From Desulfocapsa sp. (GTDB lineage Bacteria; Desulfobacterota; Desulfobulbia; Desulfobulbales; Desulfocapsaceae), in assembly GCA_024763035.1 (NCBI GenBank), contig JANTGG010000015.1:1-37058 (forward strand): a stretch of 37,058 nt of DNA, in the 5' to 3' direction. Shown here in pieces: positions 1-37,058 of this stretch (positions are counted from its first letter, which is position 1; every line of letters begins with the position of its first letter). Below the pieces are notes generated by a model. The model had not been told where the DNA came from. It made no database searches and was given only the letters and a program-made list of their open reading frames with translations. The position numbers and the translations under genes were made by a program.

Positions 1-2
1 AA

Positions 3-3000
3 AATAATAGCGACAATGAATGCTACCGATATGGACTGACAAGACATAAATTTACCACAAACAGCTCAGGACAGATTGAAGAAGCAGTTGAATATACTTG
101 GGATAAACTCAATACTGAACTTTCTCCAATTGCCTATATTGTCCCAGATGCCTGCAATGATAGCAAAACATATGTTCCTGTTCTTTTGCAACAAGCGATC
201 TACCATGGTGGCACAGTCAGCAGTTCCTATCAGACAACACCCAACCCGGACAATTGGGACATCAGCTCCCCAAAGGATATCTATACAACAAGATACAGAA
301 ACTTTGATTCCTACGGAAATCCCGGCAAAACAACAGAGTATAACAATATTCCACCATTTGAGTCTTCCCCTGCCTTAAAAACCATTACAACAACATATTG
401 GACAAATGCTTCCCGTAACATTGTAAAAGGAATTCCAAGCAGTGTTCGTATCCAGGGAAACAGCAGTTTTCCTGGAGATTTCACAAGCAGCTACACCTAT
501 GACACGTATGCCAATCTGCTGACAGAAAATCGTTTTGGAGTTCTCACCACAAACACCTATCACGCCAATGGGAATCTCGCCTCCACAAAAGATGCAAACA
601 ACCACACGACGACCTACGGGTGGGACAAAGGTGTTGTCAGTGCAATCAACAATTCCGTCTATTCAATTTCCCGCAGCATTAACTGGGATGGCACGATAGC
701 CTCTGAAACCAATGGCAGGGGATATACAACATCATACCTGTATACCGATGGTATGCGTATCAGACGTATTACTCCGCCTGTTGGCAATCCAACAAACACC
801 ACCTATTCTTTTGGATCTGGAACCTATACCCAAAATACACGAGGCAGCTTTTCAAGCAGAACAAATTACAACGGTCTGGGTGACCTGAGCGGCACCTGGG
901 ATTCCACTGGAAAAACAACAACCGTAGCATACAAAGCCTGTGGTTTAAAAAACTACACAACTTCCAGTATTGGGGATACTGTCAATTTTGATAACTATGG
1001 TCGGATAATTACAATCACCCATCAGGATGGTGAAGCCATTAATTACACCTACCATTCAGACAAACATGTCGAGATAGTTGACGAAGCGAACAACCACAGC
1101 CATCAGTACTACGCCACCTTCGGCACACCAGGTGATAAATATCTAACGTCTGTTAAAGATGCAGACAATCAAACTGCCACCTACAACTACGATATCCTTG
1201 GCAGTCTTCTCTCCTCTTCTTTCGGGGGTAATAATCGAACATATCACTATAATTCAAAACATTTCCTCGACAGAGAAACACATCCGGAAAGTGGGACAAG
1301 CAACTATAGCTATGATAACGTTGGGAACCTCAAAACCAGAGATGACCACCTGACCACCAAAACGTACACCTACGACATAATTAATCGTTTGCAGGCTATC
1401 ACAGCAGGTGCAGATACACTTTCCTTTGCTTATGACCATGCTGACAATCTGACTGATCTGGATAGTCCCTCTGCCTCAATTGATTACACTTACGATCAGA
1501 GCAACCGGCAGACTGCTGCCACCACAACTATCCAGGGCGTAACAAAAGCAATCTCCTACCAGTATGATAATAACGATAACCTGACACGAATAACCTATCC
1601 AGACAGTATGGCTGCTGTTTACAGCTATAACAGCAAAAATCAGATAACCGGGGTCACCGGTTTCGGGGGTGATCTTCACACCATTACCTATGATACCTCC
1701 GGCAGCGGTTTAGGACTTATGCGTCAGTACACCCGCTCGAATAACCAGGTCGTTCAGTTTACCTACGATGCTAGAAGACGAATGACTTGCAGCACCTATC
1801 CTGCCACTGATTTTGGCTATAGTTACGATTCCAGAAGTAACATGGAGAACATTACTAATCACAAGGATAGTGGAAAGAATAAATCTTTTTCGTATGACTC
1901 AGTCAACAGGTTAACCGGTTTTAGCGGTTTGTGGGGAAGTGGATCATTTCAATACAATTCTTCCGGTAACAGGACACGAAAGGTGGTTGCAGGAGTTGCT
2001 ACGAGCTATACATATTCAAGCTCCCGTCTTACCAGCCAGACCGGCAGAAGCTATTCATATAATTTAGACGGGGACATGACTCGAAGTGGAGATTTGAACT
2101 TTGATTATGATCCATTCCACCAGATCACTCAGGTTCATAAAGATGGCAGTACACTGGCATCTTATGGTTATGACGGGAACAAACGTCGGGTATATAAAAA
2201 TACTGATGGTGAAGAGACCTTATATTTTTATAACTCAGCTGGTGATGTGTTAAGTGAAACCAGAGCAAACGGCACCCCGCTCGTCGATTACATTTACCTG
2301 AACGGCAAACTCATCTCAAAGGTTTCCCATAATCGATCAGGTGATATCTATCGGGATGGTGAGGTTAGCCTGACTGACACCATTCCTGGTCTTCAAGTTT
2401 TATCAAATACTCCAATCAGCTTCCCCATCTCCGTATCGTCTGATATCAACCGTGACAGCAAAATCGGTCTTGCTGAAATTATCTACTCCCTCAAGGTAGT
2501 TGCCAATCAGGAACCATCTGCAGTAAACGAACTCTTTTTTTACGACTTGGACTCTTTCGGTACTCCGATTGCTTTAAGTGACGTCTCCGGCAATGTCCTG
2601 TGGCAGGTTGATGAGCTGCCTTTTGGTGAAGAATATCAGCAGAGCGGCAATCCAGAGTTAAACAAACGTCGTTTTATTGCTAAGGAGAAGGACAACGAGA
2701 CAGGTTTGCTTTACTTTGGTGCCCGGTATATGGATGCTGCCAGTGGTCGTTTTGCTTCCCCTGATCCGGTTGGTTTAGTGGATGTGGCAACCGGAAAGAT
2801 CAATACTGAGATACTTTATAACCCTCAACGGCTTAATCGGTATGCTTATGGCTTGAATAATCCGTATCGGTATGTTGATCCTGACGGGGAGTTTGCTGTA
2901 CTCGCCGCACTAGCTCTTGGCGCATTTGCACTTGATATGATGATGCCTCAATCTACTGATGTGTCAGATAGCAAAGGTGCTTTGGATTATATGGGAAGTG

Positions 3001-3335
3001 CAGCTAGTGTTGCGGCACCTGTAGGTGCGGGAATTAAAATTACTCGGACAGCTTTACAGTTGCCCAGAATAGTGAAATCGGCGCAAGGAGTAACTGGGGC
3101 GTTCAGAAGAAAAGGTTATTCATATAGAATCGATACAAAAAAAGTTGCTCCAGGCGAAGGAGGATTCCATTTACATGTATATAAAGGCAAAGATGAAATT
3201 GCGAAAATAAATGGTAAAGGTGGCTGGGTGAAAACACACAATGGCAGACCCCTTCAAAAACCATCACAAATTCACAAGGACATACGACAAGATGTTAACA
3301 AAATAATCAACCACACTAAGAAAAAGCTGGACTGA
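3..3335 (+). CDS. RHS/YD-repeat polymorphic toxin, 5' end outside the window
   Basis: The frame is open from base 3 with no stop, so the true start lies upstream; the in-window part is about 1110 residues. YD-type repeats run through bases ~500-2300 (for example YSYDNVGNL, YTYDIINRL, YQYDNNDNL). A dockerin/EF-hand-like pair (GDIYRDGEVSLTD and DINRDSKIGLAE) is inserted at ~2337-2510. The conserved RHS core follows: FGARYMDAASGRFASPDPVG, then NRYAYGLNNPYRYVDPDGE at ~2833-2891. In known RHS proteins the variable toxin tip is released just after this DPxG motif. Here the tip is ~148 residues: a hydrophobic stretch (FAVLAALALGAFALDMMM) and a basic end with GGFHLHVYKGKDE and a Lys-rich C-terminus. 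I do not recognise the toxin family. The shell role is established for the family; the toxin activity is inferred. The small gene 5 bases downstream is the likely immunity gene. Confidence 0.9.
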   Translation, partial: NNSDNECYRYGLTRHKFTTNSSGQIEEAVEYTWDKLNTELSPIAYIVPDACNDSKTYVPVLLQQAIYHGGTVSSSYQTTPNPDNWDISSPKDIYTTRYRNFDSYGNPGKTTEYNNIPPFESSPALKTITTTYWTNASRNIVKGIPSSVRIQGNSSFPGDFTSSYTYDTYANLLTENRFGVLTTNTYHANGNLASTKDANNHTTTYGWDKGVVSAINNSVYSISRSINWDGTIASETNGRGYTTSYLYTDGMRIRRITPPVGNPTNTTYSFGSGTYTQNTRGSFSSRTNYNGLGDLSGTWDSTGKTTTVAYKACGLKNYTTSSIGDTVNFDNYGRIITITHQDGEAINYTYHSDKHVEIVDEANNHSHQYYATFGTPGDKYLTSVKDADNQTATYNYDILGSLLSSSFGGNNRTYHYNSKHFLDRETHPESGTSNYSYDNVGNLKTRDDHLTTKTYTYDIINRLQAITAGADTLSFAYDHADNLTDLDSPSASIDYTYDQSNRQTAATTTIQGVTKAISYQYDNNDNLTRITYPDSMAAVYSYNSKNQITGVTGFGGDLHTITYDTSGSGLGLMRQYTRSNNQVVQFTYDARRRMTCSTYPATDFGYSYDSRSNMENITNHKDSGKNKSFSYDSVNRLTGFSGLWGSGSFQYNSSGNRTRKVVAGVATSYTYSSSRLTSQTGRSYSYNLDGDMTRSGDLNFDYDPFHQITQVHKDGSTLASYGYDGNKRRVYKNTDGEETLYFYNSAGDVLSETRANGTPLVDYIYLNGKLISKVSHNRSGDIYRDGEVSLTDTIPGLQVLSNTPISFPISVSSDINRDSKIGLAEIIYSLKVVANQEPSAVNELFFYDLDSFGTPIALSDVSGNVLWQVDELPFGEEYQQSGNPELNKRRFIAKEKDNETGLLYFGARYMDAASGRFASPDPVGLVDVATGKINTEILYNPQRLNRYAYGLNNPYRYVDPDGEFAVLAALALGAFALDMMMPQSTDVSDSKGALDYMGSAASVAAPVGAGIKITRTALQLPRIVKSAQGVTGAFRRKGYSYRIDTKKVAPGEGGFHLHVYKGKDEIAKINGKGGWVKTHNGRPLQKPSQIHKDIRQDVNKIINHTKKKLD

Positions 3336-3340
3336 TTACT

Positions 3341-3691
3341 ATGGAAAAAGATGGCTACTATTATTATTGTTTGGGGGAAGACAGCCTTGAGAAAGGTAAA
3401 CAAAAAGATGCCATTGAATTTTTTTTAGCATCTCTAGCGAAAGAGGATCATTTTAAAACCCACCACAAATTGGCGGCGATATACAAGGAAAATGGTTTTA
3501 ACGATAAGGCTGAACAACATTTAGAAAAAGCATATTTTCTGAATCCGAATAACGATAAAGTCGCAATAGAATATTCTCAAATGCTCATTACAAGAAATCA
3601 AATCAATGATGCAAAAATGATTATTGTGTCTATTTTGAAAAGAAATAAAAATTATGGTCCCGCAATAAGGCTTCAAAAGGAGATTGTATAA
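3341..3691 (+). CDS. Small TPR-repeat protein, candidate immunity protein of the RHS toxin
   Basis: This 116-residue protein has no signal peptide and no membrane segment, so it is probably cytoplasmic. It reads as about three helical TPR-like repeats: YYCLGEDSLEKGKQKDAIEF, then HHKLAAIYKENGFNDKAEQH followed by LEKAYFLNPNN, and a third around ITRNQINDAKMIIVSIL. It starts only 5 bases after the RHS stop codon, in the position where immunity genes sit in polymorphic toxin loci. I see no strong Shine-Dalgarno (a GGACTG precedes it), which fits translational coupling to the RHS gene. Its AT content is higher than the housekeeping genes of the window, as is usual for toxin-tip and immunity cassettes. 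The immunity role is inferred from position only; it could also be an unrelated TPR adaptor. Confidence 0.75.
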   Translation: MEKDGYYYYCLGEDSLEKGKQKDAIEFFLASLAKEDHFKTHHKLAAIYKENGFNDKAEQHLEKAYFLNPNNDKVAIEYSQMLITRNQINDAKMIIVSILKRNKNYGPAIRLQKEIV

Positions 3692-3727
3692 GAAGAAGAG
3701 TGGAAGAAGAATACGAGAAAGGGATAG

Positions 3728-3980
3728 AATAGGGGACCCCAATTAGACACAGTTCCGGGGACAGTATATTAATCTTTATACAAACGCTATACCTTGTTAT
3801 TATGAACCCATGGCAAGAATTGCGCGAGTTATATGTCCGGGACTCGCTCACCATGTCACCCAAAGAGGAAATAGACGTCAGGAAACCTTTTTCTATGATG
3901 ATGAATCTGGTTTATATTTCTTTTGTATTGTCCTTCGAACTCCCCAAACAATTCAATTCAAAGGTGGGCTTGACCCCATA
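3728..3980 (+). pseudogene. Remnant of a REP-associated (RAYT, IS200-like) transposase
   Basis: An ATG at 3810 opens a 61-codon frame. Its first ~29 residues (MARIARVICPGLAHHVTQRG, then NRRQETFFYDDE) match the highly conserved N-terminus of the RAYT / TnpA-REP transposase family, including the HHVTQRGNR block that carries the HUH-type histidines. Intact members are roughly 150-300 residues. Here similarity stops near base 3900 and the frame runs into unrelated sequence, so the catalytic tyrosine region is missing. The left flank has GGGGACCCC and CCGGGGACAG, and the right flank GGGCTTGACCCC, which look like leftovers of the element's ends. A heptamer tandem repeat abuts its 3' side. It is not expected to be active. 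The element limits are approximate. Confidence 0.75.
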
Positions 3981-4019
3981 GCAAATAGCACATAGCACAT
4001 AGCACATAGCACATAGCAC
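3978..4019. repeat. Heptamer tandem repeat (ATAGCAC)
   Basis: Six head-to-tail 7-base units occur: one variant ATAGCAA followed by five identical ATAGCAC copies. It lies between the RAYT remnant and the GIY-YIG gene, in noncoding DNA. Such short arrays arise by slippage and may vary in copy number between isolates. Confidence 0.9.
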
Positions 4020-4047
4020 TTTATTACAGACTTTCAGGAGTAAGGTA

Positions 4048-4317
4048 CTAAAGACTCGGGCTGATGGCACGGATAAGGGCTTCTTTCTGCTGCCGGGTGA
4101 GATTTTTTATTTCATATTCGCGTGATGCTGCCAGGGATCTTGACGTTGTTTCCTCATAATAGACAACTGTCAGCGGCCTCCGGCAACGGGTGTATTTTGC
4201 AGCATCCATTGTGTGATTATGTTCGTACAGTCGTCTGCTGATATCTGTGGTGATACCAGTGTACAGGCTGTTATCGCTGCAGCGGAGGATGTAGACATAC
4301 CAGGTGTTTTTTTTCAT
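4048..4317 (-). CDS. GIY-YIG domain protein, UPF0213 (YhbQ-like) family
   Basis: This 89-residue protein is a single GIY-YIG nuclease-fold domain. The first strand carries the family signature (YVYILRCSDNSLYTGITTD, with Y-V-Y in place of G-I-Y and Y-T-G for Y-I-G), followed by the arginine helix (ISRRLYEHN), a conserved KYTRCRRPL stretch, and an REYEIKNLTRQQKEALI helix containing the usual Glu. Length and order match stand-alone UPF0213 proteins, whose cellular role is not firmly known; some members act on DNA. It lies downstream of the octaheme cytochrome gene on the same strand, but a strong terminator hairpin (4340-4372) separates them, so it is probably transcribed separately. The start has no clear Shine-Dalgarno. 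The family call is secure, the function is not. Confidence 0.85.
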   Translation of the reverse strand: MKKNTWYVYILRCSDNSLYTGITTDISRRLYEHNHTMDAAKYTRCRRPLTVVYYEETTSRSLAASREYEIKNLTRQQKEALIRAISPSL

Positions 4318-4332
4318 GGATCATTGTTTTGT

Positions 4333-4372
4333 AAAAAAAGACCTGAAACCGTCTAAGGCAAGGTTTCAGGTC
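4333..4372 (-). terminator. Rho-independent terminator of the octaheme cytochrome gene
   Basis: The arms GACCTGAAACC (4340-4350) and GGTTTCAGGTC (4362-4372) are perfect 11-base complements with an 11-base loop. Read on the minus strand, the stem is followed directly by a run of seven T (4339-4333). It lies 48 bases beyond the cytochrome stop codon. Confidence 0.92.
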
Positions 4373-4419
4373 TCAACTGCAGTGTGACAGAATCGTTACA
4401 CGGACGGAAAAGCTACAGC

Positions 4420-5703
4420 TTACTTGTGGGTTGCACGAAGTACTTTAGCCAGTTCCTTGATTTCTCCGAGATCTTCAGTCATCATGTTCCAACCATACCA
4501 GTAGGCGTAGTCAGGGTTGACGTGGAAGAATCCCTGGTAAGCCCTCATGCGATGTTTCATGTACATTTGAAGCAGTACCTGATCGATATGAGAGAGTTTG
4601 TCAAGATCTGTGTCCCAGTTTGCGCCGTTGGTGTGCATGAAGGACAACAGAAATGGATAGTTAAAGGGATACCCGGCAGGTTTTCTAATGATTCCGTCTT
4701 TGTATAGTGCCGCAACGGTTTCAATAGCTTCTGCCATCAGGCGGTCAGCTTTGCCAAGGATGGAGTCGCCCATTTCCATCTGCTCTTTGGCATAGGATTC
4801 AGCGTGACACTGGGTACAGGTCTTGAGCATTTTATTACGTTCTTTTTCCCATGAAGCCTGGTCAAGTCTTGCCATATCTACGGCCTTAACAGCGTCAAGG
4901 ATGGCAGTGGGCTCACCGGTCTCGGGGTTCAGAACTCCAAGGGCCTTTAAAATGGTTACGCGATCTGCTGCCTCCTGCTTATCTGCAGGTAGCGGCAGAC
5001 GAACACCGAGGAATCCCCATGCGGTTTTGTTCTCATGGGTACCATCGGGAAGATGACAGGTCTGGCAGGTGGGGGCAGCGGCTTCTTCGGGCAGAAAACC
5101 GGCAAGTTTTGCAAAGTAGCGTTCACCATGCTTGGAGCTTGACCACATTTCCCACTGGGGGTGATCGTAGCCCATGTGACACTGCTGACAGGCACGTGGG
5201 TTGGATGCTTCTTTTTTGGAGAAGCTGTGGCGTGTGTGACACTCATCACAGGAGTTCTTCTGGTAGCGGTAGCCTTTGTCGAGCAGATCTTTTTTCTGGG
5301 CCTCTGTTTTGATACCCATGTTGTGGCAGCCACCACAGCCACGTCCGCCTTCAATCAGTTCATCCGGGGCAAAATGTGTTGCGGGGATGGCATTGAGAGA
5401 TGTCCAGCCGTGGTTATGTTTACCTTTGGCGAACGAATCAAACTGATCCTGATGGCATTCTGCACAGACCTGTTCGGAAGGCAGTTGAGCCTTGTTCGAG
5501 TCTTCTGCGGTCTGATGCTCCTCACCATGACATGCAGAACAGGTGACATCGTTCTCGGCATGCATGGAAGTTTTCCAGTCCTGAACCATTCCAGGCGATA
5601 CTTTTGTATGACATTCGATGCAATTCTCTGCAGCACCTGCTGTAGCAGCAATGGAGAACAGAGCAAAGGCACAGGCTGCCAGTACTGTTTTCATTGAAAT
5701 CAT
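4420..5703 (-). CDS. Octaheme c-type cytochrome, hydroxylamine oxidoreductase (HAO)-like
   Basis: This is a periplasmic multiheme cytochrome of 427 residues. A signal peptide (MKTVLAACAFALFSIAATAGAA) is followed by eight CxxCH heme sites: CIECH, CSACH, CAECH, CGGCH, CDECH, CQQCH, CQTCH and CTQCH. The HAO family blocks are present: CDECHTRHSFSKKEA, CQQCHMGYDHPQWEMWSSSK and the C-terminal HVNPDYAYWYGW. In nitrifiers HAO oxidises hydroxylamine; in anaerobes related octaheme proteins are thought to reduce nitrite, NO or hydroxylamine. I cannot tell the direction here, nor whether the heme-crosslinking tyrosine is present. No quinol-oxidising partner gene is adjacent. The ATG at 5703 sits behind GGGAGGG with short spacing; the ATG at 5694 is an alternative that gives a more usual MK- signal peptide start. 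A TTG at 5715 overlaps the Shine-Dalgarno and is rejected. Confidence 0.93.
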   Translation of the reverse strand: MISMKTVLAACAFALFSIAATAGAAENCIECHTKVSPGMVQDWKTSMHAENDVTCSACHGEEHQTAEDSNKAQLPSEQVCAECHQDQFDSFAKGKHNHGWTSLNAIPATHFAPDELIEGGRGCGGCHNMGIKTEAQKKDLLDKGYRYQKNSCDECHTRHSFSKKEASNPRACQQCHMGYDHPQWEMWSSSKHGERYFAKLAGFLPEEAAAPTCQTCHLPDGTHENKTAWGFLGVRLPLPADKQEAADRVTILKALGVLNPETGEPTAILDAVKAVDMARLDQASWEKERNKMLKTCTQCHAESYAKEQMEMGDSILGKADRLMAEAIETVAALYKDGIIRKPAGYPFNYPFLLSFMHTNGANWDTDLDKLSHIDQVLLQMYMKHRMRAYQGFFHVNPDYAYWYGWNMMTEDLGEIKELAKVLRATHK

Positions 5704-5735
5704 TTTCCCTCCCAAGGTGAAAATGGATAAAAGGT

Positions 5736-5762
5736 GTTCCTAAACGCCCATCGTTTAAGAAC
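5736..5762 (-). promoter_or_regulatory. Hairpin in the predicted 5' leader of the HAO-like cytochrome
   Basis: The arms GTTCCTAAACG (5736-5746) and CGTTTAAGAAC (5752-5762) pair around a 5-base loop. In the minus-strand RNA the single mismatch becomes a G-U pair, so the stem is complete. It ends 32 bases before the ATG and lies downstream of the predicted promoter, so it would be in the leader mRNA. It has no T-run after it. Its role (stability, protein site or attenuation) is unknown. Confidence 0.5.
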
Positions 5763-5789
5763 AATTATTTTTCATACAGATAGCACTGG

Positions 5790-5818
5790 ATGATATGAAA
5801 ATCCTTGATATAAGTCAA
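5790..5818 (-). promoter_or_regulatory. Promoter of the HAO-like cytochrome with overlapping FNR/HcpR-like site
   Basis: On the minus strand a TTGACT -35 (5818-5813) and a TATCAT -10 (5795-5790) are separated by exactly 17 bases. The -35 overlaps the near-palindrome TTGATATAAGTCAA (5805-5818). This is one base off both the FNR consensus TTGATnnnnATCAA and the HcpR-type TTGACnnnnGTCAA. A regulator bound there would block the -35, suggesting repression, although it might also act on the divergent tatC. Regulator identity is inferred. Confidence 0.6.
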
Positions 5819-5907
5819 AGAAAGATAAAGAGTCCCGGGCAGTGCTGGAAGATTTTTTTGAAAAAGAACTATAGACTTGTAAGAGTAAGGGATTTGGAGT
5901 ATTAAAA

Positions 5908-6773
5908 ATGGCTGAAAATCAGAGGTCAAGGGAGCTGGAAATGGAAGATAAAGAAACACAATTAGAAGATGGGCAGCAGGGTACTGAGGAGATTTTTGAT
6001 TCCCAGTCTCTCACCGATCATCTGCGGGAGCTTCGATCCTGCCTTATTATCTCCTTCATTGCTGTCTTTGTCGGGTTTTTAGCCTCTTACGGATTTATAA
6101 AACCCATCGGAGCCCTTTTCTTTAAGCCGCTGATTGATGTTCTCCCCGAAGGCAGTTCTCTCATCTTTACCTCGTACCAGGAAGGGTTTTTTTTTATCTA
6201 AAGCTCGCACTCACCTGTGGTCTTCTCTTTGCCTGTCCCGTCGTTTTTTATCAGATATGGGTCTTCATCGCACCCGGTCTCTACAAGCAGGAAAAACGTG
6301 TGCTTGTTCCTTTTACATTTCTTTCTTCCATCTGTTTCTTAAGTGGTGCCGCATTTGGTTATTTTGTCGTCTTTCCCCCTGCTTTTAAGTTTCTTGTCGG
6401 ATATTCCAACGAGTATCTCACCTCCCTTCCTGCGGTGAGTGAGTATTTCTCCCTGGCGCTCAGACTCCTTATTGCCTTTGGGGTTATCTTTGAGATGCCT
6501 ATCCTGATGGTGTTCCTTGCAAAAATGGGGATAGTGAATGTCGCCTTTTTGAACAGAAACAGAAAATATGCCATTCTGATTAATTTTATTATAGCTGCCA
6601 TCCTCACCCCCACTCCCGATGTGGTCAACCAGATGATGATGGGGATACCGCTTCTCATCCTGTACGAAATCAGTGTGGTTGCTGTTTACTTTTTCGGCAG
6701 AAAGAATTTTCTTGGCTTTCAGGAAGGTGAACCTGTAGCGACTGATTCCGAAGTAGCTGAAAAGGAAGAATAA
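5908..6773 (+). pseudogene. tatC: tatC, Sec-independent protein translocase subunit, split by a frameshift
   Basis: TatC is the inner-membrane receptor of the twin-arginine translocase. The first frame (5908-6201) encodes a charged N-terminus, the conserved SLTDHLRELRSCLIISFIAVF start of TatC and the LIFTSYQEGFFF segment, then stops. The next frame resumes immediately (LKLALTCGLLFACPVVFYQI, WVFIAPGLYKQEKR) and continues to 6773 with the remaining membrane segments (for example AAILTPTPDVVNQMMMGIPL). The two halves join if the T9 run at 6187-6195 had ten T, which would read EGFFFYLKLAL as in other TatC proteins. The repaired protein would be 288 residues, a normal length for the family. Otherwise the sequence is intact, so a sequencing error or slippage on the T-run is at least as likely as true loss. 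No tatA or tatB is adjacent. The start at 5908 has a GGAG 8 bases upstream. Confidence 0.9.
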
Positions 6774-6941
6774 TGATCGCCTTGTCTGGATTTTCTCCAT
6801 CTGATACGGTATAAGGAAAGGATTGGTGTCTTGTTGCTGTTGGTAACGCCCGGATTTGCATTAGGAATCAGGTATCTGTCCAGGTCTTTCCCTGTTTACC
6901 AGGCACAGAATATTTCACGTTCACAGTAAATGGAGGTTTCT

Positions 6942-8222
6942 ATGGCAGGCAGTGCAGAGTATCAAAAAGTGTTGGAAGTCGGACGTCCACCTAATATCCA
7001 GAAACTCTTTCCCCATTCCCAGGCGTTACTTGTCAGCGGCAAGGTTATCGACAGGGCCCTTATCGCCAAAGGCAAGGCCATGACCATGGCGGCCAATGGT
7101 CGCAGCTATTTTGTTATTCGGGGGGCACTACTTGCAGCTCAGCGTGCAAACAGTGCAATCATCATTGAAATTGCCCGTTCCGAAGGCGGGGCCAATGCCT
7201 ACTGTGCTGTAAATTACTGGAATATGGCCCGTATAGTTGATGCTCTTTGCAATGAGTTGGGAATAACAATACCTGTAGCCATACATGCTGACCATTACGG
7301 TATAAAACAGGAATCGGATATTGAACCGGCAAAAGTGGAGATCCCATCCATTTTTGATGCCGGTATTACCTCCATAGCCATTGACGCCTCCCATATGGCA
7401 GATGATAAAAATCTGCTGGCAAATATTTCTTTAAACTCCTGCATTCCTGAATGGGCAGGGCTTGAAACAGAGGTTGGCGAGATAAAAGGAACGCAGGGAC
7501 TTTCTACAGTCGATGACGCTTCCTTCCTTATAAAGGGCTTGAATGCCTACGGTATCTGTGCTGACTGGATAGCCCTTAATAACGGGACAACCCATGGTAT
7601 TGAAGCCGATGGTCAGGGGATTCAGGTAGGGTTGACAGGTGATATTCATGCAGCCCTTGCTCCTTATGGAATGTCCGGTGCCCAGCATGGAACATCAGGC
7701 AACAGCTCTGAGCGGCTCCGGGAAATTTGTCAGAAAACAGCCACAACCAAGGCAAATGTTGCCACAGCCTTGCAGATGGTTTCCTGGGGACTTGAAGTAA
7801 ATGATTACGGAAATGCCATTCTTGATGATTCTGGAAATTTTAAAAAGCTTGATGGTGAAGGAGTTACCCGGGAGATGTGGGAACAGATGGTGGCCTATGC
7901 TGATGAAAAAGGATGGACAGGTGGTGCCTACAAACAGTTGAACCTGCCCTTTGAGACAAAGCTACTTGGACAATCCCGTGAGATTCGGGAACGAATGAGC
8001 AGACGGGTTGAAGAGTTTGTGTATGAGATGCTTGTAAATGTCTTCTCTGCAGGGGATTCTGCCGATCTTGCCAAAGAGCTAATCTTAAAGGCAGATTCTT
8101 ATGATGTGGGGGCAAAGGCAGAGTGTATTGAAGATCTGACTGAATGGACAGAAGAAAAAATTAAAGAACGGGCGGCTACGCTCGACAGCGATAAGGGGCC
8201 GGAAGGAGATTTTGATGACTGA
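6942..8222 (+). CDS. Class II fructose-bisphosphate aldolase family protein
   Basis: This is a 426-residue cytoplasmic TIM-barrel aldolase of the class II (zinc-dependent) type, which interconverts fructose-1,6-bisphosphate with dihydroxyacetone phosphate and glyceraldehyde-3-phosphate. Visible features are the metal-binding HADHYG block near residues 115-118 (HxDH in the family), the acidic ETEVGEIKGTQG segment, an IALNNGTTHG block and SGAQHGTSGNSS, all of which match metal and phosphate binding regions. It is longer than the E. coli enzyme (about 359 residues), with an acidic C-terminal extension. The start is the ATG at 6942, behind GGAGG (6932-6936) at good spacing; an ATG at 6930 overlaps that Shine-Dalgarno and is rejected. 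The stop overlaps the start of the epimerase gene by eight bases, so the two are co-translated. Related sugar-phosphate aldolases cannot be excluded. Confidence 0.82.
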   Translation: MAGSAEYQKVLEVGRPPNIQKLFPHSQALLVSGKVIDRALIAKGKAMTMAANGRSYFVIRGALLAAQRANSAIIIEIARSEGGANAYCAVNYWNMARIVDALCNELGITIPVAIHADHYGIKQESDIEPAKVEIPSIFDAGITSIAIDASHMADDKNLLANISLNSCIPEWAGLETEVGEIKGTQGLSTVDDASFLIKGLNAYGICADWIALNNGTTHGIEADGQGIQVGLTGDIHAALAPYGMSGAQHGTSGNSSERLREICQKTATTKANVATALQMVSWGLEVNDYGNAILDDSGNFKKLDGEGVTREMWEQMVAYADEKGWTGGAYKQLNLPFETKLLGQSREIRERMSRRVEEFVYEMLVNVFSAGDSADLAKELILKADSYDVGAKAECIEDLTEWTEEKIKERAATLDSDKGPEGDFDD

Positions 8223-9240
8223 TCACCCGATGAAGAAAATACTTGTTACAGGAACTGCCGGGTTTATCGGTTCGTTTCTTGCCAAATCACTGCAGGAATC
8301 CGGGTGTGAGGTTACAGGAATTGACACTATCACTGATTATTATGATGTGAATCTGAAAAAGGCACGTCTGGAGCAGATTGCTGCAGGACCGTCTTTTCGA
8401 AATCTTCAGGTTGATATCTCCGATCGTGCAGCCATGGAGAAATTGTTTACGGAAAACAGTTTTGATGCGGTGGTTAACCTCGCAGCCCAGCCGGGGGTGC
8501 GTTATTCCCTTATCAATCCTGCATCCTATATCGATACCAACCTGGTCGGGTTCGGCAATCTTCTGGAAGGCTGCCGGCATTCGGGGGTGAAACATTTTGT
8601 ATTCGCCTCGTCCAGTTCTGTGTACGGGGCAAACACAAAACAGCCCTATTCAGAACATGATAATGTCAATCATCCCGTGTCCTTGTATGCCGCCTCGAAA
8701 AAAGCAAATGAGCTGATGGCACATTCCTACAGCCACCTGTTTGGACTTCCCTGTACCGGTCTCAGGTTTTTTACTGTGTACGGTCCATGGGGCAGACCGG
8801 ATATGGCACCCATGCTTTTTGCCAACGCCATCCTTGCCGGAAAACCCATAGATGTGTTTAATAACGGCAATATGGAACGGGATTTTACCTTTATCGACGA
8901 TATTGTAGAAGGTGTTGCCAGGGTGGTTCAGAAACCGGCTGAACCAAATTTTGACTGGAAGAGTGATGCGCCGGATCCTGCCACCTCCTACTGTCCGTAC
9001 AGGGTGTATAATATCGGGAACAATAAGAAAGAACGCCTGTTGTACTTTATTCAGCTCCTCGAAGAAAATTTGGGCAAAAAGGCGGATAAAAACTTTCTGC
9101 CCATGCAGCCGGGAGATGTGCAGGCAACCTATGCCAACGTGGATGATCTTATCCGCGATTTTGACTATAAACCTGATACCCCATTGGATGTCGGTGTGAA
9201 GAGCTTTGTGGAATGGTATCTTGCTTATTATAAACAGTAA
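8215..9240 (+). CDS. NAD-dependent epimerase, UDP-glucuronate 4-epimerase type
   Basis: This 341-residue extended short-chain dehydrogenase would act on a nucleotide sugar in the cytoplasm, most likely UDP-glucuronate to UDP-galacturonate. The Rossmann motif TGTAGFIG is at the N-terminus (about residues 12-19), the SSSSVYG block and the catalytic YAASKK (YxxxK) follow, then TVYGPWGRPDMAPMLFA, characteristic of the UDP-GlcA 4-epimerase branch. Members usually have 330-350 residues. The ATG at 8215 follows GGAAGGAG (8201-8208) and overlaps the end of the aldolase gene (stop at 8220-8222), indicating translational coupling. It converges on the PGA exopolysaccharide operon, so a role in surface polysaccharide precursor supply is plausible but inferred. 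UDP-glucose or UDP-GlcNAc 4-epimerase remains possible. Confidence 0.88.
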   Translation: MTDHPMKKILVTGTAGFIGSFLAKSLQESGCEVTGIDTITDYYDVNLKKARLEQIAAGPSFRNLQVDISDRAAMEKLFTENSFDAVVNLAAQPGVRYSLINPASYIDTNLVGFGNLLEGCRHSGVKHFVFASSSSVYGANTKQPYSEHDNVNHPVSLYAASKKANELMAHSYSHLFGLPCTGLRFFTVYGPWGRPDMAPMLFANAILAGKPIDVFNNGNMERDFTFIDDIVEGVARVVQKPAEPNFDWKSDAPDPATSYCPYRVYNIGNNKKERLLYFIQLLEENLGKKADKNFLPMQPGDVQATYANVDDLIRDFDYKPDTPLDVGVKSFVEWYLAYYKQ

Positions 9241-9299
9241 AGTTGTTTTGTGGATAGTGCTGAAACCGGTTGTTTTCATTCCGGATAAACTGTCATGAT

Positions 9300-9848
9300 T
9301 TACTCTGTGACTCGCGTTTTCTGTAATATTGTTGTTTTCCCGGAATCCGTGTCGATTGCAGCGATCTCATGGACGTCATTAAAATGAAAACGCACCGTTT
9401 TTGATTTTCTTATATCGTCGATAATTTCATACGTTACGGAGAATTCTTCAGCCATCTGTTTAGTGTTTGTTCGTAATGTTTTATTCCTTCGATTATAGGA
9501 CCCGTATCGTTTCAGGTTGTAAAAACTCCAGACAGCCAGTGTACCGGAAAAAATACCAATTCCTGAAGAAAATGTTCCCATTTGGTGGAGAAGTCCGTCA
9601 AATCCGCCCAGTTCCACCATATGGATGTAGAGTATCTGAAAGCCAAACAGCCAGGCAATCAGACTGATGATGGGCAGCCAGAGGTAGGCCCAGAACCCCC
9701 AGAACAGAGTCGTCAGAATCCCCTCCCCGATAAGTAATGCTCTGGTCTTCAGGTCCGGTCTATTAATGATCAGATTTTCCGGATAATCTCGTAAGGGATC
9801 ATCTTGTAATCTCTTGGGAGATTGCTTATAAGAAAAATTGTCTGTCAT
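9300..9848 (-). CDS. pgaD: PgaD, poly-N-acetylglucosamine synthase accessory protein
   Basis: This 182-residue inner-membrane protein has two hydrophobic segments (around ILTTLFWGFWAYLWLPIISL and GIGIFSGTLAVWSFYNL) and a charged cytoplasmic C-terminal half. In E. coli PgaD pairs with the glycosyltransferase PgaC and the complex is activated by cyclic di-GMP. The family is poorly conserved, so the call rests on topology, the FWGFWAYLWLP stretch and its position as the last gene of the PGA operon, starting 3 bases after the pgaC stop codon. E. coli PgaD is shorter (about 137 residues); this one has a longer N-terminal (30-residue) and C-terminal tail. It is the final operon gene and converges with the epimerase gene; no clear terminator is seen in the 59-base gap. 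Confidence 0.85.
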   Translation of the reverse strand: MTDNFSYKQSPKRLQDDPLRDYPENLIINRPDLKTRALLIGEGILTTLFWGFWAYLWLPIISLIAWLFGFQILYIHMVELGGFDGLLHQMGTFSSGIGIFSGTLAVWSFYNLKRYGSYNRRNKTLRTNTKQMAEEFSVTYEIIDDIRKSKTVRFHFNDVHEIAAIDTDSGKTTILQKTRVTE

Positions 9849-9851
9849 GAT

Positions 9852-11111
9852 TTAGAGCCCCCGATCCGGGCTTTTCCAGATGGCACGCTGCCCTTTGGGT
9901 TTCAACAGTGCCTTGGGCACTCCAACACCAATGGTAAAGATGTTGATCAGCCAGAAGGCAACGGGATACCAGATGATCCAGAAATAATACTTACCGAATT
10001 TGCGGTCATATTTTGCATCAATGGTCATGCTGAGAGCAAATTGAATCAGGCAGGTAACACCGAGGAGGACACCTGTCCAGCCGGGCATTAAGGTTTTAAC
10101 GGTCAACATGGGAGGAAGTGTAAATACCTGTCCTGCTGCCCAGAGCAGGGTAATACCAATCATACAGTATGCCCAGATGACACTGGTTATGTATTCAACA
10201 AACACCATCACCATACGTCTTCTTTTCCAGTCCCAGATCCGTGTGAAATTTTTAATAAAAACCTCCACACCTCCCTGTGCCCAGCGGAGACGCTGTTTCC
10301 ATAAGCCGCTGAATGTTTCCGGCATGAGCAGCCAGCAGATGGCGTGGGGTTCATACCGTACATCCCAGAAATTCAACTGTAATTTCCAGCTGATATCGAT
10401 GTCCTCCGTTACCATATCCGTATCCCAGTAGCCAACCTGCTGCAGGGCGGAGCGGCGAAAGGCGGAAAGGGCACCGGAAACTGTGAACACCCTTCCGTAC
10501 ACGCGTTGTGCTCTTTTTATAAGGCCGATAATAGAGGAAAATTCTCCAACCTGGACTTTGGCAATTAATGTCGTTCTGTTTCGAATCCTGGGGTTGCCGG
10601 TTACAGCACCTACCCGGGGACTGTTGTACAGATGCCAGACCATCCAGCGGGCAGCATACGGATCCAGGATTACATCGCCATCAATACAGAGGAGAAATTC
10701 ATGGCGTGCGGCGAGGGCCCCCAAAGTCAGTCCTCTTGCTTTCCCCTGGTTGCTCTGCAGGTGGATAACGCGTAATCGGGACAGTTCTTCTGCAAGCTCA
10801 TCGAGGATCTCACCGGTGTCATCTGTACTGCCGTCATTGATGGCAATGATTTCAAAATCATCATATTTTTGCAGGTTAAGCCAGGCAATGGTTTCTCGAA
10901 TGTTTACTGATTCGTTATGACAGGGCACAAGAATGGATACGCCGGGATAGGTGTTTAGTTCCGGCGGGCGGCTCACATCGCAGCCAAAGGGTTTTTCCCA
11001 GCGGTAATAATAGATAAACGCCCCGGTCATCCATAGATATGCCATAAAAAGTGGATAATAGTAGGTGAAACTAAAGAAAGCAGTGGTGATATTTGAAAGG
11101 AATTGGACCAT
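9852..11111 (-). CDS. pgaC: PgaC, poly-beta-1,6-N-acetylglucosamine synthase
   Basis: This 419-residue family 2 processive glycosyltransferase is embedded in the inner membrane and polymerises UDP-GlcNAc. An N-terminal membrane segment (residues ~15-36) precedes the GT-A domain. Catalytic motifs are visible: NDGSTDDT at 92-99, DGD at 144-146, TED at 235-237 and QRLRW at 273-277 (the QxxRW motif of processive synthases). Further membrane helices fill residues ~305-400. Length and motif spacing match E. coli PgaC (441 residues) and IcaA. The start ATG at 11111 is 19 bases after the stop of the GH153 gene. PgaD is its partner, encoded immediately downstream. Confidence 0.96.
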   Translation of the reverse strand: MVQFLSNITTAFFSFTYYYPLFMAYLWMTGAFIYYYRWEKPFGCDVSRPPELNTYPGVSILVPCHNESVNIRETIAWLNLQKYDDFEIIAINDGSTDDTGEILDELAEELSRLRVIHLQSNQGKARGLTLGALAARHEFLLCIDGDVILDPYAARWMVWHLYNSPRVGAVTGNPRIRNRTTLIAKVQVGEFSSIIGLIKRAQRVYGRVFTVSGALSAFRRSALQQVGYWDTDMVTEDIDISWKLQLNFWDVRYEPHAICWLLMPETFSGLWKQRLRWAQGGVEVFIKNFTRIWDWKRRRMVMVFVEYITSVIWAYCMIGITLLWAAGQVFTLPPMLTVKTLMPGWTGVLLGVTCLIQFALSMTIDAKYDRKFGKYYFWIIWYPVAFWLINIFTIGVGVPKALLKPKGQRAIWKSPDRGL

Positions 11112-11130
11112 AAAAAGTACTGCTTATCAG

Positions 11131-12294
11131 TTAGTTGAGGGACGGTACAATTTTACGTAAAAGTTGTTCTTGTGGATGATCCTTAATGAAATCATCCGGA
11201 TACCAGGCAAAAGAAGTTGCGTTTTTCTTTTTTAGAAGGAGTAATTGCTCCATCATTTTAATAGTAGGTATTATTTTCTTTTTTTGCCAGTGAATTGTTT
11301 GCAACTCAAATACCACCGCAGCAGGATTCATTGTTTCTTCAAGAACAGTGTCGGCAAGTGTGTCCAGCCACGAATCAGGATCATCAGCTTCTTCCATATA
11401 GGGCATTGCCATAAGAAATGTATAATCATACGCCTGCAGGTAAAGCGAGAGAGACTGGGCAAACCATTGTTCACTTACAGGTTTTAAAACCGGTAAGGCG
11501 TAAAGGTTACGGGCAGAACGGATATGCGGGTGTTTTTGGCGTATTATCTGGAGCAGGGTTTGTGAGAAGTTGATAAGTTCTTTTGTTTTAAACCGACTCC
11601 ATCTTGCAAATGTTCTGTTGTCTTTACGTATGCAGGAAACCGAGGCAGGGAATCCTGCCATTTTATATGCAGCAAGGGCATGGGGGGAACTGTCTTCAAA
11701 GTCGGTTAGTCTGCCGTCGTCATGAAAAAGAATGCCGTCGAGTATTTTTGTATTTGCCAGATCCCTATAAATTCCGCTGATTATTTTTCTGGATTCCGGG
11801 TTAAACGGTGAGAGACGATACGTGTTTGTACTGGAATACGCTGTCTTTCCGGATATGCCTTCCATGACTGCCAGGGCTTCTTTTTTTTTCGGAGGAATAA
11901 AGGCAAGCAAGGGGATCCAGGCATATATGGAGACATTGCACTGTTTCAATGCCTTAGCAGCAGTGGAGAAAAGGTCTTCCCGAAGGGGAAGGTAATCGTT
12001 TGGAAAGTAGAGTGCGGCGGCTGCATCATCACCGTCAGGATCTGCAAAAGCCTGCAGGGCAACAGTATCGACACCGATACCGCATATTCGTTTTACCAGT
12101 TGCTCAAGGTTTTTTGTTTGTTGGATACTATCTGGATCGTAGACATAATCAAGGTCAACCTGTACCGCCACAATGGGAAGCGTTGACTTTGCCTGGGCAG
12201 GAGTGGATACATACAGGAACAGGGAGAAAAATTGAAGGATACAAATCAGGACAAACACCTTCCATATCTGTGGAATTTTGGGACCAGTCAGCAT
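11131..12294 (-). CDS. Free-standing secreted GH153 glycosidase (PgaB C-terminal domain type)
   Basis: This 387-residue protein has an N-terminal signal peptide or anchor (VFVLICILQFFSLFLYVSTP, cleavage likely after AQA). The rest matches the C-terminal hydrolase half of E. coli PgaB, the GH153 domain that cleaves de-N-acetylated PNAG: VQVDLDYVYDPDSIQQ, LQAFADPDGD at 80-89, SIYAWIPLL, the catalytic-loop motif DGILFHDDGRLTDFED at 186-201, and a C-terminal FAWYPDDF. The acidic residues of the FHDD loop, which hold the catalytic Asp in E. coli PgaB, are kept. In E. coli this domain is fused to the deacetylase; here it is a separate gene whose ATG shares one base with the preceding stop (TAATG at 12296-12292). 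It presumably trims the polymer in the periplasm. The adjacent pgaB carries a degenerate copy of the same domain. Confidence 0.88.
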   Translation of the reverse strand: MLTGPKIPQIWKVFVLICILQFFSLFLYVSTPAQAKSTLPIVAVQVDLDYVYDPDSIQQTKNLEQLVKRICGIGVDTVALQAFADPDGDDAAAALYFPNDYLPLREDLFSTAAKALKQCNVSIYAWIPLLAFIPPKKKEALAVMEGISGKTAYSSTNTYRLSPFNPESRKIISGIYRDLANTKILDGILFHDDGRLTDFEDSSPHALAAYKMAGFPASVSCIRKDNRTFARWSRFKTKELINFSQTLLQIIRQKHPHIRSARNLYALPVLKPVSEQWFAQSLSLYLQAYDYTFLMAMPYMEEADDPDSWLDTLADTVLEETMNPAAVVFELQTIHWQKKKIIPTIKMMEQLLLLKKKNATSFAWYPDDFIKDHPQEQLLRKIVPSLN

Positions 12295-14087
12295 TATCGA
12301 AACGGATACGAAGTTTTACTTAAGAATGTTCTGATGATTCCCGCCGATGGTTGGCATTCCTGAAAATTATCATATTCATAGCCCCAGTTAATGATATTTC
12401 GTGAAGGCAGCATAGTGAGCTGATCCCGTAACTGTTTATCGGTGCCGTCATATTGAAGAAGAATGCTCATCTGCGGCAAAAGACCTGATTCTTCGAGTGT
12501 CGGCAGACAGGTGGTGAGGGTGTGTTGGGGATTGCTGCTGCTTTTTCGAGTATCGAGGAGCAGAAAATCAAAGTATTTCAGAAGATACTTTGTGGTTTTT
12601 GCATCCAGCTGGGGAAGCAAATCGGTGGAAACAACAAGTCCTAGCTCAACAAAGGGCTGCCAGTATTGAAAGGATTCCAGTTTCATAAAAGCAGAGGAGA
12701 TAATCGGGGTATCGGCAGCATGCACTGCATTCTTACGGGCAAGTCTACGCAGGGATGGATCCCAGGATTTAACAAAATTGTCATAGGGGTCAGAAGAAGC
12801 GGCAGCCTTCATAAGTGCGTCATTAAGTCTGGGATAGTCAATCAGTAAGCCCTCGCTGAAAGCAAAAGTACCCAGTTGCTTAAAAAACTCTCCTGCAGAA
12901 TCTGTTTTGGATGTATCTGCAGGAGAAAACATGGCTGCTGATAACCAGAGAAAGGTTCCTGTGGATCCCCTTTTAGAGGTATGCCAGGTCAGGCGTGTGA
13001 GACGATCCTGTGCCAGCGGATATCGTGAATTTTGAAACAGTGAATAGTGGCTGTTTTTTATCGTGACGGTGGGTTCAAAGACCACCATGTCAGGTTTGAT
13101 ATCGACAAGGCGATCAAGAAATGCTCCGAAATGAACCTCACTGCCGGCTGTGTCCAGAATATCAGCACTGTCCACTTTGAAAAAATGACGAATGGGATGG
13201 GGCAGATTAAGATTCAAGAACTCTCTGAATTCGGGTAGTTCCGGGTTCAGAGTGGGATATATTCGTCCGATTTCCTGAAGATTTGCTATGTTTCCAGGAA
13301 TCGGGTCGAGGGTGAGGGTAACAGGCATACCCGCCATTTCTGCGGCTTCAAGGGCTGCACTGTTATACTGTCCGAACGGCCAGACCATGACCCTTGGCGG
13401 ATGACCAAGATGCTTTGTGAGCAGTGCATTGTTTTTTTGCAGGTCGGTAAGAATCCGGTTTTTATGGGCAGCATCGTTTTCGTACTGTCCGGTATTTTTA
13501 TTGTAAATATGCGTGATTACAGCCGGTAGTCGGTCACCAGCTTTATCGGCAAGAACAGCCCTGTGCAGGTTATACGAGTGGGAAGCTATCTCCACTAAAC
13601 CGGATTGATCCAGTTTGCTTAACTGCTGCCATGTGAGAAATTTTTTACGGGGTACAAGGTTGTCACCGTAAAGAACATTGGCATTGGGTTCAGGTTCAAG
13701 CCATGTCCCAACAATGGCGAGAACTGCAGGGTAATTGTAGGCACGGAGCAGAGGAAACACTTTCTCATAAAAGCTGGTATAGCCATCATCCCAACAGAGG
13801 AGGACAGGTTTTTCAGGGAGCTTTTTTTCGCCGCGGTTAGCGAGGATCAGATCGGAAACAGAAACGGGATGGTAGTTGTTTGCCAGCAGCCACTCAAATT
13901 GATCAATGAGGTGATCGGTGGTCACCGCATCACTTGCCAGTTCCTCCCGCGTGTCCACCACGTCGTGATAGGCGATGGCAACAAACCGTCCACTGCCGGT
14001 ATCTGCACGGCAGTTAGCAGGCATAAGCAGTAATAATGCAGAAAGTGAAAGAAACAGAAGCTGTACTGTGTGTTTAGAATTTTCCAT
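12294..14087 (-). CDS. pgaB: PgaB, PNAG N-deacetylase with a degenerate GH153-like C-terminal domain
   Basis: This 597-residue periplasmic protein has a signal peptide (LLFLSLSALLLLMPANCRA). The Cys at 26 lies in PANC, which is not a good lipobox, although E. coli PgaB is a lipoprotein. Residues ~35-290 are a CE4-type polysaccharide deacetylase: AYHDVVD at 39-45, WDDGY at 99-103 and SHSYNLH with metal-type His170 and His175. Residues ~305-597 keep the order of GH153 elements: RYPLAQDRLTRLTW near 355, GTFLWLSAAMF near 377, and NIINWGYEYDNF at the end. The catalytic FHDD loop is replaced by SEGLLIDYPRLND (411-423), so glycosidase activity is probably lost there. The start overlaps the end of pgaA by 14 bases. 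Deacetylation is needed for PNAG export through PgaA. Confidence 0.9.
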   Translation of the reverse strand: MENSKHTVQLLFLSLSALLLLMPANCRADTGSGRFVAIAYHDVVDTREELASDAVTTDHLIDQFEWLLANNYHPVSVSDLILANRGEKKLPEKPVLLCWDDGYTSFYEKVFPLLRAYNYPAVLAIVGTWLEPEPNANVLYGDNLVPRKKFLTWQQLSKLDQSGLVEIASHSYNLHRAVLADKAGDRLPAVITHIYNKNTGQYENDAAHKNRILTDLQKNNALLTKHLGHPPRVMVWPFGQYNSAALEAAEMAGMPVTLTLDPIPGNIANLQEIGRIYPTLNPELPEFREFLNLNLPHPIRHFFKVDSADILDTAGSEVHFGAFLDRLVDIKPDMVVFEPTVTIKNSHYSLFQNSRYPLAQDRLTRLTWHTSKRGSTGTFLWLSAAMFSPADTSKTDSAGEFFKQLGTFAFSEGLLIDYPRLNDALMKAAASSDPYDNFVKSWDPSLRRLARKNAVHAADTPIISSAFMKLESFQYWQPFVELGLVVSTDLLPQLDAKTTKYLLKYFDFLLLDTRKSSSNPQHTLTTCLPTLEESGLLPQMSILLQYDGTDKQLRDQLTMLPSRNIINWGYEYDNFQECQPSAGIIRTFLSKTSYPFR

Positions 14088-16545
14088 TGAGCATAAATCG
14101 TATTAAGCTGTAAGGTTCTGCATGACCGTCGTAAACGCTTTGACCGAATTCCGCTCCGGCCTGCATCTCTATCCATGATGAGAAACGATAACGTTGTTCA
14201 TACCTGATATGTCCAATCCAGCGGGACGCAAATCCTTTCTGTTCGTAAAAGCCATATCCCAGGTCAAGCTGATGTGAAAAAGAGTGTTTGTACTTTCGAT
14301 GATAGATGTGTTCGGCATGTAAGGCTCCCTGAAGGCTGAAATCGTATTCGGGACTGTAATAGGGAACATTGGTGTCACTGTTGGTGGAGCTGTACAGCTC
14401 TACACGTCCGTCAATATCGAGGTGAGGGATATTGATCAGTCGTTGTTGAAAAACAGCACCCCCTTCCACACGGTCATTGCCGTCTGTAAAGGGAGAGTAT
14501 TTGATATTGGCGGCAAGCATCCGCATCTCACTTGCCCGATAAACGGTGGCGGCAGAAACGGCATCAGCACGAATTCCGTGGAACAGGGCTCTAAGAGGAG
14601 TTGAATCGGCAAATCGCTCACCGGTCAGATTCAGATTCCAGAGGTCATTGGGCTGCCAGATGATTTTGAGTTTGGCACCTGTTTCTTTAACACTGGAGTC
14701 ATTATAATTCACATATCCAAGGAGATCCAGATCACCACGATTATATTCCAGGCCCATACTATATCGGTGATAGGTCTCTTCTCCTTCAATGATCTGAGCC
14801 CATGAGTATTTATAGCCGCCGCTGAGCTTCCAGACATCATTAACAGGGGAGGAAAGAAGCTCTGCACTGGCAAGCATACTGTCACCATTGAGTTCAGGTC
14901 CGGAAGAATTGCCGTAGGAAATATCGCTCCAATAGGATGGCTTCCTGCTAAACAGCAACTGTTCCTCCACTCCTTTCACTGCCGGTTCCTGCGGATATGT
15001 TTCTTTGAGATTTTTTAGAAGGGAAGCAGCCTCCTGATAGCGGTGCAGATTGATATAGCTTGCAGTTTGTCCCACCACTGCATCAAGACTTTCAGGTGCT
15101 GTTAATTCAGCCAGGTGATAGTCAGCAAGTGCCTGACGGGGCCATCCTCTTGCAAGGCTCACTTGTCCGCGTACTTCAAGAAGCCAGTTGTTGCGCGGTG
15201 CACGGAGTACCAGTGCATTAATCCTTTCCCAGGCATCATCAAGTTGATTTCCATAAAAGCGTGCCTGAATAGAGGCAACATGGAGATCAAGATATCGTTC
15301 ATTTGGGTATTTACTTTTACTATCCCAGAAATTGAGAAATTTGGGCTCTCGCACGACCATGGAATCGATAAGTGTGTATGCTGAAGAAAAATCTTCACTT
15401 TCAATGAAAGAATAAAAACGCCCAAGGTTTGCCTGATAATTCTTTGGATCTTCTGACGCAAGTTGTTCATAGATTTCCAGTGCCTGCTGTGGATGCCTGG
15501 AGGCGAGGAGACTGTCTGCCCTGGCCTGCCGGACGTAGTCGGGTAGTGGACCGGAATGCTCAAGAATATTATACATGTTTAGAAGGGCTTCCATCTGACG
15601 AAGATTACGCAGAGTGATAAGCATATCGAACATGATCCCACGGCGTTTAGGATGGTTTGCAGGGAGCAGTGCCAGGGCTCGTATTTGGAAGGCAAGGGCA
15701 TGCATTGAAAGGAGACGTGTTTCTTTGAAATTCCTGTTTGCGTCTGTGCTCCAGCGTAATAATTCTGCCGCTCTATTCATGAAAAGAGTTGAGATTTCTT
15801 CACCGGTTATGAGTTCAGGTGAAGAAGTGTGTTTCGTCATTGCCAGGCTTGCTGCACGTAATCGGTTCAGGGTGAGAAGTTCCTGTCGCAGCAGGAATGA
15901 ATCACCAGGGAAGTCCTGGAGCAGGGTTTCGTATTCGTTCAGTGCTGCAAACCAATTAAATCGGTGTTCCTGCAGATAGCCTGCAGCGAGGTGAAAGTCC
16001 CTGCTGTTTGCAGCTTTTACAGAAATTGTGGCAAGTAACTGTTCTGCTTCATCTAACTTATCATTATCAATCAGAACCAGAGCCATACGCAGCAGATACC
16101 GGTCATTGCCGGGATGTTCGGCAACAAGTTGACTTATGAGTACAAGTGCTTGTGTTCCCAGTTTTAAATTACGGTAGGTGTTAACCATGGCGAAACGAAC
16201 ATAGGCGGGGTATGTGGCAGTATTTTCGTTCTCAAACAGGGTGGCAGCACGTCTGTTTTTTCCTGCCCAGCCTAAAACAACAATCAGGTCGTTGAGAATT
16301 GATGCGTCTTCGGGGTGTTGCTGATGCAGCGTGTTTAGAATGTCGGCACCTTTTTCTGCATGTCCTTCACGGGCAAGTTGGACAGCCTGTTCATGTTGTG
16401 ACTTCTCGGAATGGACAGAAGCGGCAATGGCATGGAATGATGAGAATATGAGTGACAGCAGTAGACAGAGAGGTACCGCAGCATGTATTAAAAAGATGCC
16501 TGTATGATGCAAATTACTCTGACGAAAGGTCTGGGGTTTGGACAT
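14074..16545 (-). CDS. pgaA: PgaA, outer-membrane porin for PNAG export
   Basis: This 823-residue protein exports partly deacetylated PNAG across the outer membrane. A long signal segment (residues ~15-42, ending HAIAAS) is followed by a TPR superhelix up to ~residue 540 (for example HPQQALEIYEQLASEDPKN and SLARGWPRQALADYHLAEL), which in E. coli binds the polymer and PgaB. The last ~290 residues are a 16-stranded-type beta-barrel with alternating aromatic strands and a C-terminal Phe. The block STPLRALFHGIRADAVSA resembles the conserved PgaA barrel entry. E. coli PgaA is 807 residues. It is the first gene of the operon and overlaps pgaB. No clear Shine-Dalgarno precedes the ATG at 16545, which may limit its translation. 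Confidence 0.94.
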   Translation of the reverse strand: MSKPQTFRQSNLHHTGIFLIHAAVPLCLLLSLIFSSFHAIAASVHSEKSQHEQAVQLAREGHAEKGADILNTLHQQHPEDASILNDLIVVLGWAGKNRRAATLFENENTATYPAYVRFAMVNTYRNLKLGTQALVLISQLVAEHPGNDRYLLRMALVLIDNDKLDEAEQLLATISVKAANSRDFHLAAGYLQEHRFNWFAALNEYETLLQDFPGDSFLLRQELLTLNRLRAASLAMTKHTSSPELITGEEISTLFMNRAAELLRWSTDANRNFKETRLLSMHALAFQIRALALLPANHPKRRGIMFDMLITLRNLRQMEALLNMYNILEHSGPLPDYVRQARADSLLASRHPQQALEIYEQLASEDPKNYQANLGRFYSFIESEDFSSAYTLIDSMVVREPKFLNFWDSKSKYPNERYLDLHVASIQARFYGNQLDDAWERINALVLRAPRNNWLLEVRGQVSLARGWPRQALADYHLAELTAPESLDAVVGQTASYINLHRYQEAASLLKNLKETYPQEPAVKGVEEQLLFSRKPSYWSDISYGNSSGPELNGDSMLASAELLSSPVNDVWKLSGGYKYSWAQIIEGEETYHRYSMGLEYNRGDLDLLGYVNYNDSSVKETGAKLKIIWQPNDLWNLNLTGERFADSTPLRALFHGIRADAVSAATVYRASEMRMLAANIKYSPFTDGNDRVEGGAVFQQRLINIPHLDIDGRVELYSSTNSDTNVPYYSPEYDFSLQGALHAEHIYHRKYKHSFSHQLDLGYGFYEQKGFASRWIGHIRYEQRYRFSSWIEMQAGAEFGQSVYDGHAEPYSLIRFMLNGKF

Positions 16546-16596
16546 AACTGAATAAAAAAGGAAGAATCAACTGAAATATAATGCATCCTGCCAATG

Positions 16597-16626
16597 ATTA
16601 TAACAAAACTCTATCACATAACAGGA
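16597..16626 (-). promoter_or_regulatory. Candidate promoter of the pga operon
   Basis: A perfect TATAAT (16602-16597, minus strand) lies 51 bases before the pgaA ATG. The -35 hexamer at 17-18 bases is weak (around CCTGTT), which would suit an activated promoter. I see no operator repeat around it. Confidence 0.4.
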
Positions 16627-16933
16627 TAAAAAGATATGTAACTATTCAAAGCAGCTTCTCTCCTCGTACCTTTGCCGGTAGTTCAGAAACCAGTTACGTA
16701 TCTCCTCGACTTTAAGGTGCTTTATTGGTTTGTTACCGCAATATAGAATATTTTTGCTGGTTTGTCGTATGGTTGTAAAAAACCTTTATAGACCTGTTCA
16801 TTTGTATTATAGTTCCCGGCAATCAAGCAACTCCATGGCTGCATCTTTCCCCAATTGAAGGAGAATTATGGTTTAAAAGGCAGCCTTTTTTTTCTGTTGG
16901 GAATGGATGTTGAGTTTTCATTGGCTTATTTTT

Positions 16934-17009
16934 CATGATTAGCACTGAAGTTCAGGTCACTGCAAAATGGAACTGCAGGATTTCGCCCTGCATCGCATCA
17001 AAGACCTTG
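16934..17009. repeat. Dispersed REP-like repeat, copy 1
   Basis: It begins TAGCACTGAAGTTCAGG, nearly identical to copy 4 (TAGCATTGAAGCTCAGG at 26984-27000). It then has a TGCAAAATNG segment shared with copies 2 and 3, and an ACTGCAGGATTTCGCCCTGC palindromic core corresponding to the GGAGCTCGCCCCTGCGAGC core of copy 4, ending in AGACCTTG. Confidence 0.6.
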
Positions 17010-17076
17010 TCATAAAAAAATTCTTTGCAGAGAAAGTAAATACAATACAGATTAAATTTTTACGGAGGGAGAGGAA

Positions 17077-18042
17077 ATGAGAAAAAAAATCTTATCATTA
17101 GCAGTTGCAGCTATTTTGCTGGCAGGGAGCAGCCAGGTTATGGCGGGCGGCAGTCAGAGTTATCCAAACGGTGCAGAAGCCTTTATGTCCGGGGCAGTGC
17201 CCCCACCGGGATTTTATTTTCTGGATTACATGTATTACTATAATGCCGATACGATGAAAGATGACAATGGCGATGATATTGCTGCCTTTGATGATGTGTC
17301 GGTACTGGCAAATGTGTTTCGTTTCCTTTGGATGAGTGACAAACAGGTTTTAGGCGGAAACTGGGGGATGCATGCATTCCTGCCGATTTTAAGTACAGAC
17401 TTGAGTTTTAATGCAGCTGTTGGTCCGGAAAAAACAGATTCCTATGATGACACCGGTGTCCCCTATGTTATTTTCAGTCCTTTTGTTCTTGCCTGGCATT
17501 TACAGGAAGGAAAATTCCATATCGCCGCCTCAATGGCTGATGTCTATATTCCGGCAGGTCAAGATGATGGGAATATGGCAGCGGTGGGAAGAAATTTCTG
17601 GACATTTGAACCTGTGGTTGCCCTTACCTATCTTGCAGGAGACTGGGAGTTTTCGGCAAAACTTATGTATGATTTCAGCACCAGTCAGGATGATTATGCG
17701 ACGGTCTACGGTTTTGAAGTCGATCGCGACCCCGGTCAGGAGTTCCATGCCGATTATTCCATATCCTATGCTTTTTCACCGTCCTTTCGTCTTGGGCTGA
17801 ACGGATATTACTATACGCAGACGACAGATGACTCCTATGATATCGATACAAGCATCCCTGCACCCGTACAGGCACTTCTGCGGGATGATGAAGACAATCA
17901 CAGCACGGTTTTTGCTGCAGGTCCCGGTATCTGGTACAATTACAAAAATATGTTTTTCTCTTTGAGGAATCAGTGGGAGATGGCAGCTGAAAATAAAACG
18001 GAAGGATATAATGTATGGGCTAAATTCACCTATGCTTTCTAG
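17077..18042 (+). CDS. Outer-membrane beta-barrel protein, MetA/SphA-like transporter family
   Basis: This 321-residue protein has a signal peptide (MRKKILSLAVAAILLAGSSQ, cleavage near VMA-GG). The mature part has alternating aromatic/hydrophobic strands (GFYFLDYMYYYNAD, WEFSAKLMYDFS, FRLGLNGYYYTQ, VWAKFTYAF) and ends in a terminal Phe, as expected for an outer-membrane barrel. The opening (YPNGAEAFMSGAVPPPGFYF) and overall layout match the 'phenol degradation MetA pathway' / SphA-like transporter family, thought to let hydrophobic compounds across the outer membrane. The substrate here is unknown. The start is well supported by GGAGGGAGAGG just upstream of the ATG. It stands alone, with a strong terminator after it. 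Confidence 0.82.
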   Translation: MRKKILSLAVAAILLAGSSQVMAGGSQSYPNGAEAFMSGAVPPPGFYFLDYMYYYNADTMKDDNGDDIAAFDDVSVLANVFRFLWMSDKQVLGGNWGMHAFLPILSTDLSFNAAVGPEKTDSYDDTGVPYVIFSPFVLAWHLQEGKFHIAASMADVYIPAGQDDGNMAAVGRNFWTFEPVVALTYLAGDWEFSAKLMYDFSTSQDDYATVYGFEVDRDPGQEFHADYSISYAFSPSFRLGLNGYYYTQTTDDSYDIDTSIPAPVQALLRDDEDNHSTVFAAGPGIWYNYKNMFFSLRNQWEMAAENKTEGYNVWAKFTYAF

Positions 18043-18090
18043 GAAATTTGCCCGGGTATATGTTTAAGTCTGTTTGTACCTGTTAGAAGG

Positions 18091-18123
18091 AAAAAGCCCC
18101 GTGAGAATTCACGGGGCTTTTTT
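18091..18123. terminator. Bidirectional Rho-independent terminator
   Basis: The arms AAAAAGCCCCGTGA (18091-18104) and TCACGGGGCTTTTT (18109-18122) form a perfect 14-base stem with a GAAT loop. The T-run after the right arm serves the plus-strand outer-membrane protein gene and the A-run before the left arm serves the convergent rarD operon on the minus strand. Confidence 0.95.
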
Positions 18124-18136
18124 GTTCTGTTTTGTC

Positions 18137-19036
18137 TTATACAGATTTCAATACCAGTTTATCTTTTCGTATTTGCCGAAGAACAGATTCGCTTCCATAC
18201 AGTGCCAGCCCGCACCAAACCAGAATGAAACCGATCTTTTGCTGTGTGGGGAAGGGTTCGGAATACAGGAAAATACCTATGCACAGCTGCAGGGTTGGTG
18301 CGAAATACTGAAATATTCCAAGAGTTGAGAGAGGGATCTTTTGTGCGGCATACCCAAAGAGGAGGAGGGGGACTGAGGTAATGATTCCGGTGCCGAGAAG
18401 CAGGAGAATGCCAGTGCTGTTCTGGCGCATGAAGTCCGCATTTCCTTTTCCCGCCATTACAGCAAGGGTGAGGAATGCAGGAAGAAAGAGGATGATGGTT
18501 TCGAGACAGAGCCCTTCAAGTGAAGGCAGCGCGGAAGTCTTTCGCAACAATCCATAGAGGCTGAAACTGACCCCGAGAACGACGGCAATCCACGGAAAAC
18601 GACCATAGAAGAAGGTAAGGTAACAGACGCCTGAAAAAGCAAGAAATACAGCTGCCCACTGAAGAATGCGTAAACGTTCCCGCAGGACAAGGACACCAAG
18701 CAGAACATTTATCAGGGGATTGATATAGTAGCCAAGACTTGCCTCAACCACATGGCCATTGTTTACTGCCCAGATATAGGTAAGCCAGTTGAGGGAGATA
18801 AGTGCTGCACTGAGGAAAAATGGTCTAATCAGTTTTTTATTTTTTAGCGAGGCAAAAAAATCAGGACTCTTTCCCCAACAAGTCAGCAGAATGATTGTGG
18901 CAACAGTTGACCAGACGATTCGATGACAGAGGATCTCCAGGGGTGTGGCAGAGGAGATAAGCTTCAGATACACCGGCAATGTTCCCCAGATGGCAAAGGC
19001 AGCAATAGCCGCAGGGTATCCGTAATTTGTCTTCAT
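18137..19036 (-). CDS. rarD: RarD-type EamA/DMT superfamily permease
   Basis: This 299-residue inner-membrane protein has about ten hydrophobic helices arranged as two EamA halves. The N-terminus (YGYPAAIAAFAIWGTLPVYL), the HRIVWSTV block near residue 43, NWLTYIWAVNNGHVVEASLG near 93-112, and the second-half FAPTLQLCIGIFLYSEPF are hallmark RarD sequences. RarD proteins are usually 290-300 residues; the substrate is not settled (chloramphenicol sensitivity and amino-acid-like export have been reported for relatives). It starts 33 bases after the RND gene on the same strand, so it is probably the last gene of the TAXI-TRAP-RND-rarD run, and the terminator at 18091 ends that run. No strong Shine-Dalgarno is visible. 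Confidence 0.9.
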   Translation of the reverse strand: MKTNYGYPAAIAAFAIWGTLPVYLKLISSATPLEILCHRIVWSTVATIILLTCWGKSPDFFASLKNKKLIRPFFLSAALISLNWLTYIWAVNNGHVVEASLGYYINPLINVLLGVLVLRERLRILQWAAVFLAFSGVCYLTFFYGRFPWIAVVLGVSFSLYGLLRKTSALPSLEGLCLETIILFLPAFLTLAVMAGKGNADFMRQNSTGILLLLGTGIITSVPLLLFGYAAQKIPLSTLGIFQYFAPTLQLCIGIFLYSEPFPTQQKIGFILVWCGLALYGSESVLRQIRKDKLVLKSV

Positions 19037-19069
19037 TGTGTTTGTATATGGGGGGGAATGATGGTGCTT

Positions 19070-21361
19070 TCAGCTCTCGCAATCCAGCTTCAACAGCAGG
19101 GTGGGCAGAAAAAAGAAATCCATAATGAGAGCGAAGATGATGGTGAGTGCAGTCATGGCGCCCATATGGGAGTTGATCTGAAAGCCGGAAAATGCAAGGA
19201 CGGTGAATCCACCGACGAGGGCAAGGGTTGTGACCCAGATGGCAGAACCAACGGTTCTAAATGCGTAGCGCACGGCATCTTCGGGTGACATGCCGTGCTC
19301 CTGTTTCCCCCGCTGATACTTTGAAAGAAAATGGACAGTATCGTCCACCACGATCCCCAAAGTCATGGCAATCATCACTGATACAGCAAGACCCACCTGG
19401 CCGACAAAAATTCCCCATACTCCAAAGGCCATAAAGGCAGGTGTAAGATTGGGAAAAAGACTGAGCAGTCCCAGTCTGATATCTCTCAGGGCTGCAATCA
19501 TGATAAAGGAAATAAGGACAAGGGCAATAATAGATCCTTTCAGCATGGAGCGTATATTTCTTTCGGAAATATACGAAAAAATAATTGAAAGTCCGGAACC
19601 GTACGTTGCCATGGATGGCGGTGCATTCTCTTCCAGCCATTTGCGACCACGACGTTCGAGACCAAGGATTACAGCTGTACCAAGGTTTGGCGTGGACACC
19701 GTCATTCTAGTGGATGATTTATCCACATTAATACGATTGTTCAAGTCCAGTCCAAACGGAAGGTTCATCTCATAGAGCAGCAGATACTGTGCGGCAAGAT
19801 CACGATTTTCCGGAAGTTTATACCATTTTGGATCATCATTATGCATGTTCTGATTCAGCTTCTTAATGATATCGGTGATGGTGTAGACATGGCGGACTTC
19901 AGGCTGAGCACGAAACCAGGCGGCAAAGTCGTCTATGGTTTTTAGATATGCCGGATTATTTATACCACCTTCTTCACCGGAATTCAGATCCCAGTCTATG
20001 ATTTCAAGGCCTGCCAGATGTTCTGCGGAAAAATCAGAGGCAATTCGGAAGGCGTAACTTCGGTCAAAGTATTTTATAAATTCGTCATTCAGATGGATAC
20101 GAAAGATACCGAAGCTTGTGACCAGGATGAGAATGATCATCAGCCAGAAAATAATAGTCTGTTTTCCAATGATAAAGTCAGCAAACGATGAGAAAAAGTT
20201 TCCTGTATTTTCAGATCGTGTGGAAGACTTCAGCGGAAGCACTGCCATTAGGGCAGGCATAAAAAAGACGGAATAGATAAAGGCGGCGAGCACTCCCATG
20301 GCAACAATATTTCCAAGATCGCGAAATGGCGGAGCGTCGGAGAAATTCATGGTGAGAAAGCCGATTGCGGTGCTGACACTGGTGATGGTTACAGCCTGCA
20401 GGTTTACCCGAATGGATTCCCGAATGGCTTGATGTTTCTCCATTCCCTTGCGCATCTGATGGAAGATGGTAACCAGGATATGAATGGAGTCAGCAACTGC
20501 AAGGGTGAGGATGATGACCGGCGCGTTTGCAGAGGCAGGGGTAAGCAGTATACCAAGCCATCCTGCAAGCCCGAGTCCTGTGATGGTTGAGAGTACAATA
20601 ACCAGCAGTGTGCCGGTGGTGGCAAGAACGGATCTCAGGGAGATAACAATAAGAAAGAGTAACAGCCCGAACATGATGGGGATAAGTGCCTGCATGTCCC
20701 GGGCAGGAGCCTCACCAAAGGCGGCATCGATCATCACACCACCTGTAAGATAGATGTCCAGGAAGGGGTATTTCTCTTGCATTTTCTCATACAGGGCGAT
20801 GGCTGCCTTGTTTATCTTTTCCAGATCGTAGCTGCCGTCGTCCGGTTTGATGATGTTAACATTTATGGAGGTGACGCTCCCCTCTTTGTCAATAAGGGAG
20901 TTGACAAGCATGGGTTCGGAAAGGGCAATTTCTTTAATCTTTGCAATGTCAGAATCAGAAAGGGATTCGGCATCGAGCACCAGATCCTGAACGAGCAGGT
21001 CATCCTCGAACGCTTCGGTGTGCTGATAGTTGGAGAGGGAGTCCACACGACTGGAAAAAGGGAGCTTCCAGCATTCGGCAGAGAGGAATTCGATGGCGGC
21101 AAGATTCTTCTTTTCAAAAACATTGCCGGATTTCGGGGCAACGATATAGAGAACGTTTTCGATCTTGGTGTAGGTTCGCTCCAATGCTTCAAGTGCCTGG
21201 AGCTGCGGATTCTCTTTTGAAAAGAACATGCGGGAATCGTTTGAAAAAACAAGAAACCGCATTCCGTATGCAGAAAAAAGTGCACAGCAGAGCAGCAGGG
21301 GGATAAGAAACCAGCGGTATTTGACGACAACAACGCCTATCCATGTTTCAATTCTTTGCAT
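19070..21361 (-). CDS. RND/MMPL-family exporter (HAE-3-like)
   Basis: This 763-residue inner-membrane exporter has the RND duplication: one N-terminal helix (residues ~16-33), a large periplasmic loop, a block of helices including the first-half NAPVIILTLAVADSIHILVT motif, a helix near 400, a second periplasmic loop and a final helix block with GIVVDDTVHFLSKYQRG. The paired acidic motifs in the fourth helix of each half match proton-relay positions of the superfamily. The length is shorter than HAE-1 drug pumps (~1040) and fits MMPL or HAE-3 types that move lipids, hopanoids or hydrophobic compounds. The substrate is unknown. It starts 38 bases after the TRAP permease gene and lies 33 bases before rarD, suggesting one transcript. 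No membrane-fusion or outer-membrane partner is nearby. Confidence 0.9.
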   Translation of the reverse strand: MQRIETWIGVVVVKYRWFLIPLLLCCALFSAYGMRFLVFSNDSRMFFSKENPQLQALEALERTYTKIENVLYIVAPKSGNVFEKKNLAAIEFLSAECWKLPFSSRVDSLSNYQHTEAFEDDLLVQDLVLDAESLSDSDIAKIKEIALSEPMLVNSLIDKEGSVTSINVNIIKPDDGSYDLEKINKAAIALYEKMQEKYPFLDIYLTGGVMIDAAFGEAPARDMQALIPIMFGLLLFLIVISLRSVLATTGTLLVIVLSTITGLGLAGWLGILLTPASANAPVIILTLAVADSIHILVTIFHQMRKGMEKHQAIRESIRVNLQAVTITSVSTAIGFLTMNFSDAPPFRDLGNIVAMGVLAAFIYSVFFMPALMAVLPLKSSTRSENTGNFFSSFADFIIGKQTIIFWLMIILILVTSFGIFRIHLNDEFIKYFDRSYAFRIASDFSAEHLAGLEIIDWDLNSGEEGGINNPAYLKTIDDFAAWFRAQPEVRHVYTITDIIKKLNQNMHNDDPKWYKLPENRDLAAQYLLLYEMNLPFGLDLNNRINVDKSSTRMTVSTPNLGTAVILGLERRGRKWLEENAPPSMATYGSGLSIIFSYISERNIRSMLKGSIIALVLISFIMIAALRDIRLGLLSLFPNLTPAFMAFGVWGIFVGQVGLAVSVMIAMTLGIVVDDTVHFLSKYQRGKQEHGMSPEDAVRYAFRTVGSAIWVTTLALVGGFTVLAFSGFQINSHMGAMTALTIIFALIMDFFFLPTLLLKLDCES

Positions 21362-21399
21362 GATTCCCGGGTCTGCCGCCTGCCGTTGCTGTGTTCAGT

Positions 21400-23124
21400 T
21401 TATACTGCTTCTTTTTTACCAAACAGTGTTTTAACCCATATCCCACTGAGAAAATAGGAATAAAACCAGGTTCCGAAAATAATTAGGATAAAAGCTTTAA
21501 TAATATCAGTGGTTGATCCGGTGAGGGAGAAGCCGGGCACAAAGCCGAAGAGAAAGGGGCCGAGATAGAGAAACTTGGCAAATTTAAATGCTGAGAATGC
21601 GGTTTTCCACATATTTGCCTTGGCTATGGTAGCCCCTGCAAAGGCTGCTATACAGACTGGCGGGGTGATGTTTGAATCCTGGGAGAGCCAGTACACTATC
21701 ATGTGGGCGGCAAGAACATTTACACCAAGGTGGGTGAGTGCCGGGACTGCGACAACGGCAGTGATCAGGTAGGCGGCCGTAACAGGTACCCCCATGCCAA
21801 GGACGAGGGAAGCAAGGGCAATAAGAAAGATGGTAAGCACAAGTGAGCCGCCTGACAGTTCTATGACAATATCTGCAAAGGTAAGGACCAGCCCGCTGAA
21901 GGTGAGGACTCCGATAATGATCCCGATAACGCCGACAGTCGCACCAATTTTAAGGCTGTCTTCAGCACCTTTTCTTGAGGCTTCCAGAAACTCTTTGGGA
22001 CCGATTCTGGTTTCTTTTCGAAACCAGGAAACCACTATACAGGAAACCAGGCCGAGAATGGCAGAATAACCAGGAGAGTAGCCCAGGAGCATGAAGATGG
22101 TGATGACTACAAGGGGAATGATATAGTACCATTCCGACTTTAATATCTCCCAGGGGCTGTTTTCTGATTTTACCCCTATGATATTACTCTTTTTTGCTTC
22201 GTAATGAACCATCACAAAAACAGAGAAGAAATACATGATAGCAGGAAAGAGTGCCACCAGCATAATGCGCGAATAGGGCAGTCCGGTGAGTTCCGCCATG
22301 ATAAAACCGCCAGCCCCCATGATGGGCGGCATAAACATGCCGCCTATGGAGGCTGCGGGTTCAATACCGCCTGCCACATGGGGTTTGAAACCGGCTTTTT
22401 TCATCATGGGAATGGTAAATGAGCCGGTTGATACCGTGTTGGCGATGGCACTTCCGGAAATAGACCCGAAGAGGCCTGAAGCAATAACTGCAACCTTTGC
22501 CGGACCGCCAATTTTATGACCAACGGCAGCCAGGGGAAAATCGATAAAAAACTTCTGGGCGCCACATTTTTCAAGAAATGCCCCAAACAGAACAAAGAGC
22601 AGAATATAGGTGGCGAGCACATTTGCCATAATACCGAAAACACCATCACTTTTATAAAAGATCGAGGTGCACAGTGAGGGAAAAGTATCTCCGGCATGGG
22701 AGATAAGATCCGGCATATAGTCCCCGTAAACACCGTAGGCGAGCATTATAACACCGATGATAACAAAAATATTTCCAACCACACGGCGGGCGAGTTCAAT
22801 GCCGAGCAGAACACCAACCATGGCAATCCCCATATCAAGCGGAGTCTCGGCACCGGTTCTGTAGTTAATGGCTTCGAAATTGTAAATCCAGTAACTGATG
22901 CTTATCACGGAAAGAACTATCAATATATAGTCGATCACCCGACCAATGGTGGATTTGGAGCTATAGAGGAGGAACACCAGAACATAGGTGATAATAACGT
23001 ATATTCCGCGATGGTACTGGGTGGCTGCAGGAGAGATTACAGCAGCGTATGAGTAAAAAAGCAGGAGTGCCAGGGCACAGCCATCGAAGAGTATCTGCTC
23101 AAATCGTTTCAGTTCGTCATACAC
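21400..23124 (-). CDS. TRAP transporter fused permease (DctQ-DctM), TAXI type
   Basis: This 574-residue inner-membrane protein combines a short four-helix DctQ-like part (residues ~10-110) with the long DctM-like part. Family blocks include GIEPAASIGGMFMPPIMGAG, IVYWLSQDSNITPPVCIAAF and ASLVLGMGVPVTAAYLI. TRAP systems use the ion gradient to import organic solutes delivered by a periplasmic binding protein; fused permeases of this kind partner with TAXI-type binding proteins, and one is encoded just upstream (stop at 23341). I chose the GTG at 23124 because GAGG (23137-23134) precedes it by 9 bases; a TTG at 23160 would add 12 residues. The 216-base gap to the binding-protein gene holds a strong hairpin. 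The substrate is unknown. Confidence 0.93.
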   Translation of the reverse strand: MYDELKRFEQILFDGCALALLLFYSYAAVISPAATQYHRGIYVIITYVLVFLLYSSKSTIGRVIDYILIVLSVISISYWIYNFEAINYRTGAETPLDMGIAMVGVLLGIELARRVVGNIFVIIGVIMLAYGVYGDYMPDLISHAGDTFPSLCTSIFYKSDGVFGIMANVLATYILLFVLFGAFLEKCGAQKFFIDFPLAAVGHKIGGPAKVAVIASGLFGSISGSAIANTVSTGSFTIPMMKKAGFKPHVAGGIEPAASIGGMFMPPIMGAGGFIMAELTGLPYSRIMLVALFPAIMYFFSVFVMVHYEAKKSNIIGVKSENSPWEILKSEWYYIIPLVVITIFMLLGYSPGYSAILGLVSCIVVSWFRKETRIGPKEFLEASRKGAEDSLKIGATVGVIGIIIGVLTFSGLVLTFADIVIELSGGSLVLTIFLIALASLVLGMGVPVTAAYLITAVVAVPALTHLGVNVLAAHMIVYWLSQDSNITPPVCIAAFAGATIAKANMWKTAFSAFKFAKFLYLGPFLFGFVPGFSLTGSTTDIIKAFILIIFGTWFYSYFLSGIWVKTLFGKKEAV

Positions 23125-23285
23125 AGTGGAAAACCTCGTTAAGATGTGAAATCGGGTCAATAGGGGACAGGAAATAGTGAATCCGAAGGTACAGTCAGTT
23201 GGTATTTAATAGGGGTTCTGAAAAGAGTACCGGCTTACCATTTATCACCGGTATAAAAAATCATGGAGGCAAATGGACTCCGGGC

Positions 23286-23321
23286 ATCAGAAGCCAGCAG
23301 GTGCTTCTGCTGTCTTCTGAT
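23286..23321 (-). promoter_or_regulatory. Stem-loop between TAXI binding-protein and TRAP permease genes
   Basis: The arms ATCAGAAGCCAGCAG (23286-23300) and CTGCTGTCTTCTGAT (23307-23321) pair at 14 of 15 positions around a 6-base loop. No T-run follows on the minus strand, so it is not a classical terminator. Its place just after a binding-protein gene suits a 3'-end stabiliser that raises binding-protein mRNA over permease mRNA, as known for other importer operons. Confidence 0.6.
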
Positions 23322-23340
23322 AATTATGTGCAGAAAATGA

Positions 23341-24309
23341 TTACAGTATGCCTTTCTCTTTCCAGAACTTAATGGCTCCGGGATGCATGGGGGTAACGAT
23401 TCCATTCACGCCGTTTTTAATGGACATATCCTTAAATGTCTTCTTCTGGCTGACCATATGGGCAAGACCTTCGTCTGTGAAGATCACAGAGAGCAGCTTA
23501 TAGACAACATCTGCAGGGACATCTTTGTTGGCTACCCAAAGGGCAGAATCCTGGAAAGACGGGGTGTCGGTATCAACACCTTTGTATGTTCCGGCTGGAA
23601 CGGTGAGCTTGGAGAAATACGGGTATTTTTCGTAGAATCCTGAAGCAAGGGCGTCGGCTTCCAGATCGATAAGAGCAATGTCGTTGGTCTGGGCAGCCAT
23701 GATTACTGCGCCCGAAGGAAATGCAGTGAAAAGCCAGAAGGCGTCCAGTTGATTGTTGCCAAATGCTGCCGCGGCATCGTTATACCCCATGGCATTCCGT
23801 TCGATCTTGTCCCAGATTCCCATGTGGGTGAAAAAAAGTTCGCAGTTGGCAAAGGCACCAGAACCGGCATTTCCAACACCGACCTTCTTACCAACGAGAT
23901 CTTTGACGGATTTGATCCCCGAATCCTTACGCACAACGAGCTGGGCAGGAGCGCCGTATAAATAGGCAACAGCCATTACATTTGTATATTTTCTGGTATC
24001 ATTTTTCATCATACCGTTTGCACCGAGATAGGCATGTCCGGAGTAAACAGTGGCAAAATCTGATTTTCCTGAGTTAACCTTGCGCAGGTTTTCAACAGAT
24101 CCGGCTGAAGACTGGGCCTTAACGGTAAAATCAGCCATCTCCTTAACCGGTTTGTAGACCTGGATAGCATTGGCTACAACCTGAAAGGTTCCGCCGGCGG
24201 GACCACCGCCAAAAACAATACGTTTTTTTGCATGGGAGTCAGCGGCAGTTGCAAAGGTCATGACCATGCTCAGGCACAGAACTGACAAAACACCAAAAAA
24301 CTTGTTCAT
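23341..24309 (-). CDS. TAXI-family TRAP transporter solute-binding protein
   Basis: This 322-residue periplasmic binding protein has a signal peptide (MNKFFGVLSVLCLSMVMTFA, cleavage near SHA-KK) and the TAXI hallmark GGGPAGGTFQVVANAIQVY at the mature N-terminus. Other family blocks are SAGSVENLRKVNSGKSDFA, GKKVGVGNAGSGAFANCELF and a C-terminal HPGAIKFWKEKGIL. TAXI proteins capture small organic solutes for the fused TRAP permease encoded downstream; the ligand is not predictable here. The ATG at 24309 is preceded by AGGAG at ideal spacing; a 56-codon upstream extension of the frame (to 24477) has no Shine-Dalgarno and no family similarity. It is the first gene of a likely four-gene transcript. 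Confidence 0.95.
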   Translation of the reverse strand: MNKFFGVLSVLCLSMVMTFATAADSHAKKRIVFGGGPAGGTFQVVANAIQVYKPVKEMADFTVKAQSSAGSVENLRKVNSGKSDFATVYSGHAYLGANGMMKNDTRKYTNVMAVAYLYGAPAQLVVRKDSGIKSVKDLVGKKVGVGNAGSGAFANCELFFTHMGIWDKIERNAMGYNDAAAAFGNNQLDAFWLFTAFPSGAVIMAAQTNDIALIDLEADALASGFYEKYPYFSKLTVPAGTYKGVDTDTPSFQDSALWVANKDVPADVVYKLLSVIFTDEGLAHMVSQKKTFKDMSIKNGVNGIVTPMHPGAIKFWKEKGIL

Positions 24310-24380
24310 TTTTTTCTCCTTAAAATTTCGGGTCTTCCCTGACCCATTATTAAAAACATGATTACCACAAGGCTTAAGAT

Positions 24381-24420
24381 AAATGCAAAATAGAACCGTG
24401 GGAGCCTGGACTTGCGAGCC
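24381..24420. repeat. Dispersed REP-like repeat, copy 2 (partial)
   Basis: AATGCAAAATAGAACCGTGG followed by GAGCCTGGACTTGCGAGCC corresponds to the AATGCAAAATTGTACTGCGG and GAGCTCGTCC segments of copy 3 and the GCGAGC arm of copy 4. It sits upstream of the TAXI gene, in a gap with no gene. Only the core part is recognisable. Confidence 0.5.
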
Positions 24421-24466
24421 CTTACAGCAAATGCATGTTTCTAATGCTTTGGGAGTAACCACGATT

Positions 24467-24497
24467 ATAAATGACACAGAATATCTGTGTCATTTAT
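24467..24497 (-). terminator. Perfect hairpin after the alcohol dehydrogenase gene, possible terminator
   Basis: ATAAATGACACAG (24467-24479) and CTGTGTCATTTAT (24485-24497) form a perfect 13-base stem with a 5-base loop, 39 bases past the dehydrogenase stop codon. The tail has no long T-run, so termination is plausible but not certain; it could instead protect the 3' end of the mRNA. Confidence 0.5.
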
Positions 24498-24536
24498 TAA
24501 GTATTTATTTCATTCTGTTTTGATCAACTATCGGAA

Positions 24537-25706
24537 TTATCCGTTAAAGGCGGTCTCATAAATGGATATGACATCGTCAAGGGATGGCTTGCGAGGATTG
24601 TTTTCCACAGGTCGGGTGACGGTGAGTGCGATCTTTGCCATCTCAGGGATTGAGTCGAAGGGGATATCAATATCGGCAAGTGTCGCGGGAATCGCGACAT
24701 CGTCATTAAGGTCAAAGAGTGCGTCAACACAAAGGGATGATGCTTCACGCAGGGTAAGGTCATCGATATTCTGACCAAGTACCTGAGCCAGAACCGCAAA
24801 TTTCTCCATATTACCTATAAGGTTGTATTCAACCACATAGGGCAGAAGGATGGCATTAGCGAGTCCATGGGGGACAGCAAACATGCCGCCCATTGGGTAT
24901 GCCATGGCGTGTACCAGCCCAACCCCTGCGGTGGCGAGGGCTTTTCCGCCAAGCAGTGACCCCATAAGCATTGCCGAGCGCGCTTCGAGATTATTGCCGT
25001 TGGCGTAGGCGGCAGGCAGATTTTTTGCTATCAGTTCAATTGCCTCCAGGGAATACATTTCAGAGATTGTATGTGCTTGGGTGGATGTATAGGCTTCAAG
25101 GGCATGGGTGAGGGCATCGATGCCAGTGAATGCGGTAACGTGGGGTGGCAGACTGAGGGTGAGCTCGGGGTCAAGAATGGTAGCATCAGGGTAGAGCGGG
25201 TCCCCGTTCATACCGCCCTTTGATCCTGTTTTCTCGTTGATAAAAACAGCGGTAAAGGTGACTTCTGCACCGGTCCCTGCCGATGTGGGAACCATAATTT
25301 TAGGAACACCCGCTTTTTTAATAAGACCAAGACCCAGATATTTTTCTGCTTTTCCGGGGTTAGTGAGAAGGATGGCAATGGCCTTTGCAACATCCATGGC
25401 GGAGCCGCCGCCGACTCCGACAACACAGTCACATCCTGCCTTTTTAGCAAGGGTTTTTCCTTTATCGGCAAGCTTCAACCCTGGTTCCGGGTCTATTTTA
25501 TCATAGATGGTGAATGGAATTTTTTCTTTTTTAAGGGGGGCAGTGATGGGTTTAATCAGACCGGCTTTAACAATACCTGGATCAACGACGAGGAAGACGT
25601 TACTGCCTTTGAACTCTTTGACCGTTTTTGCAAGATTGGCTATCTGACCTGCACCAAATTGTATCTGAGTGGGCTGGGTAACAGTGAATGATTGGCTGCG
25701 TATCAT
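24537..25706 (-). CDS. Iron-containing alcohol dehydrogenase (group III)
   Basis: This 389-residue cytoplasmic NAD(P)-dependent dehydrogenase reduces aldehydes or oxidises alcohols. The nucleotide-binding GVGGGSAMDVAKAIA (about residue 90) and the metal-binding family blocks are visible: TAGTGAEVT, ALTHALEAYTSTQAH and AMAYPMGGMFAVPHGLANAI, which supply the Asp and His ligands. Length is typical of the family. I chose the ATG at 25706 (MIRSQSF), which has AGGA at a short spacing; an ATG at 25757 (MVSTDF) would add 17 residues and has only a weak Shine-Dalgarno. A TATAAT with a partial -35 lies upstream at 25777-25805, and a 25-base perfect palindrome at 25821-25845. It is separated from the TAXI gene by a hairpin and a dispersed repeat, so co-transcription is doubtful. 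Substrate unknown. Confidence 0.93.
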   Translation of the reverse strand: MIRSQSFTVTQPTQIQFGAGQIANLAKTVKEFKGSNVFLVVDPGIVKAGLIKPITAPLKKEKIPFTIYDKIDPEPGLKLADKGKTLAKKAGCDCVVGVGGGSAMDVAKAIAILLTNPGKAEKYLGLGLIKKAGVPKIMVPTSAGTGAEVTFTAVFINEKTGSKGGMNGDPLYPDATILDPELTLSLPPHVTAFTGIDALTHALEAYTSTQAHTISEMYSLEAIELIAKNLPAAYANGNNLEARSAMLMGSLLGGKALATAGVGLVHAMAYPMGGMFAVPHGLANAILLPYVVEYNLIGNMEKFAVLAQVLGQNIDDLTLREASSLCVDALFDLNDDVAIPATLADIDIPFDSIPEMAKIALTVTRPVENNPRKPSLDDVISIYETAFNG

Positions 25707-25776
25707 ATATGTATCCTGAAGGTAGAAGGAATAGTTGTTGAAATCGGTGGAAACCATAATTCCACATGGAAATTTG

Positions 25777-25805
25777 ATTATATCAAGTGAGTTGTAAAAT
25801 GAAAA
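25777..25805 (-). promoter_or_regulatory. Candidate promoter of the alcohol dehydrogenase gene
   Basis: On the minus strand a perfect TATAAT (25782-25777) has TTTTCA as a four-of-six -35 hexamer at 17 bases (25805-25800). The -10 is nested in TTGATTATATCAA (25774-25786), a 13-base inverted repeat. Confidence 0.45.
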
Positions 25806-25820
25806 TCAAATATACAAAAT

Positions 25821-25845
25821 GCTTGTTCAATTTAATTGAACAAGC
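25821..25845. promoter_or_regulatory. 25-base perfect palindrome, likely operator
   Basis: GCTTGTTCAATT (25821-25832) and AATTGAACAAGC (25834-25845) are exact reverse complements around a single T. It lies in the divergent gap between the alcohol dehydrogenase and ispH, about 63 bases upstream of the predicted dehydrogenase start site, and overlaps a possible plus-strand promoter (TTGTTC, 17 bases, TGTTAT). Size and symmetry suit a homodimeric regulator such as a TetR or MarR type, but no regulator gene is nearby. Confidence 0.7.
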
Positions 25846-25877
25846 TGTTATTATGTTCTCTCTTTGTGATCGAATCC

Positions 25878-25958
25878 CAATGACAAGACAACTGCAGTTC
25901 AGAGCAATGCAAAATTGTACTGCGGGAGCTCGTCCCTGAAAACGATTTTCCAGGTCGT
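25878..25958. repeat. Dispersed REP-like repeat, copy 3
   Basis: Shares AATGCAAAATTGTACTGCGG with copy 2 and the GGAGCTCGTCCCTG...CGATTTTCCAGGTC core with copy 4 (GGAGCTCGCCCCTG...CGATTTCCCAGGTC). It lies just upstream of ispH. Confidence 0.65.
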
Positions 25959-26051
25959 GCAGGATCTTGTACTGCCCGCAGGCGCAAAATCTTCAGGAAG
26001 ATTGAGTTTTCCTGTACTTTGTTGATAATCACCAAAAGGAAATATATCCCC

Positions 26052-26972
26052 ATGAAAAAAAAGATAGTACTGGCAAACCCCAGAGGTTTTTGTGCAGGTG
26101 TTGAACGTGCCATTGCCACGGTAAAACTTGCGGTACAGGAATATGGTGTTCCTGTGTATGTCCTCCATGAAATTGTTCATAACAAACATGTGGTTCAGGA
26201 ACTCACCGATCTTGGTGTGATTTTTGTTGACGTTCTTGAAGACATCCCCAAGGGGGCTATCGCTATTTTTAGTGCCCATGGTGTGTCCAGGGCAATCGAA
26301 GAGAGGGCGCAGGAGTTGGGACTCAGGATGATAAATGGTACCTGTCCCCTTGTGGGTGCTGTTCATAATATGGTGGAGAAGTATTTTGCAGACGGCTACG
26401 ATATCATCATAATCGGGCATCACAGACACCCGGAGGTGGAGGGGACTGCAGGCAGGGTGAATGGGAAGGTACATGTGGTCGCAACGGAAGAAGAGGCAAA
26501 GGCGGTTCAGGTAAAAGATTCCGGCAGGGTTGCCTATGTGACCCAGACCACTCTCAGCCAAAATGATATTGCCGGTATTCGTGATGTTCTAATTAGAAAG
26601 TTTCCGAAAATTCAAGGTCCTAAATCAAATGTGTGTTATGCGACATTAAATCGCCAGAATGCCATGCGAGAGCTTGGTAAAACCTGCGATGTGCTGCTTG
26701 TTGTCGGCTCAAAAAACAGTTCAAACTCCAACAGACTCCGTGAAGTTGGAGAACGGGCGGGGATGACAGGATATCTGATTGACGATGAAAATGATATTGA
26801 GCGTGAATGGTTGGTTGATACGGAAACAATCTGTATCACAGCCGGTGCATCAGCACCGGAAAGACTGGTTCAGGGGGTTATAGCCTTTCTGCAGAAACAT
26901 GGCTTTGATGAATTTCAGGAGCTGGACGGAAAGGAGGAGCGGATAAGTTTTCATCCGGCACGACTCAGATAA
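26052..26972 (+). CDS. ispH: IspH, 4-hydroxy-3-methylbut-2-enyl diphosphate reductase
   Basis: This 306-residue iron-sulfur enzyme performs the last step of the MEP isoprenoid pathway, making IPP and DMAPP from HMBPP. Three conserved Cys ligands of the 4Fe-4S cluster are present: Cys14 (PRGFCAGV), Cys98 (NGTCPLV) and Cys195 (SNVCYAT). Other hallmark blocks are the VLHEIVHNKHVV and FSAHGVS histidine motifs, VTQTTLS and the C-terminal ITAGASAPE. Length is typical. The ATG at 26052 gives the usual MKKKIVLANPRGFCAG start; an in-frame TTG at 26019 would add 11 residues. An AAGGA lies ~12 bases upstream of the ATG. It is flanked on both sides by dispersed repeats and appears monocistronic. Confidence 0.97.
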   Translation: MKKKIVLANPRGFCAGVERAIATVKLAVQEYGVPVYVLHEIVHNKHVVQELTDLGVIFVDVLEDIPKGAIAIFSAHGVSRAIEERAQELGLRMINGTCPLVGAVHNMVEKYFADGYDIIIIGHHRHPEVEGTAGRVNGKVHVVATEEEAKAVQVKDSGRVAYVTQTTLSQNDIAGIRDVLIRKFPKIQGPKSNVCYATLNRQNAMRELGKTCDVLLVVGSKNSSNSNRLREVGERAGMTGYLIDDENDIEREWLVDTETICITAGASAPERLVQGVIAFLQKHGFDEFQELDGKEERISFHPARLR

Positions 26973-26977
26973 AAAAA

Positions 26978-27060
26978 CATGACTAGCATTGAAGCTCAGG
27001 AAAACGAAAAATTATTCTGTAGGAGCTCGCCCCTGCGAGCGATTTCCCAGGTCTGGAAAC
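26978..27060. repeat. Dispersed REP-like repeat, copy 4, with GCTCGC/GCGAGC stem
   Basis: Begins with TAGCATTGAAGCTCAGG, shared with copy 1. Its core CTGTAGGAGCTCGCCCCTGC followed by GAGCGATTTCCCAGGTC holds a 6-base stem (27025-27030 with 27035-27040) and a CCCT loop. The TGTAGGAGC...GCGA layout resembles REP elements described in Pseudomonas and other genomes. It follows the ispH stop codon. Confidence 0.7.
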
Positions 27061-27114
27061 ACCTTGAAACGCTCGTAACAGCGAGATTCACAATCAAATA
27101 CAGCGTAACTGAGT

Positions 27115-27173
27115 GAAAAAAAGAAAGCCGCCTGGCCAATAAACAGCAGGTATCGGTCAGACGGTCTGTTTAT
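27115..27173 (-). terminator. Possible terminator region after dapL
   Basis: ATAAACAG (27139-27146) and CTGTTTAT (27166-27173) can pair right after the dapL stop codon. On the minus strand a GGCCAGGCGGC stretch and then a T-rich run (TTTCTTTTTTT, 27125-27115) follow. The GC stem is poor, so this is a weak call. Confidence 0.3.
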
Positions 27174-27174
27174 G

Positions 27175-28395
27175 TTACAGGGCTTCTTTAATCCGTTTCA
27201 TTGCCTTCTCAACATTCTCATACGAATTAAAGGCGGACAGCCTGATATAGCCCTCACCGCATTTTCCGAATCCGGCACCGGGGGTGCAGACAACGCCAGC
27301 CTTGTTGAGCAGCATATCAAAAAATTCCCAGGAATCACGGTTACCCTGAATCCAGATATAAGGAGAGTTGTCACCGCCCACAAAATCAAAACCGAGTTTC
27401 TTGATCTCTGTGGCGATAAGATCGGCATTTTTTAAATATCCGGCAACCAGTGCCCGGGTCTGGTTTTTACCTGCTTCACTGTACACGGCTTCTGCGGCAC
27501 GCTGCACAGGATAGGAAACCCCGTTAAATTTTGTGCAGTGGCGACGATTCCACAGGGGATGGATCAGCTGTTTATTGCCATTGGAATCAAATCCGGCACA
27601 TTCTTTGGGCACCACAGTATAGGCACAGCGTGTTCCGGTAAATCCTGCATTTTTGGAAAATGATCTGAACTCAATGGCAACTTCTTTTGCCCCTTCAATC
27701 TCATAGATGGATTTTGGCAGTGATTCATCACGGATAAATGCCTCATAGGCTGCATCAAAGAGAATAAGTGCTTTGTTCTCCCTCGCGTAATCCACCCAGG
27801 TTTTCAGTTCTGCTTTTGTGATGGTGGAACCGGTGGGATTATTTGGAAAACAGAGATAGATAAGGTCAGGTACCTCTTTTGGCAGACTGGGAACATAGTT
27901 GTTTTCTTTGGTGGAATCGAGATAGATTACTCCCCGGTATCTGCCGTCTTCGTAGGTTCCTGTTCTGCCGGCCATCACATTGGTGTCAAGATAGACAGGG
28001 TAGACAGGATCAGGGATAGCAACTTTAATATCGGTGGTAAAGAGTTCCTGAATATTTCCGGTATCGCATTTTGCACCGTCACTGACAAAGATCTCATCGG
28101 CTGAGATATCAGCACCACGGGATTGAAAGTCATTTTCGGCAATCGCATTACGCAGGAAGTCATATCCCTGTTCCGGGCCGTATCCGCGAAAGCTTGCGTC
28201 TGTAGCCATTTCATCAATTGCCTTGTGAAAAGCTTCGGTACATGCAGCAGGAAGGGCACGGGTGACATCACCAATTCCGAGACGGATAATTTCTTTATCA
28301 GGGTTTTGCTCCTGGAAGGTGTTGACCCTCTTGGCGATATTGGAAAAAAGATAGGATGCCTGAAGCTTTAAATAATGCTCATTAATAGTGATCAT
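27175..28395 (-). CDS. dapL: DapL, LL-diaminopimelate aminotransferase
   Basis: This 406-residue PLP enzyme converts tetrahydrodipicolinate directly to LL-2,6-diaminopimelate for lysine and peptidoglycan synthesis, the one-step bypass of the succinylase route. Class I/II aminotransferase features are visible: [12 protein letters not shown] at 38-49, CFPNNPTGS at 182-190, [14 protein letters not shown] at 211-224, and the PLP lysine Lys248 in [12 protein letters not shown]. The [12 protein letters not shown] and [12 protein letters not shown] blocks are specific to DapL rather than to alanine or aspartate transaminases. It starts behind AGGA and is divergent from pepN. DapL is common in Desulfobacterota, cyanobacteria, chlamydiae and plants, so it supports the taxonomic guess. 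It appears monocistronic. Confidence 0.96.
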
Positions 28396-28515
28396 GGAAT
28401 TATTCCTGTTGATTTACTCTGATTGATAATTACCGTACAAACATTTTGAAAGTTCAGGAACATATACTGGATTCAGCAACGCTGTCAACGCCTACTCGAC
28501 TAAACAGGAAAAATT

Positions 28516-31137
28516 ATGGAAACTGCCGGACGTAAGATTACGTATCTGAAAGATTATTCTGTGCCGACACATCGCACTGAAAGTGTGGAGATGTGTTTTC
28601 AACTTACTGAAAAGGATTGTGTGGTTACAGCTGTATCCACATTCCTGAGAAATCCTGAGTGTACCCATTCCTGTTCCGATCTGTACCTGGACGGGGTTGA
28701 TCTCGAACTGCTGTCCGTTAAGATGGATGGAGATGTGTTGCAGGAACCGCAATACCAGCTCAATGAATCCGGGATAAGGATCTCTCATCCGCCCGAACAC
28801 TTTAGCCTTGAAATCATTACCAGAATTTATCCGGATAAAAACAGTGCATTGGAAGGTCTGTATCGTTCCAGCGGAAACTTCTGCACCCAGTGTGAGGCTC
28901 AGGGCTTTCGGAAAATCACCTATTACCAGGATCGGCCTGATGTCCTTGCCAGGTTCAGAACCCGCATTGAAGCTGACAAAAAATCCTGTCCGGTTCTTCT
29001 TGCAAACGGAAACCTGACCGAAAAAGGAACACTGGCAGATGGCAGACATTATGCGGTCTGGGATGATCCTTTCCCCAAACCCTGCTATCTTTTCGCCCTG
29101 GTTGCGGGAGATCTGGTTGCCTTAAAAGATACGTTCATCACCAGGTCCGGAAGAACCATAGATCTGAATATTTTTGTGCAGGCGAGGAACCAGCATAAAT
29201 GCGATCATGCCATGACATCACTGAAGAAAAGTATGCGCTGGGATGAGGATGTCTTCGGTCTCGAATATGATCTTGATACCTATATGATAGTTGCCGTTGA
29301 TGATTTCAATATGGGTGCCATGGAGAACAAGGGCCTGAACGTCTTTAATTCAAAATATGTTCTTGCCAGTCCCGAGACTGCAACGGATCAGGATTATCTT
29401 GGTATTGAAGGGGTTATTGCCCATGAATACTTTCATAACTGGACAGGGAACCGTGTTACATGCCGGGACTGGTTTCAACTGAGTCTGAAAGAGGGATTGA
29501 CAGTATTTCGTGATCAGGAATTTTCTTCTGATATGAATTCACGCCCTGTACAACGGGTCGATGATGTACGCATCTTAAGGAGCCATCAGTTCCGTGAAGA
29601 CAGTGGTCCCATGGCACATTCCGTCCGTCCTGACTCCTATTTGGAGATCAATAATTTCTATACGGTTACCGTCTATAACAAGGGGGCGGAAGTTATCCGC
29701 ATGATGCATACGCTCCTGGGTAAAGAAGGGTTCAGAAAAGGAATGGATCTTTACTTTAAGCGGCATGACGGACAGGCAGTGACCTGTGATGATTTTGTTG
29801 CTGCAATGGCAGATGCCTCCGGTGTCGATTTGACGCAGTTCAAGCTCTGGTATTCCCAGGCTGGAACACCACTGCTGCGGGTGGCTGAAGAGTGGTTCCC
29901 GGAAGAAGGAAGATACAGCATCACTGTTCGTCAAAGCTGTCCTGTAACAGGAGACCGGAAAGAGAAAAAACCTTTTCATATTCCAATTGTCATCGGGCTG
30001 CTTGATAAGGACGGTAACGATATCGAACAGGGGAACATCACTCTGCAGCTGAAGCTTGCTGAGGAACGGTTTGAATTTTCAGGGTTGTCTGAAAGACCTG
30101 TACTCTCTTTTCTGCGTGGATTTTCAGCACCGGTAAAGGTTGAGAGCTGGCAGGGAAGGAAACAGCTCTCTTTTCTTATTCAACACGATTCGGATGATTT
30201 TAACCGCTGGGATGCTGCATACAGTTTCAGTGAGCAGGTTATTATTGAAAATGTTGCACTTCTGCAGCAGCAAAAAGAAATGCACCTTGATCCCCTGTAT
30301 CTTAAAAGTGTGAAACATCTGCTTTGTGATAGAAATGGAGACAGGTCACTGATTGCCATGGCACTCACTCTGCCTGAAGAAATGTATCTTGCCCAGCAGA
30401 TGGAAGTGGTTGATCCTGTTAATATTCATAAGGCAGTCAGGTTTGTGCGCGAACAGATTTCTCTTCACCTGAAACACGATCTGCAGAGTGTCTACAGTGA
30501 CAATACAAGCAGTGCTTCCTACAGTTTGTCACCAGATGACATGGCAAAGCGAAAACTTAAAAACTGCTGTCTCTCTTACCTCCTCGCAGCTAATAGACCT
30601 GTTGCCGAAGAAGTGGAAAGGGCGGTAAGTCAGTACAGAAGCAGTGACAATATGACAGATATGCTGGCTGCCCTTGCTGTGATATCGCGTTGTGATATCC
30701 CCGAGCGTGAAGAGCTGCTTCAGGATTTTTATGAGACGTGGAAAGATGATACCCTGATCGTTGACAAGTGGTTGATTCTGCAGGCATCAGCAGGACTAGC
30801 AGATACCTTGGAGCGGGTGAAAACATTGATGCAGCATCCTGCTTTTTCCATGACAAACCCCAATAAGGTCAGATCATTGATTGGTGCTTTTGGTGCAAAC
30901 CATGTCTGTTTTCATGCTGAAAACGGGGAAGGGTACCGCTTTCTTGCAGATCAGATACTCAGCCTGGATTCCACAAATCCGCAGATCGCCTCCCGTCTCA
31001 CATCTCCGTTTTCCACATGGAAACGGTACGACAGGAAGCGGCAGGAACTGATGGAAACACAGCTCCAACGAATTATCGCAAAAGAAGGTCTGTCGGCCGG
31101 GGTCTACGAAATGGTGCAGCGAAGCCTGGCGGCATAG
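28516..31137 (+). CDS. pepN: PepN, M1-family aminopeptidase N
   Basis: This 873-residue cytoplasmic zinc aminopeptidase removes N-terminal residues from peptides. The substrate-anchoring GAMEN is at 267-271 and the zinc motif HEYFHNWTGNRVTCRDWF starts at 303, with the third ligand Glu326 in SLKEGLTVFRDQEF; these blocks are close to the E. coli-type PepN (870 residues). The N-terminal beta domain and C-terminal helical domain are complete, and the length matches the family. There is no signal peptide. AGGA lies 7 bases before the ATG at 28516. It is divergent from dapL with a 120-base gap in which no strong promoter is obvious. The stop is followed immediately by a strong Shine-Dalgarno-like GGAGGTGAT and a short frame. 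Confidence 0.97.
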   Translation: METAGRKITYLKDYSVPTHRTESVEMCFQLTEKDCVVTAVSTFLRNPECTHSCSDLYLDGVDLELLSVKMDGDVLQEPQYQLNESGIRISHPPEHFSLEIITRIYPDKNSALEGLYRSSGNFCTQCEAQGFRKITYYQDRPDVLARFRTRIEADKKSCPVLLANGNLTEKGTLADGRHYAVWDDPFPKPCYLFALVAGDLVALKDTFITRSGRTIDLNIFVQARNQHKCDHAMTSLKKSMRWDEDVFGLEYDLDTYMIVAVDDFNMGAMENKGLNVFNSKYVLASPETATDQDYLGIEGVIAHEYFHNWTGNRVTCRDWFQLSLKEGLTVFRDQEFSSDMNSRPVQRVDDVRILRSHQFREDSGPMAHSVRPDSYLEINNFYTVTVYNKGAEVIRMMHTLLGKEGFRKGMDLYFKRHDGQAVTCDDFVAAMADASGVDLTQFKLWYSQAGTPLLRVAEEWFPEEGRYSITVRQSCPVTGDRKEKKPFHIPIVIGLLDKDGNDIEQGNITLQLKLAEERFEFSGLSERPVLSFLRGFSAPVKVESWQGRKQLSFLIQHDSDDFNRWDAAYSFSEQVIIENVALLQQQKEMHLDPLYLKSVKHLLCDRNGDRSLIAMALTLPEEMYLAQQMEVVDPVNIHKAVRFVREQISLHLKHDLQSVYSDNTSSASYSLSPDDMAKRKLKNCCLSYLLAANRPVAEEVERAVSQYRSSDNMTDMLAALAVISRCDIPEREELLQDFYETWKDDTLIVDKWLILQASAGLADTLERVKTLMQHPAFSMTNPNKVRSLIGAFGANHVCFHAENGEGYRFLADQILSLDSTNPQIASRLTSPFSTWKRYDRKRQELMETQLQRIIAKEGLSAGVYEMVQRSLAA

Positions 31138-31146
31138 GGAGGTGAT

Positions 31147-31296
31147 TTGTTCGATCGTAGACGGGCTGGAGAAGAGCTGTCCATATTCACTTTAATGACA
31201 GAATATTACAGGAATCACCAGATTATCTCCACTGTAAGCGATCTGCTAAGGAACATTATTTATTCAGCAAAAGCATATAAATGGGAACAAGTGTGA
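31147..31296 (+). CDS. Candidate small ORF directly after pepN
   Basis: A near-perfect anti-16S complement GGAGGTGAT (31138-31146) begins directly after the pepN stop codon and leads into a TTG codon at 31147 opening 49 codons. The product begins MFDRRRAGEELSIFTLMTEY and has no recognisable domain. The same frame continues pepN after its TAG. Its last 41 bases overlap the 3' end of the convergent secreted-protein gene, which counts against it. I cannot tell a real small protein from chance; the Shine-Dalgarno is the only positive sign. Confidence 0.3.
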   Translation: MFDRRRAGEELSIFTLMTEYYRNHQIISTVSDLLRNIIYSAKAYKWEQV

Positions 31297-33685
31297 AATC
31301 AGGTTTCAGAATGAAATTGATGCCGGTGCTTGTTTCTCCCTTCAGGACTTCAACCGTACGTGCACTGGCACAGTTATTGACGAGTTGACCGGACTCGGAA
31401 AGCCATCCGATAAAAGTCTTTCTGTCAGCTTCCAGCAGGGACAGGTAGTAGTGTCCGGGAGCAAGTATAGGTGAAGTGTATTGAGCAAGGAAATTCGATG
31501 AACTTGCCACCCAATTTTCAACAGTGCAGTCTGTATGAAAATGGATCTCCTGAAATCCTACATTGGCAGTAATCCCATCGTGTTCAAAAAAGAAACCTTT
31601 TAGTATTCCACCCAGGTCTACCTGGAAGTTTCTGTTATTAAAAATCTCCTGCGGATTTGATGCGCCCACAGTGATACGCTCTGCCTGGTTGCAGTCCCGG
31701 GTGCTGTTTGTGTTTTCACCTGTGAGCCATTCTGCCACGAAATCAGGACTGTTTGGGGTAATACCTTTTGTAACCTGAACAAAATATTCTCCGGCTGGAA
31801 GTCCGGTGAGCACATAGCTGCCTCCAGCTGCAGTGTGAACCCATTTGGAGGGAAAGCTGTTACATGCATCACTACTGTATTGTGTGATATTTACCATGGC
31901 ATCACCAGCTAAAACAGCTGCTGTATCATCACGACTGATCGTTCCTTGGATAGTGGCTCCTGGAATCATCTGAAAATCAACTCCTGAAACCTCCTGCCCC
32001 TGAGTGGTTATATCTACGGATCCGCTCAGTTGATCACATTGGTCGGTACTGTTTCCCCCCACACTCCAGGCTGGAATATAGTTTACTGTACCGTCTCCAT
32101 AAATATTTACCCGATACTTTCCCGGGGGCAGACCGGAAACAATGTATGTTCCGTCGGTATTTATTTGTCCCGAAAAATTATTAAATGCTAAACAAGTGTC
32201 TCCTTCCTGAGCAGATAATAATAAGTGGGAGAGTTCTGTCCATGGAGGGATAGTGCCATCCTGTTTCCTGATTGTTCCTCTAATGGTTGATGACGGCTGC
32301 AATTCAAAGTTAATGCCGGACTCGTCCTGTTCATCTGTAGATATTACAACCGGTGTAGCTTCTGCTGAGGAATTGGCTCCATTCCACCACTGTGGCATAT
32401 AAAGCGTGTTGGTGGAATCCTGAGCACTCACAATATAATTTCCTGTTTCCAGACCTGAGAACATATAGTATCCTGACAAATCTGTTGCGGTGAACTGTAC
32501 TGAAGGCAGGGGATCATTGCTTTCCTGCGTCACTGAAACGGTATAATTTGTAACTGCCTCCTGCACACCATTAATTACTCTGCCTCTTATGATTGAACCA
32601 TGTTCAATTTGAAGATCTTTGTCAGCATGTACTTCGCCTCCGGCGGAGATGGTGACAACCTGTCCGTCATTACACTCTCTTACACTTTTGGGATCCGCCC
32701 AGTATTCAGTAATATATCCACTGCTGTCTGCATCAACGGAAATCATGTATGAGCCTGACTCAAGTCCGAGTATTTCATATTCCCCGGCTGAATTTGTATA
32801 AGCAGCATTGAGAAGGGTTGACATACCAGAGTAGCAGGGGGCAGAGAAATTTACAGGTTCACCCAAAGAAATTAAACTGATGGGTATGTTGGTCAGGGGA
32901 GCTGTTCCACTGGTCACTGTGCCGCGAATAAGAGACCCCGGGTCAAGGAAAAAGTTTATTTCTTCTATTGGTGTGGGATCGGGAATTGTGAAGAGTGTTG
33001 CTGTGTTACAATCCCTTGTGGATTCAGATGAAGTAGCATACCATTCGTTGATAAAGTTTTTTTCTCCATGGATTTGAGTGGTGGCAGAAAATGACTTGTT
33101 CAAAGGTAATCCGGTTATCTCAAATACACCGGTATTCGACATGCTGTAGGCGTATCCTTCCCGTTTCGAGAAATAACTGCATGCATTGCTGTCACCTGAA
33201 TAAATTCCGACCGTAACGTTGGATAACGGGTTGCCGTCTTCATCTTTAACCACTCCCCGTACAGTACCGCCCGGAGCAAGCTCAAAGTCATAGCCATCCA
33301 GGCTGTCTTCCTGGGCAGCGATAAGTATGGGGATTGCATCATGGCAGTTTTCGCTGCTGCCGGATGACGTAATCCATTCCTTGACAAGGTTTGTTCCGCT
33401 TTTGAAATGATACATATAATATGATCCCGGTACCACACCATTCACAGTATATGCCCCTGTGTCAGAAGTATAGCCGGGAGGTGTTTGAGAATATCCTCCC
33501 CACGCTTCACACGCATCATCTAATCCTTCTGTCGTGACGTAGGTGAGAGAGACTTCGCTGGATTGCGGGTGTCCTCCGTTTTCAAGATTAATTGTGCCGG
33601 ATATTGTTGCCGCGTCAGCCAGGGAAAATGTCAGTGCAAGAAAAATAGTAACGCATAGGTATACGCACAGGGATCGTTTCTTCAT
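31256..33685 (-). CDS. Secreted protein of seven carboxypeptidase-regulatory-like repeats
   Basis: This 809-residue protein has a signal peptide (MKKRSLCVYLCVTIFLALTF, cleavage near ADA-AT). The rest is about seven tandem beta-sandwich repeats of 95-130 residues. Each ends with a phrase like INFFLDPGSLIRGTV, YDFELAPGGTVRGVV, INFELQPSSTIRGTI, VDFQMIPGATIQGTI or RNFQVDLGGILKGFF, and each contains a GxYxxxGLxxGxY core typical of the carboxypeptidase-regulatory (CarboxypepD_reg, Cna_B-like) fold. Six repeats carry one Cys early and one in an EW...DCN segment; the fourth repeat has neither. No catalytic domain is visible. An adhesin or surface-structural role is likely, but unproven. The start ATG at 33685 gives the compact signal peptide; an upstream ATG at 33709 would add eight residues. 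Confidence 0.85.
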   Translation of the reverse strand: MKKRSLCVYLCVTIFLALTFSLADAATISGTINLENGGHPQSSEVSLTYVTTEGLDDACEAWGGYSQTPPGYTSDTGAYTVNGVVPGSYYMYHFKSGTNLVKEWITSSGSSENCHDAIPILIAAQEDSLDGYDFELAPGGTVRGVVKDEDGNPLSNVTVGIYSGDSNACSYFSKREGYAYSMSNTGVFEITGLPLNKSFSATTQIHGEKNFINEWYATSSESTRDCNTATLFTIPDPTPIEEINFFLDPGSLIRGTVTSGTAPLTNIPISLISLGEPVNFSAPCYSGMSTLLNAAYTNSAGEYEILGLESGSYMISVDADSSGYITEYWADPKSVRECNDGQVVTISAGGEVHADKDLQIEHGSIIRGRVINGVQEAVTNYTVSVTQESNDPLPSVQFTATDLSGYYMFSGLETGNYIVSAQDSTNTLYMPQWWNGANSSAEATPVVISTDEQDESGINFELQPSSTIRGTIRKQDGTIPPWTELSHLLLSAQEGDTCLAFNNFSGQINTDGTYIVSGLPPGKYRVNIYGDGTVNYIPAWSVGGNSTDQCDQLSGSVDITTQGQEVSGVDFQMIPGATIQGTISRDDTAAVLAGDAMVNITQYSSDACNSFPSKWVHTAAGGSYVLTGLPAGEYFVQVTKGITPNSPDFVAEWLTGENTNSTRDCNQAERITVGASNPQEIFNNRNFQVDLGGILKGFFFEHDGITANVGFQEIHFHTDCTVENWVASSSNFLAQYTSPILAPGHYYLSLLEADRKTFIGWLSESGQLVNNCASARTVEVLKGETSTGINFILKPDFTLVPIYMLLLNK

Positions 33686-33847
33686 TTTAAGAGTGCCTCT
33701 ATAAGTCATTTTTTTGCTCTAAGATGTTCAGACTCTTAGGTGTGATCTGGAATAATATTTGTATGAAGGAACAGCCGTGTGTAACTTTGATACAGCCTGT
33801 TTTTGAAAATTATATCATATTGTGTTTAGCCAGTTTGCTTGGTCCGT

Positions 33848-33886
33848 TCCATTGTCTTGTCCCATTGTCTTGTCCCATTGTCTTCA
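33848..33886. repeat. 13-base tandem repeat
   Basis: Three consecutive copies of a CCCATTGTCTTGT unit, the first and last each with small changes. It lies in the noncoding gap between the two secreted-protein genes. Confidence 0.8.
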
Positions 33887-33975
33887 CCCAGTGGGCATTT
33901 CCGGAGCTGTTCCCCAGTCTGGACAAGATGGCTATCGACTTTTTGAATCTGATGCCATAGAAAACGGAAACAGCA

Positions 33976-34275
33976 ATGGAAGAGGGGGGGCTTGACAATA
34001 ATTACCTGTATGCCGCAGGTAACAGAAAGAAGTCATTCGAAGTTGGCTACATCATTGTTGATGACACCACCTTTACCCAATACACAAACAGCAGATACAC
34101 CATCACCATTGGTGCATTAACAAATACCGGCTAATATGCCCAATACGAACCCTCCAAAGGAACTTGGCGTCTGACAGCAAAAGCTAGAAGCGACCTTGAC
34201 ACAGGAAACCTGGAGATATGGACAGTAAATATTTATGCAAGCAGTTGGAACGAGGACAATAACAAGGCCCTCTGA
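33976..34275 (+). pseudogene. Decayed fragment resembling a kexin-like subtilase joined to a P-domain end
   Basis: From an ATG at 33976 one frame runs 99 codons, interrupted by a TAA at 34132. The first part contains AAGNRKKSFEV and then FTQYTNSRYTITIGALTNTG, which resembles the (A/S)GN...YDGYTNSRYTI(A/T)VGA block around the oxyanion Asn of kexin/furin-type S8 proteases. Directly after the stop it reads YAQYEPSKGTWRLTAKARSD and LDTGNLEIWTVNIYA, like the end of a proprotein-convertase P-domain (GTWxLxVxDxxxGDTGxLxxWxL). In intact proteases about 250 residues, including the catalytic Ser, lie between these blocks. So it appears to be a remnant with an internal deletion and a nonsense change (CAA to TAA would explain it). 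No upstream catalytic Asp/His region is found. The family assignment comes from motif memory and is moderate. Confidence 0.45.
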
Positions 34276-34429
34276 CCCTTGTTCCTGCCGGCAATCATAA
34301 CGGAAAGTGATCAATGAGAGCACGATTCAATATGAAGCAGTAAACCGCGGCACACACTAGAGAGGATGCTGTTGCGCAATGACGCGGCAACAGCATCCTT
34401 TCCCACGCAGGGATCTTTCTCCAGTACCC

Positions 34430-36631
34430 CTAACGACCGGAGCCAGTAATTGCGGGAAGCATCAGATTCCAGAAACTGCCCTTACCCAAATCGGGAACTA
34501 CAGGCACTTTCCACCAGGCCACCTCATCTTCAAAAAAACCGGCAGCAAGTATATCAAGCCTCCCGTCTCTATCCATATCTGCAGCATACACGGAGCTGGC
34601 GCCATTAAACGAGTCATCAGTCATTCTCTCTTGCCAGGCAGTCCCTGTACCGTCCGTATTTTCCCACCAGGCAATATCATCAGCATCATATGCTGCCCCC
34701 AAGACATCAACATCCCCATCATTATCGAGGTCTGCCGCATAAACAGAACGCGCACCATTAAAGGAACCATCTATAGTCCGCTCAACCCATGAAACACCTG
34801 TACCTGCAGTATTTTCCCACCAGGTTATGTCATCATGAGAGTAGGCGGCTCCTAGAATATCAAGGTCTCCATCTCCGTCAATATCTTCTGCATAGACTGA
34901 TTGAGCGCGGTAAAAGTAGGTATCCACAGCATGCATTGTCCAAGCAGTCCCTGTACCGTCAGTATTTTCCCACCAGGTTATGTCAGAGGCATAATAAGCA
35001 GCACCAAGGACATCCAGGTCGCCATCGCCATCGACATCAGCACAATAAACCGCATAGGCGCCGTCAAAAGAAGACGAGACCATGTGTTTTGTCCAGCTCG
35101 TCCCTGAACCATTGCTGTTTTCCCACCAGTGTATACTGTCTCCATTGTAGGCGGCTCCAAGTACATCCAGGTCACCATCCCCATCAACATCAGCACCATA
35201 GACGGAATTTGCGCCATCAAAGGCATCATCAATAACATGCTCAACCCATGATATCCCCTGTCCACCGACATTCTCCCACCAGCTGATGGTGTCAGCATTG
35301 TAGGCCGCTCCAATAATATCAAAGTCACCATCTCCGTCCACATCCATACCATGCACTGACCGTGCGCCATCAAAGGTGTCATCAACAATATGTTCAGTCC
35401 ACGCTGTTCCGTTTCCATCGCTGTTTTCCCACCAGGCAATATCATCAGCATATTCTGCCGCACCCAGCACATCCAGATCACCGTCATTATCCACATCGGC
35501 CGCATAAACAGAACGCGCGCCATCAAAAGTACCATCAACAGTCTGTTTCTCATACTGCAAAACGGTGAGGGTCGCGCTGTTACTGGTTGCAGAACCTCCT
35601 AAATTACTCACTATACACCTGTATTTGGCTCCGTCATCTGCACTCTGCGTCACTGGTGTTGTGTAGTCTGTGGAGACCGCACCCGATATGTCCACTCCAT
35701 CTTTCTGCCACTGGTATTCAAGATATGGTCCGACGGCAGTGACGGAAAATGTCGCACTAATTCCTTCATCCACAATCTGGTTCACAGGATGCCCGGTAAT
35801 TACCGGTACACTTTGCTGTTCCACTGTCAATGTTGCAGGATTACTGACAAGGCTGACTCCCTCATCATTACTGACAACACAGGTAAATTGCGACCCGTTA
35901 TCGGAATACCCTGTTGCCGGGGTCGTATACTCAGCCTCAACAGCACCAAGGATATCAACCCCGTCCTTCTGCCATTGATAATGTATCGGGCAGCCATCGG
36001 CAGCTACAGAAAAAACGGCTGTTTCAGTCTCTGTTACGGTCTGATCAGAAGGATGCACATTTATAACCGGTGAATAGGTTGTTTCTGCTGTCACGTCAAA
36101 AACAAGCCTGCTGAATTCCTCAAGCCCCGGTCCGAATTTCACAAATCTCGCATCACCTGATTCACCATCGTATGAGAGAATTCGTAATGAAAGCTCATCA
36201 CAGGGAGTTATTGTTTCAGTGATTGCAATGGCTGTTGACACTTCAATAAATGAGTACGCATCACAGGGATATTCTGTGATATTAAAATGTGTCGTCCCGA
36301 TATCTCTTCCATTTTTCTGCAAAAACAGTGTAAAAGATGCCACATCAGCAGTTCCGCCAGAACAGGCGGCCAGCAGTAAACCAATGTCCACGGTCTGAGA
36401 ACCACTGCTCACATAATTCAGACTGCCCGAAAAGGTAACATCGAGATCAGGCTGAGACTGCACTGAAAACTCAAAGGTCTGTACTGTATGCTGAAGCACC
36501 TTACTTTGTTCATCCATATCATATCCAACGTAAAGTGTTTCAACTGCTGACACGCAGATACCGGGCTTGAATAATAAAAAGGCAGCAACCAACAGAATCG
36601 ATAACACCTGAAAATTTTTATTCCTGTTCAT
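34430..36631 (-). CDS. Secreted protein with two Ig-like domains and seven FG-GAP/VCBS-type repeats
   Basis: This 733-residue protein has a signal peptide (VLSILLVAAFLLFKPGICVS). Residues ~30-190 are an unclassified beta-rich domain with four Cys. Two Ig-like domains follow (~190-270 and ~272-355), each with a YQWQKDGVDI strand and a ...SNxATLTV end. Then come seven ~51-residue repeats of the form SVYAADVDGDGDLDVLGAAY...WWEN; the DxDxDGD motif is a calcium-binding FG-GAP/VCBS signature and seven copies suit a seven-bladed propeller. The last repeat is worn (DMDRDGRLD, WWKV). The tail FWNLMLPAITGSGR is hydrophobic. A cell-surface or extracellular adhesive role is likely; no enzyme domain is seen. 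AGGAG lies upstream of the ATG at 36631. Confidence 0.88.
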   Translation of the reverse strand: MNRNKNFQVLSILLVAAFLLFKPGICVSAVETLYVGYDMDEQSKVLQHTVQTFEFSVQSQPDLDVTFSGSLNYVSSGSQTVDIGLLLAACSGGTADVASFTLFLQKNGRDIGTTHFNITEYPCDAYSFIEVSTAIAITETITPCDELSLRILSYDGESGDARFVKFGPGLEEFSRLVFDVTAETTYSPVINVHPSDQTVTETETAVFSVAADGCPIHYQWQKDGVDILGAVEAEYTTPATGYSDNGSQFTCVVSNDEGVSLVSNPATLTVEQQSVPVITGHPVNQIVDEGISATFSVTAVGPYLEYQWQKDGVDISGAVSTDYTTPVTQSADDGAKYRCIVSNLGGSATSNSATLTVLQYEKQTVDGTFDGARSVYAADVDNDGDLDVLGAAEYADDIAWWENSDGNGTAWTEHIVDDTFDGARSVHGMDVDGDGDFDIIGAAYNADTISWWENVGGQGISWVEHVIDDAFDGANSVYGADVDGDGDLDVLGAAYNGDSIHWWENSNGSGTSWTKHMVSSSFDGAYAVYCADVDGDGDLDVLGAAYYASDITWWENTDGTGTAWTMHAVDTYFYRAQSVYAEDIDGDGDLDILGAAYSHDDITWWENTAGTGVSWVERTIDGSFNGARSVYAADLDNDGDVDVLGAAYDADDIAWWENTDGTGTAWQERMTDDSFNGASSVYAADMDRDGRLDILAAGFFEDEVAWWKVPVVPDLGKGSFWNLMLPAITGSGR

Positions 36632-37058
36632 CGATTAATTTCTCCTGATTTTTGAATTGAAATTGAATGTATCAAACTCAAGGTATGATTGGACATTAAA
36701 AGCTGTCGCAGAATAGATAAAAATGCGACGAAACTGTACAAAAACGGCACAATAGGGACATAAAAACATAACTCCGGAGAAATTGCATGGGTAAATATAC
36801 CTATTTTTTTCAAAAAACATTCTGTGACAGGCCATATACAGATTAGAGTCCCTCGTTTAGCGATTCTCATCACCCATCCCATATCACACAAAATAATATG
36901 TCAAATTTTCTCCTGTAAGCTGGCTCAAGATCAATGCACCAGAAGACCTTCCAAAAAAATGAAAGCTATGCGATTAGCTGTACGAATTCAAACTATAGAA
37001 GTGAGATAACTGAACATTTGAAACGGACGAAACTAGATTTTGTGCCAATAACCCCATG
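36632..37058. other. Terminal 427 bases without a supported gene
   Basis: The region upstream of the Ig/FG-GAP gene is AT-rich and holds only short frames on both strands that lack Shine-Dalgarno sites and recognisable motifs. It should contain the promoter of the minus-strand gene, but I see no convincing -35/-10 pair. Confidence 0.5.

Follow-up and report, generated by a model that had tools for sequence, protein, structure and literature searches.

Judging from sequence, two normally fused jobs, that of a deacetylation-linked barrel and that of cutting, appear to have been pulled apart in Desulfocapsa sp., a bacterium of the sulfur cycle, and a few of its relatives. The stretch of DNA analyzed (positions 1 to 37,058 of contig JANTGG010000015.1, 37,058 nucleotides; hereafter the window) carries a pgaABCD-type operon for PNAG synthesis and export, the polymer itself being predicted. 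All genes lie on the minus strand in the order pgaA, DA-psiGH, free GH153, pgaC and pgaD. The adjacent pgaA, pgaB, pgaC and pgaD all score above their curated NCBIfam cut-offs: pgaA, an outer-membrane porin with a TPR domain (14074..16545, 823 aa; TIGR03939, 599.6 bits vs a cut-off of 366.65; PF21197); the pgaB variant P0002 (12294..14087, 597 aa; TIGR03938, 400.2 vs 321.9); the PNAG synthase pgaC (9852..11111, 419 aa; TIGR03937, 609.5 vs 422.3); and pgaD (9300..9848, 182 aa; TIGR03940, 77.3 vs 31.45). P0002 joins an N-terminal PNAG deacetylase (DA; residues 1-289 including the signal region, 13221..14087; PF01522, E 1.2e-21) to a C-terminal degenerate GH153 barrel, here called psiGH (residues 299-597, 12297..13193), which is supported by hhalign, a residue table, dN/dS and eight core strands in a structural model. 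It is followed by a free-standing GH153 hydrolase, P0001 (11131..12294, 387 aa; PF14883, E 7.9e-113), with a signal-like N-terminus and an intact catalytic loop. The initial annotation had placed these two open reading frames at the same positions, with the same lengths and with an overlap of one base, and the shared base was found again (TAATG on the minus strand). A single frameshifted PgaB was considered and rejected, as the two genes hold two GH153-derived domains in an order conserved in relatives, and an annotation split was likewise rejected, as P0001 and P0002 each have their own signal-like N-terminus. Promoter and terminator scans returned numbers close to those for shuffled sequence (10 vs a mean of 13.7 and 10 vs 8.2, respectively).

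Of the 257 genomes searched from the window's order, 8 carry the DA-psiGH form, as does a single genome from outside the order. Searching the proteins of 395 genomes from the phylum returned one other whole-length match, G105 (46% identity, residues 17-596), which carries the same operon as the window and was the sole match among 389 genomes of its class drawn from a larger group. Scanning the contigs of named genomes with the C-terminal domain returned three loci (an uncultured Desulfobulbaceae bacterium, an uncultured Desulfocapsa sp. and a Desulfobacterales MAG), all of them among the nine. In the 257 genomes of the order, a profile search matched 11, comprising the eight DA-psiGH genomes and, weakly, three ordinary fused PgaB of the same genus, and PF14883 also matched 11 (seven free copies, three fused and one fragment). 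In all, 64 genomes had a PF14883 match, and the 53 whose best match was at or below 104 bits were covered only through the ORF tables of L013 and L014; these two loci, which are divergent and fused PgaB-like, were excluded from the set of fused proteins, for which the 12 others were used. The free GH153 is present in eight of the nine DA-psiGH genomes and sits between DA-psiGH and pgaC wherever a contig covers both sides. The five-gene arrangement, which was sought in other genomes, is found on one contig in 5/9, while in three more the free GH153 is present and contig ends intervene. In one genome (G421), all that matches GH153 is a fragment close to a contig end, and the free copy of G427, which contig ends cut into, was left out of alignments and trees, so that seven of the eight free copies were used. 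In the ninth genome, G509, the operon consists of pgaA, DA-psiGH, pgaC and pgaD, all above the NCBIfam cut-offs (pgaD narrowly, 31.9 vs 31.45), and each gene overlaps the next, so no gene has been lost between DA-psiGH and pgaC by an assembly gap. No PF14883 match at E<=0.001 was found in this genome, which is 87% complete in ~590 contigs, such that a GH153 located elsewhere could be missed.

Both the deacetylase domain and the free hydrolase retain their expected residues. In phmmer, E. coli PgaB (4f9d) aligned with P0002 over residues 34-385, and D100, D101, H170 and H175, the catalytic and metal residues as in E. coli PgaB, are invariant in all 21 aligned PgaB sequences, in which the G422 protein, ending at a contig end, was trimmed to 550 residues. 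P0001 matches PF14883/GHL13 over the whole profile (positions 1-324 of 324; 377.2 bits vs a cut-off of 27) and the Bordetella GH153 structure 6au1 with an E of 1.9e-85. Residue numbers for this domain follow Bordetella PgaB, the protein for which PMC5933820 reports mutant assays, and were transferred through the alignment of P0001 with 6au1. On this numbering, D326, D328, D364, H473, D474 and E585 are all present in P0001; all but H473 are kept without exception in the free (7/7), fused (12/12) and outgroup (3/3) GH153 domains, and at the H473 position these 22 domains have His (16) or else Gln or Ser (six). P0001 is thus an intact GH153 and a putative trimming enzyme for deacetylated PNAG, in agreement with the initial annotation, which had described a separately secreted GH153 with an intact loop. 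A lipobox scan returned relaxed matches in four of the seven free GH153 proteins, one of them strict, and none in eight of the nine DA-psiGH proteins, the ninth (G423) having two relaxed matches ahead of the hydrophobic stretch. The window's free GH153 had no lipobox, and lipid anchoring is therefore not claimed for P0001.

The GH153 ancestry of psiGH would be a weak claim from the window's sequence alone and becomes firm with its relatives. A Pfam search of P0002 at E<=1 matched the deacetylase only, with no match for the C-terminal domain, and the window's psiGH alone matched no Pfam family at E<=0.1. Residues 298-389 gave a weak match to 6au1 (E 0.001), and the window's psiGH alone compared with GH153 by hhalign gave an E of 0.00021 and a probability of 46%. 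Across relatives, PF14883 matched six of the nine psiGH domains at E<=0.1 (best 6.3e-7); against its gathering score of 27 bits, the psiGH of G499 passes with 28.2, and those of G422 (24.4) and G105 (20.3) fall below. When the nine psiGH domains were compared as a profile with 18 GH153 domains, hhalign returned a probability of 98.4% and an E of 7.6e-15 over 290 columns, as opposed to an E of 0.05 for the reversed profile and 0.031 (probability 1.6%) for the best of 20 column shuffles; these controls ruled out psiGH as an unrelated domain. The terminal WGYEYDNF motif, which the initial annotation had equated with the end of GH153, aligns with GYYPDNF of fused PgaB.

Structure prediction agreed with this assignment. 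An AlphaFold model built from the nine DA-psiGH rows only, without GH153 rows, reached a pLDDT of 67.8 and a pTM of 0.53, and its Foldseek matches included 4f9j (E 1.0e-31) and 6au1 (E 3.1e-13). Adding 12 canonical PgaB rows raised these values to 86.7 and 0.86, and residues 301 to 571 of this second model, which depends on the canonical family rows, contain eight core strands that alternate with helices. It matched 4f9d with an E of 1.7e-42 over 601 columns (TM 0.73, rmsd 7.8); the rmsd values are high (7.8 Angstrom for 4f9d and 9.0 for 6au1), with both domains superposed together. On homology and predicted fold, psiGH is a GH153-descended (beta/alpha)8 barrel. The GH153-like domain proposed at the C-terminus of the deacetylase was accordingly recovered by hhalign with relatives and by AlphaFold with Foldseek; a fold other than a TIM barrel, or a lack of GH153 profile similarity, had been named as speaking against it, and neither was found by these methods.

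The barrel nevertheless seems to have lost what would make it an enzyme. The catalytic Asp, D474, is Asp in 0/9 psiGH domains as opposed to all of the free, fused and outgroup domains (7/7, 12/12 and 3/3), which bears out the suggestion that the fused copy had lost its catalytic loop. D328 and D364 are likewise absent from all nine, H473 is replaced by Asp or Asn in 9/9, E585 is lost in eight and aligned to a gap in the ninth, and D326 is kept in four and lost in five. No conservation is seen at W336, and the RLSPF loop is a gap in all nine; the AWxP-motif Trp of the barrel is present throughout (9/9). The ARN position is method-dependent, being a gap in 9/9 in one alignment and occupied by other residues in two others. 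The eight uncut psiGH copies are 299-312 residues long; the fused and outgroup domains included here measure 354-380, and the beta5-alpha5 loop is about five to six residues shorter in two alignments. As aligned, psiGH has lost the RLSPF loop, the catalytic and +2 residues and most of the -3 subsite; it is a GH153 descendant, predicted not to be a GH153 enzyme.

Loss of the catalytic residue does not seem to have been followed by decay. In two close pairs, dN/dS (Nei-Gojobori) of psiGH was 0.16 and 0.29, compared with 0.11 and 0.18 for the deacetylase and 0.24 and 0.34 for the free GH153, so that psiGH lies below the free enzyme; in two more distant pairs, synonymous sites were saturated or nearly so. 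psiGH thus looks to be under purifying selection, in line with the earlier proposal that the fused copy has been kept, and the domain as junk was rejected on these low values. That psiGH could be a functionless, decaying remnant gains something from its faster evolution (35% identity between the window and G105, compared with 57% for the deacetylase). Set against the dN/dS of both pairs, the 30 columns invariant across the nine sequences, the eight core strands and the open frames in all nine, such a remnant is highly improbable.

How the two domains came to coexist was addressed with gene trees. The deacetylases of the split form make up one clade (100/100), as do the free GH153 domains (100/99 without psiGH in the tree, 100/100 with it), the psiGH domains (100/100) and the PgaA of the nine genomes (100/100). 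The initial annotation had proposed a tandem duplication. psiGH and free GH153 do fall in one broad PgaB clade, but not as sisters: in the best tree psiGH, on a stem of 4.87, is placed weakly beside another fused PgaB, that of G208 (82/65), and G509 has a psiGH with no free copy found. As a constraint grouping psiGH with free GH153 was not rejected (AU p 0.322), the trees neither favour nor dismiss such a duplication. Alternatively, the fused domain may have died first, with a later acquisition of the free GH153 from another PgaB that had shed its deacetylase, a reading that we hold tentatively and that may well be wrong. It draws on G509, which branches first in the PgaA tree (99/99, outside the other eight) and in the psiGH tree (other eight 84/84), and on the grouping of free GH153 with fused PgaB of the same genus, which was also not rejected (AU p 0.434). 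Against this recruitment, a G509 that had lost its free copy would account for these trees as well, the psiGH and free GH153 grouping is also unrejected, the long psiGH stem makes its placement unsure, the deacetylase tree does not resolve G509, G105 and G499, and the PgaC of G509 lies outside the split clade on a branch of 2.21, in a tree computed without G427 and G422. G105, from the same phylum, pairs with G499, from the window's genus, in four gene trees (free GH153 100/99, psiGH 86/95, PgaA 100/99 and PgaC 100/98), which suggests transfer of the pga operon among lineages. A single genus holds both the fused and the split form.

On balance, we regard psiGH as probably a non-catalytic barrel that would hold no polymer in the known groove and has been retained as a support for both the deacetylase and the export complex, trimming being a separable extra. 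PNAG made by PgaCD would enter the periplasm, where DA-psiGH would deacetylate it on the TPR arm of PgaA; psiGH would serve as a structural partner, maintaining both the activity of the deacetylase and the shape of the complex. Trimming of the deacetylated polymer would fall to the free GH153, a detachable subunit that could be regulated, relocated or absent, as in G509. Support of the deacetylase by psiGH is an inference extrapolated from E. coli. The Bordetella deacetylase domain works alone, which counts against this role. The E. coli deacetylase domain is described as inactive on its own in excerpts of PMC5933820. A structural role is favoured over polymer holding or docking by the loss of groove residues together with passages of PMC5933820 and PMC9384988. 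In the former, Y. pestis PgaB with alanine at the D364 and D474 equivalents gave normal biofilm, a result that by its authors' caveat may be masked by gene copy number. In the latter, PgaA pulls down the E. coli deacetylase domain alone, which is sufficient for the interaction, so that docking to PgaA, one of the functions first suggested for the fused copy, is insufficient by itself to explain its retention; the same passages report that the N-terminal TPR region affects hydrolase activity and propose a contact between hydrolase domain and TPR nonetheless.

The other function first suggested, polymer binding, fares poorly on the residues: five of the six assayed charged positions are lost in all nine psiGH domains (one as eight losses and a gap), the sixth in five, and none has the RLSPF loop. 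Sugar binding in a remodelled groove is still conceivable, and a carbohydrate-binding pseudo-glycosidase that holds or guides PNAG or deacetylated PNAG would fit the AWxP Trp in 9/9 and D326 in 4/9, as well as the SPC-40-like entries among the weak Foldseek matches of the first AlphaFold model. Precedents in favour of such binding are the dead TIM-barrel lectins akin to GH18 chitinases. We consider this unlikely, given the loss of D328, D364, E585 and the RLSPF loop and the lack of conservation of W336, and given that the beta5-alpha5 loop, which according to excerpts of PMC5933820 makes up the main part of the (GlcNAc)4 site in E. coli PgaB, is shortened in psiGH. psiGH might instead be a docking platform that keeps the free GH153 beside the deacetylase, since the two are co-inherited in eight of nine genomes and their clades share the sub-groups G105+G499, G417+G418 and G422+G423; G509, which keeps psiGH with no GH153 found, makes a platform of this kind more improbable still.

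Several known systems resemble parts of this arrangement. The DA-GH153 fusion PgaB of E. coli and Bordetella (BpsB) resembles it in its operon order, its deacetylase, the two-domain layout and the fold as a whole (4f9d), whereas the fused barrel described here is shorter and without the catalytic Asp, and a separate GH153 has been added. GH153 glycoside hydrolases, as described in excerpts of PMC5933820, have the same key residues as P0001, which differs in being a free protein with a signal-like N-terminus and not a PgaB domain. In the Gram-positive Pel operon, deacetylase (PelA-DA) and hydrolase (PelA-H) are also on separate proteins, but the polymer and families are others, and PelA-DA has the deacetylase domain only, with no leftover hydrolase domain mentioned in the excerpts of PMC7112168. 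IcaB and the GH-less PgaB clades resemble it as deacetylases without an active hydrolase; they lack a GH domain, and their Gram-negative members are without detectable pgaA and pgaD in the portions of PMC7112194 that describe them. Separate deacetylase and hydrolase genes (Gram-positive Pel) and PgaB without GH are thus already known. A PNAG operon that keeps a dead fused GH153 alongside an additional, intact copy did not turn up among the titles and abstract openings listed from open-access and some subscription literature, and is apparently new.

Excerpts of PMC5933820, PMC7112194 and PMC9384988 describe the E. coli PgaB C-terminal domain as critical for export, needed for deacetylase activity and also polymer-cleaving, and call the role of the hydrolase unresolved. 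With several roles on one domain, deletions confound them: E. coli constructs without it abolish biofilm, according to excerpts of PMC5933820, as would be expected whether it is the barrel or the hydrolase that is required. The lineage described here looks like a natural separation of function, with a barrel lacking the catalytic residue, an active site on its own and one operon in which no hydrolase was found, so that the hydrolase's role can be tested directly. As reagents for dispersing biofilm, free-standing GH153 enzymes may also prove convenient. It is possible, though rather doubtful, that PNAG export needs no hydrolase, an ancestor having run pgaABCD with the deacetylase and a dead barrel, as G509 would still do, and most descendants having regained GH153 as a detachable, sometimes lipid-anchored subunit. 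If true, what is essential in the second PgaB domain would be its barrel as such, and hydrolysis would be optional and tunable.

When L085, L086 and L087 are set against the window and L062, the pga locus within a single genus takes two forms depending on the genome: an ordinary fused PgaB or the split form, in which the deacetylase is fused to a degenerate GH153 barrel and an intact GH153 is encoded by a separate gene. The split operon of G105, a genome that shares only the phylum, is close to that of G499 from the window's genus. Taken together, these observations make horizontal transfer of the split operon likely. Two further PgaB-like fusions (L013 and L014) are divergent and have interrupted matches to the GH153 profile PF14883.

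A complete pgaABCD operon is present in genome G509 (L084, 2955-8899), where the sole PgaB has a dead GH153 barrel and no GH153 was detected elsewhere in the 87% complete genome (PF14883, E ≤ 0.001). As the affinity of its PgaC differs from that of PgaA and PgaB, this operon is possibly a mosaic.

Elsewhere in the window are genes for a 1049-aa RHS-repeat protein (186-3335, + strand; PF05593), a multihaem cytochrome c (4420-5715, - strand; PF13447), a Phenol_MetA_deg family protein divergent from pgaA (17077-18042, + strand; PF13557), and a likely surface protein combining Ig domains followed by FG-GAP repeats (34430-36631, - strand).

No lipobox was found at the signal end of the window's free GH153 copy. 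A relaxed lipobox occurs at this position in four of the seven aligned free GH153 proteins (L062, L080, L081 and L095), and the free hydrolase may therefore, judging from these motifs, be lipid-anchored in some relatives.
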